Source: Candidatus Sumerlaeia bacterium
Lineage (GTDB): Bacteria > Sumerlaeota > Sumerlaeia > SLMS01 > JAHLLQ01
Length of the DNA: 64,000 bases
Assembly: GCA_019634695.1 (NCBI GenBank)
Contig: JAHCAW010000015.1
Location: 1-64,000, forward strand
Direction of reading: 5' to 3'
Shown here: positions 1-64,000 of the stretch, piece after piece
How positions within the stretch are numbered: position 1 is the stretch's first letter
How the letters are laid out: the number at the start of each line of letters is the position of its first letter
Translations under genes and position numbers: made by a program
Notes under the pieces: generated by a model
What the model saw: only the letters and a program-made list of their open reading frames with translations
The model's database searches: none
What the model was told of the DNA's origin: nothing

Positions 1-2250
1 GTCACGCGTAACGGCAGCCTCGACATGCTCGTCGTCGGCGGGGCGTTCCTCACCGACACGGGCAACATCTCGTACCTGCTCACGAATCGCGGCAGACAGG
101 ACGTGCCGGGCTACGCCGTCTTCACCGAATCCAACGTCGCCCACCCGGCGGGCCGTACCACCACGCCGGGCTGGTCGCTTGTTGGAGGACTGGGCTTTGA
201 GAAAGTCCCCGCCCCGGGCGTGGTCGGACGCCTCTTCGACTTCGACAACGACGGCGACCTCGACATCATCATCGGCTACCACGGCCAGCAGAACGTTCTG
301 TACGAGAACCGCAACGCCTACGGCTCGCCCTTCCCGCAGGTCCCCCTGCTGTACGAGGGCGACAGCATCATGCAGACGCTCGGCGCCTTCTTCGGCAGCG
401 AATTCTACGACTCGCTCAAAGACTACGACACGACCGATCTGCGCGACGACACCTTCCCCGCCCTGCAGCGCGAGATCGAGGCACTCGGCGACGGCGTCTT
501 CGAGGACACGCGTGTTCGCCTGTCGCTCGATCGCCTGCCGACGCTGCTGACCGACCAACTCGAGTTCACCACCGACATCGCCATCGGCGACGTCGACAAC
601 GACGGCTACCTCGACATGTTCTACGCCAACGGCAGCCGCATCGAGCCGATCCCCAACGTCCTGCTTATGAATCGCGGCACCTCGAGCAATCCCAACGAGC
701 CGCTCTTCTACGCCGGCCGCCGCTTCATCGACGAGTCCAAGCTCCAGATCGGCGGCGTCGCCCGCCTGCCCCAGGTCGAGTACTTCGACTTCAACAACGA
801 GCCCACCGGCTTCTTCGACGTCCAGTCCGACGACACCGCCGCGGCGTACTTCTTCGACGCCGATGGCGATGGCGACCTCGACCTGCTCGTCGTCAACCGC
901 AAGGCCACCCTCGTGCCGCCCGGCAACTTCAACTGGCGGCAGGAGATGCAACTGCTCATCAATCAGGGCGGCGCCCAGGGCGGAGCCATCGGCACCTTCC
1001 TGCCGCAGGCGAACTTCCCGCCGACCGATCCCACGACGGGCCAGCCCCTTCAGGTCTTCGCGACCAAGGCTGCCATCGCCGACTTCGGCCGCAAGGGCGA
1101 CATCTCCGAGGACATGAACGGCGACGGCATCGTCACCGCCACCGAGACGCTCAACTTCGACAACATCGTCAAGGCGCTGCAGCGTCAGGCCAACGCGGGC
1201 CTCGGGCCCTTCGCCGGCGGCACGGTGCCCGTACTCTGCCGCGCGCCGGGGACCTACAGCATCCCCGTCACCGAACTGGTCAATCACGAGTACTTCCCGT
1301 GCATGCCCGACGGCACCGTCGTGCGGCCCAGTGACGGCGCCCGCCTCACCCGCCGCGCTCCGCGCTTCGTCGACATGAACGGCAACGGCCAGTTCAACCC
1401 GGTCTACGACATCGTCGTCATCACCGACCAGGGCCGCGACGTCTACCTGTCCAACGATGGCGCCGGCAACTTCACGCTCGCCACCCAGCAGGCGTTCCCA
1501 CAGGACATCCAGAACCACTACAACGACATCAGCGTCGGCGACATCGACCAGGACGGCTGGCTTGACTTCGTCGTCGCCGTCAAGAACCCGAACAACCTCC
1601 TGCCGCCGGCCCATCTCTTCCTGAACCTGGCCCGCCAGGGCGTGCCGCTGTTCGAGCGGCGCCAGAACGAGATTCCCGCCGCCGGCACGACGCAGTTCGT
1701 CAACGCCGCCGAGCAGACCGGTGGCAACACGCGCGCCGTCTACCTGTTCGACGCCGACGGAGACGGCGACCTGGACCTGATCGTCGGCGTTGGCGGCGAA
1801 GTCGTCGGCACGCTGACCTTCGCGGGCCTCAACGCCTTCTACGAGAACCGGCTCAACGGCCAGGGCTTCGATGCCCCGGCCAACCAAGCCTTCATTCGCG
1901 TGCCCGAGACCGGCACCACGCCGGCCGTGCCGCTGCGCGTGACGCTGGCGAGCCCGGGACAGGCCGAACGCGGCAACATCCACACCGTGCGCGTCTACGG
2001 CGAGAAGTTCCGCCCCGGCGCCTCGGTCACCTTCGGTGCCGGCGTCGAACTCGTCGAGCCGCCCATCGTCCGCAACGACGGCATGATCGACGCCAAGGTC
2101 AGCATTCGCGCCAACGCGCCGACCGGCGACCGCATCATCCGCGTCATCAACCCCGACGGCGAGGCCGCCGCTTCACGCAGTGGCGTCTTCCGCGTCCTGG
2201 CAACCAGCCCGCGCACCAGCGTTGGCACCGACTGGATTCTGTACAACTGA
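1..2250 (+). CDS. Secreted FG-GAP/VCBS repeat protein, 5' end missing
   Basis: The reading frame is already open at base 1, so the start lies outside the window; the first ATG inside is at 25 but is probably internal. Counting from that ATG, acidic calcium-binding-type repeats of the FG-GAP/VCBS kind recur: DFDNDGDLD (about residue 72), DVDNDGYLD (189), DADGDGDLD (278), DIDQDGWLD and a second DADGDGDLD near the end. This family usually forms extracellular beta-propellers. The last 90 residues look like an IPT/TIG immunoglobulin-like fold (a VRVYGEKFRPGASVTFG stretch). The protein ends 22 bases before the subtilase-like gene, so the two are probably co-transcribed. No catalytic domain is visible in the part seen; adhesion or surface binding is the likely role, but this is inference from family. 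Confidence 0.85.
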   Translation, partial: VTRNGSLDMLVVGGAFLTDTGNISYLLTNRGRQDVPGYAVFTESNVAHPAGRTTTPGWSLVGGLGFEKVPAPGVVGRLFDFDNDGDLDIIIGYHGQQNVLYENRNAYGSPFPQVPLLYEGDSIMQTLGAFFGSEFYDSLKDYDTTDLRDDTFPALQREIEALGDGVFEDTRVRLSLDRLPTLLTDQLEFTTDIAIGDVDNDGYLDMFYANGSRIEPIPNVLLMNRGTSSNPNEPLFYAGRRFIDESKLQIGGVARLPQVEYFDFNNEPTGFFDVQSDDTAAAYFFDADGDGDLDLLVVNRKATLVPPGNFNWRQEMQLLINQGGAQGGAIGTFLPQANFPPTDPTTGQPLQVFATKAAIADFGRKGDISEDMNGDGIVTATETLNFDNIVKALQRQANAGLGPFAGGTVPVLCRAPGTYSIPVTELVNHEYFPCMPDGTVVRPSDGARLTRRAPRFVDMNGNGQFNPVYDIVVITDQGRDVYLSNDGAGNFTLATQQAFPQDIQNHYNDISVGDIDQDGWLDFVVAVKNPNNLLPPAHLFLNLARQGVPLFERRQNEIPAAGTTQFVNAAEQTGGNTRAVYLFDADGDGDLDLIVGVGGEVVGTLTFAGLNAFYENRLNGQGFDAPANQAFIRVPETGTTPAVPLRVTLASPGQAERGNIHTVRVYGEKFRPGASVTFGAGVELVEPPIVRNDGMIDAKVSIRANAPTGDRIIRVINPDGEAAASRSGVFRVLATSPRTSVGTDWILYN

Positions 2251-2272
2251 CCCCCCGAAGGGATGCACGGCT

Positions 2273-4939
2273 ATGCGACCGGCTCACAGGCACCGCAAGA
2301 CACTGGCAGCGCTCCCGCTGGCGACGCTGCTGGCCGGCATCGTCCCGGCCGACGCCATGATCGACTACGGCCCCGCCCTGGTCGATCGTGCGTCGCTCAC
2401 AGCCAAGGCGGCCATCGAGTCCCATCCGGTCATCGCCGATGACCTGATGGCCGTCGTCCGCGAGGTTGGCGCCCGCAAGAGCGCCAACGCGCGCCTCGCG
2501 TTTGCCGACGACATCAACACGAAGGCCCCCAAGTCGGTCTTTGTCCTCGGCGAGGACGCCAGCCGCATTCAGGTTGTCTTCCGGCTCGCGAACACCAGCC
2601 AGGCCAGTCTGGGCGCGCTCGAGAAGCTGGGTGTCGAGATCGAGTTCGTCTCGCACCACGCGCCGCTCGTGCAGGCCTTCGCTCCCCTCGACCGCCTCGA
2701 AGACCTCGCCGCCCTGCCGGCCGTCCTCGAGATCAACCGCCCCAACTACGCCTTGGCCACTGCGGGCACCATCCGCACCCAGGGTGATCAGGCCATGGCG
2801 ACCACGCTGGTGCGCAATCACTCGGTCGACTTCCGCAACAACGTCAGCTACAACGGCAATGCGGTGCAGGTCTGCGTCGCCTCGGACAACCTCTACATCA
2901 ACCAGGGCGGTCTCGAGCCCGGCCCGTGCAATCTCCTCCAGACAGTCCTCAACTTCGAGGCTCCTGCCGGCCTGCAGCGGGAGCTTCCCCTCGGAATGTT
3001 CCCGTCGTGCGGCTCCATCCCCGGCGCCGGTTTCTTCGGCGGCATTCCGATCAGCCCCGCCACGCATGCCGACCACGTCATGACGGCCAGCTTGCAGACC
3101 GACGAAGACCGCATGTACCGGTTCCATCCTGATGGGTCGGCCATGCTTGAGGTCATCCACGACATCGCGCCGGGTGCCAGCCTGCGCTACATCCGCGGAC
3201 GCACCGACCTGGAGTTGATCGAGCGTCGTCGCATCATGGACTTCCTGTCCATCCCGGTCGACGTCATGGCCGACAATCTGGTCTTCTCGGGAGCGGGTCG
3301 CTACGACGGTTCGAGCGCCGTTTCTCGTTCGGCCACCGAATTCGCCCGCACCCGCAACATCCCCTTCTTCGTCAGCGCGGGCGGTGTCACCCCGCCGGTC
3401 AGCTTCGGCCCCACGCGCGTCCAGCGCTTCCCGGCCCAGATCACCGGTTACTTCAACGCCGATCCGCGCGACACCCGCGTGAAGGTTCACTCCTGGTCCG
3501 GCGGCAGTGCCACGAATCGCGACGAGGCCCTGAGCATCGACGCTATTCCCGGCGAGGCCATCGAGATCGTCCTCGTCTGGGACGACCTGTGGGACGACAT
3601 CCGCCCCCGCGCCAACATCGACCTCGATCTCTACCTCGTGCCGCGCTCGTCGCTTTCGCTCAGCCAAGCCGTCGCCACCTCCGCCCGCATCCAGAACGGT
3701 CAGGGCGTCAATCCCGTCGAACGCCTCGTCTACCTTCCCGGGTCGGACCAGCCGTTGGCGCTCGTCATGGTCAACAAGAACGCCGGCCAGAACATCCGCA
3801 CACTCTTCACCCTCTCCTTCGAGCAGGGGCAGATCGCCGAGAGCCAGTACCTGACCCACGGCGTGCCCTTCGCCAACTCCGACGCCCTCGAGCCGGTCAT
3901 CTCCGTTGGCCACATCGACCTGCTCGTCGGCCAGGAAGACCCTGCCTTCGACGTCATGCCCGGGCTCCAGCCCTACGCCACGCCGGCAACGGAGTTCGTT
4001 CGCTGGTATGAGGGCCAGACCTACCCGACGGTGCTCGGGTACAGCTCGGTGAACACCTACACGACCTTCACCCTCTCCTCGAGCTCGACACGCGATCAGG
4101 CCTTTACTGGACCGTCGGCCTCCGTTGCGCATCTGGCCGGCTTCGCCGCCATCCTGCGCCACCGCGTTCCCCAGATGCCGGCACGCCGCATCCGCGAACT
4201 GTTCACCTCCACCGGCGTCCTCTTCCATGAAGGTGCCGCGCTGGCCCCCTTCGCCACCGACATCACCCCCACGGCCACACGCCTGTATCGCAACCACCCG
4301 ACCTTCATCCGTCCCAATCCCTTCAACATCTACGACGCAATCACCCGCGGGCGCATCGACCCGATCAACCTCGCCGGCACCAAGGAGTCAGTCACCCTTG
4401 TCGACGTCGATGACGACGGCGAGCGCCAGACGACATGGAACGCCTCGCAGGATCGCACCTACAACGCGTTCGACCTGCCCACCTACCGGGTGTCCGATCT
4501 GGGCCTCGAGATGACGCCGACGTCGGACTTCTGCTACGGCTTCTGGCAGAGCCCCCTGCTCACCGTTCAGGGCGCCGAAGACGACGAACCCCGCACCGCG
4601 CTGCGCGCCGACCGCCTTTACGTTGCCGAGGCCCGCATCGGCTCCACCGGCACCGACTCCCGCCGCGTGCCCGACTTCCGCCTGCGGCTCACCTCCGGCG
4701 CCGGCGACGAGAGCGCCCTGCTTGTCATCGCCGACGTCGCCGAGGACGCGCAGAACGCCCCCACCACGCTGGGCGGCAATGTCTACCGGGTCTACTTCCA
4801 GCCCTCCAACGCCGCCGTCGCGGCCTCGGGCGTCACCTTCAACTTCGACATGCTGAACTTCAACCCGGCCGACGATCAGGACGTCACGCTCATCCTGCGC
4901 GACTTCTCCTTCACGGAGCTTGCACTGCCCGCGCCATGA
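2273..4939 (+). CDS. Divergent secreted subtilisin-like (S8) protease
   Basis: The start at 2273 gives 888 residues with a basic N-terminus and a hydrophobic signal peptide ending near PADA; an earlier in-frame ATG overlaps the preceding gene and would spoil the signal peptide. The subtilase triad can be placed: Asp near residue 205 (VQVCVASDN), His near 265 (THADHVMTA, in place of HGTHVAG), Ser near 615 (GPSASVAHLAGFAAIL, in place of GTSMAAPHVAG). The oxyanion-hole Asn usually found in an AAGN-like motif appears as Gly (FFVSAGG, about 370). Between that and the Ser lies a beta-rich insertion resembling a prepeptidase C-terminal domain. About 170 residues precede the catalytic domain and 260 follow it. 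The fold assignment is good, but activity is uncertain because every motif is off consensus. Confidence 0.72.
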   Translation: MRPAHRHRKTLAALPLATLLAGIVPADAMIDYGPALVDRASLTAKAAIESHPVIADDLMAVVREVGARKSANARLAFADDINTKAPKSVFVLGEDASRIQVVFRLANTSQASLGALEKLGVEIEFVSHHAPLVQAFAPLDRLEDLAALPAVLEINRPNYALATAGTIRTQGDQAMATTLVRNHSVDFRNNVSYNGNAVQVCVASDNLYINQGGLEPGPCNLLQTVLNFEAPAGLQRELPLGMFPSCGSIPGAGFFGGIPISPATHADHVMTASLQTDEDRMYRFHPDGSAMLEVIHDIAPGASLRYIRGRTDLELIERRRIMDFLSIPVDVMADNLVFSGAGRYDGSSAVSRSATEFARTRNIPFFVSAGGVTPPVSFGPTRVQRFPAQITGYFNADPRDTRVKVHSWSGGSATNRDEALSIDAIPGEAIEIVLVWDDLWDDIRPRANIDLDLYLVPRSSLSLSQAVATSARIQNGQGVNPVERLVYLPGSDQPLALVMVNKNAGQNIRTLFTLSFEQGQIAESQYLTHGVPFANSDALEPVISVGHIDLLVGQEDPAFDVMPGLQPYATPATEFVRWYEGQTYPTVLGYSSVNTYTTFTLSSSSTRDQAFTGPSASVAHLAGFAAILRHRVPQMPARRIRELFTSTGVLFHEGAALAPFATDITPTATRLYRNHPTFIRPNPFNIYDAITRGRIDPINLAGTKESVTLVDVDDDGERQTTWNASQDRTYNAFDLPTYRVSDLGLEMTPTSDFCYGFWQSPLLTVQGAEDDEPRTALRADRLYVAEARIGSTGTDSRRVPDFRLRLTSGAGDESALLVIADVAEDAQNAPTTLGGNVYRVYFQPSNAAVAASGVTFNFDMLNFNPADDQDVTLILRDFSFTELALPAP

Positions 4940-4969
4940 GCCCGTCGTTTGGGAGGAACCCGTACACTG

Positions 4970-4998
4970 GAATTGCCCGCCTGCCCGGCGGGCAATTC
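4970..4998 (+). terminator. Perfect 12-bp hairpin after the subtilase gene
   Basis: Arms 4970-4981 (gaattgcccgcc) and 4987-4998 (ggcgggcaattc) are exact inverse complements around a 5-base loop. The hairpin lies between the subtilase stop and the dprA start. There is no T-run, so it is a candidate terminator or processing hairpin only. Its right arm ends 11 bases before the dprA ATG, so it may also affect translation of that gene. Confidence 0.55.
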
Positions 4999-5009
4999 TG
5001 TTGAGGGCC

Positions 5010-5786
5010 ATGAACGGTCTGCCCTTCCCCGGTCCCGGACTGCCGGCCTCGGCCGAGCGCCTGCTGCACGCCGCCTGCGACGAGGCCGGCCTGCGTGGGC
5101 CTCTGTATTGGCACGGCAACCCCGCCGTCCTTGACGCCCCGCGCGTCGCGCTGGTCGGCACGCGCGAGCCCATCGCCTGGACCCTCTCCGCCATGGAGGG
5201 CCTTGCCGGCATTCTCGCCCAACTCGGCGCCACCATCGTCAGCGGGGGAGCGATCGGCACCGATAGTGCCGCGCACCGGGGAGCGCTCCACACCGGCGGG
5301 CGTACCGTCGTGGTTCTGCCCTGTCCCATCGAGGACATCGACTTGCGTCGTTGGCGGCCCGCGCTCGCGGGGCTCTGGGATCTCGAGCGCGTTCTCTTCC
5401 TCTCCCCCTTCCGCTCCGGCACGCGCCCGCGCCGCGGACATCCCATCGTCCGCAACCGACTGGTGGCGGCCCTGTCCGACGCGGCGGTTATTGGACAGAC
5501 AGGCCTGCAAGGGGGGACGAACCACCTGCTTGCCTGCGCCACGACCCGCGGCATGCCGGTCTTCTTCCTCGATGCCGGCGTGGAGGACACCGCGCTGGCG
5601 CAGGCGCTGCGGACGCTCGAGGCGGGAGGGGCCGTGCGCTTCGACGAACGCATGGCGCTCGAGGGGCGCCCGCTCGGCGCCGGCATTCTGCGGGCCGCTG
5701 CCAACTTTCGCCAACGCCGCCAGCGCGACGACGATGCCCAGTTGCGCTGGTGCGAGCCTCCCGAAGACTATCGCCCCGGGGTCTAG
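5010..5786 (+). CDS. dprA: DprA/Smf-family DNA-processing protein, short form
   Basis: 258 residues. DprA loads RecA onto incoming single-stranded DNA in natural transformation. The Rossmann-like SLOG core is recognisable: VALVGTREP (family VGSR), IVSGGAIGTDSAAHRGAL (SGxAxGID.AAH), the FRSGTRPRRGHPIVRNRLVAALSDAAVI stretch read in parts (family F..RNRiia.LS..vvV) and a closing TTRGMPVFFL strand. The usual N-terminal SAM-like and C-terminal winged-helix domains of full-length DprA (about 360 residues) are absent or very short, so this may be a minimal relative. The start at 5010 follows a gagg ribosome-binding sequence and excludes an N-terminal piece that would encode the upstream hairpin. priA begins 35 bases downstream on the same strand. 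Confidence 0.8.
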   Translation: MNGLPFPGPGLPASAERLLHAACDEAGLRGPLYWHGNPAVLDAPRVALVGTREPIAWTLSAMEGLAGILAQLGATIVSGGAIGTDSAAHRGALHTGGRTVVVLPCPIEDIDLRRWRPALAGLWDLERVLFLSPFRSGTRPRRGHPIVRNRLVAALSDAAVIGQTGLQGGTNHLLACATTRGMPVFFLDAGVEDTALAQALRTLEAGGAVRFDERMALEGRPLGAGILRAAANFRQRRQRDDDAQLRWCEPPEDYRPGV

Positions 5787-5821
5787 CTCGCCGCCTCACG
5801 CCCGCCGTCCGGACCGCCCCC

Positions 5822-8104
5822 GTGTTCGCCCACGTCCTCTTCAACGCTCCGATGCCCGAACCCTACACCTACGCGGTGCCCGAGGCGCTGTACGGGACGC
5901 TCGCCCCGGGCATGCTGGTCGAGGCGCCCCTGGGTACTCGCACGGCGGTGGGTTGCGTCGTGGCCATGGCACCGGACGCCGGCACTGTTGACCCGGCGCG
6001 CCTGCGGCCGCTGACGCGCCGCGTAACACCCGATTACCGCATCGATCCGGAGATCGTCGCCTTGGCGCGCTTCGTGTCGGACTACTACTTCGCCGGCCCC
6101 GGCGAGGCGCTCGCCACGGCCTCGGTCGTTGGCTTTCGTGACGTGCGCCGCCATCGCAGCGACTTCTTCCGCCTCGTCGCCGACTGGCGCGCGCTGCTCG
6201 ACGCGCCGTTGACGGCGCGCCAGCAGCAGGCCTGCGAGACGCTCGAGGAGGCCGGCTTTCCAGTGCTTCCGCGCGCGCATCTGGCCACCGCCGCCCACGC
6301 CAGCCCGGCCATCCTGCGACGCCTCGAACAGCTCGGCCTCGTCGTTCCGACCGATCCCGACCCGGAGCCCGTCGTGGAGTCGCACGCGAACGACTTCGCC
6401 GATCCGCTCGTGCCCTCCGACGAGCAGCGCGACGCCCGCGCCGTCATCCTCGAGGCTCTCGAGCCCACGCGCTTTCAGGTGCACCTGCTTCACGGTGTCA
6501 CTGGCTCGGGCAAGACGGAAGTCTACTTGCAGGCGATCGAGCACGTCCTGCGCGCCGGCGGCACCGCCCTGTGCCTGCTGCCGGAAATCGCGCTGACTCC
6601 GCAAACCGTCGAGCGCTTCCAGCATCGCTTTCGTCAGGAGATCGGCGTCTTCCACAGCCAGCTCACGCGTCGGCAGAAGCTCGAGCTGTACTGTCGCATC
6701 CAGGCCGGTGCGGTGCGGCTGGTGATCGGCGCGCGCTCGGCGGTGTTCGCGCCGCTGCCGCGTTTGGGCATCATCATCATCGACGAGGAGCACGACGGCA
6801 GCTACAAGCAGGGCGAGAACCCGCGCTACCATGCGCGCGACGTCGCCATCGTACGCGCGCGCCGGCTGGGCATTCCCGTGGTGCTCGGCTCCGCGACGCC
6901 CAGCATGGAGTCGCTTCACAACGCGCGCACCGGCAAGTACCACCTGCTGCGCCTGTCGAGTCGCCCCTCGGGCAGCCGCATGCCCGATGTCCGCGTGATC
7001 GACATGGCCACGCAGGTGGTGCCGGCCGCTGCGCCCTCGTTGCTGTCCGAAGACATGGTCGCCGCGATTACCCAGCGGCTCGCCGCGGGCGAGCAGTCCC
7101 TCCTGTTCCTCAATCGCCGTGGCTTCTCCAACTTCCTCTTCTGCCCGTCGTGCAAGTGGGTCGCACGCTGTGACGAAGATGATGTCGCGCTCACGGTCCA
7201 TCGCAAGCGTCCCCGCGGCGAGTCGCCCGAGGAACCCCAGATCGACCTGTTCCGACTCACCGAACAACCCGACGACTTCGTCCTGCGCTGCCACTTCTGC
7301 GGCTCGCGCCGCGAAGCGCCCCGCGTCTGTCCCGAGTGCAAGGCCGACGGATTGCTGACCGTCGGCGCCGGCACGCAGCGCATCGAGGAGGAGCTCGCCG
7401 CGCGCTTCCCGACGGCGCGGCTCCTGCGGCTCGACCAGGATACGGCCGGTGGGCGCGAGAAGTTCCTCGTCGCCTGGAGCCGCATGATCTCCGGCGATGC
7501 CGACATCATCTTCGGCACGCAGATGATCGCGAAGGGTCTGCATCTCGAGCGCGTCACGCTGGTCGGTGTCGTCCTTGCCGACGTCGGGCTCTTCCTGCCC
7601 GACTTTCGCGCCGAGGAGCGCACCTTCCAACTGCTGACGCAGGTCGCCGGCCGGTCCGGTCGCGTCTCCGATGGCGAGGTCCTCTTCCAGACCTACCTGC
7701 CGAACCACACCGCGATTCGCCACGCCATGATGCACGACACCGAAGGCTTCTTCGAGGCCGAACTCGCGCGCCGCGCCAAGCTCGGCTTTCCGCCCTTCTC
7801 GCGCATGATCGCCATCACGCTGGCCGACAAGGATCGCGATCGTGCCTGGGGGGCCGCCCGACAGATGGGCTTCCTGCTCGGACGCATGCGACCACGTCAC
7901 GGCGCCTCCCGCGTCACCGTCAACGGCCCCACCATTGCGCCGATCGCGCGCCTCGCGGGGCGTTTTCGCTATCGGATCCTGTTGCGCTCCGAGTCGCCCA
8001 AGGCCCTCGGTATCCTGCTGCGCGCCGTCCTCGACCACGCCGACTGGAAGCCCACTCCGACCTTGCACCTGACCATCGACGTCGATCCCATCGACTTGCT
8101 GTGA
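5822..8104 (+). CDS. priA: Primosomal replication-restart helicase PriA
   Basis: 760 residues from a GTG start, chosen because FAHVLFNAPMPEPYTYAVPE aligns with the usual PriA N-terminus; an ATG at 5852 is the alternative. PriA reopens stalled forks and loads the primosome. Helicase motifs: Walker A GVTGSGKT at 225-232, DEEH at 321-324, GSATPSMES at 356-364. The zinc-binding insert has Cys at 441, 444, 450, 490, 493, 503 and 506, but the eighth expected position (453) is Asp in CDED. The linker between the two Cys clusters is about 30 residues longer than usual and charged. The C-terminal part has the normal GTQMIAKGLH and QVAGRSGR motifs. A membrane-protein gene follows after 17 bases. Confidence 0.95.
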   Translation: MFAHVLFNAPMPEPYTYAVPEALYGTLAPGMLVEAPLGTRTAVGCVVAMAPDAGTVDPARLRPLTRRVTPDYRIDPEIVALARFVSDYYFAGPGEALATASVVGFRDVRRHRSDFFRLVADWRALLDAPLTARQQQACETLEEAGFPVLPRAHLATAAHASPAILRRLEQLGLVVPTDPDPEPVVESHANDFADPLVPSDEQRDARAVILEALEPTRFQVHLLHGVTGSGKTEVYLQAIEHVLRAGGTALCLLPEIALTPQTVERFQHRFRQEIGVFHSQLTRRQKLELYCRIQAGAVRLVIGARSAVFAPLPRLGIIIIDEEHDGSYKQGENPRYHARDVAIVRARRLGIPVVLGSATPSMESLHNARTGKYHLLRLSSRPSGSRMPDVRVIDMATQVVPAAAPSLLSEDMVAAITQRLAAGEQSLLFLNRRGFSNFLFCPSCKWVARCDEDDVALTVHRKRPRGESPEEPQIDLFRLTEQPDDFVLRCHFCGSRREAPRVCPECKADGLLTVGAGTQRIEEELAARFPTARLLRLDQDTAGGREKFLVAWSRMISGDADIIFGTQMIAKGLHLERVTLVGVVLADVGLFLPDFRAEERTFQLLTQVAGRSGRVSDGEVLFQTYLPNHTAIRHAMMHDTEGFFEAELARRAKLGFPPFSRMIAITLADKDRDRAWGAARQMGFLLGRMRPRHGASRVTVNGPTIAPIARLAGRFRYRILLRSESPKALGILLRAVLDHADWKPTPTLHLTIDVDPIDLL

Positions 8105-8121
8105 CCCGGGCCCGCCTCCAG

Positions 8122-9246
8122 ATGAATACGTCGCCGACTCCCTCGCCGCCCGCCCCCACGTTGCTCGAGCGCCTGCTCGGCATCCGTCGTGGCTTCGGCG
8201 AGGATGCCGACGGGGTGCGCCTGATCTTGCGCAGCGGCCTGCGCACGCGCCGCAACTGGGTGCTGCCGATCTTCGGGCTTGTTCTGGCGATTGCCCTGTT
8301 GTTCTCGATCAAGTTTGGCATCGACGATCCCGTGGGGCGCGCCATGTTGCGTGCCGTTCTCCTGGACCTCGCCATCTTCCTCTTCGCCGGGCTTTCGGGT
8401 TGGAACATGGCCCGGCTCTGGCGCGAGAACGCCGACCAACTCGAGGAGCTCGCCCTCTCGCCGCTGCCTCCGGCCGTCATCGGCGCGACGCTGCTGACGC
8501 CCATGGTGGCGATCTGGCTGGTGATGATCGTGGTGTTCGGTTTGGTGGACGGCCTGACGCCGGTCGAGTTGTTCGACGGTCTTCAAGGCGGCACCTCTCG
8601 GATTCTCCTGCGTGCAATCCCCGTCGTGCTGGCAGCACTGTTCGTGGCGGTGCCAATGACGTGGTATCACTTCGAGTCCACGCGTCTGGCGCACTGGATG
8701 TTCGTCGTGCATGCCCTGCCGCGGGGCGCAGGCCCGTTGGCCACGTTGGTGAACCTGATCGTCATCGTGTCGATGGTCTGGGCGCTGTGGTGCATCGGGT
8801 TGATGCTGTCGGTGTTCACGGTGCTGCCGTTGGCGATCGCGCAGGATATTCTCGGGCGCAACGTTGCCAGCATGGACGTGGCGCTGGTGCTGGCCCCGTG
8901 GCCGGGACTGGTCGTCCTAGCGGCCGCCAAGCGCGCCATCTGTCGCCTGTACGAACGCGCCTTCGTGCGTGCCTGGCTGCTGCGGCAGTGGGGCGGCATC
9001 GGCGAGCGGAATCCCTCCGCGCCCCCGCGCCACCATCTCGACATCCTGCCGTTCTGGGAAGCCTATTACGCCAGCCAGGAAGAGGAACGTGCCAACGTGC
9101 CGCTGCACCGGCGGCGCGCGGGCCGGCACTTCGCCGCCATCTGCAAACGCATCGCCGACCAACAGGGATGTGCGGCCGACGAGGTCAGCGTGCGTAGTAG
9201 CTCAGGCTCTCCATCTCCAACGCCAGATCCACGTAGTGAACCGTGA
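8122..9246 (+). CDS. Multi-pass membrane protein, ABC-2-permease-like
   Basis: 374 residues with about six hydrophobic segments (for example residues 45-65, 75-92, 120-145, 165-190, 210-250). The stretch NADQLEELALSPLPPAVIGA resembles the cytoplasmic signature of ABC-2 export permeases (family LE.LL.TPLSP..I..GK), which suggests a permease subunit, but no ATPase gene is adjacent. The start is an ATG 17 bases after priA. The C-terminal tail is Ser/Pro-rich and overlaps the 3' end of rex by 62 bases on the opposite strand. The substrate cannot be inferred. Confidence 0.72.
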   Translation: MNTSPTPSPPAPTLLERLLGIRRGFGEDADGVRLILRSGLRTRRNWVLPIFGLVLAIALLFSIKFGIDDPVGRAMLRAVLLDLAIFLFAGLSGWNMARLWRENADQLEELALSPLPPAVIGATLLTPMVAIWLVMIVVFGLVDGLTPVELFDGLQGGTSRILLRAIPVVLAALFVAVPMTWYHFESTRLAHWMFVVHALPRGAGPLATLVNLIVIVSMVWALWCIGLMLSVFTVLPLAIAQDILGRNVASMDVALVLAPWPGLVVLAAAKRAICRLYERAFVRAWLLRQWGGIGERNPSAPPRHHLDILPFWEAYYASQEEERANVPLHRRRAGRHFAAICKRIADQQGCAADEVSVRSSSGSPSPTPDPRSEP

Positions 9247-9868
9247 CCTGCGCGGGAAGCTGGAGCCGCACCGGGACGAAGTTGAGAATCGCCGTCACGC
9301 CTCCGGCCACCAAGCGGTTGGCGATCGACTGGGCCGCGTCCACCGACACCGTCAGGATTGCGAAGGTGATCGCGTGCTCGGCCAGCCGCGCCTCGAGTTC
9401 CTCGACGTCGTAGACCGGCACCTGCTCCTCCCCCACATGGCCGCCCTTGGCCTCCTTGTCGAACGCGCACACGATGCGGAAGCCTTGGCGTCGGAATCCG
9501 GCGTAGGACAGGAGCGCGGTGCCGAGATGGCCCACGCCCACGAGCGCGACGTGAATCTCGCGGTCCGTGCCCAGAATCTGCCGGACCTGCTTGCGCAAGT
9601 CGGCGACGGGATAGCCGAAGCCCGGCACGCCGAACTGACCGAACGTGGCGAGATCCTTGCGCACCTGGGCCGAGTTGAGGCCAAGCGCGCGCGCCAGCTC
9701 GGTCGAGCTGACCTTCTCGACTTTGTCGCGCTCGAGGTTCTGGAGCGCGCGTGCGTAGAGCGACAGGCGCTTGATGACCGCGGCCGGGATGCGACGCTCG
9801 GCGGGGGAGAGCAGGTGGTCGGGGCGGTCCTTGGCGGACCCGTTGTCGGAAGGAGGGGATGCGGTCAT
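9185..9868 (-). CDS. rex: Redox-sensing transcriptional repressor Rex
   Basis: 227 residues. Rex represses fermentative and respiratory genes and leaves DNA when the NADH/NAD+ ratio rises. Seen: an N-terminal winged helix (IPAAVIKRLSLYARAL, then STELARALGLNSAQVRKDLA and FGQFGVPGFGY, all diagnostic), a Rossmann domain with VGVGHLGTAL (GxGxxG) and the C-terminal domain-swap helix VDLALEMESLSYYAR. I start at the ATG at 9868, which gives the usual family length; a TTG at 9928 would add 20 atypical residues. No clear Shine-Dalgarno precedes either. No Rex-box-like palindrome (TTGTGA..TCACAA type) was seen in the window, so its targets are probably elsewhere. Confidence 0.95.
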   Translation of the reverse strand: MTASPPSDNGSAKDRPDHLLSPAERRIPAAVIKRLSLYARALQNLERDKVEKVSSTELARALGLNSAQVRKDLATFGQFGVPGFGYPVADLRKQVRQILGTDREIHVALVGVGHLGTALLSYAGFRRQGFRIVCAFDKEAKGGHVGEEQVPVYDVEELEARLAEHAITFAILTVSVDAAQSIANRLVAGGVTAILNFVPVRLQLPAQVTVHYVDLALEMESLSYYAR

Positions 9869-9986
9869 CGGGGAGAGAACCCGGCCGAAAAGTCGGCAAA
9901 GGCTTCCCGGCGCTTTGCAGCGCGGCAAGCCAAGAATGCCGCCTCGTGCCTCACCCCATTGAGCCGCCTGATTCGAGGCCGCCGAA

Positions 9987-11387
9987 TCAGATCGTGCGCC
10001 GGCTCACCACCGGCATCACCGACCGCGTCTCCTCGCCGTCGGCGCTGCTCGCCTCGATCGGAAACTCCAGCGTGCCATTCGGCAGGGCCATTCGGATTCC
10101 GAACGTGCCGTCGGCGTTGAGTCGGATGTCCCGGCCCATGAAGCGCACCCGCGCATCGGGCTCCGTGGCGCCGTAGACGATCACTTCCGTGTCGACGACC
10201 AGCCAGAAGCCGCGCTCGCGCGCCGACTTCAGGTCGTGCTTCGAGAGCGCGCGCACCATGAACTCGCTACCCACCAACTCGCCGCTAAAGCCGCCCCAGC
10301 TCGACGTCTGCTCCGCCAGCCGGGCCTGCAACTCCTTGACGAAATCCACGCTGCTCAGGTGCGACGACACCGTCACGCCGCCGGACATCCGCAGCAATTG
10401 AAGGTGCGCCTCCTCCTCCTGCGGCCCCCACGTCCACTCGAAGTCGTCCGACAGCCGGTGCGCCGGCATCGAGAAGACGCTCGAGCGCACGATCGCCCGG
10501 AACACGCCGCCGTCGCCGACGGCGCCCAGCTCGATCAGGTACTCGCGACCGGGCGATCCGATGTGGACGTACCAGGAGTTCGTGTAGTCGGTCACCGGGA
10601 TGTCCACCCGGCTGTGGGCCCGCGAGCGGTCCGCGCCCAGCCCGGTCACATCGTAGAGGCGCAGCTTGAGCGGCACCGACGGTGCGGTCAGCCCCATCGC
10701 CTGACGGGTGGCCTCGGCAATCTCCCAGTACACGAAGACCCACTCGGCGTCACGGATCAGCACGGAGAGGCGGGTCTCGCCGTAGGACTCGGGCAGTTCG
10801 GGAATCTCGACCGTGCCGGCCGCGGCGTCGCGTGCGGGCTTTGCCCCGACGGCCTGCCCGGTGGCCTTGGCCTGGCGATACAGGATCGCGCCATTGACCG
10901 GGCCGCCTCCGGGCGCGCGGCGCGCCGGCGTGCTGATGCGCCCGGTGGCGCCGGTTTCGATGCGGTCCATGGTATGGCGGGTGGCCGTCTTGGCCACAAT
11001 CGGCGCCTCGGCGGACTTGGCTGCGGCAGGTTTGGAGGCGGCGGGCTCGGCAACCGCAACGCTCGCCGGCGTCACATCGATCACCTTGGCCGTGGCGACC
11101 TTCTTTGTCGCCTTCTTGGCGGCGGGCTTGCGGGCCGGCTTGGTCTCGACAGCCGGAATCTCGGCGGCGGGCTTCGGGGAGGCGACCTTCTTCGCAGCCT
11201 TCTTGGCTGCAACAGCCTTGGGCTCCGCGGCCTTCTTGGGCGCGGCCACCTTCGTGGGTGCAGCGGCCTTCTTCGGTGCAGCGACCTTCTTCGCGGCCTT
11301 CGGCTGCGACTCCGTCGCCGGCTTCAGTTCCTTGGCCTTGTCGCTCACGCCTGTCTCCTTGCCTTTCGCTGCACTCTTCTTGGCCAT
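9987..11387 (-). CDS. DUF4912 protein with histone-H1-like Lys/Ala tail
   Basis: 466 residues in two very different halves. Residues 1 to about 125 are almost only Lys, Ala, Pro, Val and Thr in repeated AAKK, KKVAAPKK and KKATKK units, like the C-terminal tail of histone H1 or bacterial H1-like proteins (HctB/AlgP type), so DNA or another polyanion is a likely ligand. From about 195 the DUF4912 domain begins (ETRLSVLIRDAEWVFVYWE, typical of the family), followed by a beta domain ending VVDTEVIVYGATEPDARVRF. The start ATG is preceded by aggagg about 10 bases upstream. The DUF4912 role is unknown. The tail may act as a nucleic-acid tether; this is inference. Confidence 0.8.
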   Translation of the reverse strand: MAKKSAAKGKETGVSDKAKELKPATESQPKAAKKVAAPKKAAAPTKVAAPKKAAEPKAVAAKKAAKKVASPKPAAEIPAVETKPARKPAAKKATKKVATAKVIDVTPASVAVAEPAASKPAAAKSAEAPIVAKTATRHTMDRIETGATGRISTPARRAPGGGPVNGAILYRQAKATGQAVGAKPARDAAAGTVEIPELPESYGETRLSVLIRDAEWVFVYWEIAEATRQAMGLTAPSVPLKLRLYDVTGLGADRSRAHSRVDIPVTDYTNSWYVHIGSPGREYLIELGAVGDGGVFRAIVRSSVFSMPAHRLSDDFEWTWGPQEEEAHLQLLRMSGGVTVSSHLSSVDFVKELQARLAEQTSSWGGFSGELVGSEFMVRALSKHDLKSARERGFWLVVDTEVIVYGATEPDARVRFMGRDIRLNADGTFGIRMALPNGTLEFPIEASSADGEETRSVMPVVSRRTI

Positions 11388-11844
11388 TGTGCGTGCTGCC
11401 TCCTGCGAGTCCTGATCGCGTTGGTGCGTTCAGTTTCCGCCTATATCTGAATTGTCATTCGGTATCGGATTCGGTGCGCCCGGGGCAGCGATGCGCGCAG
11501 CCCCCCCGCGCCGTTTTCCGCATCATGCCCGGGACCGCGCATCCGGCCACCCGAATCCCGCGCTCGTGACCCTGCAAATTCAAAACCCCTTTATCCATGC
11601 CCGTTCCGGCGCGGGCCCTTGCAGGCCGCTGGCTTGGCCCGCCTTAGCCTGAAACTCATGAAGTTATCCGCGTGTCTGCAAGCGATTGCTTGAATGGCCG
11701 GCTCGCCCGCCCCTTCGCCATGCGACCCTCTCCCCCCGGCCCTCTGTCTGCCCGTTTGCCTTCCGCCTTGACGCACGACCGGCCCCCGGATACCACGACC
11801 GCGCGGTTGCCCAGCCGGGCGGAAAGCGGGGTGAGTGCTCCTCC
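11388..11844. other. Intergenic region between divergent DUF4912 gene and rpsU
   Basis: About 457 bases without a gene I can support. It must hold the promoters of both the DUF4912 gene (minus) and rpsU (plus). The only relatively AT-rich patches are near 11440-11465 and 11575-11600. I found no convincing -35/-10 pair, riboswitch or repeat. Short open frames here have the composition of shadow frames. Confidence 0.6.
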
Positions 11845-12057
11845 ATGGCCACAATCCGGGTTGATGATGGCGAACCCATCGATCGCGCCCTCAAGCGCTT
11901 CAAGAAGGAATGCCAGAAAGAAGGCATCCTGTCCGAGGTTCGTCGTCGCAAGTTCTACGAGAAACCCTCGGTGAAGAAGAAGCGCAAGCGCGAGGCTGCG
12001 ATGCGCAAGCTTCGGCGTCGCATGATCAAGCTGCAACGCCGCCTTGAACGCGCCTGA
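11845..12057 (+). CDS. rpsU: 30S ribosomal protein bS21
   Basis: 70 residues: an ATIRVDDGEPIDRALKRFKK start, then EGILSEVRRRKFYEKPS and a strongly basic C-terminus, all diagnostic of bS21. This protein sits near the anti-Shine-Dalgarno end of 16S rRNA and aids initiation. The ATG at 11845 is the family start; upstream in-frame sequence has no homology. It stands alone, not with dnaG/rpoD as in enterobacteria, and is followed by a perfect hairpin terminator. Confidence 0.96.
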   Translation: MATIRVDDGEPIDRALKRFKKECQKEGILSEVRRRKFYEKPSVKKKRKREAAMRKLRRRMIKLQRRLERA

Positions 12058-12085
12058 GCGACACCGAATCAGACGCAACCCTCCC

Positions 12086-12120
12086 GCTCCGGCGTTCCCC
12101 TCACACGGGAACGCCGGAGC
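12086..12120 (+). terminator. Hairpin terminator after rpsU
   Basis: Arms 12086-12099 (gctccggcgttccc) and 12107-12120 (gggaacgccggagc) pair perfectly over 14 bp with a 7-base loop, followed by catttcc. It separates rpsU from hisD. The T content after it is low, so this is a strong stem with a weak tail. Confidence 0.75.
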
Positions 12121-12149
12121 CATTTCCACCACCGTCCACTCCCCTCCTC

Positions 12150-13463
12150 ATGATTCCCATCTTTCGATTTCCGCGCGACCGCAAGGCACTCGCCGACCGG
12201 CTCGCCTACCGTCCCACCGACGACCCCGCGACGCGCCGCGCCGTTCAGCAGATCGTCGAGGACGTGCGGCGCCATGGCGACAAGGCCGTGCTCGCTGCCA
12301 CGCGTCGCTTCGACGGCGTGCGACTCGATGCCCGCTCGCTGCGCATCGACCCCGCGCGTCTGAAGGAGGCGTGGGAGTCGCTGCCGCGCGACCTGCGCCG
12401 AGCCATGCAGGCGTCCGCGCGCCGCATCCGTGCCTTTCATCGCCATCAGGCCCGAGCCTCATGGACGATCACCGATCGCGAGGGCTTCCGCCTGACCCAA
12501 CGCTGGATGCCGCTCGAGTGCGTCGGCCTCTACGTCCCGGGCGGTGCGGCCGCCTATCCCAGCTCGGTGCTGATGAACGCGATCCCGGCGCAGGTCGCCG
12601 GCGTCGAACGCATCGTCGCCGTCACGCCGCCGGCTCGCGAGGGCGTGTGGAGCACCGCCACGCTGGGCGCGCTGCACCTGGCTGGCGTGCATGAAGTCTA
12701 TCAGGTGGGCGGCGCGCAGGCCGTTGCCGCGCTGGCCTTCGGCACCGAGACCATCCCGCGCGTCGACAAGGTGGTCGGCCCCGGCAATCGCTTCGTCGCC
12801 GAGGCCAAGCGCCTGCTCTACGGCACGATCAGCATCGACATGGTCGCCGGGCCGAGCGAGGTGCTCATCCTGGCCGACAGCGACGCGCCGCTGGAGTGGA
12901 TCGCCGCCGACATGCTGGCGCAGGCCGAACACGATCCAGCCGCGCAGGCCATCGCGGTGCTCGTCGGGCGCTCCGATGCGAAGGCACTCGCGCGCGAGGT
13001 CGAACGACAGGTCGCCCGTGCTCCGCGGCGCGCGATACTCGAGCAGTCGCTGCCCGCTTCCGGTGCCATCGTCCTTGTTGCCAACGTGGACCAGGCGGTC
13101 GCGCTCGCCAACGAGAAGGCACCCGAGCACCTTGAAATCCTGATGCGCGACGCGCGCGCCGTCGCCCGGCGCGTGCGCCATGCCGGCTCCATCTTCGTCG
13201 GCAACCACTCGGTCGAGGCCATCGGCGACTACATCGCCGGCCCCAACCACGTTCTGCCCACCGGTGGCACGGCGCGTTTCTTCTCGCCGCTGTCCGTGCA
13301 GGACTTCCTCAAGATGACGCAGATCGTCGAGTGCCGGCCCGCCGGCCTGAAGGCGGTCGGTCCTGCGGCCGCGTGCTTCGCCGACGCCGAAGGGCTCGAC
13401 GCGCACGCCCAGTCCATTCGCCTCCGCCTTCCATCGAACAGTTCCAAGCGAGGACGCCGATGA
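12150..13463 (+). CDS. hisD: Histidinol dehydrogenase
   Basis: 437 residues, the normal length. It catalyses the last two oxidations of histidine synthesis, L-histidinol to L-histidine, with NAD+ and zinc. Diagnostic stretches: GLYVPGGAAAYPSSVLMNAIPA, VGPGNRFVAEAKRLLYG (read in parts), GPSEVLILAD, the zinc-ligand region MLAQAEHDPAAQAI and GPNHVLPTGGTARF near the end. The stop codon overlaps the hisC start (ATGA at 13460-13463), so the two are translationally coupled. No other his genes are in the window. There is no clear Shine-Dalgarno before the ATG. Confidence 0.97.
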   Translation: MIPIFRFPRDRKALADRLAYRPTDDPATRRAVQQIVEDVRRHGDKAVLAATRRFDGVRLDARSLRIDPARLKEAWESLPRDLRRAMQASARRIRAFHRHQARASWTITDREGFRLTQRWMPLECVGLYVPGGAAAYPSSVLMNAIPAQVAGVERIVAVTPPAREGVWSTATLGALHLAGVHEVYQVGGAQAVAALAFGTETIPRVDKVVGPGNRFVAEAKRLLYGTISIDMVAGPSEVLILADSDAPLEWIAADMLAQAEHDPAAQAIAVLVGRSDAKALAREVERQVARAPRRAILEQSLPASGAIVLVANVDQAVALANEKAPEHLEILMRDARAVARRVRHAGSIFVGNHSVEAIGDYIAGPNHVLPTGGTARFFSPLSVQDFLKMTQIVECRPAGLKAVGPAAACFADAEGLDAHAQSIRLRLPSNSSKRGRR

Positions 13464-14527
13464 GCACCGCCGCCGTTCGCACCGTTCCCGATCCGCGCCC
13501 CTCCGTTGCCGCCATGGCGCCCTACATCCCGGGCGAGCAACCCGCCGATCCCGGGATCGTCAAACTCAACACGAACGAGAATCCCTATCCGCCGTCGCCG
13601 CGCGTCCTCGAGGCGTTGCACGGCCTCGGCGAAGCGTCCCTGCGCAAGTATCCCGATCCCCTCTGCCGGCGCCTGCGCGAGGCCGTCGCCGCGTCCCTTG
13701 CCATCGAGGCCGAAGGGGTCATCGCCACGAACGGCTCCGACGAGATCCTCAAGATGGCCGTCGAGGCCTTCGTGCGCCCCGGCGATGCCGTCGGTTACCT
13801 GTGGCCGACGTACTCGCTCTATCCGGTCTTCGTTGAGGAGGCCGGTGGCCGCGAGGTGCGCCTCGACTGGAGCGAATCCGGTCCCACGCAGGAGCAGGCT
13901 CTGGAGTCTGCCCCGGGCGACTTGCGCGTTCTGTTCGTCGCGAATCCGAACCCGCCCATCGGGCGCCTTGTCGGGCTGGACGATCTTCGGCGTCTGGCCA
14001 CGCGCCTGCCCGGCACGCTGCTCGTCGTCGACGAGGCCTACATCGCTTTCGGTGGAGAGTCCGCCGTGGCGCTCGTGCGCGAGGGATTCGCCAACGTGCT
14101 CGTCACGCGCACGTTCTCGAAGTCCCACGGCCTTGCCGGCATGCGGGTCGGTCTGGGGCTGGGCGTGCCGGAGCTGATGCGCGTTCTCTTCCGCGTCAAG
14201 GATTCCTACAACGTCGGCGTGGCCGCGCAGGCCGCCGCGCTGGCCGCGTGGCAGGACGAGGAGTACACCGCCGACGTCGTGCGCCGCGTGCGCGCCACGC
14301 GCGAGTGGACCACTGAACGCCTGCGCGCGCTTGGCTTCACCGTCACCGAGAGCCACGGCAACTTCCTGTTCGCCCGCCGGGCCGACGCCCGCGACGTCTT
14401 CGCCGCGCTGCGCACCCGCCGGGTGCTCGTGCGCTACTTCGACATGCCCGGGCTGGCCGACGGCCTGCGCATCACCATCGGCACCAACGCCGACATGAAG
14501 CGCCTTGTCGAGGCACTCGAGGCCTGA
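13460..14527 (+). CDS. hisC: Histidinol-phosphate aminotransferase
   Basis: 355 residues; the start overlaps the hisD stop by four bases (ATGA). It is a PLP enzyme of fold type I that converts imidazole acetol phosphate and glutamate to histidinol phosphate. Seen: VKLNTNENPYPPSPRVLEAL at the N-terminus, TNGSDEILKM, VVDEAYIAFGG (PLP-ring Asp and Tyr) and TRTFSKSHGLAGMRVG with the Schiff-base Lys. The C-terminal Arg-containing strand LRITIGTNADMKRLV is complete. A 14-bp perfect hairpin follows 5 bases after the stop codon. Some family members also act on aromatic amino acids. Confidence 0.96.
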   Translation: MSTAAVRTVPDPRPSVAAMAPYIPGEQPADPGIVKLNTNENPYPPSPRVLEALHGLGEASLRKYPDPLCRRLREAVAASLAIEAEGVIATNGSDEILKMAVEAFVRPGDAVGYLWPTYSLYPVFVEEAGGREVRLDWSESGPTQEQALESAPGDLRVLFVANPNPPIGRLVGLDDLRRLATRLPGTLLVVDEAYIAFGGESAVALVREGFANVLVTRTFSKSHGLAGMRVGLGLGVPELMRVLFRVKDSYNVGVAAQAAALAAWQDEEYTADVVRRVRATREWTTERLRALGFTVTESHGNFLFARRADARDVFAALRTRRVLVRYFDMPGLADGLRITIGTNADMKRLVEALEA

Positions 14528-14532
14528 AACAG

Positions 14533-14564
14533 CAATCCGGCGGATCGGATGATCCGCCGGATTG
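14533..14564. terminator. Bidirectional hairpin terminator between convergent genes
   Basis: Arms 14533-14546 (caatccggcggatc) and 14551-14564 (gatccgccggattg) pair perfectly around a ggat loop. hisC ends on the left and the SPOR-domain gene ends on the right, so it can serve both. Short T-runs lie outside: gttt on the minus side and gggttt on the plus side. Confidence 0.8.
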
Positions 14565-14590
14565 AGTGGGTTTCGGCTTGGTGCGCGTGC

Positions 14591-17164
14591 TTACCGTGCG
14601 CGGTAGATCTTGATGTTGTCGATCAGCAGCACGCCGGTCGTCGCCAGGTTGTCGCGGATCGAGAGCGTGTTGATCGACTTCGGGCACGAGTTCAGGCGCG
14701 CGCCGCTGACGATCACCTTCTCGTTGGCATGGCCGTCGATCAGGTGCCTCGGCAGGTCGATCTCGAAGCGGATGTGCGTCCACTTGCCGAACTCGTACGG
14801 CGTCGCCTCGTTCTGGATGCGCAGCGTCGGGTTGGCGCTGGAGTTCGTCCGGTGCACGATCGTGTGGATCGACTGGCGGAAGTCCTCGTCCTGCTCGATG
14901 TAGAAGCCCAGCAGGTACTTGTTCTTCTCGTCGCAGCGGATGTCGAACTCGACGACGATGCGGCCGTTGGCGTTGGGGAAGCGGCACGAGTAGTAGGCGC
15001 TGCCGACGCCGTTGCGCTTCTCGAAGCGCATGCAGCGACGCGACGGATCGTCCGGGTGCTCGACCACCGTCAGCGTGGCGTACTCGTAGTCGCCGCGCCA
15101 GTTGGCGGGCTTGCCGCCGACCTCTTCGTTGTCGAAGTCCTGCTCGTAGAACAGGTCCTTGTTGGACGGGTCCGGCGGCGCGGGCAGCGGCAGCGGCGTG
15201 ACGGCCGCGGGCGGCGCCTGACCGGGCGCCACGTCAGGCATCGGCGGGATGATGAACTGGGTCGAGGGCTGCTTCTTGGGGCCGTCGGCTGCCTGTGCCG
15301 TGATGTCTTCGGCATCGCTGTCGGGCCGCGTCTCGACGTTCTCCTCGGCCGGGGTGTCGAAGAGGAAATCCAGTCGGATGCCCGACTCGGGGCTTCCGGG
15401 GTCCGGCATCGGTTCCGGCGGAAGAGGTGGCGGGGCGGGAGCCGGCGGCGGGGGAGCGGCCGGTGCCGGCGCCGGAGCTGCGGCGGCCTTCTGCACGGCC
15501 TTGGGCACCGGTTCGGGCTTGGGAGTCACCGGCTTGGCCGGCATCACCGTTCCCGGGCGAATCCGGGCCGACGAGTCGACTTCCTTCACGTCCACCCCTG
15601 CGGGTTTGTCGGCGGGTTTCTCCGCCGGTTTCGCCTTCGCGGGCTTCGTGATGCTCGCGGCCGTCGGAGCCACCGGCGCCTTTGCCAGTGCCTCCACCTT
15701 CTGCCGCAGCTCGTCGTTCTTCTTCCTGCTCCGCATCACGACGAACACGATGCCGCCCAGGATCAGAACGATGCCGGCGACGATCGCAATGAGCACGATG
15801 GGCTGCAGGCCGCTGCGGGCCGTGACCGCCTCGGCCTCCTGCTGACGCAGCCGCTCGTTGATGCTGCGAATCTTGTCGGTGGCCTCATTGAACGAGGCGC
15901 CCTCGGGCAGGATTGCCCGCAGGGATTGCCAGTGAATCAATGCCTGCCGCAGATCGCCCTGTGTCTCGGAATCGACTGCCGCCTGCCGCAGTGCGACCGC
16001 TTGTGGGCTGTCGGCCGTCGGTTGCGCCGGAGTCGGCGGCGGCGTTGCTGCAGGAGTCGTGATCGGGGCCGGGGTCGCCTGCCCGCCCTGCTGGCGTTGG
16101 CGAATGGCCTCGAGCATCGCTTGGAATTCCGGGTCCACCGAACCCGCCGGTGTCGGAGCCATGCCCGGGGTGGGCTGACCCACCAACTGCCGCGGCATGT
16201 CGCCCTGAATGATATCGAGCACAATGAAGCCGCCGGCCACCAAGCCGTCGCGGGCGCGTTCGGCGTCCGGGCGCGAACCATAGCGCCCCACGAGCAGCGA
16301 GTAAGTCCCGTCGCCGTGATCGATCGTGTCCAGATCGGGACGTCCGGTCAGCTCGCGTGCCAGATCGTCCACGGCCTCGCGGTCCGGAATGCGATTGAGC
16401 AGCACCAGACGGAAGCTGTCCGCGCGAGGCGCCGTCGCTCCGGCAGCCGGAGTCGCGGTCGGCGTGGTGGCCGCGGCCACCGCTGCTCCGCCCAGCGCCT
16501 CGACCCGCACGTTGTCGAACAACACGCGATTGAACGCCTGCCCGACGGCGACCGTCCCACGCGCCAGACCGGTGTCGGTCGCCGACAGAATCTGGCGGCC
16601 GTCCAGTCGCACTGTCAGCGCCGAACCCTCGGCGGCGAACTCCAGACGCCGCGGTGTCGCCGCCGGCGTCATTGAATGAAAGACCGGGACGTTGAGCGAA
16701 TCCGGCTCGATCGCCGTTGCCAGCGTCGCCGCCACGCCGTTCGTCACGCGCAGAATCTCGACCTGCGCCAAAATGCGCGGCTCGCCCGGCCGACGGAACG
16801 TCCGCAGCACCGCCGCGTAGTGATTCTCCGCATCCGCGTAGCGCACGGCCAGAGCCACCCAGCCCAGATCGCGCAGCATCCAGAAGTCCGACCCAACGCG
16901 CACATTGGACCACTCCGCGGCTCCGGGACGATCCACTGCCGCCCACGACAACTCCGCGGTGCGGGCGCCGTCCCCGCTATCCAACCGACCGCTGGCGATC
17001 GACCACGTCGGCGGCTGCGCCGTAATGCGCCAACCCGCCGGCCGCGTGCCTTCCGCGCCCTCGAAGCGCTCCTCGAAGACCACCTGTTGGGCCGACGCCA
17101 CGCCTGCCGTCACCCAAGCCAGAATCGCCGCCAGCATCGCCCAGCGCCAGAGAGTTCGCATCAT
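14591..17164 (-). CDS. Membrane protein with SPOR domain and two lectin-like beta domains
   Basis: 857 residues from the first of two adjacent ATGs, with gagga 7 bases upstream. Order: signal peptide (residues 1-26, cut after ASA); a jelly-roll (LamG/DUF1080-like) domain to about 200; Ala/Pro linker; a SPOR domain (about 220-300, FRLVLLNRIPDREAVDDL and YSLLVGRYGSRPDAERAR); a helical part with a TPR-like repeat; one membrane span near 480 (IVLIAIVAGIVLILGGIVFV); MRSRKK and a coiled-coil start; a long Pro/Ala linker; and a second beta domain ending LIDNIKIYRAR. SPOR domains bind peptidoglycan lacking side chains at division sites, so cell-envelope work is likely. By the positive-inside rule the last domain would be cytoplasmic, which is odd for a lectin fold. 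Confidence 0.75.
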   Translation of the reverse strand: MMRTLWRWAMLAAILAWVTAGVASAQQVVFEERFEGAEGTRPAGWRITAQPPTWSIASGRLDSGDGARTAELSWAAVDRPGAAEWSNVRVGSDFWMLRDLGWVALAVRYADAENHYAAVLRTFRRPGEPRILAQVEILRVTNGVAATLATAIEPDSLNVPVFHSMTPAATPRRLEFAAEGSALTVRLDGRQILSATDTGLARGTVAVGQAFNRVLFDNVRVEALGGAAVAAATTPTATPAAGATAPRADSFRLVLLNRIPDREAVDDLARELTGRPDLDTIDHGDGTYSLLVGRYGSRPDAERARDGLVAGGFIVLDIIQGDMPRQLVGQPTPGMAPTPAGSVDPEFQAMLEAIRQRQQGGQATPAPITTPAATPPPTPAQPTADSPQAVALRQAAVDSETQGDLRQALIHWQSLRAILPEGASFNEATDKIRSINERLRQQEAEAVTARSGLQPIVLIAIVAGIVLILGGIVFVVMRSRKKNDELRQKVEALAKAPVAPTAASITKPAKAKPAEKPADKPAGVDVKEVDSSARIRPGTVMPAKPVTPKPEPVPKAVQKAAAAPAPAPAAPPPPAPAPPPLPPEPMPDPGSPESGIRLDFLFDTPAEENVETRPDSDAEDITAQAADGPKKQPSTQFIIPPMPDVAPGQAPPAAVTPLPLPAPPDPSNKDLFYEQDFDNEEVGGKPANWRGDYEYATLTVVEHPDDPSRRCMRFEKRNGVGSAYYSCRFPNANGRIVVEFDIRCDEKNKYLLGFYIEQDEDFRQSIHTIVHRTNSSANPTLRIQNEATPYEFGKWTHIRFEIDLPRHLIDGHANEKVIVSGARLNSCPKSINTLSIRDNLATTGVLLIDNIKIYRAR

Positions 17165-17330
17165 TGCCGAGTCCTCATGTCTCCCAGTGGCCATCGTGCC
17201 CCCAAATCCCCGGGGAGTGTGTGCGCGCTCCACCGTCCTGTTTCCCTGCCGGGACCGCAACACAAACAACCGGCCAGCCCGGCTCCCGACCGATTCCAAA
17301 CCTGTTCGTCCGCCCCTGCCGCATTCGGGC

Positions 17331-18074
17331 TCACGCCCGCCCCTGACGGCGCGGTCGTTCCTCCAATAACTTCCCGCTTTCCAGTGGCCGCCGCGAGGCC
17401 ACGAACACCGCGCGGCTCAGCCCCATCTTGTTGTTCTGGCCCGCCGTCGGCGGCGGGGCGTCCCAATCCACCGGAAACTCCGGATGCGAGGGCTGCGTCA
17501 CCGGATAGTAGACATGAGGCATGTGCTGACGCAACCGCGCTTCCACCCATGCCCGCGTCGGCCGGCAGCCGGTGCCGCTGAACGCCTGCGACGCATGTCC
17601 CTGGACCTCGCTCACCGGATTCAGGCGTTCGTCGTCCCCGAAGCTGACACAGAGCTCCACCAGCAGCAGCTCGCCCGCCGTCCCGGCAAGATACCGGATC
17701 GCCTCCGTCGGGTCCGACAGGTGATAGAGCAGGCCGTAGCAATGCACAATATCGAATCCGGCGGGCGCCTGGGCGGGCGGATGCTCGAGGTCGATCGCCT
17801 CGAGCGTCACGCGCGGCTCGCCGGCGAAGCGCTCGCGCATGTGCGCCAGATTCTCCTGCCGCGGTTCCGACGCGTGCACCGAGCAGCCCCGGTCCAGATA
17901 GAACTGGGTGTGGTCCCCGATGCCGGCGCCGGGTTCGAAGACGCGCCGGTCGAACAGATCGAGCCCCAGCGTGGCGAGGTGCTCGAGCCGCCGCGCGGTG
18001 TGCCGCAGGTAATGGGTCGAATGGAAGACCTCGGTCGGGCTGCGGCGGTTCTTCGATTTCGCGAACAGCGCCAT
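17331..18074 (-). CDS. Class I SAM-dependent methyltransferase
   Basis: 247 residues with ggaggt just before the ATG. Rossmann motif I is FEPGAGIGDHTQFYLDRG (about 45-62), the acidic end of strand 2 is HASEPRQENL, and motif IV is IVHCYGLLYHLSDP, as in UbiE-like enzymes. The N-terminus STHYLRHTARRLEHL resembles FkbM/glycan-modifying methyltransferases. The substrate is unknown. The C-terminus has AVFVASRRPLES, typical of small-molecule or glycan methylases. It lies between two envelope-related genes on the same strand but is spaced from both by more than 130 bases. Confidence 0.85.
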   Translation of the reverse strand: MALFAKSKNRRSPTEVFHSTHYLRHTARRLEHLATLGLDLFDRRVFEPGAGIGDHTQFYLDRGCSVHASEPRQENLAHMRERFAGEPRVTLEAIDLEHPPAQAPAGFDIVHCYGLLYHLSDPTEAIRYLAGTAGELLLVELCVSFGDDERLNPVSEVQGHASQAFSGTGCRPTRAWVEARLRQHMPHVYYPVTQPSHPEFPVDWDAPPPTAGQNNKMGLSRAVFVASRRPLESGKLLEERPRRQGRA

Positions 18075-18204
18075 ACAGACCTCCGACCGTCCCGGGTCCG
18101 GCGTCCCCGCTGATCCCGTCTGGCCCCGCGTGCGTTCATCGACCCGGACGGGCGTCAGTCAAGAGCCCCCGGCCCGGGGTCGGCAACCCCTTTTCCCATG
18201 TTGC

Positions 18205-19548
18205 TCAGAGAAGCGCCAGCAATCCCAGGCCCATCGCCAGCCCGGCCACGAAACCGAGTATCTGAATCCACGCCAACTCGCGTCGCCCCACCTCGTCGAC
18301 CAGCCGCTCGATCGTCGCCGGGTCCATCGCCAGCACTTCCCGCTCGACGATTGCCGCCACGGGTAGCAACCCGAGCAGGTCGCGCTGCAAGTCCGACAGG
18401 TTCTGCCGGAACGCCTGCTTCAGACTGCCCGACTCCCCGTCGAACAGCGCCTCCGGCAGACGCCGCAACACTTCGTGCAGCGCCCCTTCGACCGCCTCCC
18501 ACGTCTCGGGCTTGCGCCCGATCTCCGCGAGGCCCTCGGCCAGCAACGCCAGTCCCCGTTCCTCGCACCAGTCCAGCCCCCGCTCGATCGCCGCCAGCCG
18601 CACCCGCCCCACCGCTTCCGACGCCTCCGGCGCCCGCAACCGCTCCGCCAGTCCCTCGGCCGTCTCAATCAGCACGTCCGCCAGGTTCTCCGCCGCAGAC
18701 TCGCTCCGCAGCGTCTCGACCAGCGAATCCCGCAACGCATCCCAGTCGAGCACGAACTGCTCGGCGAAGAAGCCCCGCACGGGATGGCGTTCGCGATAGC
18801 GCCGGAAGTGCTCCTCGAGCAGCGCCATGATCCGCGTCACCGTACCGTCGCGCGCCGATTCGCGGAAGACCCACTCCGCCACCGCCCGGCGCACGGCATG
18901 ATGGTGCACGAATGCCCGCAGCGCCCCGTCGATCCAGCCCAGCACGCGCTCGCTCGTCAGATACTGGTCGAGAGCCCGCGCGGCCGCCTGCCGCAGGTCC
19001 GGCCGCAATCGCTGCACGAACGCCGGCCCGTGTTGCTCGATGCCCTCCGTCACCGCCGCCACCAGCACCGCGCGCACTTGCGCGTCGTCCAGCAGACCGT
19101 CCAGCTCGCGCCGCACCACCCGCCCGATCGCGGCCTGCAAGTCCGGATCCTCCAGCGCCACCGCCACCGCATCCGGGTGCATCAGGCGCTCGGCCGCGAC
19201 CTGACCCAGCGCCCGGGCGAAGCGCGCCTGCTCGCGTGGCACCAGCCCCTGCGGCCAAGCCACCAGCCACGACCGACGCACCCGCGGACGGAACAGCATC
19301 CGGATCGCGAGCCAGTTTGTCAGAAAGCCCACCGAGCCGCTGGCCAGCACCACCAGCGCCGCCCGCGTGCCCGTCGGCCAGGCACTCTGCGATGGCCCCC
19401 CGAGCAGGCGCCACGCCGCCAGCGCCAACACGGCGAACAGACCGACAACCGACAACGCCCCGCAGGCGCGCAGCAGCCAAAGCAGCCCCGCGCGCGACGA
19501 GGCATCCGTCCCTGCCGTCGCCCTGCCGCCCGATGTCATGCCGGTCAT
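18205..19548 (-). CDS. DUF445 family membrane protein
   Basis: 447 residues. The hallmark of DUF445 (YjiN/YheB type), GSVGFLTNWLAIRMLFRPR, lies at about 54-72. Two membrane spans precede and include it (LLWLLRACGALSVVGLFAVL and the following VVLASGSVGFL), and one span ends the protein (ILGFVAGLAMGLGLLALL). Between them is a long helical region rich in Ala, Arg and Glu, which places most of the protein outside the membrane. DUF445 function is not established. The next gene upstream on this strand is the PP2C phosphatase, 36 bases away, so they are probably an operon. Confidence 0.88.
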   Translation of the reverse strand: MTGMTSGGRATAGTDASSRAGLLWLLRACGALSVVGLFAVLALAAWRLLGGPSQSAWPTGTRAALVVLASGSVGFLTNWLAIRMLFRPRVRRSWLVAWPQGLVPREQARFARALGQVAAERLMHPDAVAVALEDPDLQAAIGRVVRRELDGLLDDAQVRAVLVAAVTEGIEQHGPAFVQRLRPDLRQAAARALDQYLTSERVLGWIDGALRAFVHHHAVRRAVAEWVFRESARDGTVTRIMALLEEHFRRYRERHPVRGFFAEQFVLDWDALRDSLVETLRSESAAENLADVLIETAEGLAERLRAPEASEAVGRVRLAAIERGLDWCEERGLALLAEGLAEIGRKPETWEAVEGALHEVLRRLPEALFDGESGSLKQAFRQNLSDLQRDLLGLLPVAAIVEREVLAMDPATIERLVDEVGRRELAWIQILGFVAGLAMGLGLLALL

Positions 19549-19584
19549 GTCCGTCCGAATCGCCCCGCGCCCGGCGCGGTGCCG

Positions 19585-20424
19585 TCACGCGCGGGTCTCG
19601 TTCTCCCGATCCCGCGAATCCTCGACTCCGAGGAAGCGCACGAGGATCACCGAGATGTTGTCGAGCCCGCCGTTGGCGTTCGCTGCCTGGATCAACTCCC
19701 GGACGGCCGTCTCGAGGTCCGGGTGCTTCAGCAGGATCGCGCGCATGGCGGCATCGTCCACCATGCCTGAAAGCCCGTCCGAGCACAGCAGGTAGGTGTC
19801 GCCCGTCCGCAGCGCCCGCGACTGCACGTCCACTTCGACGTCCAGTTTGTTGCCCAGCGCCCGCGTGATCACGTTCTTCCAGCGGTGGTTCTTGGCCTCT
19901 TCGGCCGTGATGATCTTCTTCTGCAACTGCTCCGAGACCCACGAGTGGTCCAGCGTCAGTTGCTCGATTTCGCCCTCGCGCAGCAGATAACATCGCGAGT
20001 CGCCGACGTGCGCGATCGCCAGCCGGTTCGTGCCCGGGTCGATCAGCAGCGCCACCAGCGTCGTCCCCATGCCGCTGTATTCGGCATGCTCGAGCGACAG
20101 GTTGCACACGTCGCGATTGGCCACCTTGATGCCGGAGACGAGGGTGTTCTCGAGTTCGCTCAAGCCGGGCTCGGCCGGGAAGGGCCAGGTCACGTCGCTG
20201 GCCGTCGAGGTGCGCACGAACTCGACGATCGACTCGATCGCCTGCCGGCTCGCCACCTCGCCCGCGTTGTGTCCGCCCATGCCGTCGGCCACGATGTAGA
20301 GCCCGATGTCGGGCACCACCGACAGGCTGTCCTCGTTGTGTCCCCGCTTCAGGCCCCGGTCGCTCAGCCCCGCGGCCTGGATCCGAATGCCTGCGTCTTC
20401 GCCGGTTTGCAGCTCTCTGAACAA
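19585..20424 (-). CDS. prpC: PP2C-family serine/threonine phosphatase
   Basis: 279 residues from a TTG start (no ATG precedes the domain; gagg lies about 10 bases upstream). All metal-binding motifs are present: GLSDRGLKRGHNEDS, VADGMGGHNAGEVAS, GDSRCYLLREGEIEQLTLDHS, LLCSDGLSGMVDD and GGLDNISVILV. These bind two Mn/Mg ions and hydrolyse phospho-Ser/Thr. Bacterial PrpC enzymes usually oppose Hanks-type kinases. The only kinase-like protein in the window (29982-33251) has lost its catalytic residues, so the partner kinase is probably elsewhere. The protein is soluble. Confidence 0.94.
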   Translation of the reverse strand: MFRELQTGEDAGIRIQAAGLSDRGLKRGHNEDSLSVVPDIGLYIVADGMGGHNAGEVASRQAIESIVEFVRTSTASDVTWPFPAEPGLSELENTLVSGIKVANRDVCNLSLEHAEYSGMGTTLVALLIDPGTNRLAIAHVGDSRCYLLREGEIEQLTLDHSWVSEQLQKKIITAEEAKNHRWKNVITRALGNKLDVEVDVQSRALRTGDTYLLCSDGLSGMVDDAAMRAILLKHPDLETAVRELIQAANANGGLDNISVILVRFLGVEDSRDRENETRA

Positions 20425-20721
20425 GATCCACGCCTCGTTGCGGCCGAGTCTGTCACTGCGTCAACGTCCCGCACCAGCCCCACGCGGACACCCCGTTGCG
20501 TCTCGTTCCAGAAATCCTTCCCCCGGCACCACCCGGGCAAGACAAAGTTGGTCCACTTTCCCCCCCCCTGCGTCCAGCCGATTCGGGGCGCTGGCGGACT
20601 CCAGCAAGGACCAAACGGAATCGGCACCCCAACCCGCAGGCCCGCCTTCCCGTTGACAGGGCCCCGCCCTTGCCCCGAGCCTCCCGCACCGCTCGGCGGC
20701 ACGTCGCCGCCGGGCACGCGC

Positions 20722-20797
20722 AGGGGAGTAGTTCAGCTGGTAGAACGCGGGTCTTTGGAACCCGATGTCGCAGGTTCGAGTCCTGCCTCCCCTGCCA
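20722..20797 (+). tRNA. tRNA-Gln (anticodon TTG), CCA encoded
   Basis: The cloverleaf folds fully: acceptor aggggag (20722-20728) with ctcccct (20787-20793); D arm gttc...gaac; anticodon stem cgggt/acccg with loop ctttgga, giving anticodon TTG; T arm gcagg-ttcgagt-cctgc; discriminator G at 20794 and CCA at 20795-20797. A TTGACA at 20653 could be a -35 box, but no matching -10 is visible. Confidence 0.96.
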
Positions 20798-20845
20798 TCC
20801 ACCTACGCCTTTGGCTTCGGCGGACCGGTCCCCCCCCTTACCGCA

Positions 20846-22225
20846 TCAACCATTCAGGCCGTACTCGGCGGCCACGTACTTCTCCGCCACCGACTCGCGC
20901 TCGAGTTCCGCCCGCAGCTCCTCCTCGGTCGCCGGCAGCTCCTCGGCCTGCATCTCGAGCACGTCGAACCACGACTCCTCGCGCTTGGGCACGCGCAACC
21001 GACCGGCCTCGTGCGCCGCGCGCAATTCCTCCAGCGCCGCCCGCACCGCCACCACCGTCTGCTCGTAGGGCGTCGCCGCCGCCGCGATCCGCTCGCTGAT
21101 CCGCAGCACCACGTCCGGCCGCAGCACCCACGCCTGCGGATCCAGCGACGCGTCCGACTCCGTCAGCCAGTCCCGCAGCCGCGCCGCATCCCCCGCGCCA
21201 CCCGCCGACGCCACGTTCATCAGCCGGCAGTCGTAGGCCAACTGCTCCAGCGACACCGTCGGCGCATAGTCGCTCAGCAGACGCACCCGCGCCACCGACT
21301 CGTTCGACCACAGGTCGCACACCGCCTGCGCGATGTTGCCCACAGGGCTCAGGTGCGCGCATGCCGCCGAACGGCCCTCCATCGAAATCGGCACGCCCGC
21401 CAGCGCCTTCATGTACGGGCCCTCGTACGCGCAATCCTTGCTCGGCCCGACGGCCCCGCGGCTGTACGCCACCAGCGACCGCGGCACCGACGCCACCCGC
21501 ACCACCGCCGCGAACAGCCGCGGGATCATGCGCTGCTCGGCCAGCACCATCGCCGTGTTCGCAAACCCGCACGCCGTGTCGCCCGCCGCCACGATGTTCT
21601 GCCGACGGCAACTCGCCACGATCGCGTCCCACAGGAAACTCATGTCCCGCGCGCCCAGAACGCCGAGCGCGAACACCACCGTCCGCAGGTCCGCGTTCAT
21701 CAACGCCTCGTCGCACACCTCCTTGCCGCCCGTCGACTCGATGGCGATCATGTCCGCCCCGGCCTCGCCCGCGCCCTCGAAGAACTCCAGCATCTTGTCC
21801 CAGTACTCGCCGCGCCGCATCAGCGGCGGCCGCACGAACTCCCGCGTGTCGTTCGGCGTCAGCCGCAACGCCGAGTTCAGCCCATGCCGGTCGTGCGCCT
21901 CGCGCAGTGCATCCCCCAGCACCCGCGTGATCTCCAGCCCCCAGCCCGGATTCTCCGTCATCGGCGGCAACGTCTCGAATTCCACCACCAACCCGGGCAC
22001 CTCCAACTCGACCGCCCGCCGCACCACCCCCGCGATCATGTCCTGATAGTGCCCGCGCACCTCGCCCCACGTGCCGGCCGCGATGTCCATCGGCGGCAGG
22101 GTGAAGTTGATCTCCGGGTACACCGCCCCGGACCCGATCTCGATCCCGCGCCCGCACGCCACCGGCCGCGGCGCCCTGCCGAACAGGAAATCGTCCAGCC
22201 CTGCCACTGCCAAGGTGCCTGCCAT
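20846..22225 (-). CDS. mtaB: Methanol--corrinoid protein methyltransferase, MtaB-like
   Basis: 459 residues, as in archaeal MtaB. MtaB moves the methyl group of methanol to the Co(I) corrinoid of MtaC. The zinc ligands known from Methanosarcina MtaB (Glu164, Cys220, Cys269) have counterparts here: Glu163 in MIAIESTGGKEV, Cys219 in VAAGDTACGFANTAM and Cys265 in GAVGPSKDCAYEG. The conserved MEGRSAACAHLSPVGNIAQ and DLWSNESV follow. The start at 22225 is preceded by gaggga and gives the family length. Bacterial MtaB is known in methanol-using acetogens, but no mtaC or mtaA is in the window, so the methyl acceptor is unknown. A related demethylase for another methyl compound remains possible. Confidence 0.88.
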   Translation of the reverse strand: MAGTLAVAGLDDFLFGRAPRPVACGRGIEIGSGAVYPEINFTLPPMDIAAGTWGEVRGHYQDMIAGVVRRAVELEVPGLVVEFETLPPMTENPGWGLEITRVLGDALREAHDRHGLNSALRLTPNDTREFVRPPLMRRGEYWDKMLEFFEGAGEAGADMIAIESTGGKEVCDEALMNADLRTVVFALGVLGARDMSFLWDAIVASCRRQNIVAAGDTACGFANTAMVLAEQRMIPRLFAAVVRVASVPRSLVAYSRGAVGPSKDCAYEGPYMKALAGVPISMEGRSAACAHLSPVGNIAQAVCDLWSNESVARVRLLSDYAPTVSLEQLAYDCRLMNVASAGGAGDAARLRDWLTESDASLDPQAWVLRPDVVLRISERIAAAATPYEQTVVAVRAALEELRAAHEAGRLRVPKREESWFDVLEMQAEELPATEEELRAELERESVAEKYVAAEYGLNG

Positions 22226-22323
22226 GATGCCGCGTCCCTCCCGCGCCCGAAATTTCAAGCCTGCAACCGTTTGCATGACCCTCCGCCGCCCCCCGGCGCA
22301 AGCCTTTCCCAACCGCCCCCACC

Positions 22324-23277
22324 GTCCGCGAGCGCATTGCCTACGACGAGTTCGGCCTTCCGTACATCTTCACGGACATCAACGCCAACGACTAGCACCA
22401 GCGCGAGTCGCTGATCGGCAAGCCCTACGCCTTCGGCGGCTATCGCTGGGACGCGGCGCTGGGGATGTACGACCTGCGGTTGCGGTTCTACGACCCGGTG
22501 CTGGGGCGAGCCCGTCCGCCGAAGTCTTGACGAAGGCGGATCATCTCCCGCGATCCGATCGGCGCCTGGGGCGACGGGCTCAACCTAGGCAACCCCTACA
22601 CCTTCGTCGGCAACACCCCCTGGACCTGGCTCGATCCGTGGGGGCTCAAGAGCGAGTTCGCAGGGCATGGCGCGTGGGGCGAGAGGGCCGCGGCTGCATG
22701 GGACGCGAAGGTGCAGGGGGTTTACGACCTCGCCTTCGTTCATCGGCCCGGCGCCGTCGGGGTCGCCGCCGATGTCTATAATTTCACGTTCTACTACCAC
22801 ACGCAGATCATCCAGTGTCCGAGCGCCGTGCTGCGCACCGGCGTCGGGACGGCCGAGGGGGTTGTCGGCTACGACAGGAACGGCAACCGCCTGTCAATTG
22901 GTCAGCGGGTCGTGGGCGTTGGCGGCGACGCCCTGACGGTCGCCTCGGCCATTCTGCCGGCGAAGCAGTTCGGGGGCTTTCTCAGCGCGCGCTTTGGCCC
23001 AAAGGCTGCCGCCACAGCGCCTGCCGCAGTCCCGGGCGCCGTCGGCGTCAACGCCGCCCGAGGTGGCCCCGCCGCCGCGGCACCCAAGCCCTTGACGCCG
23101 GGGGCGGTGCGCTGCGAAGGAGCAGTAGAGAGTGCGCCGAGCACATTGACTGGCCGAGGCTATGGCGTAGCAGACCCTGCTGTTCGCATACCAAGAACTT
23201 GGGCGGAGGCTGACTTCCGAGCGGCATTGCAGGGCCGTCCGCCATCAGTCCCGAGAAGGAGCGCAGTTGGATCGTGA
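22324..23277 (+). pseudogene. RHS-repeat C-terminal fragment with in-frame stops
   Basis: One frame carries the end of an RHS core: RERIAYDEFGLPYIFTDINAND, stop TAG (22393), then GGYRWDAALGMYDLRLRFYDPVLGR, stop TGA (22528), then ISRDPIGAWGDGLNLGNPYTFVGNTPWTWLDPWGL. RFYDP..GR, RDPIG and DPWGL are the hallmarks of RHS proteins, which normally end in a variable toxin tip after DPxG. About 190 residues follow, beginning KSEFAGHGAWGERAAA, with an Ala/Pro-rich middle and no domain I recognise. The upstream RHS barrel is absent and the fragment starts about 100 bases from the mtaB start. It is a decayed remnant left by transfer or recombination. Confidence 0.8.
22510..22543 (+). repeat. Short insertion with inverted arms inside the RHS motif
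   Basis: RHS proteins read LGRF(I/L)SRDPIG. Here about 30 extra bases separate LGR from ISRDPIG and supply the TGA stop. The extra bases carry short inverted arms tccgcc (22515-22520) and ggcgga (22535-22540) around 14 bases. It may be a small mobile repeat; no second copy was recognised in this window. Confidence 0.4.
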
Positions 23278-23630
23278 AGAACGGCGCAACGGATGAAGTC
23301 GTCGCATGGATGAGCCTCGATGCGGTCGACGTGATCCAGGTGGGCGATTTGATTGTCAAAGGGGCGATTCATCAAAATGCCGCCGACGGAATGCTGGCGG
23401 CGATCCCCTCGCCGGCGTTCAAGATTCAGAACGACGATCTCGAAACCGCCGCGACCATCGATGCCGACGGAAATCTCTATCTCAGAGGGCGGTGTCATGA
23501 AGAGTGGGAGTATTTGTCAGTATCTCGCGTTGCGACGAAGCGAGTCGGCATTCCCATTTGGGCTGATGCTGACGATTGCAGCATTCCTCCCTTGCGGCTT
23601 GCCCGGGCAGTACGATGTCGAGGTCTTTGA
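23274..23630 (+). CDS. Hypothetical protein downstream of RHS remnant
   Basis: Up to 118 residues from a GTG that overlaps the RHS-frame stop (GTGA at 23274-23277). The first 75 residues look like real protein (DVIQVGDLIVKGAIHQNAADG, then DDLETAATIDADGNLYLRG), and the composition is AT-richer than the neighbours. The same frame is open upstream of the GTG (PEKERSWIVKNG), so this may be the frameshifted end of the RHS tip rather than a separate gene. The 3' third overlaps the next gene in another frame, and its last 35 residues look random. Immunity protein or toxin tail are both possible; no family recognised. Confidence 0.4.
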   Translation: MKNGATDEVVAWMSLDAVDVIQVGDLIVKGAIHQNAADGMLAAIPSPAFKIQNDDLETAATIDADGNLYLRGRCHEEWEYLSVSRVATKRVGIPIWADADDCSIPPLRLARAVRCRGL

Positions 23631-24426
23631 GCCCAAGGAGTGCTGTGTGGACTGGGGGCCGTTGGAGCTCGGCATGAACTATAGAGTTTCGGCGAGCGCG
23701 ATGCATCTGAGATGGGATACGGAAGTCCGGATATTCAGTATTGATGCGGGCGGTTCTTGGGTCCAGCTCGACCGCCGGACAGGTTTTTCCTTTGGGGGAG
23801 GAATTGCGCAGTATGACTTTACATACAAGGAAGCCAGTAACGAGTATGCGGTTTTCGTGTGGGAAGCGGCAGGTTCCGGTCCTGGAAGTTTCATTAACAA
23901 TGGAACGCAACTCTACCTGTTTGATGGCAGTCAATCCGAGATGCTTGGAAGTCTGTACATGGAAGCCTCGGGCATCGAGTACTTCGAAGAGACGGAGGAG
24001 GTTTGGCTGCTGGGGCGGTTCGCGGATGGCACCTACGGGCTCGTCTACGGTCCACTGCAAACGCTGACTCACCCCGACGAGCACGAGCACTTCATCCCCT
24101 TGGAGCGTCCTCCCTCGCTGAGTTCTTGGCTCACCTCGCTGGGTACTCTGGAGAGAGTCGCTACCTACTCGCTGACATACGATTCGGCCCGCGATATTTG
24201 GTGGGCTGTGGGAAGGCCCGACGTGGGGCGGGAACTCTGGGCATGGGATCGCCAGGGCGCCTTTGTCCAGCGCGTCGTGCTGGGCGACGACATCGAGGGC
24301 AACGTGCTGGCGCTCACCTATCAGGAGGACAACCTCTTCTGGATCGGCACGTCGGCGGGGTTCTACCAACTCGCCCTCTCGCCCCCCGCCGCCGCCCGCC
24401 CCGTAGTCTGGACAATCTACGAGTAG
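23497..24426 (+). CDS. Secreted protein of unknown function
   Basis: 309 residues. The ATG at 23497 is preceded by gagggc and followed by a signal-peptide-like segment (AFPFGLMLTIAAFLPCGLPGQ). The mature part repeats short beta motifs ending in aromatic residues (IEYFEETEEVWLLGR, YDSARDIWWAVGR, LALTYQEDNLFWIGT), spaced like blades of a small beta-propeller. The first 500 bases are AT-richer than the rest of the window, whereas the 3' part returns to normal GC. It lies directly behind the RHS remnant and may have arrived with it. No enzyme motif seen. Confidence 0.6.
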   Translation: MKSGSICQYLALRRSESAFPFGLMLTIAAFLPCGLPGQYDVEVFEPKECCVDWGPLELGMNYRVSASAMHLRWDTEVRIFSIDAGGSWVQLDRRTGFSFGGGIAQYDFTYKEASNEYAVFVWEAAGSGPGSFINNGTQLYLFDGSQSEMLGSLYMEASGIEYFEETEEVWLLGRFADGTYGLVYGPLQTLTHPDEHEHFIPLERPPSLSSWLTSLGTLERVATYSLTYDSARDIWWAVGRPDVGRELWAWDRQGAFVQRVVLGDDIEGNVLALTYQEDNLFWIGTSAGFYQLALSPPAAARPVVWTIYE

Positions 24427-24578
24427 GCCACCGCACCGCTACGCTCTTTCAACCCCGCGCGTTCGATCACGACTCGCTGTCCCGCATGACGGGCCGGCGA
24501 TGATTCCTCTTGTCCGGTCCGGCGCCGGCCGGGAGCGTCGCCAGACTCCGCGCCTTGCGTCAAGGAACCCGATTGCCC

Positions 24579-26210
24579 ATGAACGAGTTGTCCTGGCTCA
24601 GTCTGGCCCCGCCGCTGGTCGCCATCCTCGCCGCGCTGGTCACCCGACAGGTGATCCTGTCGCTCTTTCTGGGCATCTGGATGGGGTGGACGGTGCTGTC
24701 GGGGTGGAACCCGCTTGGCGGCCTGGCCGAGGCGCTGGCCCAGCTCATCCGCGTTTTCGAGAGCGGCTACAACACGAAGGTCATCCTGTTCAGCGCGCTC
24801 GTCGGTTCGCTCATCACGTTGACGCAGCGTTCGGGCGGCGTGGAGGGCTTCGTGCAGTGGATGCGCTCGCTGCGCATCGGCCAGACGCATCGCAGCGCCG
24901 GCCTGCTCGCCTTCGTCACCGGCATCGTTGTCTTCGTCGAGTCGAGCATCACCTGTCTGGTCGTCGGCTCGGTGTCGCGTCCGCTCAGCGACCGGGTGCG
25001 CATGGCGCGCGAGAAGCTCGCCTACATCTGCGACTCGACCTCGGCGCCGGTCTGCATCCTGATCCCGCTCAACGCGTGGGGCGCCTACATCATGGGGCTG
25101 CTCGCGGCCGAGGGGGTGGATCGGCCGCTGTCCGTGCTTGCCAAGGCGGTGCCGCTCAACTTCTACGCCTGGCTCGCCCTGCTGCTGGTGCTGATCGTGA
25201 TCCTGACCGGTTGGGACTTTGGCCCGATGAAGGCGGCCGAGCGGCGCGCGCGCGAGACCGGCAAGCTGGTGCGCGACGGCGCCATCCCGATGATCGATGC
25301 CGACGTGATCTCGCTGGCGCCGCGCGAGGGCATTCCGCTGCGCCGGCGCAACATGATGGTGCCCATCGCCACGATGATCCTGATGATGCCCGCCGGCCTG
25401 TTCATCACGGGCTACACGGCGGTGCGCGACAGCGCCGCGACCGCACGCACCGAGTTGCCCGTCGCCGAGGCACGCCATGTCGAGCTGGCCGGGCTGCTGG
25501 CCGAATCCGAAGGCGTTGCCAATCCCGCACTCGACGTGGCTCGCGCCGCCTGGCAGCAGGATCTCGAGACTGCCGCCGCCCGCATCGACACCCTGCGCAC
25601 CCAGTCGCTGCTCCAGCCCGAGTTCTTCGCCATTCTGGACCAGGGCTCGGGTTCGACCGCCGTCTTCTGGGCCGTCGTCGCCGCCATCGTCGTCGCCGCC
25701 TGCATGTATCTGGGTCAGGGTATCCTGTCGCTGGCCGACGTGATGAGCCTGATTCTCAAGGGCGCGGGCGGCCTGATGCCCATGGCCGTCATCATGATGC
25801 TGGCATTCGGGCTCAACGACACATGCGGCGCGCTCGGCACCGGCGCCTACGTCGCCGAGGCCACGAAGGACCTGCTGCACCACGCGTGGATTCCCGGACT
25901 GCTGTTCCTGATCTCGTGCTTCATCGCCTTTTCGACCGGCACCTCGTGGGGCACCTTCGGCATCATGATGCCGATCGGCGTGCCGCTGGTGGCGTTGTCG
26001 GGTGGCAGCCTGCCGCTGGCCGTGGCGGCCATCATGGGCGGGGGCGTCTTCGGCGATCACTGCTCGCCGATCTCGGACACGTCGGTCGTCTCGTCGATGG
26101 CCACGGCGTGCGACCACATCGACCACGTGCGCACGCAGCTTCCCTACGCGCTGCTCGCCGCCGCCGGGGCCTTCGCCATCTACGTCGTCGCCGGGTTCGT
26201 GATGTCGTGA
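24579..26210 (+). CDS. NhaC-family Na+/H+ antiporter
   Basis: 543 residues, about 11 membrane spans. The family signature REKLAYICDSTSAPVCILIPLNAWGAY (read in parts) and the late FSTGTSWGTFGIMMPIGVPL and GDHCSPISDTSVVSSMATACD motifs identify the NhaC/Tet(35)-like group. Where many NhaC proteins have FIDDYFNALTVG, this one has FVESSITCLVVG, a variant seen in a subset of the family, so the transported ions may differ. A periplasmic or cytoplasmic loop of about 80 residues rich in Ala and Glu (RDSAATARTELPVAEA onward) splits the two halves. The start at 24579 follows aagga; longer in-frame starts lack a membrane-like N-terminus. Confidence 0.88.
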   Translation: MNELSWLSLAPPLVAILAALVTRQVILSLFLGIWMGWTVLSGWNPLGGLAEALAQLIRVFESGYNTKVILFSALVGSLITLTQRSGGVEGFVQWMRSLRIGQTHRSAGLLAFVTGIVVFVESSITCLVVGSVSRPLSDRVRMAREKLAYICDSTSAPVCILIPLNAWGAYIMGLLAAEGVDRPLSVLAKAVPLNFYAWLALLLVLIVILTGWDFGPMKAAERRARETGKLVRDGAIPMIDADVISLAPREGIPLRRRNMMVPIATMILMMPAGLFITGYTAVRDSAATARTELPVAEARHVELAGLLAESEGVANPALDVARAAWQQDLETAAARIDTLRTQSLLQPEFFAILDQGSGSTAVFWAVVAAIVVAACMYLGQGILSLADVMSLILKGAGGLMPMAVIMMLAFGLNDTCGALGTGAYVAEATKDLLHHAWIPGLLFLISCFIAFSTGTSWGTFGIMMPIGVPLVALSGGSLPLAVAAIMGGGVFGDHCSPISDTSVVSSMATACDHIDHVRTQLPYALLAAAGAFAIYVVAGFVMS

Positions 26211-26271
26211 TCCGGGCCACGGCGCCGCACGGCGATGGGCTGCATTGGGGTACAGCCCGGCAACATGGACA

Positions 26272-26317
26272 ACAGCTCGGTCCGGCAGGATGGGTAACAG
26301 TCCTACCGCGGAGCTGT
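26272..26317 (+). other. Imperfect two-part hairpin after the NhaC gene
   Basis: Outer arms acagctc (26272-26278) and gagctgt (26311-26317) match exactly; inner arms cggcagga and tcctaccg pair with one mismatch. Two similar words, atggacaacag and atgggtaacag, lie on either side of the inner stem. It could be a terminator, a small RNA or the end of a lost mobile element. Confidence 0.4.
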
Positions 26318-26359
26318 CTTGGGGAGCTGTGCAGGTGGACTGGATGTCGCGAGTCGCTC

Positions 26360-26605
26360 AGCGTGCTTCAGCACGCTCTTCCTTGCCCCCGGGTTCACCC
26401 GGTGGGGGGGCTTGAGGCATTAACTATTGCAGCGCGCTTCAGCGCGACTTCCAATGTGTGATCGTGTGCCGTTCGAGCGACTCCCCCCGGCTGAACAAGG
26501 TTGCAACCATCCGGAAGCACGCTGAAGCGCGCTTCAGAAAAGCCTTTCCAGGCAAGGTCCCGCCTGCTGAAGCAGGGGGCAAAGAAGAGCATGCTGAAGC
26601 ATGCT
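26360..26605. repeat. Family of five hairpins with TGAA/TTCA core
   Basis: Five inverted repeats share a GC-TGAA-GC core (or its complement GC-TTCA-GC) but differ in the outer stem: agcgtgc-ttca-gcacgct (26360-26377), cgcgc-ttca-gcgcg (26433-26446), the 16-base palindrome ctgaagcgcgcttcag (26522-26537), cctgc-tgaa-gcagg (26563-26576) and agcatgc-tgaa-gcatgct (26588-26605). Stem bases change on both sides together, so pairing is preserved while sequence is not. Confidence 0.7.
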
Positions 26606-26723
26606 GAGCGCGTTTGAAGTTGGGTTGTTCGCCGCACAAGTGTGCTGGACGCCGGAATGGAGACGTGGCCGGCTATCGGGCGTTGGCTGCGTCAAAATAC
26701 AAAACGCCATAGGAGGCGTTCCT

Positions 26724-26814
26724 CGAACCACGAGCCACGAACATCGAGCCTCGCGCCACGAGCCTCGCGCCACGAGCCCCGAGCGACGAACTACGCACCA
26801 CGAACCACGAGCTA
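26724..26814. repeat. Thirteen-copy heptanucleotide tandem array
   Basis: Exactly 13 units of 7 bases in register, consensus cgagcca (cgRRcca): cgaacca, cgagcca, cgaacat, cgagcct, cgcgcca and so on to cgagcta. No unit is shorter or longer. The last unit contains the stop codon (TAG, minus strand) of the amidase gene. Substitutions are mostly at units' third, fourth and seventh positions. It resembles the heptameric STRR sequences described in filamentous cyanobacteria in period only. Confidence 0.85.
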
Positions 26815-29800
26815 CTCTGCCACCCCCAGATGCTTCGCTGCGGCCTTGAGGAGTGCGGTGCGGCGGTCGAAGGGATGGACGGTTTCGAGCGGGAAGCCCA
26901 GCACCACGACGTTGGTGCTTGCGATGCCGGCCGCGCGGGCGCCGTCGCCGTATTCGAGCACCACGCGGCCGCCTGCCGCCGGCGTCAGCGCCTCGGCTGA
27001 AGGCACCGCCATCGTCGGCTCCAGCAGGTTGATCGCCGGATCGAGCGTCGCTCCGAAGCGCAGGGTCTTCACGTCGGCGAACGGCTCGGTGGCCCGCACG
27101 GCGTTCGTCTGCGTGGCGCGCGAGACATAGCCCGCGATGCCCAGCGTCTCGGCGGCGAAGCGTCGGCTGTCGGCGTTCGCCTCGGGGCCATCGATCAGAT
27201 CCTCGGCCAAGTAGGCGCCGCTCAGCAGCAACCGGCCGCCGCCGCCGATGTGCTCGCGCAGGCGTGCGCGCGCGGCCGCCGGCAGCACCTCGAACGCCGT
27301 CGCCATCCGGTCCGGGTGGCCCATCGCCGGCATGCCTGTCGGCGGGGGAGTGGAGCGCTGCAAGCCCGCGCACCACGCGATCATCGGCCAGGAGCCCGCG
27401 GGCGTGGCGTCGGCGAAGGCCTCGGCCAGCGCGGAGTCGAACGCGAGGCCGGCCTCCTGCGCCGCACGGCCCCACGCCGCGATATGGTCGAAGCCGTTGC
27501 CGCGCTCCAGATGATCTTCCATGTCGCTGTTGCTCGCGCCCCAGCCCGGCGCCTCGAGGTCGTCCACCCAGTCCGAGGTCCGGTCGTAGTTGTAGACGTT
27601 GCCGACGACCCCGTAGTTCCAGTGCCATCCGACGCCCGGATCGAGATCGCGGTCAAAGCCCGCGGTCGCCTCGTCCTCGTAGTAGGCGGGTCCGCCGACG
27701 CGATCGAATCCATCGACGAGCAGGATCGGCCGCTTGCCGGCCTCCCAGCGCACGCCGACGAGACGGCTCGGGAAGGACTCGCCGCCGGCGTTGGCGGCCG
27801 TCACGCGGAAGTAGTGCGCCTGGCCCTCGGGCACCTCGACGACGAACGGCGACGCCTGCGCGGGCCGGCCATTGTCGAAGCTTCGTCCGTCGCGGCTTGT
27901 GTAGACAATATAGCTTTCCGCGACCGCGGAGGGCTCGAGCGGATCCGGGCGCTCGCGCCAGACGAGCTCGACGCGTCCGTTGCCCAAGTGCCGCGCCGCA
28001 ACGTGCGTCGGCGCCAGCGGCTGGATCACCGGCTCGTAGCCGTTCGAATACGCCACGAACCGAAGCAGCGCCTTGTACACCGCGCGCGCCATGTCGAATT
28101 TGAACCGCGGGTCGAGGCCGTACTTCATGTCATTCATGTTTTGGTGCGACAGCAGCTCGATCAGCGCCGACGGGACATTCGGGCGGCTGGTCTCCGCCAG
28201 CGCCCGGTTGTGCACGTGCCGACGTGCCCACGTGGACGTGTAGAGTCCGCGCGCGGCCCGGACGATCTCGTCGTCGAGCAGCACGGCGAGGTCGCGGTTC
28301 AGCCAGCGCGAGCGCCCGTCCGGGAACGCCGCGCCTCCTTCGCCATCGGTCACCGAATAGATCATGTGCGTGCCGACGAGTCCCTTGTGGTCCACGCCCG
28401 CGTCGCTGTGCCAGGAGAGATAGAGGTCCACCGGCACGTTGAGCCCGTCGCTGTCGCGCCATCCGTTGTTCGGGCCGCTTGGGCGGCCCAGCAGATAGTT
28501 CGGCCACTCGCTGCGCGAGAAGTAGTCGCGGGCATAGTCCACGCCGAAGTGCTGCGGCGGACCGCCGCGCAGGAAGACCGAGTCGGCCGGCGCGCCCGCG
28601 TATTGCAGGAAGTAGCGCGCCGCCTCCGCGTAACGCGGCTTGCCGCTGATCTGTCCATCGACCGCCACGTTGCCCATGCCGCCGCCGAAGCGCACCGCGT
28701 CCGCCGTCACATACGTCGCGCCGCCGCGTCCGCTGGGCGTCGCCCCGTTCGTCGAAATCACCACCGCGCCCTTCTCCGGATCGGCGCCCTGCACGAACTC
28801 GAAGAAGCCCAGCACCACCCAGGTGCCGCCCGAGGATTGCTGGTTCACGCGCACGGTCGTCTGTCCGCCCGCGTGCCGGATCGTCACCGGCACCGACGGG
28901 CTATTCTCCGGCGCGTGCGCCCACGAGATGCTGACGGCATAGCGCCCGTCGCGCGGGATATAGGGCACGTAGAGCGCCTCGGACACGCGCGCCTCCACGG
29001 CGGCGCGCAGCGTCGTGCCTTGCTGGAAGGGCTCGTCGCCCTCGTCCAGCGACGCCGGCCGCCCGCCGCGCCATCCGCTTGCCGCGCCCGTTTCCCACGC
29101 GCCGCTCGCCAGGAACTGCGACTTGTCGCGCAGCCCGTCATTGTCCACGATCACCTCTTCGGTGTTCCAGTCGCGCTCGCGCGCCGAATAGACCACCGCC
29201 CCCGCGTTCTCCAGCATCGGCATCAGGAACGGAAGGATGTAGGAGGGCGAGAACAGGTCCTCGATCGTCGTGTGCAGGCGGCAGCGTTGGAACTGCCAGC
29301 GATTCTCCATGTGCCAGGTCCAGCCGTGACTCGGCGCGATCACCAGGTGCCGGCCGGCCAACCCCGCGGCCGGCGTCGGGCCGACGTACTCCGGGCGCTG
29401 CACCACCGGGGCAGCCAACCGCGGCCCGTCCACCGTGCGTTCCTGCTCGCGTGCGCGAATGTGCGCTGGGCTCGTGACATGATCCTCGAACGAGACGTCG
29501 TTGACGCGGCCGCGCCCGGCTGGATAGCGCACGACGATTTCGAGCGCCTTCGGATCGACGCCCAGAGCCCCGGCGACGAACGCCTGCAAGCGCGCCGCCT
29601 CCTCGGGGTACCAACGCCGGTAGCCCAGATGCACGCTGAACGCCGCGCGCACCTTGTCGGTGCCGCGCTCGACCGCCTCGACCTTCGTCGCCGGCGGAAT
29701 CAATCCGTCATATCCCCCCGCGCCGCGCCGCCGTTCCGCATCCAGCGCCTTCGTCAACGCCTCGGACCCTGCCGCGTCCGGTTCTCCGACCCATGATGCC

Positions 29801-29907
29801 ACGGCGGGCTCCTCTTCCGGTGCCGGCGTCGGCTCGGCCACCTCGCGAACTTGGGAGGCGCATCCCCACAGGAGAGCCACCAGGAACAGAACGGACAGGC
29901 GCTTCAT
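26812..29907 (-). CDS. Large lipoprotein N-acetylmuramoyl-L-alanine amidase with Golvesin-like and Fn3 domains
   Basis: 1031 residues; gagga lies 9 bases before the ATG. The lipobox LLWGC puts the mature N-terminus on Cys16, so it is a membrane-anchored envelope protein. An amidase_3-type zinc hydrolase core is split: HLVIAPSHG (first His, about 195), then LYLSWHSDAG (second His, about 445) and ALIELLSHQN (catalytic Glu, about 525). Between them is a beta domain of the Golvesin C-terminal/xanthan-lyase type (VTIRHAGGQTTVRVNQ, then YVTADAVRFGGG). A fibronectin III-like domain follows (about 565-650), then a C-terminal domain of about 350 residues that I do not recognise (RPILLVDGFDRVGG onward). 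Such amidases cut the peptide from muramic acid in peptidoglycan. The pseudokinase gene lies 74 bases upstream on the same strand. Confidence 0.82.
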   Translation of the reverse strand: MKRLSVLFLVALLWGCASQVREVAEPTPAPEEEPAVASWVGEPDAAGSEALTKALDAERRRGAGGYDGLIPPATKVEAVERGTDKVRAAFSVHLGYRRWYPEEAARLQAFVAGALGVDPKALEIVVRYPAGRGRVNDVSFEDHVTSPAHIRAREQERTVDGPRLAAPVVQRPEYVGPTPAAGLAGRHLVIAPSHGWTWHMENRWQFQRCRLHTTIEDLFSPSYILPFLMPMLENAGAVVYSARERDWNTEEVIVDNDGLRDKSQFLASGAWETGAASGWRGGRPASLDEGDEPFQQGTTLRAAVEARVSEALYVPYIPRDGRYAVSISWAHAPENSPSVPVTIRHAGGQTTVRVNQQSSGGTWVVLGFFEFVQGADPEKGAVVISTNGATPSGRGGATYVTADAVRFGGGMGNVAVDGQISGKPRYAEAARYFLQYAGAPADSVFLRGGPPQHFGVDYARDYFSRSEWPNYLLGRPSGPNNGWRDSDGLNVPVDLYLSWHSDAGVDHKGLVGTHMIYSVTDGEGGAAFPDGRSRWLNRDLAVLLDDEIVRAARGLYTSTWARRHVHNRALAETSRPNVPSALIELLSHQNMNDMKYGLDPRFKFDMARAVYKALLRFVAYSNGYEPVIQPLAPTHVAARHLGNGRVELVWRERPDPLEPSAVAESYIVYTSRDGRSFDNGRPAQASPFVVEVPEGQAHYFRVTAANAGGESFPSRLVGVRWEAGKRPILLVDGFDRVGGPAYYEDEATAGFDRDLDPGVGWHWNYGVVGNVYNYDRTSDWVDDLEAPGWGASNSDMEDHLERGNGFDHIAAWGRAAQEAGLAFDSALAEAFADATPAGSWPMIAWCAGLQRSTPPPTGMPAMGHPDRMATAFEVLPAAARARLREHIGGGGRLLLSGAYLAEDLIDGPEANADSRRFAAETLGIAGYVSRATQTNAVRATEPFADVKTLRFGATLDPAINLLEPTMAVPSAEALTPAAGGRVVLEYGDGARAAGIASTNVVVLGFPLETVHPFDRRTALLKAAAKHLGVAE

Positions 29908-29981
29908 GATCACACGTCCTCGCAAAGATGGCGCAACCGTTCTCACGGCCGGCCGGGCGGCGCAATCCCGCACTTGCCGCC

Positions 29982-32900
29982 TCAGAACGGAAGCAGGCCC
30001 CGTGGCGACAGCAGCCGCCGCAGGTTCCCCATGCCCGCCCCGGCAATCATCAGCGCAAACCCCGTGAACACCGCCATCGTCGCGTCGAACTGCGGCTGCG
30101 CCACCAGCGCGACGATCGGCCGCGTCGCCACCAGCAGCAACGCCCCCAGAATCGAACAGACCGGCGCCAGATAGCGTCGCCCCATCGTGTTCTTCACCAG
30201 CATTCCCCCGATCACCAGGGCCCCCAATGTGCCGCCCCAGCCCCAACGATAGTAGTCCAACAGGAAGGCCGCGACCTGCTTCGGAATCGCCACCCCCACC
30301 TTCGGCGCGACCGTCGGTCCAAGGAATCCCAGCAAGATGCCGGTGCCGAGCAGCGACGACGCCCCGTTGAGCACCGCGCGCACGGGGCTGCCGCCCACGC
30401 CATGATAGTGCTGCGAGCCGCGCATCAGCCCCATGCCGGTGCCGATCGGCGCGTTCAGTCCGCCGGCGAACTCCTCCGGCGCGGGTGCCGACGCATCGCC
30501 GCGGCGACGCTGCTTCGCCTGGCGCTCCTCCTCGCGCACCACGCGCTGCGCCTCGCGCCGCGCCTTGCGCAATGCCTCGCCCTCGCTCGCCCCCTGGCCT
30601 TGCAGCCGCAACGCCTCGGCGCGCGCCAACTGCCGCTCCTGCATTTCCTGCCGGCGTGCGGCCTCCACGTTGCGCGCCCAACGATACAGCGGGTCGCGCC
30701 ACGTCCCGAAGCGCCCACGACTCACCCCCTTGCGCAACGTCACGAAGCGCGTGCGCGCCGAGAGCATCGCCTCATAGCCGAACACCGATTCGAAGAACTC
30801 CTCCCAGTGATGCCCGCAGGCCTCGAAGAAGCCTTCGCGTACCACGTCCTCCGAGTACCCGGTCTCCCGCAGCGCGCGCACCTGATCCATCGCCCCGTGC
30901 ACCACCTCGCTGCGCTGCATCCGCAACGGCAGCACCAGTCCCAACTGATAGGCCAGCGCCATCGCCAGTGCGAGCACGGCCACCACGAGCCAGTAGACCA
31001 GCACTCCCATGGCCCAGGCCACGACTCCGCCGGCGAGCGCGGCCAACGCGGCCGTCGCCCAGCCCGCGATTCCCATGCGCAGCAGCGCATGGCGCAGTTG
31101 CAGGAACAGCGCGCTGCGCGTCAGCAGACCGTCGATCACGACGCTCCAGAAGATCGGCAGCAGGAGCAGCGCCAGTCCGGTCAGCGTGCCCTGGAAATCC
31201 CGCAGCCATGCCGCCGCCGCAAGCGTGCCGAGACCCGTTAGCGCAAAGAAGAGCAGCAGCACGAGCAAGCGCACCTTGCGCAACGGCGCGGCATGGAAGC
31301 GTTCGTGCAGCGCCTTGAAGACCGCGAACCGATTGGCGGTCGCGGCCGCCAGACGAGAAGGCGAATCGGCACTCGGCTGCGCCTGCTGCGCGGCCGCGCG
31401 CGCCGCGGGCGACAGCCCCTCGGGCGATCGCTCGATCCCGATAACATCCTCCAGCGCCGCCACGACCTGCCACGTTTCCTCGCAGCGCTTCTCGCGCGTG
31501 CGCGCCAGCAAGCGGTCAAGCAGGCGCTCGATCTCGGGCGAGACATCGCGCGCCAGTCTGGAGGGAGGCTCGTACGCGCCCTTGGCCTGTGCGGCGACCA
31601 CCTCCGCCGCAGAGTTTCCCACATACGGCGGACGCCCCGTGAGCAGATAATATAGCACACACCCCAGCGCGTACTGGTCCGCACGCCGATCCACCGATGC
31701 TGCGTCGCGCGCCTGCTCGGGGGCGATGAACTCCGGGTCGCCCAACGCCACCCCGGCCCCCGTCACGTTCGCCATTCCCACGCCAAGAATGGGTCGGTTG
31801 TCGTCGGGCGTTGCTGCCGACGGCGCCTCGAACTTCGTCAGCGACAGCGCCGCGACTTTCACCACGCCGCCGCTCGTCAGGATCAGATTGTCCGGGTTGA
31901 TGTTGCGATGGATCACGCCGCGGTCGTGCGCCACCTTCAAGGCACGCGCCACCTGAACCGCGTAGCCCACCGCCGCACGCGTCTTCAGCGGCCCGGTGGT
32001 CTCCACGACGCTGCGCAGGCTGCCGCCCGTGATGCGCTCGTAGCAGATGTAGTAGAGCCCCTCCCACTCGCCGGCCGCCGAGGCCTCGATCCAGTTCGGA
32101 TGCACGACCTGCGAGGCGCTGATGCCCTCGCGGATGAACCGGGTCACGCGCACGATGTCCTTGGCCTGACGCGGGCGCAGCAGCTTCAGCGCCACGTCGC
32201 GCTCGTGGTCCACGTCGCGCGCGTGATAGGTCACCGTATCCGCGTCGGACTCGGCAAGATGCTCGACCTGATAGTGCAGGAAGCGTTTTCCGGCGAGGCG
32301 TTCCTCGGCCGGTCGACTGGCCGCCGCCGCCGGCTCGGGGGCCTCTTGCGCGCGACGGGCTTCGCCGCCGACATTGTCGAGCAGATTCGCTGCGCCGACT
32401 TGCAGCGCCAGCTTCAGTCCGCCGGCCCTCGCGGCTTCCCCCTTGTCACCCTTCTCCGTCGGCGACCGCAACGGCGCCAGCCCCACGCGCCCGGCCTCGC
32501 ACAACTCGATCGGCTCGGCGAAGCCCTCCAGCCGGAAGCGCCCGTGGCGCATCCATTGCGTTCCGGGCGGCACCGCCTCGTTGCCCGCCGCACGCGTGCG
32601 GGCGCGGTCCCACGCCTCGCGCGTCATGAGCACCTGATTGCCCAACGCCAGGCGTCGCAGCATCGCCGCGCCCTCGACGTCGGAGCCCTGCGGCACGGGG
32701 GCGCCGCTGCCCGTCGCCCGCGCGGCTTCCACGACATGGATGCCCGCGCGCGGCTCGAGATCGATTCCCAACTCGCGCGAGACATTCCGCAGCGTCTCGA
32801 CCAGGTTCAGTCCGTACGCCACCGCGTCGACGGGACGGTCGAACGCGATGCGGAACTTGCGCCCGCCCGAGAGTTCGTAGCCCGCGAACTGAGCGATCTC

Positions 32901-33251
32901 GAAGCGCGCGATCCGCTCGAAGATCGTCAGCAGCTCGCCTGCCTTCTCGCCGCCGTGCTCCTTGCCGAACGAGGAGGCGTTGCGCAGGTCGGCCTCGAGC
33001 AGCGCGACGCGCGTGGGCAACGCGGCCAGCACGCCCGTGCGCCCCGGACTCGCCGCGGCGCGCGGACGCGCGCTCCCGGTCTCCAGCGCGAACGGCACCG
33101 CCAGCAGCTCGCTCGGCTCCTTCGCCGCGCCTCCCCGATCACCTGCCGTCACCGGCGTCAACTGGCCGCAACTCGGGCAGAGAATCAGTCGCTGCCCTTC
33201 TCGAACCGCCACTTCCCATCCATGCGCGCACTTCGTGCACTCGAGTCTCAA
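29982..33251 (-). CDS. Zinc ribbon / cyclase-like / pseudokinase membrane protein
   Basis: 1089 residues from a TTG start, chosen because gaggtgg lies 6 bases upstream and MRLECTKC begins a zinc ribbon. Order: CTKC...CPSC ribbon (5-28); class III nucleotide-cyclase-like domain (about 78-255) that keeps EADL and RAGIHVVE but has GGRKFR where the second metal Asp is expected; Hanks-type kinase fold (about 326-590); hydrophobic region with five or six spans from about 675; basic coiled coil; three or four more spans at the C-terminus. The kinase keeps VALK (Lys356), N455 and APE (510-512), but HRD is HRN (Asn450), the HRDxK Lys is Asn, DFG is AAL (about 467) and the glycine loop has no glycine. 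It is therefore a pseudokinase, likely a sensor or scaffold. Confidence 0.82.
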   Translation of the reverse strand: MRLECTKCAHGWEVAVREGQRLILCPSCGQLTPVTAGDRGGAAKEPSELLAVPFALETGSARPRAAASPGRTGVLAALPTRVALLEADLRNASSFGKEHGGEKAGELLTIFERIARFEIAQFAGYELSGGRKFRIAFDRPVDAVAYGLNLVETLRNVSRELGIDLEPRAGIHVVEAARATGSGAPVPQGSDVEGAAMLRRLALGNQVLMTREAWDRARTRAAGNEAVPPGTQWMRHGRFRLEGFAEPIELCEAGRVGLAPLRSPTEKGDKGEAARAGGLKLALQVGAANLLDNVGGEARRAQEAPEPAAAASRPAEERLAGKRFLHYQVEHLAESDADTVTYHARDVDHERDVALKLLRPRQAKDIVRVTRFIREGISASQVVHPNWIEASAAGEWEGLYYICYERITGGSLRSVVETTGPLKTRAAVGYAVQVARALKVAHDRGVIHRNINPDNLILTSGGVVKVAALSLTKFEAPSAATPDDNRPILGVGMANVTGAGVALGDPEFIAPEQARDAASVDRRADQYALGCVLYYLLTGRPPYVGNSAAEVVAAQAKGAYEPPSRLARDVSPEIERLLDRLLARTREKRCEETWQVVAALEDVIGIERSPEGLSPAARAAAQQAQPSADSPSRLAAATANRFAVFKALHERFHAAPLRKVRLLVLLLFFALTGLGTLAAAAWLRDFQGTLTGLALLLLPIFWSVVIDGLLTRSALFLQLRHALLRMGIAGWATAALAALAGGVVAWAMGVLVYWLVVAVLALAMALAYQLGLVLPLRMQRSEVVHGAMDQVRALRETGYSEDVVREGFFEACGHHWEEFFESVFGYEAMLSARTRFVTLRKGVSRGRFGTWRDPLYRWARNVEAARRQEMQERQLARAEALRLQGQGASEGEALRKARREAQRVVREEERQAKQRRRGDASAPAPEEFAGGLNAPIGTGMGLMRGSQHYHGVGGSPVRAVLNGASSLLGTGILLGFLGPTVAPKVGVAIPKQVAAFLLDYYRWGWGGTLGALVIGGMLVKNTMGRRYLAPVCSILGALLLVATRPIVALVAQPQFDATMAVFTGFALMIAGAGMGNLRRLLSPRGLLPF

Positions 33252-33270
33252 GGAGGGCCACCTCGGGGGG

Positions 33271-33443
33271 GAGGAAGGGGAAGGCAAAGGGCGGAGTGCA
33301 GAAGGCAAAGGGCGAAGGGATCAGGAAGAGTCCTTCCGCATCGAAGGCCGGACTCCCGTCCTCATCCTCACGCTACTTTCCTTCTGCCGTTCACCTTCTG
33401 CCGTGCTCCTTCTGCTTTTTGCCGTTCTCCTTCTGCCTTTCCC
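33271..33443. repeat. Heptad-periodic word repeats upstream of the pseudokinase gene
   Basis: Right part, in 7-base register from 33374: tactttc, cttctgc, cgttcac, cttctgc, cgtgctc, cttctgc, tttttgc, cgttctc, cttctgc, ctttccc. Left part, in reverse-complement sense from 33280: gaaggca, aagggcg, gagtgca, gaaggca, aagggcg, aagggat, caggaag. The two parts face each other around about 45 bases of ordinary sequence and could pair partly. They sit between two minus-strand genes, just upstream of the pseudokinase ribosome-binding site. Confidence 0.7.
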
Positions 33444-33449
33444 CCGCCC

Positions 33450-35171
33450 TCACTCGCCCGACAACGCCTTGCACGCCATGCCCACCACAAACAACGCCAA
33501 CGGAGTCCCCATGATCCCGCCCAGAATCGCCATCAGCAGGCCCACCGGTGCCATCGACTGGTTGTACGCCGCCGCCACCACCGGCGCCGACGCCGTGCCT
33601 CCGATGTTGGCCATCGAACTCGTTGCCCCAAGGAACAACGGCGCCCGCAGCAATCGCACCCCCGCATACAGGAAGCACACGTGGATGACGATCCACACGA
33701 AGCCGATCATGAAGAAGACCGGCACGTCGAAGATTGCCATCAGGTTCGCCCGTGCGCCGTAGCTCGTCAGCAGCAGGTACAGCCCCATCGTGCCGATGCT
33801 CGACGCCCCGCAGTAGTCCAGCGACCGCACCTTGGTCAGCGACAGCAGCAGGCCCGCCGCCGTAATCAGCAGAATGCCCCACGCATAGGCATTCACCACC
33901 TGCGACATCGCCTTGAGCTTCAGCGTCGCGTCGAAGAAGGTGAAGACCGGTTTGCCAGCCCACAGGCACACTTGGCTGACGACCAGTGCCACCGCCACCA
34001 TGAAGGCCATGTCGGCCGTCCGCGGGCAGCGCGCGTTGGCTTCATGTTCCTGCGACAGGTGCGCGCTCAGCACGTCGATCGCCCGCGTGTCCGCCTTGTG
34101 TCGCGCGTCCACGCGCTGCTGGTAGGGCACCAAGGCAATCAACAACCCCAGCCACGTGTACGCCAGCACCGTGTCCACGATCACCATCGGGCCCAGAATG
34201 TTCGGGGGCGTTCCGACGGCCTCCAGCACCGCAAACATGTTCGTCGAACCGCCGATCCACGAACCCGCCAGCGCTGCCACGCCCTTCCACGTCCCCGTGG
34301 GCAGCGAGTCCGGCATCAGCGCGTTGAAGATGCCGAACGACGTGATCGCCCCGACGACGATACCCGTCGTCGCGATCAACATCATCGCCATCGCCTTAGG
34401 TCCCAGCTTCGCCAAGCCTTTCACGTCCGACGGAATCAGCAGCAGAACCAGAATCGCCGGCAGCAGCACCTGCGACATGAACGGCGAGTACAGCGTCGAC
34501 TGGTCCGGCGTCACGCCGACCGTCGTCAGCAGCATCGGCACGAAGTACATCCAGATCAGGGGCGGACAGTAGCGGAACAGCGGCTCGAACGGCTTGAGTC
34601 CCGCCACCAGGAAGATCAACGCCACCACGCCGGCGAGAAACGCTGCCAGCGTCACCGGATTCCACAACAACGACACCGCCGCCGACGCCGGGTCCGTGCT
34701 CAACGACACCGCCCGCCCGTCCGCCAGCAACGCCTCGGGATCAATCAGGTGAACCGGCTTGCGCAGAACGATCGCCTTGGGCGCCTGCACGCTCACCGTC
34801 GCCAGCGCCCCGCTCGCCAACTCCCCCTCCTCAACGCGCCACACCAGTTGCCACTGGCGCGCCTCGCCGGCCACCGGCGTCATCGTGAACTCCACATCGG
34901 CGCCCGCCGCGGCACCCTTCACCACCGCCGGCGTTTCGAAGACCTCACCCCCGAAGGCGAGCACCGTGCGCACCTCCTGCGTGCCCGCCGGCAGGTTCTT
35001 CGCGACGATCGGCTGGGAGAGCACGGAACCAATGCCTCCTCGCAGGTCGCTGATCAGCAGCTCGGGCAACTTCTCGCCCGCCGCCGGGGCCGCGAAGCCC
35101 GCGGTCACCGACATCAGAAGAATCGACACCACCAACCAGGTTGCACGCAGGGAGGAACGGAATCGGAACAA
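33450..35171 (-). CDS. DUF819 family membrane protein with secreted N-terminal domain
   Basis: 573 residues, TTG start with a weak gagacagg upstream. Residues 1-28 form a signal peptide (ATWLVVSILLMSVTAGFAAPA). Residues 30-165 are a beta-rich, soluble domain. From about 170 there are about 11 spans with the DUF819 (YjcL) signatures GSWIGGSTNMFAVLEAVG and LGATSSMANIGGTASAPVVAAAY, which look like paired re-entrant loops of a transporter related to the 2-hydroxycarboxylate/GltS folds. DUF819 substrates are not established. The periplasmic N-terminal domain is not part of ordinary DUF819 proteins (about 380-400 residues). Confidence 0.82.
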   Translation of the reverse strand: MFRFRSSLRATWLVVSILLMSVTAGFAAPAAGEKLPELLISDLRGGIGSVLSQPIVAKNLPAGTQEVRTVLAFGGEVFETPAVVKGAAAGADVEFTMTPVAGEARQWQLVWRVEEGELASGALATVSVQAPKAIVLRKPVHLIDPEALLADGRAVSLSTDPASAAVSLLWNPVTLAAFLAGVVALIFLVAGLKPFEPLFRYCPPLIWMYFVPMLLTTVGVTPDQSTLYSPFMSQVLLPAILVLLLIPSDVKGLAKLGPKAMAMMLIATTGIVVGAITSFGIFNALMPDSLPTGTWKGVAALAGSWIGGSTNMFAVLEAVGTPPNILGPMVIVDTVLAYTWLGLLIALVPYQQRVDARHKADTRAIDVLSAHLSQEHEANARCPRTADMAFMVAVALVVSQVCLWAGKPVFTFFDATLKLKAMSQVVNAYAWGILLITAAGLLLSLTKVRSLDYCGASSIGTMGLYLLLTSYGARANLMAIFDVPVFFMIGFVWIVIHVCFLYAGVRLLRAPLFLGATSSMANIGGTASAPVVAAAYNQSMAPVGLLMAILGGIMGTPLALFVVGMACKALSGE

Positions 35172-35219
35172 TCGCCTGTCTCGCTTCGGGAATGGGTGCC
35201 GCCCATGGCGCGCGGCCGA

Positions 35220-35618
35220 TCAGGACTTCGCCGCCTCGCTCAGCAGACGGTCCAGCCGCTCCAGCAGGCTGTCCAGATGCAGCGGCTTGGAGATAAAGGC
35301 CCGCACGCCCAGCAGCGCGCACCACTCCTCATCCGTCCGCCGGTCTCCGTCGGTCAGCCCCGTCATCATCAACACGGGAATCCCCCGCAGGTCCGGGTCC
35401 TTGCGCAGCTCCACCAGCACATCATGGCCGTTCATCTCCGGCATCATGACGTCCAGCACGATGGCGCTCGGCCGATGGCGGCGCACCGCCTCCAGCCCGC
35501 TTCGCCCGTCATGCGCCACCACGCACCGGAAGTCCCGCGACTCCAGCAGCAACCGCAGCAGGTCGCAGACCTCCCGTTCGTCGTCGATGACGCAGACCGT
35601 TGGTGGCGCCGTCGGCAT
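35220..35618 (-). CDS. Single-domain response regulator
   Basis: 132 residues, a receiver (CheY-like) domain only. The acidic pair is VIDDE (about 10-14), the phospho-acceptor Asp is in AIVLDVMMPEMNG (about 55), the conserved Thr is in MMTGL (about 85) and the Lys is in FISKPLHL (about 110). There is no output domain, so it must act by protein contact. No histidine kinase is adjacent. It ends about 48 bases upstream of the DUF819 gene on the same strand and diverges from the prepilin gene. Confidence 0.93.
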   Translation of the reverse strand: MPTAPPTVCVIDDEREVCDLLRLLLESRDFRCVVAHDGRSGLEAVRRHRPSAIVLDVMMPEMNGHDVLVELRKDPDLRGIPVLMMTGLTDGDRRTDEEWCALLGVRAFISKPLHLDSLLERLDRLLSEAAKS

Positions 35619-35923
35619 GTTTCCCCCGCATGGGACCCAATCAAGCTAAACCGCACCCGACCATGCCCCCGCGACCGGAGCAAGGATTTGTCGCCTGCCG
35701 CCTCAGCGGAGCATGTCCCCGGGTGTCATTCGCCGGCGGCATGATTCGTCTGCGCGCCGCATCAAATGTTCGTCTGCATTGGGATGTTTTGCCATAGAAA
35801 ACAATTTATTCGGCATGCCAAACTTTGGCCTTGCCACCCAAACCACTCCCGGCCCAGAAGACGCGCGTCCGGCACAAAGCGCTCCCTCCGCCCCCGGCGC
35901 ACCTCTCCGCAAGGTCTCCTCCG
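35619..35923. other. Promoter region between divergent response regulator and prepilin genes
   Basis: About 305 bases without a gene. It contains one AT-rich island (about 35760-35830, around gccatagaaaacaatttatt) in an otherwise GC-rich window, which is the likely place for one or both promoters. No -35/-10 pair fits well enough to call. Confidence 0.5.
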
Positions 35924-36667
35924 ATGACTCGCCGCAACGCCTTCACCCTCATCGAACTGTTGATTGTTGTCGCCATTATCGCGATTCTGGCCGCGATCGC
36001 CGTCCCCAACTTCCTCGAGGCCCAGACCCGCTCCAAGGTCTCCCGCGTCAAGGCCGACATGCGCTCGATCGCCGTGGCCATCGAGGCCTACCATGTGGAC
36101 ACAAACCACTACCCGGAAGGCACCGACAACCCGGCGCTCTACGAGGAGCGCATCGTCGACTTTCTCGCGCCCCACGGCCTTCAGGCCGGCTACTACGGCT
36201 TCCGCACCCGCGGCAACGGCAAGGTCGCCGGCCGCGATTTCTTCACCATCACCACCCCTATCGCCTACATCACCTCCATCCCGACCGATCCCTTCGCCAA
36301 GCAGGCCGCCGGCTTCCTCACCTACACCTACCGCAATGCCAAGGACCGGCGGAACGGCTGGGTGCTGACCAGTTTCGGGCCAGACGCCGACATATTCGAG
36401 AACGTCAACGGCAAGCTCGGCGCCGGCACCGCCAACCCCAACCCCGTCTCGACCGCCTCCGATGCCAACTCCCCGGCGCGCCTCGGCGACGTCAACGAGC
36501 GCGAGGTTATTCGCATGATCGAGACCGGCACCGCCACCGTCCCCGGTGCCAGCGCTTCCCGCCTGCGCGAGTACCTCATCGACCTCTCCTACGACCCCAC
36601 CAACGGCACCATCTCCGACGGCGACATCATCATGGTCGGCCCGGGCATGGGCTTCCCTACCGAGTAA
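35924..36667 (+). CDS. Type IV pilin / type II secretion pseudopilin
   Basis: 247 residues. The prepilin leader MTRRNAF is followed by TLIELLIVVAIIAILAAIA: cleavage by prepilin peptidase falls before Phe, and Glu5 of the mature protein is present. This helix forms the filament core. The following PNFLEAQTRSKVSRVKADMRSI is typical of pilin-like proteins in candidate phyla. The globular part (about 60-247) has no Cys and several Gly/Asp turns. It stands alone with its own strong terminator, and no assembly ATPase or secretin gene is in the window, so it may be one of many dispersed pseudopilins. The start at 35924 is fixed by the leader. Confidence 0.92.
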   Translation: MTRRNAFTLIELLIVVAIIAILAAIAVPNFLEAQTRSKVSRVKADMRSIAVAIEAYHVDTNHYPEGTDNPALYEERIVDFLAPHGLQAGYYGFRTRGNGKVAGRDFFTITTPIAYITSIPTDPFAKQAAGFLTYTYRNAKDRRNGWVLTSFGPDADIFENVNGKLGAGTANPNPVSTASDANSPARLGDVNEREVIRMIETGTATVPGASASRLREYLIDLSYDPTNGTISDGDIIMVGPGMGFPTE

Positions 36668-36695
36668 TCCGCCCGGACCTCGATCCCGCCGTCAC

Positions 36696-36733
36696 GCCCT
36701 GTCCCCGGCTTCACGCTGGCGACAGGGCTTTTT
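36696..36733 (+). terminator. Intrinsic terminator of the prepilin gene
   Basis: A 14-bp stem (36696-36709 with 36715-36728, one mismatch and one G-T pair), 5-base loop ttcac, then five T. It overlaps the last 21 bases of coding sequence of the convergent GNAT gene, whose stop codon is in the loop region (36711-36713). Confidence 0.88.
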
Positions 36734-37868
36734 CGTAGAGGCGATAGCGTCGGTACTCGCGGCAGCCGAAGGCCACCGCCTGATGGATCATCGGCGTGTT
36801 GCGCTCGAGGATCCAGGAAAACTCGCATGCCTTGATGCCGCGGGCGGCGGCGCCGTGGCCCAGGTCGCGGTACATCATCACCTCAAGCCCGCGGCCGCGG
36901 AACTCCGGCAGCACCCCCATCATCATCAGGCGCATACGGTGGATTCGGCGGCGCATCCACAACGCCAGCGCGAGCTGCGCCGGCCCGAGCCGGCCGTCCA
37001 TCAGCTTCAGCACCTGGTTGTAGTCCGGCAGGGCGATCGTCATGGCGGCGGGCTCGCCATCGACTTCGACGAAGAGCACGAGGTTCGGATCCACGATCGG
37101 GCGCAGCTCGCGCGCGAGGAAGTCCATCTCCGCGTCCGTCAGTGGGACGAAGCCCCAGTTCTTCTCCCATGCCTTGTTGTACAGGCGCTTGACCAGGTCC
37201 ACCTCGGCGTCCCAACGCTTGGGATCCAGCGTCCGGATGCTCACGGTGTGGCCGAGGCGCTCGAGGCGCCGCTGTGCCCCGTCGGCAAGGCGCTGGATGC
37301 GGTCCGGCACCTTCTCCCACACGATCCAGAAGCAGAGCAGGTCCTCGGCCTTGCCGTAGCCGCAGGCCTCGAGGCGGGCCTGATAGTGCGGCAGGTGGTA
37401 CGGCATCATGACCATCGGGTCGCAGTGATGGTTCTCGACCAGCAGGCCGCATTCCTCGTTGGTGCTGAACGAGCAGGGCCCGCGCAGCGCCGTCAGCCCG
37501 CGCTCGCGGCACCACGCCTCGGACCCGCGCAGCAACAAGGCGAAGACCTCCGCGTCGTCCTCGGCATCCAGGAATCCGAAGAAGCCGATCTTCTCGTCGT
37601 GCACCTGATTGTGGCGGAAGTTCTCGATGGCGGCGATGCGGCCGACCGGGTGCTTGCCGCGCAGGGCTAGGAAGTATTCGACCTGCGCGTGCTCATGGAA
37701 CGGGTGGCGCAGGCGGTCCAGCAGCGTGCGCTGGTCGCGGCGCAGCGGCGGCACCCAGTGGGCCGTGTCGGCGTGCAGGCGGTAGGGGAGTTCGACGAAG
37801 GTCTCGAGCGCGGCGCGCGAACGCACGCGGACCAGGCGCAGCGGAGCCGGTGCCGGGGGGGCGTCCAT
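36711..37868 (-). CDS. GNAT-superfamily acyltransferase-like protein
   Basis: 385 residues. The N-terminus (RLVRVRSRAALETFVELPYRLH) and the motif FFGFLDAEDDAEVFALLLRGSEAWCRERG, read in parts, match a widespread bacterial family of about 380 residues annotated as N-acetyltransferases. The C-terminal half holds the acyl-CoA motif A region (MMMGVLPEFRGRGLEVMMYRDL, with RGRG), plus EFSWILERNTPMIHQAVAFG, where GNAT proteins bind the second substrate. The substrate is unknown. The start codon overlaps the stop of the upstream TPR lipoprotein by one base (TGATG), so the two are coupled. The 3' end overlaps the prepilin terminator. Confidence 0.82.
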   Translation of the reverse strand: MDAPPAPAPLRLVRVRSRAALETFVELPYRLHADTAHWVPPLRRDQRTLLDRLRHPFHEHAQVEYFLALRGKHPVGRIAAIENFRHNQVHDEKIGFFGFLDAEDDAEVFALLLRGSEAWCRERGLTALRGPCSFSTNEECGLLVENHHCDPMVMMPYHLPHYQARLEACGYGKAEDLLCFWIVWEKVPDRIQRLADGAQRRLERLGHTVSIRTLDPKRWDAEVDLVKRLYNKAWEKNWGFVPLTDAEMDFLARELRPIVDPNLVLFVEVDGEPAAMTIALPDYNQVLKLMDGRLGPAQLALALWMRRRIHRMRLMMMGVLPEFRGRGLEVMMYRDLGHGAAARGIKACEFSWILERNTPMIHQAVAFGCREYRRYRLYEKALSPA

Positions 37869-39013
37869 CACTCGAGCGTCGGCGAGGTGGCGTCGTCGTC
37901 GGCCCGGGCCGCAAGCTCGGCGACGTACTCGCGCAGGCGGCCCATCTGGGCGGTGACCTCTTCCTTGCGACGACGGGCGGATTCCTCGATGTTCGTGCCG
38001 CGATTCTCGCGCGCGATCTGTTCCAGCACCGCGATGCAGCGCTCGAAGTGTTCCTCGTGCATGCGGCCCAGCGCCGAGCGGGCGTACATCTCGGCGATGC
38101 CGAACTGGGTCTCGATCGCAAGACGGCTGCGCGTGTGCGCGCCCATGACCTCGACCATCAGGGCCTCGGCCTCGTCGTAGCGGTCCACCGCGGCGTAGTT
38201 GGCTGCCAGCTCGAGCAGCTTGCGCCCCTGCGCCTCCTTGTCGAGTTCCTCGCCGGCGCGCTCGCGCAGCACGGCGGCCCAAGTGTCGAAGTGTTCGCGC
38301 CCCTGCTCCTCCTCGCCGGCGAAGTGCAGGTTGATCGCCACGGCCAGCTCGAGCTGCGGCACCACCGTGTCGTCCGGGAAGGCTTCGATGTAGGCGCGGT
38401 AGGCGGCGTTGCTCTCCAGGAACGCGCCGCTGCGACGGTGGTAGTCCGCCAGCGACTCGCGGGCGAAGCCGCGCAGCGACTTCTCCTCGGCGTTCAGCAT
38501 CCGGTCGTGCAGCATCTCGACGCCCTGCGGCACGAGGTCCTCGCGGCCGGAGCCGATCTTGGCGTTGGCAATCAGGATCGTGTAGGAGTCGCGCGCCTCG
38601 TGATCGTCCTCGGGCATCTGGCTGCGTGCCTTCTCGAGGACGGCGACCGCCTTGTCGAACTCGCCGAGTTGCTGGTTGATCGTGGCGAGTCCCTCAACGG
38701 CGCGGGCACCGGCTCCGTCGTTGGCGCCGGCCTTGTCGAAGACCGCTTGCAGGAAGTCGAGCGCGCGCGAGGCGTTGCCCTCCGAGGTGTAGTAGCGGGC
38801 GAGCAGGATGCGGGCTTCGTTGGCGAGCGGATCGTCGGGCGTCTCGCGGATGAGTTCCTGGAGCTTGATGACGCCGCGAGCGGTCTGGCCCTGCTGGAAG
38901 AGTCCGACGGCCTCGGTCAGGCGCTCCTCGGGTGTCGGCTTCTTGCATCCGGTCAGGGTCAGCGCGCCGAGGGCGAGCGCCAGAATCAACAGGGTGTGGA
39001 GTCCACGATTCAC
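37868..39013 (-). CDS. TPR-repeat lipoprotein
   Basis: 381 residues from a GTG at 39013, preferred over a TTG 21 bases upstream because aaggcg sits 6 bases before it. Lipobox LTLTGC gives an N-terminal lipid anchor at Cys23. The rest is helical with tetratricopeptide-like repeats (RLTEAVGLFQQGQTARGVIKL, EARILLARYYTSEGNASRALDF, EFDKAVAVLEKARSQM and others to about 330), a scaffold for protein contacts. It resembles outer-membrane assembly or secretion accessory lipoproteins (YfgM/BamD-like layout), but no specific family is clear. It is coupled to the GNAT gene by overlapping stop and start. Confidence 0.82.
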   Translation of the reverse strand: MNRGLHTLLILALALGALTLTGCKKPTPEERLTEAVGLFQQGQTARGVIKLQELIRETPDDPLANEARILLARYYTSEGNASRALDFLQAVFDKAGANDGAGARAVEGLATINQQLGEFDKAVAVLEKARSQMPEDDHEARDSYTILIANAKIGSGREDLVPQGVEMLHDRMLNAEEKSLRGFARESLADYHRRSGAFLESNAAYRAYIEAFPDDTVVPQLELAVAINLHFAGEEEQGREHFDTWAAVLRERAGEELDKEAQGRKLLELAANYAAVDRYDEAEALMVEVMGAHTRSRLAIETQFGIAEMYARSALGRMHEEHFERCIAVLEQIARENRGTNIEESARRRKEEVTAQMGRLREYVAELAARADDDATSPTLE

Positions 39014-39118
39014 GGTTATCGCCTTGATGTGCAAAGAGTTGGGCGCCCGCGCGCCGCTGCGACCGCAGACGGTGGGGGCGCCCCCGCGTGTCCGGCAAGG
39101 GTTTTCGGCCGGTCGTGC

Positions 39119-39418
39119 TCAGCCCTGCGTATGCAGGTCGCGGGCGCGCTGGGCGACTTCGTCGGCCTTGCGCATGCGCGCCTCGGCCAGCGCCACGCCG
39201 GCCCGCAGCAGTTCCTTCTGGCTGTTGACCAGATGCTCGGTCACATCGACGGGCAGCACCTCGAGCACTTTGTCGCGCACGCGCTCGACCGTCTCGCACA
39301 GCGCCTTGCCCGGCGCGAAGCGGCAGGACTCCGCGTCGTCGTCCTCGTCGTAAAACGTCTCGACCACCTTCTCCTCGGCGGCCGGGGCGTCCTGCTTGGT
39401 TTCCTGGGTGTCGGTCAT
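39119..39418 (-). CDS. Small acidic helical protein, unknown
   Basis: 99 residues from an ATG. The first 35 residues are acidic (EEKVVETFYDEDDDAE) and likely disordered; the rest is predicted helical (ETVERVRDKVLEVLPVDVTEHLVNSQKELLRAG, read in parts), ending in AEARMRKADEVAQRARDLH. It resembles the short amphipathic proteins that bind membranes or storage granules, but I recognise no family. Two Cys occur (SCRF and ALCE). It lies between ribH and the TPR lipoprotein gene on the same strand with gaps of about 110 bases. Confidence 0.6.
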   Translation of the reverse strand: MTDTQETKQDAPAAEEKVVETFYDEDDDAESCRFAPGKALCETVERVRDKVLEVLPVDVTEHLVNSQKELLRAGVALAEARMRKADEVAQRARDLHTQG

Positions 39419-39470
39419 GGTCGGAGGGCCTTTCCGGGAAGTCGGTCTTGTTGGAGAGCAGACTACGTTC

Positions 39471-39508
39471 CGGCGGGCGCGTCTGCCAAGCGGTTTCGCC
39501 GCCCGCCG
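39471..39508 (-). terminator. Possible hairpin terminator after ribH
   Basis: Arms cggcgggc (39471-39478) and gcccgccg (39501-39508) pair perfectly around a 22-base loop, 20 bases past the ribH stop on its strand. No T-run follows. Confidence 0.35.
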
Positions 39509-39528
39509 AATCGTCGGCGCGGCCGGCG

Positions 39529-39999
39529 TTACTTGGCCAGCTTGCGCAGCAGGTTGGCCGTCTCGATCGCCGCTTCGGCCGCTTCGCTGCCCTTGTTGCC
39601 CATCTTCAGCCCGGCGCGCTCCAGGGCCTGCTCGAGCGAGTTCGGCGTCAGCACCCCGAACGTCACCGGAATCCCGGTCGCCATGGCCAGTTGGCCGAGC
39701 CCTTTCGAGGCCTCGGCGACGATCGTGTCGTTGTGCGTCGTCTGACCCTTCATGACGCAGCCCAGCGCGATCACGCCGTCCACGCCCCCCTTCTCGAGCA
39801 CCGCCTTGACGACGACCGGCAGCTCCCACCCCCCGGGAACGCGCACGACGGTCTGGTGCTCGGGGTTCGCCCCGTGCCGCGCCAGCGTGTCGAGTGCCCC
39901 CTTGAGCAACTCCTCCGTCACCAGTGAGTTGAACCTGCTGACCACCAGGGCGAACTTGAGTCCCTTGGCATCCAGCGAGCCTTCGATGACGCGTGGCAT
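39529..39999 (-). CDS. ribH: 6,7-dimethyl-8-ribityllumazine synthase
   Basis: 156 residues, normal length. It condenses 5-amino-6-ribitylaminouracil with dihydroxybutanone phosphate, the next-to-last step of riboflavin synthesis, and often forms 60-mer shells. Seen: ALVVSRFNSLVTEELLKGA, VRVPGGWELPVVVKAV, ALGCVMKGQTTHNDTIVAEA (catalytic His in TTHND) and PVTFGVLTPNSLEQALERAG. The motif after the His is usually FDYV or YEYI, so HNDTI is a mild variant. It stands alone, with no other rib genes near and no FMN riboswitch seen upstream. Confidence 0.96.
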   Translation of the reverse strand: MPRVIEGSLDAKGLKFALVVSRFNSLVTEELLKGALDTLARHGANPEHQTVVRVPGGWELPVVVKAVLEKGGVDGVIALGCVMKGQTTHNDTIVAEASKGLGQLAMATGIPVTFGVLTPNSLEQALERAGLKMGNKGSEAAEAAIETANLLRKLAK

Positions 40000-40069
40000 G
40001 GGCAGCGGCCTCCGTGAGTCGATGGGGGGTGTCTGGCACGCCCGGCCGGCGGGCGCAAGGCTGGTCCGG

Positions 40070-41191
40070 CTACGATACCGGCGCGATTTCGCGATACAGC
40101 GAGTCGCGCTGCACCGGCGTGCGCCCGCACTCGCGCACCAGACGCCGGATTTCCTCCACGGTCATTCCGGTCGGCGTGCTGGCCCCGGCGTCGTGGTAGA
40201 TCTCCTCGTTCACCACCGTCCCGTCGATGTCGTTGGCACCGAACCACTGGGCCACCTGTGCCTGCTTGACCCCGAGCATAATCCAGTACGCCTTGATGTG
40301 CGGGATGTTGTCGAGCATCAGGCGGCAGACGGCGAAGTTGCGCAGCTCGTCGTGACCGGTCGGCCCCGGCAGGTGGCTCATGGCGGTGTTCTTCGGGTGG
40401 AACGAGAGCGGAATGAAACACTGGAAGCCGGCGAGCAGGTTGCCCGTCTCGTCGCGCACGGCCCACTCGTCCTGGTGTGCGCGCAGCCGCATCAGGTGAT
40501 CGACGCGGTGGCGGGGCTGCTCGACGTGCCCGATCAGCATCGTGCAGTTGGTGCGCATGCCCAAGCGGTGCATCTCGCGATGGGTCTCGAACCACTGGGC
40601 GGCGTCGCACTTGTGCTCGCAGATCTGCTCGCGCACCTCGTCGTCGAAGATCTCCGCGCCGCCGCCGGGCATCGAATCCATGCCCGCCTCGCGCAGCCGC
40701 TCGATCGTCTCGCGCACGGTCAGCTTCGACATCTTGGCGATGAACACCACCTCGACCGGCGTCAGCGTCTTGATGTGGACATGGGGGAAGGCCTGCTTGA
40801 GCGCGCGGATGTAGCCGCAGTAGAACTCGATCTTCAGGCGCGGATCGATGCCGCCGACGAGATGGATTTCGCTGGCGCCTTCGGGCAGGCTGCGGCGCGC
40901 GCGCGCGACGATTTCCTCCGGCGTCAGAATGTAGGCCTTCTCGTCGAAGGCCTTGCGGCCGAACGCGCAGAACCGGCACGAGGCGAAGCAGGCGTTCGTC
41001 GGGTTGATGTGCAGGTTGATGTTGTAGTAGGTGCGGTCGCCGTGCAGGCGCTCGCGGACATGGTTGGCGAGGGCACCCAGGGCCGGCAGGTCTTGGCTGG
41101 CGTAGAGCGCCAGACCGTCCTCGAAGTTCAGGCGCTGGCCGGCGAGCACCTTCTCGGCGATCGGCGCCAGGCGTTTTTCGGTCGGCATCAT
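40070..41191 (-). CDS. mqnE: Aminofutalosine synthase (radical SAM)
   Basis: 373 residues from the first of two adjacent ATGs (gagga 5 bases upstream). MqnE joins SAM to 3-[(1-carboxyvinyl)oxy]benzoate to make 6-amino-6-deoxyfutalosine, the first radical step of the futalosine route to menaquinone. The CxxxCxxC cluster is NPTNACFASCRFCAFGRKAF (about 63-82). Also present are LVGGIDPRLKIEFY, MPGGGAEIF and the long MqnE-type C-terminus FHPKNTAMSHLPGPTG, NIPHIKAYWIMLGVKQAQ and GTVVNEEIYHDAGA. This pattern fits MqnE better than MqnC. No other mqn genes are in the window. Confidence 0.94.
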   Translation of the reverse strand: MMPTEKRLAPIAEKVLAGQRLNFEDGLALYASQDLPALGALANHVRERLHGDRTYYNINLHINPTNACFASCRFCAFGRKAFDEKAYILTPEEIVARARRSLPEGASEIHLVGGIDPRLKIEFYCGYIRALKQAFPHVHIKTLTPVEVVFIAKMSKLTVRETIERLREAGMDSMPGGGAEIFDDEVREQICEHKCDAAQWFETHREMHRLGMRTNCTMLIGHVEQPRHRVDHLMRLRAHQDEWAVRDETGNLLAGFQCFIPLSFHPKNTAMSHLPGPTGHDELRNFAVCRLMLDNIPHIKAYWIMLGVKQAQVAQWFGANDIDGTVVNEEIYHDAGASTPTGMTVEEIRRLVRECGRTPVQRDSLYREIAPVS

Positions 41192-41333
41192 GGGCTCCTC
41201 CGGCGCGGCACCCGGGTCGCCTTGTGGGCAAGCCCCGTGCCGAAGGCAAGCGGTGTTCGTGCCACGCTTCCGCCTTGTGCCGGCCCGGTCCCCACGGTCA
41301 CCACAGACCGGGCCCTCGACGGAGACCCGCGCG

Positions 41334-42248
41334 ATGAAGTGCCTCGTCGTCCTCAACGGCAGCAACCTGCGACGCTGGCGCGGCGACCTGCCCGAGCGCC
41401 TGCGCGCCGTGGCCGCCGACCGCCGCGTCGTCGCCCGCGTTGTTGTCTCGCGTTCGCCCGATCATGCCAACCGCCTGATTGGCCAAGCCATCGAGGCCGG
41501 CTGCGATGCCGTCCTCTCCTGCGGCGGCGACGGCACCCTGCATCATGTTGTCAACCATCCCCTGATCGCGCGCGCGGCCGTCGGCATGCTGCCTGCCGGC
41601 ACGATCAACGCCTTCCTGCGCGCCGCCGGCGCCGACGTGCGCGATCCCGCGGCGACCTTCCGGCAACTCCTTGCCGGCCGGATTGTCGACGGTCATGTCG
41701 GCCTGCTGGCCGGGCGCCGATTCGCCTGCTTCGCCTCGTGGGGCTTCGACGCGCGCGTCGTGCACCGCACCCCCTCGGCGCTCAAGCGCCGGCTGCGGGC
41801 GGGCTCGTATGCGGTGACCGGTCTGCGCGAGTTGGCGCGCGGCCGATCCGCCAGCGCCCCCGGCCGGGCACAATTTCACGTCGGGGACGAAACCCTGGTG
41901 CTGGCGGCCGGATCGGTGATCGTCTCGAAGATCGCCAACTATGCCGGGTTCCGGGCGTTTGATTGCTCGGCGGAGAGCGCGGACCTCGAGGGCCTGGTCG
42001 CGTCGACGGACCGCGCCGGGACGCTCGCGGCGCTCTACGGTTCCATTGCCGTTCGAGGCCTTGGCCGTCGACCGGGCACGTTCGCAGGAGTGCGATTCGT
42101 CGGCCCCTTCACGCGCGTCGCGTGGTGCTCAGGCGCGCCGACGCATGTGCAGCTCGACGGCGAGGCGGTCGCCGTTGCCGACGCCCGACGGTTCGCCGTC
42201 CGCGTCGATCCCGTGTCGCAGCGCTATCTGCTGCCGGCGGGGGAGTGA
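41334..42248 (+). CDS. Diacylglycerol-kinase-catalytic-domain lipid kinase
   Basis: 304 residues, YegS/DgkB type. The nucleotide-binding loop is VLSCGGDGTLHHVVN (about 60-75), followed by GMLPAGTINAFLRAAG, where the family has P.GTgNdfAR, so the usual Asn-Asp pair is altered to Asn-Ala. HVGLLAGRRFACFASWGFDARVV and the last strand DGEAVAVADARRFAVRV (family DGE) are present. Likely substrates are diacylglycerol, undecaprenol or a sphingoid base; none can be chosen. The start follows ggaga. It diverges from mqnE with about 140 bases between. Confidence 0.85.
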   Translation: MKCLVVLNGSNLRRWRGDLPERLRAVAADRRVVARVVVSRSPDHANRLIGQAIEAGCDAVLSCGGDGTLHHVVNHPLIARAAVGMLPAGTINAFLRAAGADVRDPAATFRQLLAGRIVDGHVGLLAGRRFACFASWGFDARVVHRTPSALKRRLRAGSYAVTGLRELARGRSASAPGRAQFHVGDETLVLAAGSVIVSKIANYAGFRAFDCSAESADLEGLVASTDRAGTLAALYGSIAVRGLGRRPGTFAGVRFVGPFTRVAWCSGAPTHVQLDGEAVAVADARRFAVRVDPVSQRYLLPAGE

Positions 42249-42291
42249 TACGAGTGGGAATGCGTCGGTAGGGATGGCAGGCAATGGTTGG

Positions 42292-42306
42292 GGTGCGGAG
42301 CGCACC
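42292..42306 (+). terminator. Short hairpin after the lipid kinase gene
   Basis: ggtgcg (42292-42297) and cgcacc (42301-42306) pair perfectly around gag, between the convergent lipid kinase and AAA-type genes. No T-run is present. Confidence 0.35.
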
Positions 42307-42371
42307 GGGAGGGCGAGGGCACGCCACCTCGCTGGCGCTCGGGGTACTGAAGTCTCTTGTCCGATTCCGCC

Positions 42372-44018
42372 TCAGACCTTCGTCTCGTCCTCGGAGTTGC
42401 CGAAGAAGGGCATGCCGCCGGTCAGGGTTGGGTCTTCGGAGACGGGACGGACGCGTTGGCCGGGCAGACCGGTCAGCGTGGGCTCCTCGGAGACGGCGGG
42501 CTTGATGCGCTCGTCGGGGAAGCGCGGCAGGCGGACGCCGGCGGAGCTGGCGCGCTCGATGGCCTGCGTGATGGCGCGGGCCTCCTCGGCGGCCATCTCC
42601 TCGCCCGGATTCGGACCCGCCGAAAGGTCGAGCATCGGGAAGCGGCCGCTGACGCGCTGGATGATGTTGTCGATCTGCTTGAGTTCGCCGGCCAGTTCCT
42701 GCGTCTCGTTCATCAGTTCGGCGTCCTCGCGCAGCGTCCCGTCGCTCTGCGTGGCGAGCAGCAGGCGCTTGTAGAGGTCGCGCGCGGTTTCGATGGCCTT
42801 CTTCTCGCGCTCGTTGAGCACGGCGAGTTGGCGACGTAGGGCCATGATCGAATCGAGTCCGCGGTCCAGTTCGCCTTCGAGCGCGTCGGAGATCTCCCAC
42901 GTGGACTCGAGGGCGGCGGGTTGAGCGGTGGCGTCGGGGGTCTTGCCCTCGACGGGGCCTGTCATCTGTTCGGCCAGAATGGCGGACTGGGCCGTGAGGC
43001 GGCGCGCCAACGTGAAGAGGCGTTGGAGCTTGCGGGCCTGGTTCTCGAGTTCCTCGGCGGCGACGCCCGAGGCTCCGGAGGCGGCTTCGGCAACGAGCGC
43101 AATGGCGGGCTCGACGGGCGGTGCTGCGGCCGGCGCGGGAGGGGGTTCGGGCGGCGGTGTTGGCAGCGTCGGCGCCGGCCACGAGGGCTCGGCTTGCTGG
43201 CGCGCGGCGGGCGGCGGGGGCAGCGGCCGCCGGGCCTCCGACGTTCCCCGCGGCAGGCGCACCTGACGTGCCTGCTCCAGCGCATCCTCGGGCAATTGGG
43301 ACAGGAACTCGGCCGGGATGTCGTCGAGCGTGATCTGGCCCGTGCGGCAATTCAGCGCGGCCTCGGCCGTGACGATCAGCAGGTCCTCGGCGTTGCCGGG
43401 CCAATGCCACTGGCGGAAGAGCGCCAGCACTTGGGCATCCGCGCCCGAGGCCTGCGTGCGGCCGGTGTCGCGTGCCCGGTTGATGGCATAGCGCACCAGC
43501 GCCGGGATGTCCTCGGAGCGTTGGCGAATCGGCGGAATATGCACATGGAAGCGGCGGATCAACTCGGCCAGTTCAGGCAGCAACTGGCCGGCGCGCTGCA
43601 TCGCGGCCAAGTCCAGACCCGTGGTCACGACAACCCGAACGTCGGCTTCGATCAGGTCGCCCGAAATCGGGTCCGCGAATGCCTTGTCGTGCACCATCTC
43701 CAGCAGCGTATACTGCATGTCGGCCGGGAATTCGCGCTGCACGTTCACCACCAGCGTCCCGCCGTTACATTGGCGGCAGCGCTGGCCGACGTCGGAAGGC
43801 AGCTTCCAGGTGACCGCGACCTTGCCCATCGGGCGCTGGGCGCGTGGGCTGAGCGCATGCACCAGTTTGGCTGCGAAGACCTTCTCCGTCCCGGGTTCGC
43901 CGCTCAGGAAGACCGGCACGTTCTGGCGCGCCAGATCGCACAGGGCCTTGTTCGCGTTGACGATCGCCTCCGAGATGCCCGGCAGCAGTTCGACGTCGCG
44001 GTTGTCGGTCAGCGTCAT
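42372..44018 (-). CDS. NtrC-type AAA+ protein with lost catalytic motifs
   Basis: 548 residues. The first 240 follow the sigma-54 activator AAA+ fold: VPVFLSGEPGTEKVFAAKLVH, GGTLVVNVQREFPADMQ, PPIRQRSEDIPALVRYAI and FRQWHWPGNAEDLLIV. Walker A is altered (GTEK for GTGK, residues 43-46), Walker B is NV instead of DE (about 92), and the GAFTGA sigma-54 contact loop is absent, replaced by a short stretch with a CRQC pair. ATP hydrolysis and sigma-54 activation are therefore unlikely. A Pro/Ala linker (about 265-320) leads to a coiled-coil region (about 330-490) and a C-terminus with repeated EEPTLTG/EDPTLTGG words, possible phospho-Thr (FHA-binding) sites. No DNA-binding HTH is seen. Confidence 0.75.
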   Translation of the reverse strand: MTLTDNRDVELLPGISEAIVNANKALCDLARQNVPVFLSGEPGTEKVFAAKLVHALSPRAQRPMGKVAVTWKLPSDVGQRCRQCNGGTLVVNVQREFPADMQYTLLEMVHDKAFADPISGDLIEADVRVVVTTGLDLAAMQRAGQLLPELAELIRRFHVHIPPIRQRSEDIPALVRYAINRARDTGRTQASGADAQVLALFRQWHWPGNAEDLLIVTAEAALNCRTGQITLDDIPAEFLSQLPEDALEQARQVRLPRGTSEARRPLPPPPAARQQAEPSWPAPTLPTPPPEPPPAPAAAPPVEPAIALVAEAASGASGVAAEELENQARKLQRLFTLARRLTAQSAILAEQMTGPVEGKTPDATAQPAALESTWEISDALEGELDRGLDSIMALRRQLAVLNEREKKAIETARDLYKRLLLATQSDGTLREDAELMNETQELAGELKQIDNIIQRVSGRFPMLDLSAGPNPGEEMAAEEARAITQAIERASSAGVRLPRFPDERIKPAVSEEPTLTGLPGQRVRPVSEDPTLTGGMPFFGNSEDETKV

Positions 44019-44328
44019 GTCAGCCCCGCCCCACGGATGGCGTCTCGTTTACTCGCTCGGACCTCATTCCCGCGCCACACAACGCCCCGTGGCAGATGGG
44101 ATGCGATTCCGCACACCAATTCGACGGAAACTGGTCGCGCATGTCCCGCAGGGCCGTCAAGGATAAGGCAGAGCACGGCGAACACGGTTGCGTTGGGTCC
44201 GATTTCCCGGGCGGCCTGCCTCCCAGTCCGCGGCTGATCCCTGCAAATCGGCCTTGTCCGGCACGGGACGTGCATACGAGAAGGAAACGGGACCAAAATG
44301 GTCCCAATTCGTCCCGGAACGAACCGCC
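44019..44328. other. Regulatory region between the AAA-type gene and the SUF operon
   Basis: About 310 bases between divergent genes. It holds the candidate Rrf2 operator (44289-44305) and, upstream, a TTGTCC (44254) with TACGAG (44275) as a weak promoter candidate at 15-base spacing. I see no gene or riboswitch in it. Confidence 0.5.
44289..44305 (+). promoter_or_regulatory. Palindromic candidate operator of the SUF operon
   Basis: gggacc-aaaat-ggtccc is a perfect 6-bp inverted repeat with a 5-base AT spacer, 24 bases before the start codon of the Rrf2 regulator. Its symmetry and place fit a dimeric Rrf2 repressor that controls its own operon. Binding has not been shown. Confidence 0.6.
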
Positions 44329-44820
44329 ATGCTCCGCCTGACGAAGCAAACAGACTACGCGCTGGTGCTGCTGTCGCTGATGGCCCGCGAGGGACGTCGG
44401 CCCGTTTTCACCGCGCGCGACCTGGCCGAGCGCACCCACATCCCGATGCCGATGGTCAGCAAGATCCTCAAGCGCCTAGCGCGCGAGGATCTGCTGGAAT
44501 CCACCCGCGGGGTGAACGGTGGCTACAGTCTGTCCCGGGAACCGGAAGAGATGTCGGCCGCCGAGGTGATCCTCAAGCTCGAAGGGCCGATCACGCTGAC
44601 CGAATGCGCGGCGGCCTCTGATTCCCTGTGCGCCATCGAGGGGTCGTGCCCGGTCAGCAGTACGCTCCAGCGCGTCAATCGCGTGGTCATCGAGGCCCTG
44701 CGGGGCATCTCGCTGGCCGACATGGCCCGCCCCGGCCCCGGCGCCCCGCCGGTATTCGGGCCCCGGCGCGACGCCGAAGCCCCGGCGCGAACCCCCGCCG
44801 GCATTGGCGCCGCCTCCTGA
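44329..44820 (+). CDS. Rrf2-family Fe-S-sensing transcriptional regulator
   Basis: 163 residues. The winged helix is [24 protein letters not shown], then [29 protein letters not shown], read in parts, typical of Rrf2. Three Cys at 93, 101 and 107 ([16 protein letters not shown]) are in the place of the [Fe-S] ligands of IscR/SufR/NsrR, although the first gap is 7 rather than 5 residues. The C-terminal 30 residues are Pro/Ala/Arg-rich and probably disordered. It is the first gene of the SUF operon, 29 bases before sufB, so it most likely senses cluster status and represses suf. The palindrome just upstream is the probable autoregulatory site. Confidence 0.92.
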
Positions 44821-44849
44821 TCAACGTCAAACTCCGTGGAGAACCCGCA

Positions 44850-46301
44850 ATGACCACCGCCACCAAGACCATCGAAGAACTTGCCGAGCAGAAGTACAAG
44901 TACGGCTTCTATACCGACATCGAGGCCGACAAGGCGCCCCCGGGACTCAACGAGGAAATCATCGCCTTCATCTCCCACAAGAAGGGCGAGCCCGACTGGC
45001 TGCTCGAGTGGCGCCTCAAGGCCTATCGCCACTGGCTGACGATGGAAGAGCCCAAGTGGCCCAAGGTCCAGTACGAGCCGGTCGATTACCAGAAGATCTC
45101 GTACTACTCGGCGCCGAAGAAGAAGGGCGACGGACCGCAGAGCCTCGACGAGGTCGATCCCAAGCTGCTGGAGACGTATGCCAAGCTGGGCATTCCGCTC
45201 AACGAGCAGAAGATCCTGGCTGGCGTCGTCGCGGTGGACGCCGTGTTCGACAGCGTCTCGGTGGCCACGACGTTCAAGGACAAGCTGAAGGAGATGGGCG
45301 TTATTTTCTGCTCGTTCTCCGAGGCCGTGAAGGAGCACCCGGAACTGGTGCGCCAGTATCTGGGCTCGGTGGTGCCGCCGACGGACAACTACTTTGCGGC
45401 CCTGAACTCGGCCGTCTTCACCGACGGCTCGTTCGTCTTCGTGCCCAAGGGCGTGCGCTGCCCGATGGAGCTATCCACCTACTTCCGCATCAACGAGATG
45501 AACACGGGGCAGTTCGAGCGCACGCTGATCGTGGCCGAGGAGGGCGCCTACGTCAGCTACCTCGAGGGCTGCACGGCGCCGATGCGCGACGAGAATCAGT
45601 TGCACGCGGCCGTCGTCGAGCTGGTCGCCTTGGAGCGCGGCACGATCAAGTATTCGACCGTGCAGAACTGGTATCCGGGCGACGAGGAGGGCCGCGGCGG
45701 CATCTTCAACTTCGTCACCAAGCGCGGCATCTGCAAGGGCGACGACTCGAAGATTTCGTGGACTCAGGTCGAGACCGGCTCGGCCATCACGTGGAAGTAC
45801 CCGAGCGTGATCCTGCGCGGCGACCGATCGGTCGGCGAGTTCTACAGCGTCGCCGTCACGAACAACCGCCAGCAGGCCGACACCGGCACGAAGATGATCC
45901 ACATCGGCAAGGACACCCGCTCGAACATCGTGTCCAAGGGCATCTCGGCCGGGCGCAGCAACAACTCCTATCGCGGCCTCGTGCAGGTGAACAAGGGCGC
46001 CACGAACGCACGCAACTACACGCAGTGCGACTCGATGCTGATCGGCAATCGCTGCGGCGCGCACACGTTCCCCTACATCGACGTGCGCAACGACACCGGC
46101 CGCGTGGAGCACGAGGCCACCACGACGAAGATCGGCGAGGACCAGATCTTCTACCTCCAGACGCGCGGCCTCTCCGAGGAGGATGCCGTCTCCATGATCG
46201 TCAACGGCTTCTGCCGCGAGGTGCTCGCGGAACTGCCGATGGAATTCGCCGTCGAGGCCCAGAAGCTTCTCGGCATCAGTCTCGAGGGCAGCGTCGGCTG
46301 A
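44850..46301 (+). CDS. sufB: SufB, Fe-S scaffold subunit
   Basis: 483 residues; ggaga before the ATG. SufB forms the SufBC2D scaffold on which Fe-S clusters are built. Seen: [24 protein letters not shown] at the N-terminus, the [19 protein letters not shown] motif, [12 protein letters not shown], and late [18 protein letters not shown] with the conserved Cys that receives sulfur, and [18 protein letters not shown]. The length and motifs are complete. sufC follows after 49 bases. Confidence 0.98.
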
Positions 46302-46350
46302 CCCCATCCCGAAACCAACGACTATCCCATACCACCTGGAGCTGCGAAAC

Positions 46351-47121
<771 letters not shown>

Positions 47122-47156
47122 CACGCACCACGCCCTTATCAGGAGATTCGCAGACG

Positions 47157-48476
47157 ATGACCCAGACTCTGACCAAAGCGGCCCGCTTCGCCGACCTGCT
47201 CGACAAGTCGCGCGCGACGCTTGCGAACGAACCCGCCTGGCTGGCCGAGCGCCGTGCCCGCGCGGCCGAATCCTTCGCGGAACTCGGCCTGCCCACCACA
47301 CGGCACGAAGACTGGCGCTACACCAGCCTTGCGCGGCTCGAGGACGCCGAACTCGTTCCGGCGGCCGACAATGCAAAGGCATCGCCGGCGACGCTGGCGC
47401 TCGCCGAGTACGCCGGACTCGACGCGGTTCTGCTCGTGTTCGTCGACGGCCACTATCGTGCCGAGTACTCCCGCGCCGCGGCCCTGCCCGCCGGCGTGGT
47501 GCTCAAGTCACTCGCCGCCGCCATTCGCGACGGCTCCCCGTTGGTCGCCGAGAAACTCGGCCGTCTGACGAAGCCCGAGCGCCACTCCTTCACGGCGCTG
47601 GCCGAGGCGACCTTCCGCGACGGCTTCCTGCTGCACGTTCCCGACGGTGTCGAAGTCGCCACGCCCATCCATGTGGCCTTCCTGTCGTCGGACACCGCAG
47701 CGGGCGTGGCGGCCTCCGCGCGCAACCTGATCGTGCTGGGTGCAGGCGCGCAGGCCACGTTGATCGAAACCCACGCCGGACTCGGCGCGGGGCTGCACCT
47801 CAAGAACGTCGTCACCGAGATTCGCGCCGCCGTGGGCGCGCGCTTGGATCGCATCGTCCTCCAGCGCGAAAGCCCCGAGGCCGTGCACGTTTCGACCACG
47901 CACGTCTATCAGGAGCGCGAGAGCCTGGTGCGCAGCCACACGATCGATCTCGGCGGCGCGCTCGTGCGGCACAATCTCGTTGGCGACCTCGACGGCGAGG
48001 CCTGCGAAGCCATCTTCAACGGCCTCTACGTGCTGCGCGGCACGCAATCGGTCGACAACTTCATGTGGGTCGAGCATCGCAAGGAGAACATCCCGAGCCA
48101 CGAGCTGTACAAGGGCGTGCTGGCCGACAAGGCGAGCGCCGTCTTCACGGGCCGCATCTACGTGCACCCCGAGGCCCAGAAGACCGACGCGAAGCAGACG
48201 AACCAGAACCTGCTGCTTTCGGACTCGGCACGGGCCAACGCGCGGCCGCAGCTCGAGATCTACGCCGACGACGTCAAGTGCACACACGGCGCCACGATCG
48301 GCCAGCTCGACGCCGCCGCACAGTTCTACCTCGAGTCCCGTGGTATTGACCCGCGCACCGCGCGCAACATGCTGGTGAAGGCGTTTGCGAACGATATCGT
48401 TGAACGCCTCGAGGTGGAACCGGTTCGCGAGGCCGTCGAGGCCCTGCTCGACCAGCGCCTTGCCGAGATGAGCTGA
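47157..48476 (+). CDS. sufD: SufD, Fe-S scaffold subunit
   Basis: 439 residues, RBS aggag. SufD is the beta-helix partner of SufB and is needed for iron entry. Typical motifs are LPTTRHEDWRYTSLARLED near the N-terminus, VFTGRIYVHPEAQKTDAKQTNQNLLLS, KCTHGATIGQLD and FYLESRGIDPRTARNMLVKAFA with the C-terminal EALLDQRL. sufS starts 14 bases downstream. Confidence 0.97.
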   Translation: MTQTLTKAARFADLLDKSRATLANEPAWLAERRARAAESFAELGLPTTRHEDWRYTSLARLEDAELVPAADNAKASPATLALAEYAGLDAVLLVFVDGHYRAEYSRAAALPAGVVLKSLAAAIRDGSPLVAEKLGRLTKPERHSFTALAEATFRDGFLLHVPDGVEVATPIHVAFLSSDTAAGVAASARNLIVLGAGAQATLIETHAGLGAGLHLKNVVTEIRAAVGARLDRIVLQRESPEAVHVSTTHVYQERESLVRSHTIDLGGALVRHNLVGDLDGEACEAIFNGLYVLRGTQSVDNFMWVEHRKENIPSHELYKGVLADKASAVFTGRIYVHPEAQKTDAKQTNQNLLLSDSARANARPQLEIYADDVKCTHGATIGQLDAAAQFYLESRGIDPRTARNMLVKAFANDIVERLEVEPVREAVEALLDQRLAEMS

Positions 48477-48490
48477 CGAGAGGAAACGCC

Positions 48491-49747
48491 GTGAGCCCGA
48501 CATCCCATGCGGCCACAAGTCCCGCGCTCGACGTGCAACGCGTGCGCGAGGACTTCCCGGTCCTGCACCAGCAGGTCAACGGGCAGCCGCTGGCGTATCT
48601 CGACAACGCGGCCACCTCCCAGAAGCCCCGCGTCGTCATCGAAGCGTTGCGGACCTTCTACGAGCACGACAACGCCAACGTGCACCGCGGCGTCCATATG
48701 CTGAGCCAGCGGGCGACCGATGCCTACGAGGCCGCGCGAGAAAAGGTCCGTGCCTTCATCGGCGCCGCCTCGGCCGACGAGATCGTCTTCGTCCGCGGCG
48801 CCACCGAGGGCATCAACCTCGTCGCGCAAAGCTGGGGACGCGCCAACGTGCGCGCCGGCGACGAAGTCGTCATCACGCACATGGAGCACCACGCGAACAT
48901 CGTCCCGTGGCAGTTGCTCTGCGAGGCTGTCGGCGCACGACTGCGCGTCGTGCCGATCGACGACCGCGGCGAACTCGTGCTCGATGCGCTCGGTGACCTG
49001 CTCAACGACCGCACGCGTCTGGTGGCGTTCCCGCACACGTCGAATGCGCTCGGCACGGTGAATCCCTCCGCCGAGATCATTCGCCGCGTCCGCGCGTTCA
49101 ACCCCACGATCCGCATTCTCGTCGACGGGTGCCAGGCGGTGCAGCACACCGCGGTCGACGTTGCCGCGCTCGACTGCGACTTCTTCGTCTTCTCCGGCCA
49201 CAAGGTCTTCGGGCCGACGGGCATCGGCGTGCTCTGGGGCCGCGAGGAACTGCTCGCCGCCATGCCCCCGTGGCAGGGCGGCGGCGACATGATCGACCGC
49301 GTCACGTTCGAGAAGTCCACGTGGGCGGACCTGCCGAACAAGTTCGAGGCCGGCACGCCGCACATCGCCGGGGCGATTGGCCTTGGTGTTGCCATCGACT
49401 ACGTGCACGACCTCGGCCTTGATCGCATCGCGGCGCGCGAGCATGAACTGCTCGAGGCCGCCACCGCCCGGCTGCAGGCCATCGAGGGCCTTCGCCTCAT
49501 CGGCACGGCGCGCGAGAAGGTCGCCGTGCTCTCGTTTGTCGTCGACGGCATCCATCCGCACGACATCGGCACGATTCTGGACATGCGTGGCGTGGCCGTG
49601 CGTGTCGGCCATCATTGCGCCCAACCCGTGATGCAACACTTCGGCATCCCGGCGACGGTGCGCGCATCGCTGGCCTTCTACAACACCACCGAGGAGATCG
49701 ATCGCCTGGCCGATGGCGTTGCCAAGGCGATCTCCATGTTCCGCTAG
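48491..49747 (+). CDS. sufS: SufS cysteine desulfurase
   Basis: 418 residues from a GTG with gagagga 8 bases upstream. This PLP enzyme takes sulfur from cysteine as a persulfide. Seen: LAYLDNAATSQKPRVVIEAL, the Thr-Glu of FVRGATEGINLVA, His in THMEHHANIVPWQ, the Schiff-base Lys in FVFSGHKVFGPTGIG and the active Cys in VRVGHHCAQPVMQHFG. The RxGHHCAQP loop marks the group II (SufS) type, which depends on SufE or SufU; sufE is the next gene. Confidence 0.97.
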   Translation: MSPTSHAATSPALDVQRVREDFPVLHQQVNGQPLAYLDNAATSQKPRVVIEALRTFYEHDNANVHRGVHMLSQRATDAYEAAREKVRAFIGAASADEIVFVRGATEGINLVAQSWGRANVRAGDEVVITHMEHHANIVPWQLLCEAVGARLRVVPIDDRGELVLDALGDLLNDRTRLVAFPHTSNALGTVNPSAEIIRRVRAFNPTIRILVDGCQAVQHTAVDVAALDCDFFVFSGHKVFGPTGIGVLWGREELLAAMPPWQGGGDMIDRVTFEKSTWADLPNKFEAGTPHIAGAIGLGVAIDYVHDLGLDRIAAREHELLEAATARLQAIEGLRLIGTAREKVAVLSFVVDGIHPHDIGTILDMRGVAVRVGHHCAQPVMQHFGIPATVRASLAFYNTTEEIDRLADGVAKAISMFR

Positions 49748-49764
49748 CCGGAGAAGCGTCCCCC

Positions 49765-50208
49765 ATGACCGAAACCATCGACGAAGCGCAGAAGAACATC
49801 GTGGCCGATTTCGCCGGCTTCACGGACTGGGAGGATCGCTACGCCCACATCATTCGTCTCGGGAAGCAGCACCCCGACATTCCCGACGAGTTCAAGATCG
49901 AAACCTTCCGCGTGAAGGGCTGCCAGTCGACGGTGCACCTGCACGCGCGCTTCGAGGATGGCCGCGTGCACTATCGCGCCTCCAGCGACGCCATGATCGT
50001 TCAGGGGCTCATCGCACTGCTGCTGCGTGTCTACTCCGGCCGCACCGCCGAGGAGATCCTGCGCACGCCCCCGGACTTCATCCACGCGTTGGGCCTTACC
50101 GAGAACCTGACGATGGGCCGGCAGAATGGCCTCAAGGCCATGATCGAGCAGATCAAGCTTTACGCCATGGCCTTCCATGCCATGAGCCATTCGCCGAGCG
50201 CGAACTGA
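49765..50208 (+). CDS. sufE: SufE sulfur-transfer protein
   Basis: 147 residues. SufE accepts persulfide sulfur from SufS on the Cys of the motif VKGCQSTVHLHARFEDG (Cys about 52) and passes it to SufB. The N-terminus (IVADFAGFTDWEDRYAHIIRLG) and the GLIALLLRVYSGRTAEEIL helix are typical. There are 17 bases between it and sufS. Having SufE rather than SufU matches Gram-negative-type SUF systems. Confidence 0.96.
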   Translation: MTETIDEAQKNIVADFAGFTDWEDRYAHIIRLGKQHPDIPDEFKIETFRVKGCQSTVHLHARFEDGRVHYRASSDAMIVQGLIALLLRVYSGRTAEEILRTPPDFIHALGLTENLTMGRQNGLKAMIEQIKLYAMAFHAMSHSPSAN

Positions 50209-50222
50209 AGGGAGACCGTCCG

Positions 50223-50549
50223 ATGCCGCTGACACTTGAACAGATGGAAGAACTCCGCGGCCTCATCGTCGAGGCGGTCCGCGACGTTTACGATCCCGAG
50301 ATTCCCGTGAACATCTACGACCTTGGGCTGATCTACGGGATCGATCTCACGGAAGCCGGCGACGTGGACGTGCAGATGACGCTGACTTCGCCGTCGTGTC
50401 CGGCGGCCGAGTCGCTGCCCCCGCAGGTCGAGCAACGCATCGCCGCCGTCGAGGGCGTTGCCAGCGCCACGATCCGCGTTGTCTGGGAACCGCCCTGGAA
50501 CCCGGAGATGATGTCCGAGGACGCCAAGCTCGAACTGAACATGTTCTGA
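50223..50549 (+). CDS. sufT: DUF59/MIP18-family SUF accessory protein
   Basis: 108 residues, RBS aaggga. The DUF59 domain reads EAVRDVYDPEIPVNIYDLGLIYGI, with the conserved DPE and Cys in LTSPSCPAAESL. SufT-like proteins help mature or deliver Fe-S clusters; the family also includes PaaD and eukaryotic MIP18/CIAO2. As the last gene of the suf operon, the sufT name fits by context, but short DUF59 proteins do not always correspond to the longer SufT. Confidence 0.9.
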   Translation: MPLTLEQMEELRGLIVEAVRDVYDPEIPVNIYDLGLIYGIDLTEAGDVDVQMTLTSPSCPAAESLPPQVEQRIAAVEGVASATIRVVWEPPWNPEMMSEDAKLELNMF

Positions 50550-50560
50550 GCCCTCGGGCG

Positions 50561-51535
50561 TCACGCCTCGTCCGCCAGCCACGCCTTCATCCGGCGCAGC
50601 ACTGCCCGCCCGTGGCGCCACACAAGGAACGCCTCGAACGGCAACACGAGCGCGAACCAAACCGCGTTGCCCATCAGCATGTCCAAACCCGGGTTGAACG
50701 CCATGGTGCGGTTAAACGACCACGGCGCCAGCCAGATCACCAACATATACGCCCAACTGCACGCGAGGATGCCGACACCCGCGAGCGCCATCCAGCCCAC
50801 CGCGCGGAACGTGGCGACCAGCGGATCGCGCCGGAACGGATACTCGCGCATCGCGACGAGCACCAGCAACGCGGCGTAGAGCAGGTCCTCGAGCACGGCG
50901 AAGAAGAAGATCGGCCACGCGGCGTGGAAGCGGAACACCGGCGCTGCAGCCGTCGGCGTCGCCGCGGCCGTCGCCGTGGTGGGCACATCGATTGCGCGCG
51001 TCGGCCAGTCCATCAGGTTGCCCTCGTCGTCGTAGACGAACGTCGGGCCCGTGCGCATGGAATTGCGGAACGTCTCATACCCATCGTCGGGCGGCCAGAC
51101 GACGACGAACTCGGGATTGCGAAGCAGGTCGCCGTAGATGAACGCCATGGCGCCCAGGTTCAGCGCCGCAAGCAGCAGCATCGGCAACAGTCCCTTGCCG
51201 ACGGCGATCTCGCGCGCCGTCAGCAGCGTCACGGCGAGTTCCTCGCGCACGCCCGGCCGGTGCAGCAGCGCCGCGGCGCGATAGACCAGGAAGAATCCGA
51301 TCAACAGGTCCGCCCGAAACATCATGCCCAGCGAGTAGAAGACCTGCGCCTGCCAAGGGGTGAGAAACGCCGTGGCGGGCAGCAGTCCAAGCGCTTCGAG
51401 AACGCTCTCCGGCGAGCGCGTCATCAGCGTGATCGGAATCCACGCCACAAGGCCCAGCCCCATCCACAGCCACCAGCGCCGGCGAAACAGCCGGCACTCC
51501 TTGACGAAGACGGGATTGCGCAGGATCGCAGTCAT
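50561..51535 (-). CDS. Membrane protein, ABC-2-permease-like
   Basis: 324 residues with about six spans. The N-terminus LRNPVFVKECRLFRRR is typical of ABC-2 permeases (NP...kEl..r.R), and the REELAVTLLTAREIAVGKGLLPMLL stretch is close to their LE.LL.TPLS..EI..GK cytoplasmic coupling helix. An Ala/Thr-rich loop of about 50 residues (TTATAAATPTAAAP) separates the halves. The gene lies 15 bases downstream of a second membrane gene on the same strand. No ATP-binding subunit is next to them. Confidence 0.78.
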   Translation of the reverse strand: MTAILRNPVFVKECRLFRRRWWLWMGLGLVAWIPITLMTRSPESVLEALGLLPATAFLTPWQAQVFYSLGMMFRADLLIGFFLVYRAAALLHRPGVREELAVTLLTAREIAVGKGLLPMLLLAALNLGAMAFIYGDLLRNPEFVVVWPPDDGYETFRNSMRTGPTFVYDDEGNLMDWPTRAIDVPTTATAAATPTAAAPVFRFHAAWPIFFFAVLEDLLYAALLVLVAMREYPFRRDPLVATFRAVGWMALAGVGILACSWAYMLVIWLAPWSFNRTMAFNPGLDMLMGNAVWFALVLPFEAFLVWRHGRAVLRRMKAWLADEA

Positions 51536-51550
51536 GGCGCGTCGAACCGG

Positions 51551-52546
51551 TCAGTCCTCCCTGTCGAGCAGGCGCGCGCATCGCCACCACAGCAGCATCG
51601 CCAGCAGCAGCTTCGGCGTGCCCGCCAGCACGTAGGCCCACAGCAGGCGCACATGCGGCAGGCGGTCGCGCAGGCTCCAATCCAGCTCGCGCGCACGCGC
51701 ATCGTCGTACCACACGAGCAGTCGCGCCAGCCCGTCCGGTAGGTGCCCCACCAGCGACGCCCATCGGCTCGCCGGCGCGGTCAGCCATTCGTAGATCTCC
51801 GGCGAGAAAAGGTACATCAACGCATGCGCTGTCTGCACCACCAGGATCGCACCGACGACCGGCACCAGCGCCGATAGCCGTGCGTTGCCGCGCAGCCCGA
51901 AGAACAGCGCGATGAAGCACATCAGAAACCCGTTCAGCGTGCCCTCGTACAGGATGCCGGCAATCTGCCACCAAGGGTGCACGTCGCGGAACTGCGGCGC
52001 CATCTGGAAGTAGCCCTGCACCATGCGAGGCGCCAGCACGAGCCCGGTGTAGAACACCAGAATCAGCGCCCCCATCGCGAACGGAATCGCGATGACGCCC
52101 CACAGGAACTCGCCCGGCCGCAGGAACGTCGTGCGGAACGGCCGGTACATCCCGTCGTCGCGAAAACTGACCAGCGCCCGCCACATCATCAGCAGCGGCA
52201 GGATCGTGCTGGGCCGCACGATCAGTTGGATCATCAGCTCGATGTAGCGCACCCACCCGCTCATCGGGTTGATGCCCGCGGGCAACAACCCGGCGCCGAT
52301 CAACCCGGGCACCAGACCGGCCTTGTTGAAGTGCATGTAGCAGATGCCGCCGAGCACCAGCACGACGATGCCCAGATACGTCAGCGGGCGCGCGCGCCAG
52401 CGGCGAAACTCCGCCCAGACGATCGGGTTGAACACGCGCCCGTCGGGACCCGGCGACAGAATCCGGCTTTCCACCCCCGACGGCCCGCCATAGAACGAGC
52501 CCGCGCCCACGGGCGCCAGCGCCTCCTGCCCGGGGACAACCCGCAT
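51551..52546 (-). CDS. Membrane protein, partner ABC-2-permease-like subunit
   Basis: 331 residues with about six or seven spans. NPIVWAEFRRWRARPLTYLG matches the start of ABC-2 permeases, and FRDDGMYRPFRTTFLRPGEFLWGVIAIP resembles their coupling helix (DG....L..T.L...E...g). It pairs with the next gene, 15 bases downstream. The ATG at 52546 overlaps the ATG of the divergent gph gene on a shared CATG. An ATG at 52570 would extend it into gph coding sequence. Confidence 0.75.
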   Translation of the reverse strand: MRVVPGQEALAPVGAGSFYGGPSGVESRILSPGPDGRVFNPIVWAEFRRWRARPLTYLGIVVLVLGGICYMHFNKAGLVPGLIGAGLLPAGINPMSGWVRYIELMIQLIVRPSTILPLLMMWRALVSFRDDGMYRPFRTTFLRPGEFLWGVIAIPFAMGALILVFYTGLVLAPRMVQGYFQMAPQFRDVHPWWQIAGILYEGTLNGFLMCFIALFFGLRGNARLSALVPVVGAILVVQTAHALMYLFSPEIYEWLTAPASRWASLVGHLPDGLARLLVWYDDARARELDWSLRDRLPHVRLLWAYVLAGTPKLLLAMLLWWRCARLLDRED

Positions 52547-53201
52547 GTCTTCCACGTCCGGACTCGTCATCTTCGATCTCGACGGCACGCTCGTCGATGC
52601 TTTCGACGACATTCGCGTCGCGCTCAACCATGCTCTGGCAGCACACGGCCTGCCTCTTCACGACATCCAAACCGTGCGCGGCTTCGTTGGCAACGGCCTT
52701 TCGGTCCTCGTTCGACGGGCCGTGCCCGAGGCGCAACACGACCGCTGCCCCGATGTCGAGCGCCTCCTGCGCGCCCACTACGCCGCCCATCCGGCGGACC
52801 ACGCCCGCGTTTATCCCGGCATGACCGATGCCCTCGCCGCGCTGCGTGCCGCGGGCCTGCGCACCGCCGTCCTTAGCAACAAGGCCGACGCGCTCGTTCA
52901 GGCCATCGTCGATGCGCTCGGCTTGCGGCCGCTGCTTGACGCCGTGCGCGGCGAGCGGGCCGGCACGCCCCTGAAGCCCGACCCCGCGGCCGTCCATGCC
53001 CTGCTGGCCGAACTGGCCTGCGACCGCGCCGTGCTCGTCGGCGACGGCATGCCCGACGTGGAGGCCGCGCGCCGCGCCGGCATCGGCTTCGTCGGCGTGG
53101 CCTGGGGCCTGGTGCCCGCGGAGACGTTGGCGCTCCACGGCCCCGTGGCGCGCGACGCATCGGAACTGCCGGCGCTGGCGGGGGAGAGGCTGCGGGGGTA
53201 G
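52545..53201 (+). CDS. gph: Phosphoglycolate phosphatase-like HAD hydrolase
   Basis: 218 residues. HAD motif I is VIFDLDGTLVDAFDD (nucleophile Asp about 11), motif II is TAVLSNKADAL, motif III Lys is in GTPLKPDPAAVHALL and motif IV is LVGDGMPDVEAARRAG. The helical cap sits between motifs I and II. The best family match is Gph, which salvages 2-phosphoglycolate from DNA repair or photorespiration, but PpaX pyrophosphatases look alike. gggga lies before the ATG. The start overlaps the divergent membrane gene. Confidence 0.88.
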   Translation: MSSTSGLVIFDLDGTLVDAFDDIRVALNHALAAHGLPLHDIQTVRGFVGNGLSVLVRRAVPEAQHDRCPDVERLLRAHYAAHPADHARVYPGMTDALAALRAAGLRTAVLSNKADALVQAIVDALGLRPLLDAVRGERAGTPLKPDPAAVHALLAELACDRAVLVGDGMPDVEAARRAGIGFVGVAWGLVPAETLALHGPVARDASELPALAGERLRG

Positions 53202-53263
53202 CGCGCCCACGCTTCGTCTTTTCTTCGCTTGCCCTGCCGCGGGCGGTTTGCTTCCGTCCCCCC

Positions 53264-54814
53264 ATGCACGCTCAGATTCCGTCATTCTCAATTCTTGGCA
53301 TCGACGCGGTTCCCGTGGCGGTCGAGGTCGATTGCGTCGAGGCGGGCTCGCTCGAGTCTGCCACGTGGACTGTCGTGGGTTTGGGCGACGCGGCCGTGCG
53401 CGAGAGCCGCGAGCGCGTCAAGGCCGCCATCAAGAATTCGGGCTATCGCGTCACGCAGAAGCGCGTGATCGTGAATCTGGCGCCGGCGGATCTGCGCAAG
53501 GAGGGCTCGCACTTCGACCTGCCGATCGCGCTGGCCGTGCTGATCGGCACCGGGTGGATCGAGGGCGGGCGCCGCGGCCGCATCGGCGCCATCGGCGAGT
53601 TGGGTCTGGACGGCACGATCAAGTCCGTGCCGGGCGTGCTGCCGATGACGATCGCGGCGCGCGACGCGGGACTGGACGGATTGCTCGTGCCGGCGGGCAA
53701 TGCCGAGGAGGCCGGCCACGTCGATGGCATTCGCATTCTGCCGGTCGGACGCCTGACCGAGTCGGTGGCGTTTCTGCGCGGCGAACTCGACATCGTGCCG
53801 CATCGCAGCACGCCGGCCGGCGACAGCGGCGACGGGCGCGGCGTGCGCCTTGTCGACTTCAGCGAGGTGCGCGGGCAGGAAGGCGCCAAGCGCGCCCTCG
53901 AGGTCGCCGCCGCGGGCGGGCACAATATCCTGATGATCGGGCCGCCGGGCAGCGGCAAGACGATGCTGGCCAAGCGCCTGCCGACGATCCTTCCGGAACT
54001 CGACTTCGAGGAGGCGATCGAGACGACGAAGATCTACTCGATCGCCGGGCGCCTGGGCGGTCGGCGCGGCCTTGTGCGTCGCCGACCGTTCCGCTCGCCG
54101 CACCACACGGCCTCGCACGTGGCGCTCGTGGGCGGCGGCGTCGTGCCCAAGCCCGGCGAGGTCTCGCTCGCACACCACGGCGTGCTCTTCCTTGACGAGT
54201 TACCCGAATTCTCCCGACAGGTGCTCGAGGTCCTGCGTCAGCCGCTTGAAGACGGAATAGTTCATATCAGTCGTGCCCAGTTGTCCTTGTCGTTTCCAGC
54301 ACAGTTCATCCTGTGTGCGGCGATGAATCCCTGCCCGTGCGGATACCACGGTCATCCCGACAAACCGTGTTTGTGTAATCCGATCCAGATTCATCGCTAC
54401 ACCGGCAAGATCAGCGGCCCGCTGCTCGACCGCATCGACTTGCACATCGAGGTGCCCGCCGTGAAGCTGGAGGACATGCGCGGCCGCGCCTCGGGCGAGA
54501 CCAGCGCCGACGTGCGCGCCCGTGTCACCGCCGCCCGCGCCCGCCAGACCGCACGCTTCGCCGACCGCCCCGGCGTGCACTGCAACGCCCAGATGAGCCG
54601 CCGCGACCTCGACGACTTCTGCGCCCTCGACGCCGCCTCCGGCGCGCTGCTCGACAACGCCATGAAGGTGCTCAACCTCTCGGCCCGCGCCTTCGACCGA
54701 ATCCTCAAGGTCGCCCGCACGGTGGCCGACCTCGCCTCCGCCGACGCCATCGCCCCCGAACACGTCAGCGAAGCCGTCCAATACCGCACCCTGGACCGGC
54801 TGGGAGGTGCTTGA
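53264..54814 (+). CDS. comM: YifB/ComM Mg-chelatase-like AAA+ ATPase
   Basis: 516 residues. The N-terminal ChlI-like domain (VVGLGDAAVRESRERVKAAIKNSGY, then PADLRKEGSHFDLPIALAVL) is typical of YifB. The AAA+ core has Walker A MIGPPGSGKTMLAKRLPTIL, the RPFRSPHHTAS loop, Walker B GVLFLDELPEF and the CPCGYHGHPDKPCLCNP cysteine segment. The C-terminal lid has SARAFDRILKVARTVADL. In Haemophilus and Vibrio, ComM is a helicase that extends heteroduplex during natural transformation, which matches the dprA gene at 5 kb. The stop overlaps the next start by one base. Confidence 0.96.
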   Translation: MHAQIPSFSILGIDAVPVAVEVDCVEAGSLESATWTVVGLGDAAVRESRERVKAAIKNSGYRVTQKRVIVNLAPADLRKEGSHFDLPIALAVLIGTGWIEGGRRGRIGAIGELGLDGTIKSVPGVLPMTIAARDAGLDGLLVPAGNAEEAGHVDGIRILPVGRLTESVAFLRGELDIVPHRSTPAGDSGDGRGVRLVDFSEVRGQEGAKRALEVAAAGGHNILMIGPPGSGKTMLAKRLPTILPELDFEEAIETTKIYSIAGRLGGRRGLVRRRPFRSPHHTASHVALVGGGVVPKPGEVSLAHHGVLFLDELPEFSRQVLEVLRQPLEDGIVHISRAQLSLSFPAQFILCAAMNPCPCGYHGHPDKPCLCNPIQIHRYTGKISGPLLDRIDLHIEVPAVKLEDMRGRASGETSADVRARVTAARARQTARFADRPGVHCNAQMSRRDLDDFCALDAASGALLDNAMKVLNLSARAFDRILKVARTVADLASADAIAPEHVSEAVQYRTLDRLGGA

Positions 54815-55158
54815 TGGCATCGGCGAGCGACCGGTTCGTCGTGGACAAACGGAAGGCCGTCGATTATCTTCTCAGCGAAGACCATCCCGAGGGGAAGAGC
54901 AAGGCGGCCTTCTTCGTCTCGCTCGGCTTCTCGCCACAAAGGTGGGAGGAGTTGTGCGAGTCCCTTGCGCAGGCTGGTTTGCAGGGGGAGACTATCGAGC
55001 AGGAACGGAATCGATTTGGAGAGAAGCTGGTGCGAGTTTCCGAAGTAGCCGGGCCGTCGGGAGCGAAACGGCTTGTCAGAACCGTCTGGTTTCGTAGCAT
55101 CCCGGCCGTCGGGTGGCGACTTGTTTCCGCCTATCCCGAGAAAGGCGGCGTTCCATGA
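54814..55158 (+). CDS. DUF6883-like protein
   Basis: 114 residues; the ATG overlaps the yifB stop (TGATG) and has ggaggt 6 bases upstream. The pattern RKAVDYLLSEDHPEGKSKAAFFVSLGF, read in parts, then GEKLVRVSEVAGPSGAKRLVRTVWFR and LVSAYP agrees with my recollection of DUF6883, a small domain that often sits before a DUF4926 gene. The function is unknown. Toxin-like or substrate-binding roles have been guessed from such two-gene arrangements. Codon use is somewhat less GC-biased than in yifB. It overlaps the DUF4926 gene by four bases (ATGA). Confidence 0.72.
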   Translation: MASASDRFVVDKRKAVDYLLSEDHPEGKSKAAFFVSLGFSPQRWEELCESLAQAGLQGETIEQERNRFGEKLVRVSEVAGPSGAKRLVRTVWFRSIPAVGWRLVSAYPEKGGVP

Positions 55159-55382
55159 TCCCCGAGCACAGTCTTGCCGTCCTCCTCAGCCCGTCTCCCC
55201 CGCATGGCCTTGTTGCCGGAGACGTGGGGACGGTCGTGCACGTCCACGACGATGGGGCGGGCTACGAGGTGGAGTTCATGGACGTACTTGGACAGACAAT
55301 CGCCGTCCTTACAGTCGACGCCAACGACCTGAGAGAACTTCGTGAAGGGGAGCGCGCGATTCCCCATCTGCGCTCGGCGTGA
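55155..55382 (+). CDS. DUF4926 protein
   Basis: 75 residues. PPHGLVAGDVGTVVHVHDDGAGYEVEF and GQTIAVLTVDANDLREL match DUF4926 closely (GL..GdvGTVV.....YEVEF.d..G.t.A..t......l). It is a small SH3-like beta-barrel. Its start overlaps the DUF6883 stop (ATGA), so the two are translated together, the usual layout of toxin-antitoxin or toxin-immunity pairs. No biochemical role is known to me. Confidence 0.85.
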   Translation: MIPEHSLAVLLSPSPPHGLVAGDVGTVVHVHDDGAGYEVEFMDVLGQTIAVLTVDANDLRELREGERAIPHLRSA

Positions 55383-55475
55383 GACGAGCGCAAGGAGGCT
55401 TCGAATCGCCGCAGGCATCGGGTCACTCTTCGACAGGCCGCCTCCGTCCTCCCCGATCCCCTGTCACTCACCTAG

Positions 55476-55559
55476 CAGGCCACAGCGGATTCTGCTGACG
55501 ACACCAGCGTCAACGACGCCCTGGAAGAGTACCTGCGCATGAAGCGCAAGAGCGCCTGA
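55476..55559 (+). pseudogene. Fragment resembling the end of a ribbon-helix-helix antitoxin
   Basis: Between an upstream in-frame stop (55473) and TGA at 55557 the frame reads DDTSVNDALEEYLRMKRKSA at its end, like the C-terminus of VapB-type antitoxins (SVNEALREY.RRR). There is no start codon, so it is at best a remnant. The surrounding 290 bases hold no other gene. Confidence 0.35.
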
Positions 55560-55673
55560 AAGCCCGCCGCGCCTTTCCGCGAAGTCCATCAGCCTACCCC
55601 GCCCCGACTTGCCCCTTGTGCCCCGGTCCGGCCTTCGCGCCGAATCTCCGGCAATCCATCCCGGGGTGGTGCG

Positions 55674-55943
55674 ATGGCGGGCATGCTGGCAGCAGCAATG
55701 TGGCAGGGCGAGATTCCAGCCCTGTTCGGGGCCTGGTTCCTCTGCATGATCTTCATGGGGGTGCTCGGCCTGATTACAACGGTCTTCTGGATTTGGATGA
55801 TCGTGGACTGCGCCATGCACGAGCCTTCCGAGGGCAACGACAAGATCGTCTGGATTCTGGTGCTGATCTTCACGCAGGTCCTCGGGGCGCTGATCTATCT
55901 GGTCGTGCGCCGGCCGGAACGCATTCGCCGCTACGGGCATTGA
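55674..55943 (+). CDS. PLDc_N-type small membrane protein (copy 1)
   Basis: 89 residues, two spans. GLITTVFWIWMIVDCAMHEPSEGNDKIVWILVLIFTQVLGALIYLVVRRPER, read in parts, is the PLD nuclease N-terminal (PLDc_N) motif found at the start of cardiolipin synthases and in stand-alone small proteins. There is no phospholipase domain. A paralogue follows after 22 bases. The role is unknown; membrane association is clear. Confidence 0.85.
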   Translation: MAGMLAAAMWQGEIPALFGAWFLCMIFMGVLGLITTVFWIWMIVDCAMHEPSEGNDKIVWILVLIFTQVLGALIYLVVRRPERIRRYGH

Positions 55944-55965
55944 ACCAACAAGGGGGAAACGGGGC

Positions 55966-56211
55966 ATGAACTATGGGAACGAGTTCTTGATCATCATTCT
56001 GGTCCTGCTCGTCTGTGGGGCATTCTGGCTGTGGGCGCTGATCGATTGTCTGCAGAACGAACCGAAGGAAGGCAACGACCGCATTGTCTGGGCGCTCGTG
56101 ATCCTGCTTGGCCAGTTGATCGGCGCGCTGGTGTACGCGGTGGTGCGGCGTCCGCAGCGCAACCGGCTTCGGGCGCAGCGCAGGCGGCGCCCCCAAACTC
56201 CCACCGGATGA
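55966..56211 (+). CDS. PLDc_N-type small membrane protein (copy 2)
   Basis: 81 residues, two spans: FWLWALIDCLQNEPKEGNDRIVW and ILLGQLIGALVYAVVRRPQR. It repeats the motif of the previous gene (DC...EP.EGND.IVW, GAL.Y.VVRRP) with otherwise different residues, so it is an old tandem duplication. The basic tail RNRLRAQRRRRP points to the cytoplasm. RBS ggggaaac. The aldehyde dehydrogenase starts 4 bases after its stop, suggesting one transcript. Confidence 0.85.
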   Translation: MNYGNEFLIIILVLLVCGAFWLWALIDCLQNEPKEGNDRIVWALVILLGQLIGALVYAVVRRPQRNRLRAQRRRRPQTPTG

Positions 56212-56215
56212 TCTC

Positions 56216-57658
56216 ATGGAAATCCCCTATCGGCAGTACATCGACGGCCAGTGGACCGAGGCCCTGAACGGCGGCACGTGGGACGTGCTGAACCCGGCGA
56301 CCGAGGAGTGCGTGCGCACCGTGCCGTTCGGCGACGGTGCGGACTGCGTGGCCGCCATCGAGGCGGCCGCGCGGGCGTTTCCGGCATGGTCGCGCCGCAC
56401 GGCATGGGAGCGCGGCGACATCCTGATGGCGACGGCGACCCTGATTCGCGAGCGCCTCGAGACCCTGCACCCGACCGACACGGCCGAAAGCGGCAAGCCG
56501 ATCGCCGACGCGCGCGGCGACTGGCAGGCCGCCGCCGCGCTCTTCGAGTGGTTCGCCGAAGAGGGCAAACGCGCCGCCGGCCGCGTGATCCCCTCGCGCC
56601 GGCCCGGCAAGCGCCACCTTGTCCTGCGCCAACCGGTCGGCGTGGTCGGCATCATCACGGCCTGGAACTTCCCGGCCTACAACGTGGCGCGGTCGCTGGC
56701 CGCGGCGCTCGCGGCGGGCTGCACCGCCGTGGTGCGCCCCTCGGAGTACACGCCGCTGACCGCCATGCAGATGGTCGCCCTGCTCGCCGAGGCTGGCGCC
56801 CCCGCGGGCGTCGTCAATCTGGTCAACGGCGAACCGCACGCGATGGGGCAGGCGATGCTCGATCATCCGGCCTGCCGCAAGATCGCCTTCACGGGCAGCG
56901 TCCGCGTCGGCAAGCTGCTGATGGATGGCGCCTCGCGCACCGTGACGCGGCTGTCGCTGGAGCTGGGCGGCAACGCCCCGGTGCTCGTCTTCTCCGATGC
57001 GGACATCGCCGCCGTGGCGCGCGACGCCGTCGCCACGAAATACCGCAACAACGGCCAGGTGTGCGTCTCGCCCCAGCGCTTCCTCGTGCATCGCAAGGTC
57101 CGGGACGAATTCGTGGAGCGGGCGCTCCCGCACGTTCGGGCGCTGCGCGTCGGCAACGGGGCGGATCCGGCCACGCAGGTCGGGCCGCTGATCAACGCGC
57201 GGCAACTCGAACGGGTCGAACAACTCGTCGCGGCTGCGCCGGCGCAAGGGGCTGAGATCGCCATCGGCGGCGCGCGGCCAACCGAACCCGGACGTGGGTA
57301 CTTCTACCAGCCCACCCTGCTCACCGGCGTCGCGCCCGGCACCCGTGCCTTCGACGAGGAAATCTTCGGGCCCGTCATGCCGGTCCTCGCGTTCGAGGAT
57401 GCCGACGAAGTGATCGAGTTGGCGAACCGCACCCCCTATGGCCTGGCGGCGTATGTCTTCACGGAGAACCTGAAAGTCGCCGCCCGGTGCTGGGAGCGCC
57501 TCGAGTTCGGGATGGTCGGCATCAACGAGTGGGGGATCAGCGCCATCGAGGCCCCGTTCGCCGGCTGGAAACAGAGTGGCATCGGGCGCGAATGCGGCCA
57601 GGAGGGGCTCGACGACTACCTCGAGACCAAGCTCGTGGCCCTCGGCGGGATTGACTGA
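56216..57658 (+). CDS. NAD(P)-dependent aldehyde dehydrogenase
   Basis: 480 residues, a full-length ALDH. Catalytic Cys283 is in NNGQVCVSPQRF, general base Glu249 in LELGGNAP and Asn151 in AWNFPAYN. The cofactor-ribose Lys of KPSE is Arg here (VVRPSEYTP), a conservative change. C-terminal EEIFGPVMPVLAF and GWKQSGIGRECGQEGLDDYLE are typical of succinate-semialdehyde, glycolaldehyde or lactaldehyde dehydrogenases; the substrate cannot be fixed. It directly follows the two small membrane genes and is closed by a hairpin. Confidence 0.93.
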   Translation: MEIPYRQYIDGQWTEALNGGTWDVLNPATEECVRTVPFGDGADCVAAIEAAARAFPAWSRRTAWERGDILMATATLIRERLETLHPTDTAESGKPIADARGDWQAAAALFEWFAEEGKRAAGRVIPSRRPGKRHLVLRQPVGVVGIITAWNFPAYNVARSLAAALAAGCTAVVRPSEYTPLTAMQMVALLAEAGAPAGVVNLVNGEPHAMGQAMLDHPACRKIAFTGSVRVGKLLMDGASRTVTRLSLELGGNAPVLVFSDADIAAVARDAVATKYRNNGQVCVSPQRFLVHRKVRDEFVERALPHVRALRVGNGADPATQVGPLINARQLERVEQLVAAAPAQGAEIAIGGARPTEPGRGYFYQPTLLTGVAPGTRAFDEEIFGPVMPVLAFEDADEVIELANRTPYGLAAYVFTENLKVAARCWERLEFGMVGINEWGISAIEAPFAGWKQSGIGRECGQEGLDDYLETKLVALGGID

Positions 57659-57672
57659 CCCGCGGCCGCGTG

Positions 57673-57706
57673 GTGCACTCGGGCGGTTGGGCATCCGCCC
57701 GAGCAC
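57673..57706 (+). terminator. Hairpin after the aldehyde dehydrogenase gene
   Basis: gtgc (57673-57676) plus tcgggcgg (57679-57686) pair with ccgcccga (57695-57702) plus gcac (57703-57706); a two-base bulge (ac) interrupts the left arm. There is no T-run. Confidence 0.5.
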
Positions 57707-57718
57707 GAGCCCCGTCAG

Positions 57719-57832
57719 ATGAGCCCCGGAATGAGTCTCCCCGCCCTTGGAATCATTTTCGCCCTGGTGATTGTCGGAATCTTCGTCGTCTCCGTCGTCC
57801 TGCTGCGGGGATCGGGAGGGGGCGACAATTGA
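57719..57832 (+). CDS. Single-span small membrane protein
   Basis: 37 residues: MSPGMSLPALGIIFALVI continuing with VGIFVVSVVLL, then RGSGGGDN. One clear membrane helix with a short Gly-rich polar tail. Two in-frame ATGs (57719, 57731) are possible starts; the second has ccgga before it. Nothing identifies a family. It lies 19 bases before the glutaminyl cyclase gene and could be translated with it. Confidence 0.45.
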   Translation: MSPGMSLPALGIIFALVIVGIFVVSVVLLRGSGGGDN

Positions 57833-57851
57833 CCCCGTTGGGAACGCACGC

Positions 57852-58673
57852 ATGAATCCGTTGTCGGGCAATCGATTGGTCGCCGTGGGCATGCGGTTCC
57901 TCGCCTGCCTGCTGCTGGCGCTGCCGGCGTGCATGGATGCGCAGGTACCGCGCACGCCCGAGGAGGGCTTCGCGCAGGTGCCGCGCCTGCGGCCGCGGGT
58001 CCTTTCCGTGCGGCCGCACGATCCGCAGGCCTTCACCCAGGGCTTCGAACTCCACGGCCGCATCCTGTACGAGGGCACCGGCCAGTACGGGCGCTCCACC
58101 CTGCGCGAGACCGATCCCGCCACCGGCCGCGTCCTGCGGGTGGCTCGCCTTCCCGACAACGCCTTCGGCGAGGGCATCACCGTCGTCGGCGACGAAATCT
58201 TCATGCTCACCTGGAAGAACGAAACCGCGCTCGTCTTCGACCGCACGTCGCTGCAGCCCAAGCGCCAGCACGCCTATAAGGGCGAGGGTTGGGGCCTGGC
58301 CTACGACGGCTCGCACCTCGTCATGAGCAACGGCACCAGCCGCCTTTCGTTCCGCGACGTCCAGAGCTTCGACGAAGTGACCAGCGTCACGGTCACGCTG
58401 TTCGGCGAACCGGTGGCCGACATCAACGAACTCGAGTTCGCCGAGGGGCACATCTGGGCCAACGTCTGGAAGACCGACCTGATCCTGAAGATCGATCCGG
58501 CGACGGGCAAGGTGGTCGCCGTCGTCAACGCCGCGGGCCTGCTGACCGCCGACGAGCGCCGCAACGCCGACGTCCTCAACGGCATCGCCTACGACCGCTC
58601 GACGAAAACCTTCCTGCTCACCGGCAAGCTCTGGCCCAAGACTTTCGAGGTCATCTTCGTGCCCGACGAGTGA
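57852..58673 (+). CDS. Glutaminyl-peptide cyclotransferase (plant-type QC) lipoprotein
   Basis: 273 residues. The hydrophobic N-terminus ends in a lipobox-like ALPAC, so it is exported. The mature part matches the five-bladed propeller glutamine cyclotransferases (PF05096): VRPHDPQAFTQGFELHGRILYEGTG, NAFGEGITVVGDEIFMLTWK, KGEGWGLAYDGSHLVMSNGT, INELEFAEGHIWANVW and DVLNGIAYD (the longest two read in parts). These enzymes convert N-terminal Gln to pyroglutamate and protect secreted proteins. The catalytic Glu of the INELE motif is present. Confidence 0.92.
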   Translation: MNPLSGNRLVAVGMRFLACLLLALPACMDAQVPRTPEEGFAQVPRLRPRVLSVRPHDPQAFTQGFELHGRILYEGTGQYGRSTLRETDPATGRVLRVARLPDNAFGEGITVVGDEIFMLTWKNETALVFDRTSLQPKRQHAYKGEGWGLAYDGSHLVMSNGTSRLSFRDVQSFDEVTSVTVTLFGEPVADINELEFAEGHIWANVWKTDLILKIDPATGKVVAVVNAAGLLTADERRNADVLNGIAYDRSTKTFLLTGKLWPKTFEVIFVPDE

Positions 58674-58768
58674 GGGGCGCCGCGTTCGCTTGCCTTCCGG
58701 CCCGGGCCGGGTACAACACGGCCAGCGCCGCGCCGCCCGGTCCGGCGCCCTTTCTGGAGGTTCCTTCC

Positions 58769-60115
58769 ATGCCCCTTCTGTGCCGCCCGCGTGTCTGGTG
58801 TGCGCTGCTGGCTTGTCTGGCCTGCCTGGCCTCCTTGCGTGCCGAGCCGGTGGACCCCGACCTGCTCGACCTTGAGGCGCGCGGCCGCAACTTCGTCCAG
58901 CTCGTGCTGCGCAAGGAGTTGCTGCGGGCTCGTGCCGAGATGAGCGACCGCCTGCGTGTGGCCCTTTCGGACGAGGCGCTTGGGCGCATCTTGTGGGACT
59001 TTCACACGGCCGGCGGACCGCTGCGCGAGGTCGGCGGCGCCAAGGCCAGCGTGCTGCCCGACGGGCGCGTCAACGTGCTCGTGCCGCTGCACGCCGCGCG
59101 CCGGACGGCGCTGGCCGAGGTCGTCTTCGAACGCAAGGCCCCGCTCGCCAAGGTCGTCGCCTTCCAGTTGAACCAGGCCAGCGCGGCCGACGTGGCGTTG
59201 TTTCGCGAGCAGGGCCTGCTGCCGCGCGAGGACAACGACCCGCCCCCGTACGTCGAGAGCGCCCTGGTCGTCGAGCGCCCCGTCGCATTGCCCGGCTCGC
59301 TCGGACCGCTTGAGGCGCTGTTAACGCTGCCTGCCGTGGCCGGGCCGACGGTGCGCGTGCCGGGCGTCGTCTTCGTCTGCGGCCCCGACGCCGCCGACGC
59401 CGATGGCACAGTGGGCCGCAGCCGCGTCGTGCGCGACGTCGCCCACGGCCTCGCCATGAACGGCGTGGCGGCAATTCGCTTCACTCCGGCAACGGTCGCA
59501 TGGCCCGACGCCTTCGGCGCCGAAAAGCTGACCAGCTTGAACGACCTTGTGGTCATCGACGCCATGGCGGCGACGGCCCTGCTGGCCGCGCACCCGGCGG
59601 TCGATCCCGCGCGCGTGGCAATCGTCGGATGGGGATTCGGCGCCTACGTGGCACCGGACGTGGCACGGGCCACCGGCGCCGGCACGCTGGTGCTGATGGC
59701 GCCCGCGCACCCGACGTTCGACACATGGTTGCAGCGCCGCCTGACCGACGACGGCGTCGAAGGCGCGGCCAATCTCGCCGGCCTGCCGCTGATCGCCCTC
59801 GCGGAGAAGCACTTTGGGCTCGTCGGCCCCTTGTGGATGGAGCTGCGTCGCCAGAACGTTGCGAAGGATATCGCCGCCGCGGGCATTCCGTTCGCGCTTC
59901 TGTTCGCCGACGCGGATCCGCTCTACGATCCCGCGGACGAACAGGCCTGGGCCGATGCCGTCCGCGCCGCCGGCGTCCGAGCCGCCGTGCGCACCTACGA
60001 ACGCCACGACCAGTGGTTCCGCGCCATGCAGCCCGGCGGACCGGATCGCTACGTCGCCGAACGTCTCACCGACGACCTCGCCCTCTTCGTCCAGCGCCAT
60101 CGCCTGCCGGAATAA
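58769..60115 (+). CDS. Secreted alpha/beta-hydrolase-fold protein lacking nucleophile Ser
   Basis: 448 residues; ggagg 7 bases before the ATG. Signal peptide 1-25 (LLACLACLASLRA). Residues 30-135 resemble DUF3887 (a nuclear-transport-factor-2-like domain often fused to hydrolases: FVQLVLRKELLRARAEMSDRL). Residues 165-448 follow the alpha/beta hydrolase order, with VFVCGPDAADADG (oxyanion loop), the nucleophile elbow VAIVGWGFGAYV and a late Asp (FADADPLYD) and His (ERHDQWF). At the elbow GxSxG is GWGFG, so the Ser is Gly289. It is probably inactive as a serine hydrolase, or uses another residue. Confidence 0.82.
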   Translation: MPLLCRPRVWCALLACLACLASLRAEPVDPDLLDLEARGRNFVQLVLRKELLRARAEMSDRLRVALSDEALGRILWDFHTAGGPLREVGGAKASVLPDGRVNVLVPLHAARRTALAEVVFERKAPLAKVVAFQLNQASAADVALFREQGLLPREDNDPPPYVESALVVERPVALPGSLGPLEALLTLPAVAGPTVRVPGVVFVCGPDAADADGTVGRSRVVRDVAHGLAMNGVAAIRFTPATVAWPDAFGAEKLTSLNDLVVIDAMAATALLAAHPAVDPARVAIVGWGFGAYVAPDVARATGAGTLVLMAPAHPTFDTWLQRRLTDDGVEGAANLAGLPLIALAEKHFGLVGPLWMELRRQNVAKDIAAAGIPFALLFADADPLYDPADEQAWADAVRAAGVRAAVRTYERHDQWFRAMQPGGPDRYVAERLTDDLALFVQRHRLPE

Positions 60116-60130
60116 TCAGTGCCCGGCCCG

Positions 60131-60853
60131 TCACTCCACCCGCCGCAGGATTCCCATCGGCGTGCATTCGGTCCCTTGGCCCAGCGGATTGTCGCGCAGG
60201 CAGGCCTCGACCTGTTTGCGGTCCACCTTCTCCGAGGCGCCGACCACCCACGAGCCGCCGACGTCGTTGACGTCCACGATGGCGACGCCGACGCCGAACT
60301 CGCGCTCGAGCCGGGCGGCCACAAGGTCCGGATCCTTCGGTCCCATGATGACGCAATGCGGTTGCAGCGGCGACGTGCTGGCCGCGTCGATCATGGCGGC
60401 CTGCGGGCCGGCGATTCGATAGAAGTCCCCGCGCCGGCCGAACAGGCGCGTGATCCCGCCGACGATTGCCGCCAGCCAGATGCGCGCGGCGCCACATTCG
60501 TTCACCGCGCACTGCATGCTGCTGGGGCGGCGCAGCCCGATTCCGTACGGCACCTTCGAGACGAACCGCCAGAGGATGCGCGCCGTCAGTCCAATGCGCA
60601 CCTGATCCTCGGGCAGCGCGCGGCCCTGCGTGACGGCCACGGCCTTCTCGGAGAGGAACAGCGTGTCGCCGGGCTGGAAGCGCGGCGCCGCGTAGCGCCG
60701 AACCGCTGCCGAAAGGTCGTCCTGGTCGGACAGCACATGCGTGCGCACGGGTAGGCGCATCCAGCGCTCGCCGTAGAAGGAAATCTCGAGTTGGCGATTC
60801 GGGTTCGCCTGCACGTCGGGTGCTTCCAGGGAGAAGAGGTCGGCCGTTGTCAT
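60131..60853 (-). CDS. CofE-like coenzyme F420-0 gamma-glutamyl ligase family protein
   Basis: 240 residues from the ATG at 60853 (frame is open upstream but without homology). The fold is that of PF01996: QPGDTLFLSEKAVAVTQGRA (family gD.lviSeK.vak..g), a middle helix pair and FGVGVAIVDVNDVGGSWVVGAS (family v.v.DS.Gr..r.g). CofE adds glutamates to coenzyme F420, but bacterial relatives exist in F420-negative genomes with unknown substrates. The DSxG metal-binding motif of CofE is DVNDVGG here. No other F420 gene is in the window. Confidence 0.75.
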   Translation of the reverse strand: MTTADLFSLEAPDVQANPNRQLEISFYGERWMRLPVRTHVLSDQDDLSAAVRRYAAPRFQPGDTLFLSEKAVAVTQGRALPEDQVRIGLTARILWRFVSKVPYGIGLRRPSSMQCAVNECGAARIWLAAIVGGITRLFGRRGDFYRIAGPQAAMIDAASTSPLQPHCVIMGPKDPDLVAARLEREFGVGVAIVDVNDVGGSWVVGASEKVDRKQVEACLRDNPLGQGTECTPMGILRRVE

Positions 60854-61155
60854 GGGAGAGGGGGAACCGGTTGGGGTGCTGGGCTCAACGCTGCCTGCCA
60901 TCGGGAGCCCGAGGCCGAACACCGTCAACAAAAACGGCGTGGCGAGCCAGTCAGATTTGTGTTGGATCGCGGCGACCTTCCTGTTTGGGGATAAGACTGG
61001 TAAGTCATTGCTTTTCAGCGCTTTGTCCTGTGAAGAACAAAGGGGAAACGCGGCTTGACGAGCGTGGTGTCCCCGGCGGGCCGCCTTCCGCGTTGACCCT
61101 TGCCGCCGCTGGCCCCCGAATCCCACCGGTATCCGTTCAGACGAGGAGGCTGGTC

Positions 61156-63045
61156 ATGCCGTTGGCAACGCTGGATTGGGCGGTGATCGTCGTCTACTTC
61201 GCCATCGCGCTGGGAGTGGGCCTGTACTTTCGCAAGCGCGCCGGCCGCAGCCTCATCGAGTACTTCGCCTCGGGGCGTTCGCTGCCGTGGTGGATCGCCG
61301 GTACGTCGATGGTCGCGACGACCTTTGCGGCCGACACGCCGCTGGCCGTCGTCGGCCTGACGGCCGAGCACGGTCTTGCCGGCAACTGGTTCTGGTGGGC
61401 CATGGCGATGGGCGGCATGGTGACGGTTTTCGTCTACTCGCGCCTGTGGCGTCGCGCCGAGGTGCTGACGGATCAGGAGATTGTCGAGCTGCGCTATGGC
61501 GGCGCGCCGGCGTCGTTCCTGCGGGGCTTCCGCGCCGTGTACTTCGCGCTGCCGGTCAACTGCATCATCATCGGCTGGGTGACCGGCGCGATGGTGATGG
61601 TGCTCAACCAGACGGTGTTGTTCAGTCCCGATGCGGTGGCCGGCGCGGCACCGAGCGTCGACAGTTGGAAGATCATCGTGGCCTGTCTCGCCATCGTCGC
61701 GGTGTACAGCACGTTGTCGGGCATGTGGGGCGTTGCGGTGACCGACGTCATCCAGTTCGTGCTGGCGATGATCGGGTGCATCGCGCTGGCGTACCTGGCG
61801 GTCGGGGAGGCCGGCGGCATGGGTGCGATGCGGGCCCAGGTGGTCTCGGTGATGCCGGCGGGCGAGAAGGCGTTCAGCTTCCTGCCGGACTTCACGGCAA
61901 AGGGCGCCAGCATGCCGCTGCAACTGTTCCTCGTGTATCTGTTCGTGCTGTGGTGGGCGAGCTGGTATCCGGGCGCCGAGCCCGGCGGCGGCGGCTACGT
62001 CGTGCAGCGCATGGCCTCGTGCAAGGACGAGAAGAACTCGCTGCTCGCGACGCTTTGGTTTCAGGTGGCGCACTACTGCGTGCGGCCGTGGCCGTGGCTG
62101 ATCGTCGCCTTCTGCGCGATCGCCAAGTTCCCCGAGATCCTGCAGATGGAGAACAAGGGGATCGGCTTCCCGATGATGATGCGCGAGCTGCTGCCCGTCG
62201 GGCTCAAGGGCCTGCTGCTCGTCGCCTTCTTCGCCGCCTTCATGTCCACGCTCAGCACCCAGATCAACTGGGGCGCATCGTATCTGGTCAGCGACGTGTA
62301 CAAGCGGTTCATCCACCCGGATGCGACGGAGAGCCAACTGACCTGGGCCTCGCGTGTCGCCTCGATCATCGTTCTGGTGGCCGGCGGCCTGACGGCCTAC
62401 GTGATGGTCGGCAAGAACATCCCGGTCGACAAGGCATGGAAGTTCCTTGCCGCGTTGGGCGCCGGCACGGGTGCCGTCTACATGCTGCGCTGGTTCTGGT
62501 GGCGCATCAACGCGTGGACCGAGATCGTCGCCATGATCGCGTCGTTCGTCTACTTCATCCTGTTGACCTTCGTCATCAACCCCTACGTCTTCGGTGGAAA
62601 GCCCATCCTCACGATTCATTCTCCGGAGCAGGAGATCACGTACTCCGTTCAGTTCGCGTTCGGCACGACTCCGCTGTCGGACGAGTACATTCTGGCGATC
62701 GTTGCGTTGCTGACCATCGTGACGTGGTTGCTCGTCATGGTGTTCACGAAGCCCGAGAGCCCGGAGACGCTCGCTCGTTTCTACGAGAAGATCCGCCCGG
62801 GCGGAATCGGCTGGGGACCGGTCGCGGAGCGCCTGCCGCATGTCAAGCGCGACAGCGGCATGATGCTCTCGATCGCCTGCGCGCTGCTGGGCGCCGGCAT
62901 CGTCTACACGGTGCTGCCGGGTGTCGGATTGGTCCTGTTCGGCGAGTACGCCAAAGCGGCGGGCTGCTTCGTCGCGGCGGGCGGGTGCGCCGGCGGAATC
63001 GTTTGGCTGCTGAATCGCGCCGGCTGGGAGACGATCGTGCGCTGA
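61156..63045 (+). CDS. Sodium:solute symporter (SSS family)
   Basis: 629 residues, about 14 spans; gaggagg 8 bases upstream. The SSS core (LeuT fold) starts DWAVIVVYFAIALGVGLYFRKRAGRSL, then EYFASGRSLPWWIAGTSMVATTFAADTPLAVVG with the first sodium-site residues, GMWGVAVTDVIQF and AFFAAFMSTLSTQINWGASYLVSD. The sequence near the FASGR and STQINWGASYL motifs is of the type found in sugar and organic-acid symporters of candidate phyla; the substrate is unknown. The C-terminus has an extra pair of spans after a PESPETLARFYEKIRPGG loop. Confidence 0.93.
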   Translation: MPLATLDWAVIVVYFAIALGVGLYFRKRAGRSLIEYFASGRSLPWWIAGTSMVATTFAADTPLAVVGLTAEHGLAGNWFWWAMAMGGMVTVFVYSRLWRRAEVLTDQEIVELRYGGAPASFLRGFRAVYFALPVNCIIIGWVTGAMVMVLNQTVLFSPDAVAGAAPSVDSWKIIVACLAIVAVYSTLSGMWGVAVTDVIQFVLAMIGCIALAYLAVGEAGGMGAMRAQVVSVMPAGEKAFSFLPDFTAKGASMPLQLFLVYLFVLWWASWYPGAEPGGGGYVVQRMASCKDEKNSLLATLWFQVAHYCVRPWPWLIVAFCAIAKFPEILQMENKGIGFPMMMRELLPVGLKGLLLVAFFAAFMSTLSTQINWGASYLVSDVYKRFIHPDATESQLTWASRVASIIVLVAGGLTAYVMVGKNIPVDKAWKFLAALGAGTGAVYMLRWFWWRINAWTEIVAMIASFVYFILLTFVINPYVFGGKPILTIHSPEQEITYSVQFAFGTTPLSDEYILAIVALLTIVTWLLVMVFTKPESPETLARFYEKIRPGGIGWGPVAERLPHVKRDSGMMLSIACALLGAGIVYTVLPGVGLVLFGEYAKAAGCFVAAGGCAGGIVWLLNRAGWETIVR

Positions 63046-63068
63046 GGATCGGCACGGGGAGACCAATG

Positions 63069-63104
63069 TGGCGGGGGGCGCGGATCGTCGAGCGCTCCCC
63101 GCCA
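63069..63104. terminator. Bidirectional hairpin between symporter and dnaG
   Basis: tggcggggggcgc (63069-63081) pairs with gcgctccccgcca (63092-63104) with a single mismatch and a 10-base loop, followed on the plus side by tttctct. It lies between two convergent genes. Confidence 0.75.
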
Positions 63105-63109
63105 TTTCT

Positions 63110-64000
63110 CTACAAGGTGTCGGGCACGTAGCCGGGCACTTCGGTCTGGAAGGCCAGCAGGCACTCCTCGTGGATCATGCGCAGGGCGCGGTCGGGGAAT
63201 TCGTCCTGCATGTCGCCGAGCGCGCGGATCAGTTGCCGCGCGATGGCCTGGAAGTGGCGCTTCTTCATGCGCGCCAGAATCTGCTGACCTGTGTGGATCG
63301 GATCGCCGAGGCGCAGGCGCGGATCGGCCAGAATCGCGGTGAGCACCGACGGGTCGGCGGGCAGCTCGCCGGCCTCGCGCGCGTCCTCGATGGCGTGCTC
63401 GGCGTCGCGGTCCTCGTGCAGCAGGAACAGAATCCAGGGCTCGAGGCGCGAGTCGCGCAGCCAGGATTCGGCGAGGTGGTGGCGCACCACTTGCAGCGCC
63501 TCGAAGCTTTCGAGCATGACGCGCAGCGCCACGCGGTCGAGCGCGTCGAAGTCCGTCGGCGCGGTGGAGCCGGAGAGCGGCGCTTCGCCCGGGGCGCGGT
63601 GGCGCTGGCGGTCGAGCAGCCGATCCACCGCCTGGCGTGGCAGGCCTCCGATCCGGCCCAGCATCCGCGCGATGGCCGCCTCGCGCGCCACCTCGTTGCG
63701 CATGGCGATCAGGAACGGCGCCATCAGCTCGACGAGGCGGCCCTGACCCTCGAGGCTGCCGAGATCGAGGTCCGCCGACACGGTGTCGAGCGCGTAGTCG
63801 AAGAACTCGACGGCCGACTCGATGCGCGCGCGCAGCGCCTCGGGGCCCTCGCGGCGCAGGAAGGTGTCCGGATCGTCCTCGGGCGGCAGCACGATCACGC
63901 GCACGTCGAGCCCGGCCTCGAGCAGCGGCCCGCCACCCTTGAGCATCGCGTTGCGCCCCGCCGCGTCGCCGTCGTACAGGAACAGCACGCGGCGCGCGAA
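63110..64000 (-). CDS. dnaG: DNA primase DnaG, C-terminal part (start outside window)
   Basis: The frame is open to base 64000, so the N-terminal zinc finger and most of the RNA-polymerase domain lie beyond the window. The visible 297 residues begin in the TOPRIM core: RVLFLYDGDAAGRNAM with the metal-binding DGD, then VIVLPPEDDPDTFLRREG (family lP.g.DPde). The C-terminal helicase-binding region follows (FDALDRVALRVMLESFEAL, then IHEECLLAFQ). DnaG lays RNA primers for replication. rpsU and rpoD, often near dnaG, are not next to this end. Confidence 0.95.
   Translation of the reverse strand, partial: FARRVLFLYDGDAAGRNAMLKGGGPLLEAGLDVRVIVLPPEDDPDTFLRREGPEALRARIESAVEFFDYALDTVSADLDLGSLEGQGRLVELMAPFLIAMRNEVAREAAIARMLGRIGGLPRQAVDRLLDRQRHRAPGEAPLSGSTAPTDFDALDRVALRVMLESFEALQVVRHHLAESWLRDSRLEPWILFLLHEDRDAEHAIEDAREAGELPADPSVLTAILADPRLRLGDPIHTGQQILARMKKRHFQAIARQLIRALGDMQDEFPDRALRMIHEECLLAFQTEVPGYVPDTL

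What the first reader, a model, noticed from the sequence alone, without database searches (positions are those of the whole stretch)
26360..26605. Five hairpins with fixed TGAA loop and covarying stems
In about 250 bases, five inverted repeats share GC-TGAA-GC or its complement, while the outer stems differ (agcgtgc, cgcgc, gaagcgc, cctgc, agcatgc). Bases on both sides change together, so base pairing seems to be what is kept. This differs from REP or ERIC families, in which sequence is also kept. The loop and its closing GC pair could be the recognition element.
Basis: seen in the sequence. Interest (0 to 1): 0.7.

Follow-up and report, generated by a model that had tools for sequence, protein, structure and literature searches.

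The report
Hairpin-armed miniature mobile element
The hairpins belong to a roughly 250-base parasitic DNA element, apparently a stripped-down relative of a small jumping gene found elsewhere in the same genome, and what is kept across distant bacteria is mainly the little loop at the tip of each hairpin, not the stem below it.

Summary
Six hairpins (not five) lie in 26357-26608: three on the left with loop TTCA, mirrored by three on the right with loop TGAA. The block is one copy of a dispersed inverted element. R1 finds 32 arms in the genome: 11 gene-less doublets, one doublet enclosing a Y1 HUH transposase gene (contig C64), one doublet with a decayed arm, and six lone or contig-edge arms. 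It is best read as a REPIN-like, non-autonomous derivative of that transposase element.

Around 38 homologous transposase genes, from Sumerlaeota, Hydrogenedentota, Planctomycetota, Acidobacteriota and others, 83 of 112 perfect tetraloop hairpins have loop TGAA/TAAA in one polarity (0.1 expected from shuffles), on 30 different stems. Within and between genomes the stems change by compensation. Some other Y1 clades in these bacteria have similar arms with other loops (TGCC, GTT).

The transposase carries the Y---Q--HH signature of 'subclass 1.2' TnpA, described in print as generally without such hairpins. Mobility, binding and cleavage are inferred, not shown. New variant of a known kind (REP/REPIN and IS200-type systems).

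The parts
26357..26608 (.). core of the non-autonomous six-hairpin element, from CTCAGC to GCTGAG (252 bases)
   Evidence: flanks of 12 doublets laid side by side: lengths 250-255 in 11 without gene, 651 in the one with gene; own-genome matches
26351..26457 (-). left arm (HP1-HP2-HP3 read inwards)
   Evidence: covariance model R1 match, 109 bits, E 2.3e-23 (the arm was part of the model)
26507..26614 (+). right arm (HP3-HP2-HP1 read outwards)
   Evidence: covariance model R1 match, 105.7 bits (the arm was part of the model)
26360..26377 (-). HP1-left hairpin, 7-bp stem, loop TTCA (TGAA on the - strand)
26389..26402 (-).
26433..26446 (-). HP3-left hairpin CGCGC-TTCA-GCGCG
26458..26506 (.). central spacer of 49 bases; takes the place that the transposase gene has in the C64 copy
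   Evidence: gap 45-51 in the 11 gene-less doublets, 444 in C64
26514..26535 (+). HP3-right hairpin with one A.C mismatch, loop TGAA
26563..26576 (+). HP2-right hairpin CCTGC-TGAA-GCAGG
26588..26605 (+). HP1-right hairpin AGCATGC-TGAA-GCATGCT
26330..26356 (.). left extension, 85% identical to the same place beside the C98 copy; true outer limit of the mobile unit uncertain
26650..26711 (.). right stretch, 76% identical to the same place beside the C55 copy

Best explanation
This is a non-autonomous (gene-less) copy of a small single-strand transposon, a REPIN-like doublet with three hairpins per arm. The gene-bearing copy lies on contig C64 of the same genome. It encodes a 151-aa HUH single-tyrosine (Y1) transposase with the motif set of 'subclass 1.2' TnpA, enclosed by the same two inverted arms.

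Proposed working. When the region is single-stranded, for example during replication, each arm folds into three short hairpins. A transposase dimer reads the TRAA loop with its closing GC step on the correctly oriented hairpins, largely regardless of the stem below. It cuts next to the outer hairpin through its tyrosine and joins or moves the enclosed piece in trans. Stems drift as long as pairing is kept; loops hardly do.

Shown here: the anatomy, dispersal, inverted doublets, enclosed transposase gene, conserved catalytic residues and predicted fold, loop conservation with stem covariation, and restriction of detected arms to 13 of 39 class genomes, which include all 7 transposase-positive ones. 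Inferred: loop reading by this enzyme, cleavage, movement, and the strand used.
For: Dispersed inverted copies. R1 finds 32 arms in the own genome: 11 gene-less doublets, one gene-bearing doublet, one doublet with a decayed arm, six single or contig-edge arms. Of 36 close arm pairs among 152 places (the 32 plus 120 from the capped list, out of 266 arms), 34 are inverted with HP1 outward, 0 with HP1 inward, 2 in the same direction.

C64 gene between the arms. Pfam Y1_Tnp 6.5e-17; NCBIfam IS200 56 bits against cut-off 55. H60, H62, W99, Q100, Y119, Q123 and H127 are invariant in 31 of 31 aligned homologues and H126 at 90% or more. AlphaFold model pLDDT 87.5, nearest to ISDra2 and IS608 transposases, then TnpA-REP 4er8.

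Loop: 83 of 112 perfect tetraloop hairpins within 250 nt of 38 genes are TRAA in one polarity, 10 TTYA; shuffles give 5.25 hairpins and 0.1 TRAA. 31 of 38 loci have one. Covariation.

Distribution: 13 of 39 class genomes have arms, including all 7 with the transposase (Fisher 1.1e-4, not corrected for relatedness). Loop type clusters on the transposase tree: 3 changes against 6.8 in shuffles, 36 of 61 rows counted.
Against: No movement, binding or cleavage was observed, and no empty site could be shown: in the same-genus genome the two flanking regions lie on different contigs. 7 of 38 homologue loci have no perfect TRAA hairpin of stem 6 or more within 250 nt. Six genomes have arms without a detected transposase at E 1e-25, though G016 has a 47-codon transposase fragment between two arms. 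Homology extends beyond HP1 in 7 of 13 copies compared, so the ends of the moving unit are uncertain. Many loci are related, so the hairpin counts, the Fisher test and the tree test are not independent events. In own-genome arms the HP3 stem holds two pairs that are unpaired in 13 of 30 each, the HP2 stem a pair unpaired in 27 of 29 with letters, and 'further pair types' did not exceed shuffles. Four TRAA-labelled rows lie among the other transposase clades.
Confidence: 0.83

Rival explanations
1. Formerly mobile doublets that the host now uses as bidirectional transcript ends or 3'-end stabilisers between convergent genes; the hairpins act in RNA.
For: 11 of 13 copies with both neighbours called lie between convergent genes, against 16 of 54 adjacent pairs (p 6.4e-5) or 8 of 20 pairs with gaps of 300 or more (p 1.3e-3) in a sample that itself held three copies; without those, 13 of 51 and 5 of 17 (p 1.4e-5 and 5.9e-5). 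One terminator-like site on the - strand uses HP1-right.
Against: By that scan only one of the six hairpins is followed by a T-run. The same arms enclose the transposase gene. Presence is patchy: none in the one same-genus and three same-family genomes nor in six of seven same-order genomes. Insertion or survival where no promoter is hit also explains the location. The gene caller was a crude GC3 rule.
Confidence: 0.12
2. A structured non-coding RNA or riboswitch family, with the UGAA tetraloop as an RNA motif.
For: Covariation and a conserved tetraloop.
Against: No Rfam match in the window at gathering thresholds other than a tRNA. Arms are mirrored on both strands around a spacer of 45-51 bases in the own genome. 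Polarity follows the transposase gene. No promoter-like site in 26180-26850 by a sigma-70 consensus scan.
Confidence: 0.03
3. Passive dispersal: copies spread with flanking segments by recombination or duplication, without a cognate transposase.
For: 7 of 13 copies compared share 27 to about 110 bp of sequence outside the outer hairpins with another copy, and two share 245 bp further downstream.
Against: Six of the 13 copies show no flank similarity to another copy at E 1e-3, and other genomes have similar doublet geometry. Arms and transposase co-occur.
Confidence: 0.06

Closest known systems
REPINs and RAYT/TnpA-REP REPtrons (PMC3116915, PMC2817692, PMC8266576: passages read)
   Same: Inverted doublets of hairpin units, one transposase gene flanked by inverted copies, gene-less copies in non-coding DNA, compensatory changes, loop positions important in group 3 REPs. 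Some listed REPs also have TTCA/TTTA loops (Table 1 of PMC2817692, passage).
   Different: Three hairpins per arm with preferred spacings; no GTAG/GTGG head (2 of 83 hairpins on one strand, 0 of 83 on the other); transposase has Y---Q--HH, not Y----NP; nearest structures are IS200/IS605 transposases.
TnpA-Y1 'subclass 1.2' of Quentin and others 2018 (PMC6006769: passages and sections 17, 18, 27, 30 read)
   Same: HUH, WQ and Y---Q--HH motifs, short protein, low gene copy number.
   Different: Published as generally without typical terminal IS200 hairpins, with 'no' under REP, and mostly in Cyanobacteria and Bacteroidetes; here with elaborate hairpin arms in other phyla.
IS200/IS605 insertion sequences (IS608, ISDra2)
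   Same: Same predicted transposase fold; recognition of subterminal hairpins is the known mode.
   Different: Here the arms are inverted, there are three hairpins per arm, the 444-base gap has no room for tnpB, and gene-less copies outnumber the single gene copy.
TnpA-Y1 'class 3' of the same paper
   Same: Planctomycete and acidobacterial distribution, many hairpins, resembles both IS and REPtron.
   Different: Class 3 motifs NHVH, W[TA], YV[VI][AENY]EQ differ from the W and Y motifs here and from the own protein's DHLH.

Membership tests
REP/RAYT (class 2 TnpA-REP) system | transposase gene flanked by two REP units in inverted orientation | tested here: met
   C64 copy: left arm, gene, mirrored right arm
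REP/RAYT (class 2 TnpA-REP) system | GTAG or GTGG tetranucleotide 0-2 nt 5' of the hairpin | tested here: not met
   2 of 83 TRAA hairpins on the TRAA strand, 0 of 83 on the TTYA strand; consensus foot of HP1 is GAAG
REP/RAYT (class 2 TnpA-REP) system | Y motif of type YIxxNP | tested here: not met
   own protein YVLKQKEHH; Q123 and H127 invariant in 31 of 31
REPIN | inverted doublet of repeat units as dispersed, gene-less unit | tested here: met
   11 gene-less doublets in the own genome; 29 HP1-outward doublets with gap up to 130 among 152 arms examined of 266
REPIN | moves within the genome through the cognate transposase | not testable with these tools
   needs population sequencing or in vitro assay; no empty site found
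TnpA-Y1 subclass 1.2 | Y---Q--HH and WQ motifs | tested here: met
   motif definition from PMC6006769 sections 17-18; the authors' own profile was not at hand
TnpA-Y1 subclass 1.2 | generally no REP or typical terminal hairpins | tested here: not met
   31 of 38 loci have TRAA hairpins; of two Bacteroidota plasmid genes with this motif one has mirrored hairpins and one has none
IS200/IS605 insertion sequence | Y---Q transposase with the IS200 fold | tested here: met
IS200/IS605 insertion sequence | several near-identical gene-bearing copies per genome | tested here: not met
   one copy of this transposase in G000; the other three matches are 26-35% identical
TnpA-Y1 class 3 | NHVH, W[TA], YV[VI][AENY]EQ motifs | tested here: not met
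   WQ invariant and Q at Y+4 in 31 of 31; own HuH is DHLH

The most novel reading that the evidence does not exclude
A distinct, widespread family of single-strand transposons in which a subclass-1.2 HUH transposase reads a loop code. A TRAA loop on a GC step, repeated three times per arm at preferred spacings, is recognised almost independently of stem sequence, and sister transposase clades in the same bacteria have switched the code (TGCC, GTT and others) while keeping multi-hairpin arms. This would give subclass 1.2 its missing substrate and make the step from IS200-type insertion sequence to REP/REPIN system visible in living examples.
Probability: 0.5. Interest if true: 0.75.

Novelty: new variant of a known kind. 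Interest (0 to 1): 0.6.

Why it matters
How REP/REPIN systems arose from IS200-type transposons, and what in the hairpin the enzyme reads, is open. Here are elements with an IS200-like enzyme but REPIN-like DNA, from several phyla, in which natural variation has already scrambled the stems and kept the loop. Loop reading becomes directly testable with one purified protein and a few oligonucleotides. It also qualifies the published picture of subclass 1.2 TnpA as generally lacking hairpin partners.

Tried and rejected
Octamer count: GCTGAAGC alone is not enriched in the genome, so I dropped it as a search key and used BLAST and a covariance model.

Rfam: nothing but a tRNA in the window at gathering thresholds.

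First genome-contig scan with the single protein: 24 stretches matched a pattern, none confirmed. The second, with alignment A1, gave 37 loci out of 55 pattern matches.

Empty site: searched four genomes with the flanking genes. In G001 the two halves match different contigs, so no empty site was shown.

Target-site duplication and exact ends: the flanks of 12 doublets and of 13 copies show loose shared sequence outside the outer hairpins in some; no clear duplication or target motif was seen by eye. A first regex for this failed.

Plasmid relatives as subclass 1.2 test: 6 records, only two with the Y---Q--HH motif. Persicobacter has mirrored hairpins with other loops; Bernardetia has none.

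Rows dropped: L148 was left out of A2 because its frame diverges at the C-terminus; six loci with stop codons (L147, L149, L151, L155, L157, L162) were left out of A2 but kept in the hairpin census and, with X at stops, in the tree. L065, L066 and L091, examined, were not put in the tree. In the tree, 23 of 61 rows had no clear loop label and two more had single odd labels (TTTA, TGAC); 36 were counted. The label is the commonest loop near the gene and mixes hairpin positions; in L082 and L093 it rests on hairpin-2-like loops. L107 (contig edge) and L124 (same place as L112) were left out of A4, which uses 24 fetched loci; one search listed more places that were not fetched. The arm table requires paired stems and a spacing of 25-31 by construction, so it is not used as evidence for covariation or spacing; one search gives the unconstrained spacings.

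In the own-genome covariation test one of five measures, further pair types, did not exceed shuffles (360 of 500 as high). Genome counts by R1 are lower bounds (about 99 candidates scored per genome).

Paper searches for prior description. I saw no report of this hairpin family in their listings; this covers only the open-licence papers held.

Full report
WHAT IS THERE. The region 26357-26608 holds six hairpins. On the left arm three have loop TTCA; on the right arm three have loop TGAA. The two arms mirror each other, so the element matches its own reverse complement at 68%. Five perfect TGAA/TTCA hairpins of stem 5 or more occur in 283 bases, against a mean of 0.003 in 2000 shuffles. The bare octamer GCTGAAGC is not over-represented in the genome: 357 hits against 923 for the reversed control. 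The block folds well as single-stranded DNA, z = -8.3; the minimum-energy fold is a long one in which left and right arm pair.

IT IS A DISPERSED ELEMENT. Searching the window's own assembly (4.35 Mb, 127 contigs, 86% complete) with the region gives many full and partial copies, the full-length ones at 69-87% identity. A covariance model built from 30 own-genome arms finds 32 arms there. These are 11 gene-less inverted doublets with a central gap of 45-51 bases, one doublet with a gap of 444 bases, one doublet whose second arm is decayed (C54), and six single or contig-edge arms. In all 13 doublets hairpin 1 faces outward. Eleven of 13 copies with both neighbours called lie between convergent genes; three further copies were unresolved. 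The baseline is 16 of 54 adjacent pairs (p = 6.4e-5), or 8 of 20 with gaps of 300 or more (p = 1.3e-3), in a sample that included three copies. Without those it is 13 of 51 and 5 of 17 (p = 1.4e-5 and 5.9e-5). The gene caller was a crude GC3 rule. The window copy lies between a Na+/H+ antiporter-family gene ending at 26210 and a convergent reading frame from 26812.

THE GENE-BEARING COPY. The 444-base gap on contig C64 holds a transposase gene of 151 codons directly inside the two arms. It matches Pfam Y1_Tnp and just passes NCBIfam's IS200/IS605 cut-off, 56 against 55 bits; it scores only 17 bits against a cut-off of 80 for the REP-associated model. In 31 aligned homologues H60, H62, W99, Q100, Y119, Q123 and H127 are invariant and H126 at least 90%. 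That is the HUH-Y1 catalytic set plus the Y---Q--HH signature that Quentin and others (PMC6006769, sections 17 and 18) give for their subclass 1.2. Their table enters 'no' under REP for that subclass and names Cyanobacteria and Bacteroidetes. The predicted structure (pLDDT 87.5) is closest to ISDra2 and IS608 transposases (Z about 14) and next to the E. coli REP transposase 4er8 (Z 11.2).

LOOP KEPT, STEM FREE. Homologous genes were fetched by protein patterns and tblastn, without regard to hairpins: 37 loci from public genomes plus the window genome's own. Record titles include Sumerlaeota, Hydrogenedentota, Planctomycetota, Acidobacteriota, Chloroflexi, Armatimonadota, KSB1 and Electryonea. 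In up to 250 bases either side of these 38 genes there are 112 perfect tetraloop hairpins of stem 6 or more. Of these, 83 are TGAA or TAAA in the polarity of the window's right arm and 10 the reverse; shuffles give 5.25 hairpins and 0.1 TRAA; 53.5 kb farther out gives 29 hairpins with 2 TRAA and 4 TTYA. 31 of 38 loci have at least one, 19 of 36 on both sides. The 83 hairpins have 30 different 6-bp stems. The pair next to the loop is C-G in 69, the next is G-C in 70, and the third is any of the four pairs (16, 38, 15, 14). Of 33 unconstrained distances between neighbouring TRAA hairpins, 14 are 27-29 and 8 are 42-45; in the window they are 27 and 45 on the right arm. A GGCAA-like linker recurs between hairpins 2 and 1.

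COVARIATION WITHOUT PAIRING AS A SELECTION RULE. In 30 own-genome arms found by BLAST, 90.8% of cells pair, 8 of 20 pairs have a double change and 53 cells are doubly changed, against 22.1 +/- 4.2 in shuffles; sliding the partner destroys this. Hairpin 1 is paired in 100% of cells although two of its positions vary. Against: one pair of hairpin 2 is unpaired in 27 arms, two pairs of hairpin 3 in 13 of 30 each, and the measure 'further pair types' did not exceed shuffles. In 26 arms (two window arms and 24 from nine other genomes, also found by BLAST), 39 cells are doubly changed against 9.1 +/- 2.8, with 19 further pair types against 13.9 +/- 1.7. The loops there are TGAA/TAAA in 23 of 26 (hairpin 3), 24 of 26 (hairpin 2, plus two TGAAA) and 20 of 26 (hairpin 1); in the 30 own-genome arms 30, 30 and 28.

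DISTRIBUTION. In the 39 class genomes held, 13 have arms (266 found) and 7 have the transposase at E 1e-25. All 7 are among the 13 (one-sided Fisher 1.1e-4). No arms were found in the one same-genus genome, in the three same-family genomes or in six of seven same-order genomes; G010 is the exception with 16. This patchiness suggests horizontal arrival or loss. Six genomes have arms without a detected full transposase; in G016 a transposase fragment lies between two arms 190 bases apart, a plausible step between gene-bearing and gene-less forms.

OTHER LOOPS IN SISTER CLADES. Of 26 other Y1 loci examined, about 14 show a loop repeated in two or more nearby hairpins: TGCC on 4, GTT on several, TRAA on four, others; the rest show none or no repeated loop. 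On a quick tree of 61 proteins the loop type needs 3 changes against 6.8 in shuffles. Only 36 rows were counted, relatives are not independent, and four TRAA rows lie in the other clades, two of them by hairpin-2-like loops. The pattern is what loop recognition would predict, and it fits the RAYT-REP coevolution already reported (PMC2817692, abstract passage).

HOW IT MOST LIKELY WORKS. By analogy with IS608, ISDra2 and TnpA-REP (PMC8266576, passages), a transposase dimer binds folded single-stranded hairpins, cuts with its tyrosine near the outer hairpin and joins ends. Gene-less doublets would move in trans. In that paper three loop positions of one group 3 REP were crucial, while swapping its whole stem affected cleavage only moderately, a precedent for loop reading. 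Which strand is read, where it is cut and whether the unit still moves are not shown. The outer limits are also unsettled, because 7 of 13 copies share sequence beyond hairpin 1 with another copy.

NOVELTY. The kind is known: REP/REPIN plus IS200-type systems. New, as far as the listings go, are the three-hairpin inverted arms with a TRAA loop, their cross-phylum conservation over drifting stems, and their link to a transposase with subclass 1.2 motifs. I file it as a new variant of a known kind and not as a member of the REP/RAYT class, because the GTAG head and the Y----NP motif were tested and not met.

Noticed in passing
L065 (G000:C41:23122-23346), frame 169-3225: An in-frame REP-type Y1 transposase domain sits inside a leucyl-tRNA synthetase reading frame, apparently splitting its editing domain (leuS_bact 783.9 bits, REP_Tyr_transpos 75.3 bits against a cut-off of 80). 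An 8-bp hairpin CTCGGGCG/CGCCCGAG lies downstream of the transposase domain, with a similar one visible upstream.
   Followed up: partly
L061 (C13), L062 (C40), L063 (C41), L074, L081, L095: Other Y1 transposase genes with hairpin arms, mirrored in most of these, but with different conserved loops (TGCC, GTT) on varying stems.
   Followed up: partly
window 26248-26331: Stretch left of the element is 78% identical to C106:108657-108741 on the other strand, next to another copy of the element; looks like a fragment of a different repeat.
   Followed up: no
window 26724-26812: Degenerate 7-base tandem repeat CGAGCCA, 12.7 copies; weak matches to this stretch recur on many contigs.
   Followed up: no
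window 26701-26722: Terminator-like hairpin on the - strand for the convergent gene; a GTCAAAATACAAAA-like motif beside it recurs at a similar distance from the C1 and C55 copies.
   Followed up: no
window 26027-26104: ARAGORN calls a tRNA-Ser(act) inside the antiporter gene; Rfam does not support it, probably a false call.
   Followed up: no
L064 2011-2400 (C64, right of the gene-bearing copy): Tandem array of roughly 120-base units containing hairpin-1-like pieces (GAAGCACGCTGAGAGAACTGCGATGG), visible in the sequence.
   Followed up: no

Follow-up and report, generated by a model that had tools for sequence, protein, structure and literature searches.

A protein that joins two signalling domains, both apparently inactive, raises the question of whether its gene is broken or maintained and, if maintained, what the protein might do. 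The window analysed here is a 64,000-nt stretch of DNA (contig JAHCAW010000015.1) from a Candidatus Sumerlaeia bacterium of the phylum Sumerlaeota. A first-pass annotation had placed on it an open reading frame encoding a zinc ribbon, a cyclase, a kinase fold and membrane spans, and our re-analysis recovered the same frame, coordinates and domains, given here with the sites that matter below:

29982..33251, minus strand: gene of the putative double pseudoenzyme (TTG start at 33251, stop at 29982; 1089 aa)
33144..33251, minus strand: N-terminal zinc ribbon, residues 1-36, CTKC...CPSC, from the Cys pattern; Pfam matches are weak only
32484..33017, minus strand: class III cyclase-like domain, residues 79-256; Asp88 kept, metal-2 Asp replaced by Arg131, AAR Arg by Met197
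31434..32297, minus strand: PknB-like pseudokinase domain, residues 319-606, from Pfam, PDB match, alignment and structure model
32229..32252, minus strand: site of the lost glycine loop, residues 334-341, from the alignment; no Gly at the GxGGMGxV places
31887..31910, minus strand: catalytic loop HRNINPDN, residues 448-455; paralogues read HRDIKPDN
31842..31853, minus strand: DFG position, AALS, residues 467-470; paralogues read AD[ML]G
31761..31763, minus strand: activation-loop Thr497, aligned with PknB Thr171
29985..31355, minus strand: C-terminal helical membrane module, residues 633-1089, common to intact kinases of Sumerlaeia and Planctomycetota
30774..30806, minus strand: WEEFFESVFGY signature in the module, residues 816-826, from the alignment

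The start of the gene aligns with that of its nearest relative (genome G011, introduced below), and its GC content by codon position (0.73/0.51/0.87) resembles that of neighbouring genes, which indicates that it is coding. A linker separates the zinc ribbon from the cyclase-like domain, and a second one, modelled with low confidence, separates the latter from the kinase fold; for the full-length protein, AlphaFold2 reaches a mean pLDDT of 76.

The kinase domain matches Pfam Pkinase (PF00069; E=1.3e-28, 100.5 bits against a cut-off of 31.7). PknB is both its best sequence relative in the PDB (E=7e-35) and the top Foldseek match of the modelled domain (E=2.4e-17, TM 0.89 over the target). The structure prediction that the first-pass annotation had proposed as a check yields a confidently modelled kinase fold, with a core pLDDT of about 90. 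By sequence and by model, the protein thus carries a Hanks-type protein kinase fold. Alignment with 28 intact relatives confirmed that this fold lacks the glycine loop (334-341), the catalytic Asp of HRD (now N450) and the DFG motif (AAL, 467-469), as first described, and showed that the catalytic-loop Lys is replaced by Asn. The ATP-binding Lys356, Asn455 and APE510-512 are retained, again as described, together with Glu375. Under the residue definition, in which the VAIK Lys, HRD Asp or DFG Asp is lost and the loss is common to relatives, the alignment classes the protein as a pseudokinase, although some proteins so classed by sequence retain activity. The position of Thr497 is Thr in all 31 sequences, the three pseudokinases described below included.

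The cyclase-like domain is more diverged, such that it has no Pfam match when searched alone. With a profile built from 12 of its relatives, class III cyclases such as Ma1120 are found at about E=1e-23, and the NCBIfam model TIGR04510 matches residues 135-267 of the window protein (E=1.8e-14); in AlphaFold2, the larger part of the domain's first half has a pLDDT of about 80. These matches identify it, at the level of sequence, as homologous to the class III nucleotidyl cyclase catalytic domain. The missing second metal Asp noted by the first-pass annotation is confirmed by the alignment, which has Arg131 in its place, and we add to its list the transition-state Arg of the AAR motif, which is Met197. 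Active class III cyclases have two metal Asp and this Arg, of which the window protein has Asp88 only. We made no use of the class III Asn as a criterion, since Ma1120 itself lacks it at the aligned place.

Two full-length relatives share this architecture: one from another Candidatus Sumerlaeia bacterium (G011 L031/L068; JAFIGB010000078.1), with 37% identity, and one with 34% (G008 L032/L069; WGMQ01000039.1). Only these two were recovered again when 84,980 species genomes were scanned by two peptide patterns. The double pseudoenzyme is present in 3/39 genomes of the class, and its three members sit in different genera, at unrelated loci, with open frames of 1031-1089 codons. The genomes compared were assembled from metagenomes, and completeness is 86% for that of the window. 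The four Cys of the zinc ribbon are present in the G011 relative and in most intact paralogues, and absent from the G008 relative.

Whether homologues share the losses has a mixed answer. The glycine loop, the DFG Asp and Gly, the catalytic-loop Lys and the cyclase metal-2 Asp are gone from all three members, whereas the HRD Asp is lost in the window protein alone. Given in the order window, G011, G008, the HRD Asp position reads N/D/D, the VAIK Lys (Lys356) K/K/R, Asn455 N/N/S, the DFG Asp A/G/S, the cyclase metal-2 position R/K/A and the AAR Arg M/R/A; at the glycine-loop places the glycines are replaced by letters that differ in each member. Most simply, the glycine-loop and DFG losses would be ancestral and the remaining ones would have followed later in single lineages. 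The first-pass annotation had reasoned that homologues with intact HRD and DFG would point to local decay or a sequencing error. Half of that pattern exists, as the HRD Asp is present in both relatives and the DFG Asp and glycine loop are missing from both, while fully intact HRD and DFG occur only in paralogues without a cyclase domain, which form a neighbouring group. Because the main losses recur in the G011 and G008 genomes, we reject local decay and sequencing error as explanations. The apparent inactivity of both joined domains thus stands as a reading of the residues and extends to the relatives, and the window protein is probably an old, maintained double pseudoenzyme and not a broken gene.

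The distribution of the losses along the protein is consistent with this. From the 28 intact sequences we defined 82 near-invariant columns in the kinase and 23 in the C-terminal part. All three pseudokinases have lost 20/82 of the kinase columns, and the losses concentrate at ATP-binding and catalytic columns (9/14, vs 11/68 of the other kinase columns; Fisher p=5e-4, a value that describes sites and not independent events because the three members share ancestry; the 14 columns were selected on general knowledge of kinases when the losses were already partly known). Among the C-terminal columns only 2/23 are lost in all three members and 19/23 are kept by all of them. From this pattern in three members, which are too divergent for dN/dS, we infer purifying selection on the double pseudoenzyme.

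Hydropathy and AlphaFold2 concur in placing several membrane helices within residues 650-1080, and the membrane module modelled alone is all helices, with a pLDDT of 86. It has no shared Pfam family, its best PDB sequence match has E=0.047, and there is no fold match at E<=0.001. The module, with its invariant W, E, F and R (WEEFFE, WRD), also occurs in intact kinases, from Gemmataceae and Phycisphaerae as well as Sumerlaeia (window 29985-31355; L041, L083, L080), and is a candidate for description as a new family.

A tree of kinase plus module groups the three members as a single clade (100/100), next to 18 intact Sumerlaeia kinases; the Planctomycetota kinases fall outside, and HRD is present in every Planctomycetota relative examined. 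Where precisely the pseudokinase clade sits among the intact kinases differs between this tree and a kinase-only tree, and its branches are long (about 1.0-1.4 vs a median of 0.36). Each of the three genomes also holds an intact paralogue with the same membrane module. The cyclase-like domain resembles that of the cyclase-kinase-WD40/TPR proteins of the same class, though the kinase lineages differ: the kinase-only tree splits the membrane-module lineage from these proteins at 100/100. The simplest reading of these trees is that a duplicate of a membrane kinase gene gained the cyclase-like domain.

The gene neighbourhood had suggested a different connection, in which an amidase encoded downstream would be the output of the protein. 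The genes on either side are:

26812..29907, minus strand: lipoprotein-like gene with Amidase_3-like (below cut-off) and Golvesin_C domains; not a conserved partner
33450..35171, minus strand: upstream gene of a DUF819 membrane protein, which adjoins the amidase gene directly in the same-genus genome G001

The amidase gene does lie 74 bases downstream on the same strand, but its role as output did not hold up. G001 has the same gene order of response regulator, DUF819 and amidase, the last 65% identical to that of the window; there DUF819 and amidase lie 114 bases apart and the pseudokinase gene is missing. Nor does the gene always precede an amidase, which the first-pass annotation had suggested checking: no amidase was found within about 8 kb of the G011 or G008 pseudokinase genes, and over the same distance the three loci have no neighbour in common. 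The amidase family occurs in 29/39 genomes of the class, most of them without the pseudokinase. We therefore reject the amidase as output on synteny; these comparisons suggest that its adjacency to the pseudokinase is recent or lineage-specific. The amidase/Golvesin family is large and paralogous in Sumerlaeia, with up to 25 matches per genome.

Other neighbours differ from locus to locus. MlaE and MacB/FtsX genes lie upstream of the G011 pseudokinase. In G008, a motif-intact Ser/Thr kinase gene (L032:4043-7753, plus strand; HRDLKP, MDWG) lies 87 bases upstream on the same strand, and its product is a possible partner of the G008 pseudokinase. In the window, a PP2C-type protein phosphatase gene (19588-20424, minus strand) lies about 9.5 kb from the pseudokinase gene. 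A defence-system kinase was also considered and rejected: the PADLOC matches (PD-T4-6, mad6) cover the generic kinase domain only and are stronger for the intact paralogue.

We propose that the protein is a maintained non-catalytic scaffold for signalling at the membrane and a binding partner of active Hanks kinases, a reading in which our confidence is evenly balanced. The order of events would begin with duplication of a gene of the type zinc ribbon - Hanks kinase - membrane module, whose copy would have received a cyclase-like domain of the cyclase-kinase-WD40/TPR kind from the same bacteria. This lineage would then have lost the ATP-binding and phosphotransfer residues of the kinase and the metal-binding residues of the cyclase, while the folds and the membrane module, judging from conservation and models, were kept. 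Held in the membrane by a module like that of the intact paralogue, the protein would associate with that paralogue or with another Hanks kinase, and the association would either tune kinase activity or allow phosphorylation in trans, with Thr497 as the candidate acceptor, that recruits other proteins. FHA proteins are readers of phospho-Thr. They are present in all three genomes, and the window genome has 10 FHA matches beside 26 kinase matches above cut-off. The availability of kinases and readers is weakly permissive for this proposal, since both are common in these genomes. As for the mode of contact, Leu33 and Asp76 of PknB, which make its back-to-back dimer contacts, correspond to H/L/L and A/E/E in window, G011 and G008 (H349 and A392 in the window protein). 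A PknB-style dimer is therefore not favoured for the window protein, and it is more likely that the membrane module or the cyclase-like domain makes the contact. A more specific version, in which pseudokinase and pseudocyclase together partner the active membrane kinase paralogue whose module they share, and phosphorylated Thr497 recruits FHA proteins, would define a new class of scaffold; we regard it as tentative and rather doubtful.

The first-pass annotation had suggested a sensor of nucleotides, in which the kinase or cyclase pocket would bind a nucleotide such as ATP or cAMP, leave it unconverted and signal through the membrane module. The window protein keeps Lys356, Glu375, Asn455 and cyclase Asp88, as a sensor might, but pocket residues differ among the three members, although some of them should be constant if the ligand were the same, and we consider this reading unlikely. 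Class III cyclases act as dimers, and mammalian adenylyl cyclases, with their unequal C1 and C2 halves, offer a model in which the cyclase-like domain would pair with an intact cyclase domain elsewhere under regulation by the pseudokinase. A pseudokinase fused to a cyclase has a precedent in receptor guanylyl cyclases (PMC10400071), and in the G011 member the Arg expected from a C2-like half is still present. The window protein, however, has neither the metal-2 Asp nor this Arg, so neither half fits, and the related cyclase-like domains of these genomes sit mostly on kinases and are themselves only putatively active, which makes a cyclase subunit improbable.

Residual catalysis, through migrated residues in an atypical kinase or another activity of the kinase fold, would accord with the HRD Asp kept in G011 and G008 and with the activity of some supposed pseudokinases. 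The glycine loop, DFG Asp and catalytic-loop Lys are nonetheless gone from all three members, and from the window protein the HRD Asp as well, so that we give it only a small probability. A decaying, functionless paralogue caught before its loss would explain the presence in so few genomes and the long branches. The frames of more than a thousand codons in all three lineages, the base composition typical of coding DNA and the retained C-terminal columns speak against it, and we consider it very unlikely. An envelope regulator in one operon with the adjacent amidase has that gene's distance and strand in its favour, as well as the precedent of MviN, which ties a membrane pseudokinase to peptidoglycan control (PMC12599244). 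The synteny that argued against the amidase as output applies here too, namely DUF819 and amidase adjoining without the pseudokinase in G001, the lack of a nearby amidase in G011 and G008, and the wide spread of the family, and this reading seems to us the least credible.

A non-catalytic scaffold of this kind can be set beside several known systems. Its sister family (zinc ribbon - Hanks kinase - module, from Sumerlaeia and Planctomycetota; for example L041/L082, L083) has the same kinase lineage and WEEFFE module, with a zinc ribbon in most Sumerlaeia members, but keeps GxGGMG, HRDIKPDN and AD[ML]G intact and has no cyclase-like domain. The cyclase-kinase-WD40/TPR proteins (L052, L058, L061, L063), with which TIGR04510 (putative peptide modification system cyclase) is grouped, carry a related cyclase-like domain (29-36% identity) directly N-terminal to the kinase. 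They differ in their kinase lineage, which is mostly intact, in an acidic metal-2 residue that is mostly kept, and in their C-terminus. Among studied systems the closest precedent is MviN/MurJ of Mycobacterium tuberculosis, whose dead kinase domain binds no ATP, serves as a substrate of PknB and recruits FhaA (PMC12599244). MviN, of the ActPs3 family, is a membrane protein with a Hanks pseudokinase that exemplifies trans phosphorylation and the recruitment of FHA proteins (PMC12599244), but it has an activation-loop deletion, retained back-to-back dimer contacts, an essential peptidoglycan role and no cyclase-like domain. The ActPs3 features compared here are absent from the window protein, whose activation loop is full length and whose Leu and Asp positions are H349 and A392.

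The TOMM kinase/cyclase fusion TIGR03903 also has kinase and cyclase in one bacterial protein, but the window protein reaches 97.6 bits against a cut-off of 705.75, over the kinase part only, and is not such a fusion; with 189.6 vs 450 bits for NF033483, again over the kinase part only, it is not a PknB PASTA kinase either. The animal receptor guanylyl cyclases GC-A and GC-C combine a pseudokinase and a class III cyclase in one membrane protein, in reverse domain order and with an active cyclase and a ligand-binding ectodomain (PMC10400071). Bacterial pseudokinases are barely studied: a 2025 review of their families (PMC12599244) has no mention of cyclases or Planctomycetes, and literature searches for 'pseudocyclase' with adenylyl cyclase and for planctomycete kinases with an adenylate cyclase domain found no papers. 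A lineage that fuses two dead folds, kinase and cyclase, and whose cells also contain motif-intact sister kinases with the same membrane module, offers a clean case for asking what role a kinase fold plays without ATP, and the finding points to an undescribed membrane module common to Sumerlaeia and Planctomycetota kinases.

Two other cyclase-kinase proteins show comparable losses. One (L173:2069-4693, minus strand) has HRN for HRD and no metal-2 Asp; in the other (L174:1-4157, minus strand), which has WD40-like repeats, the kinase is strongly degraded (VKELSP; DFG region EALAARG). Judging from these two sequences, double decay in the Sumerlaeia class may have more than one origin.
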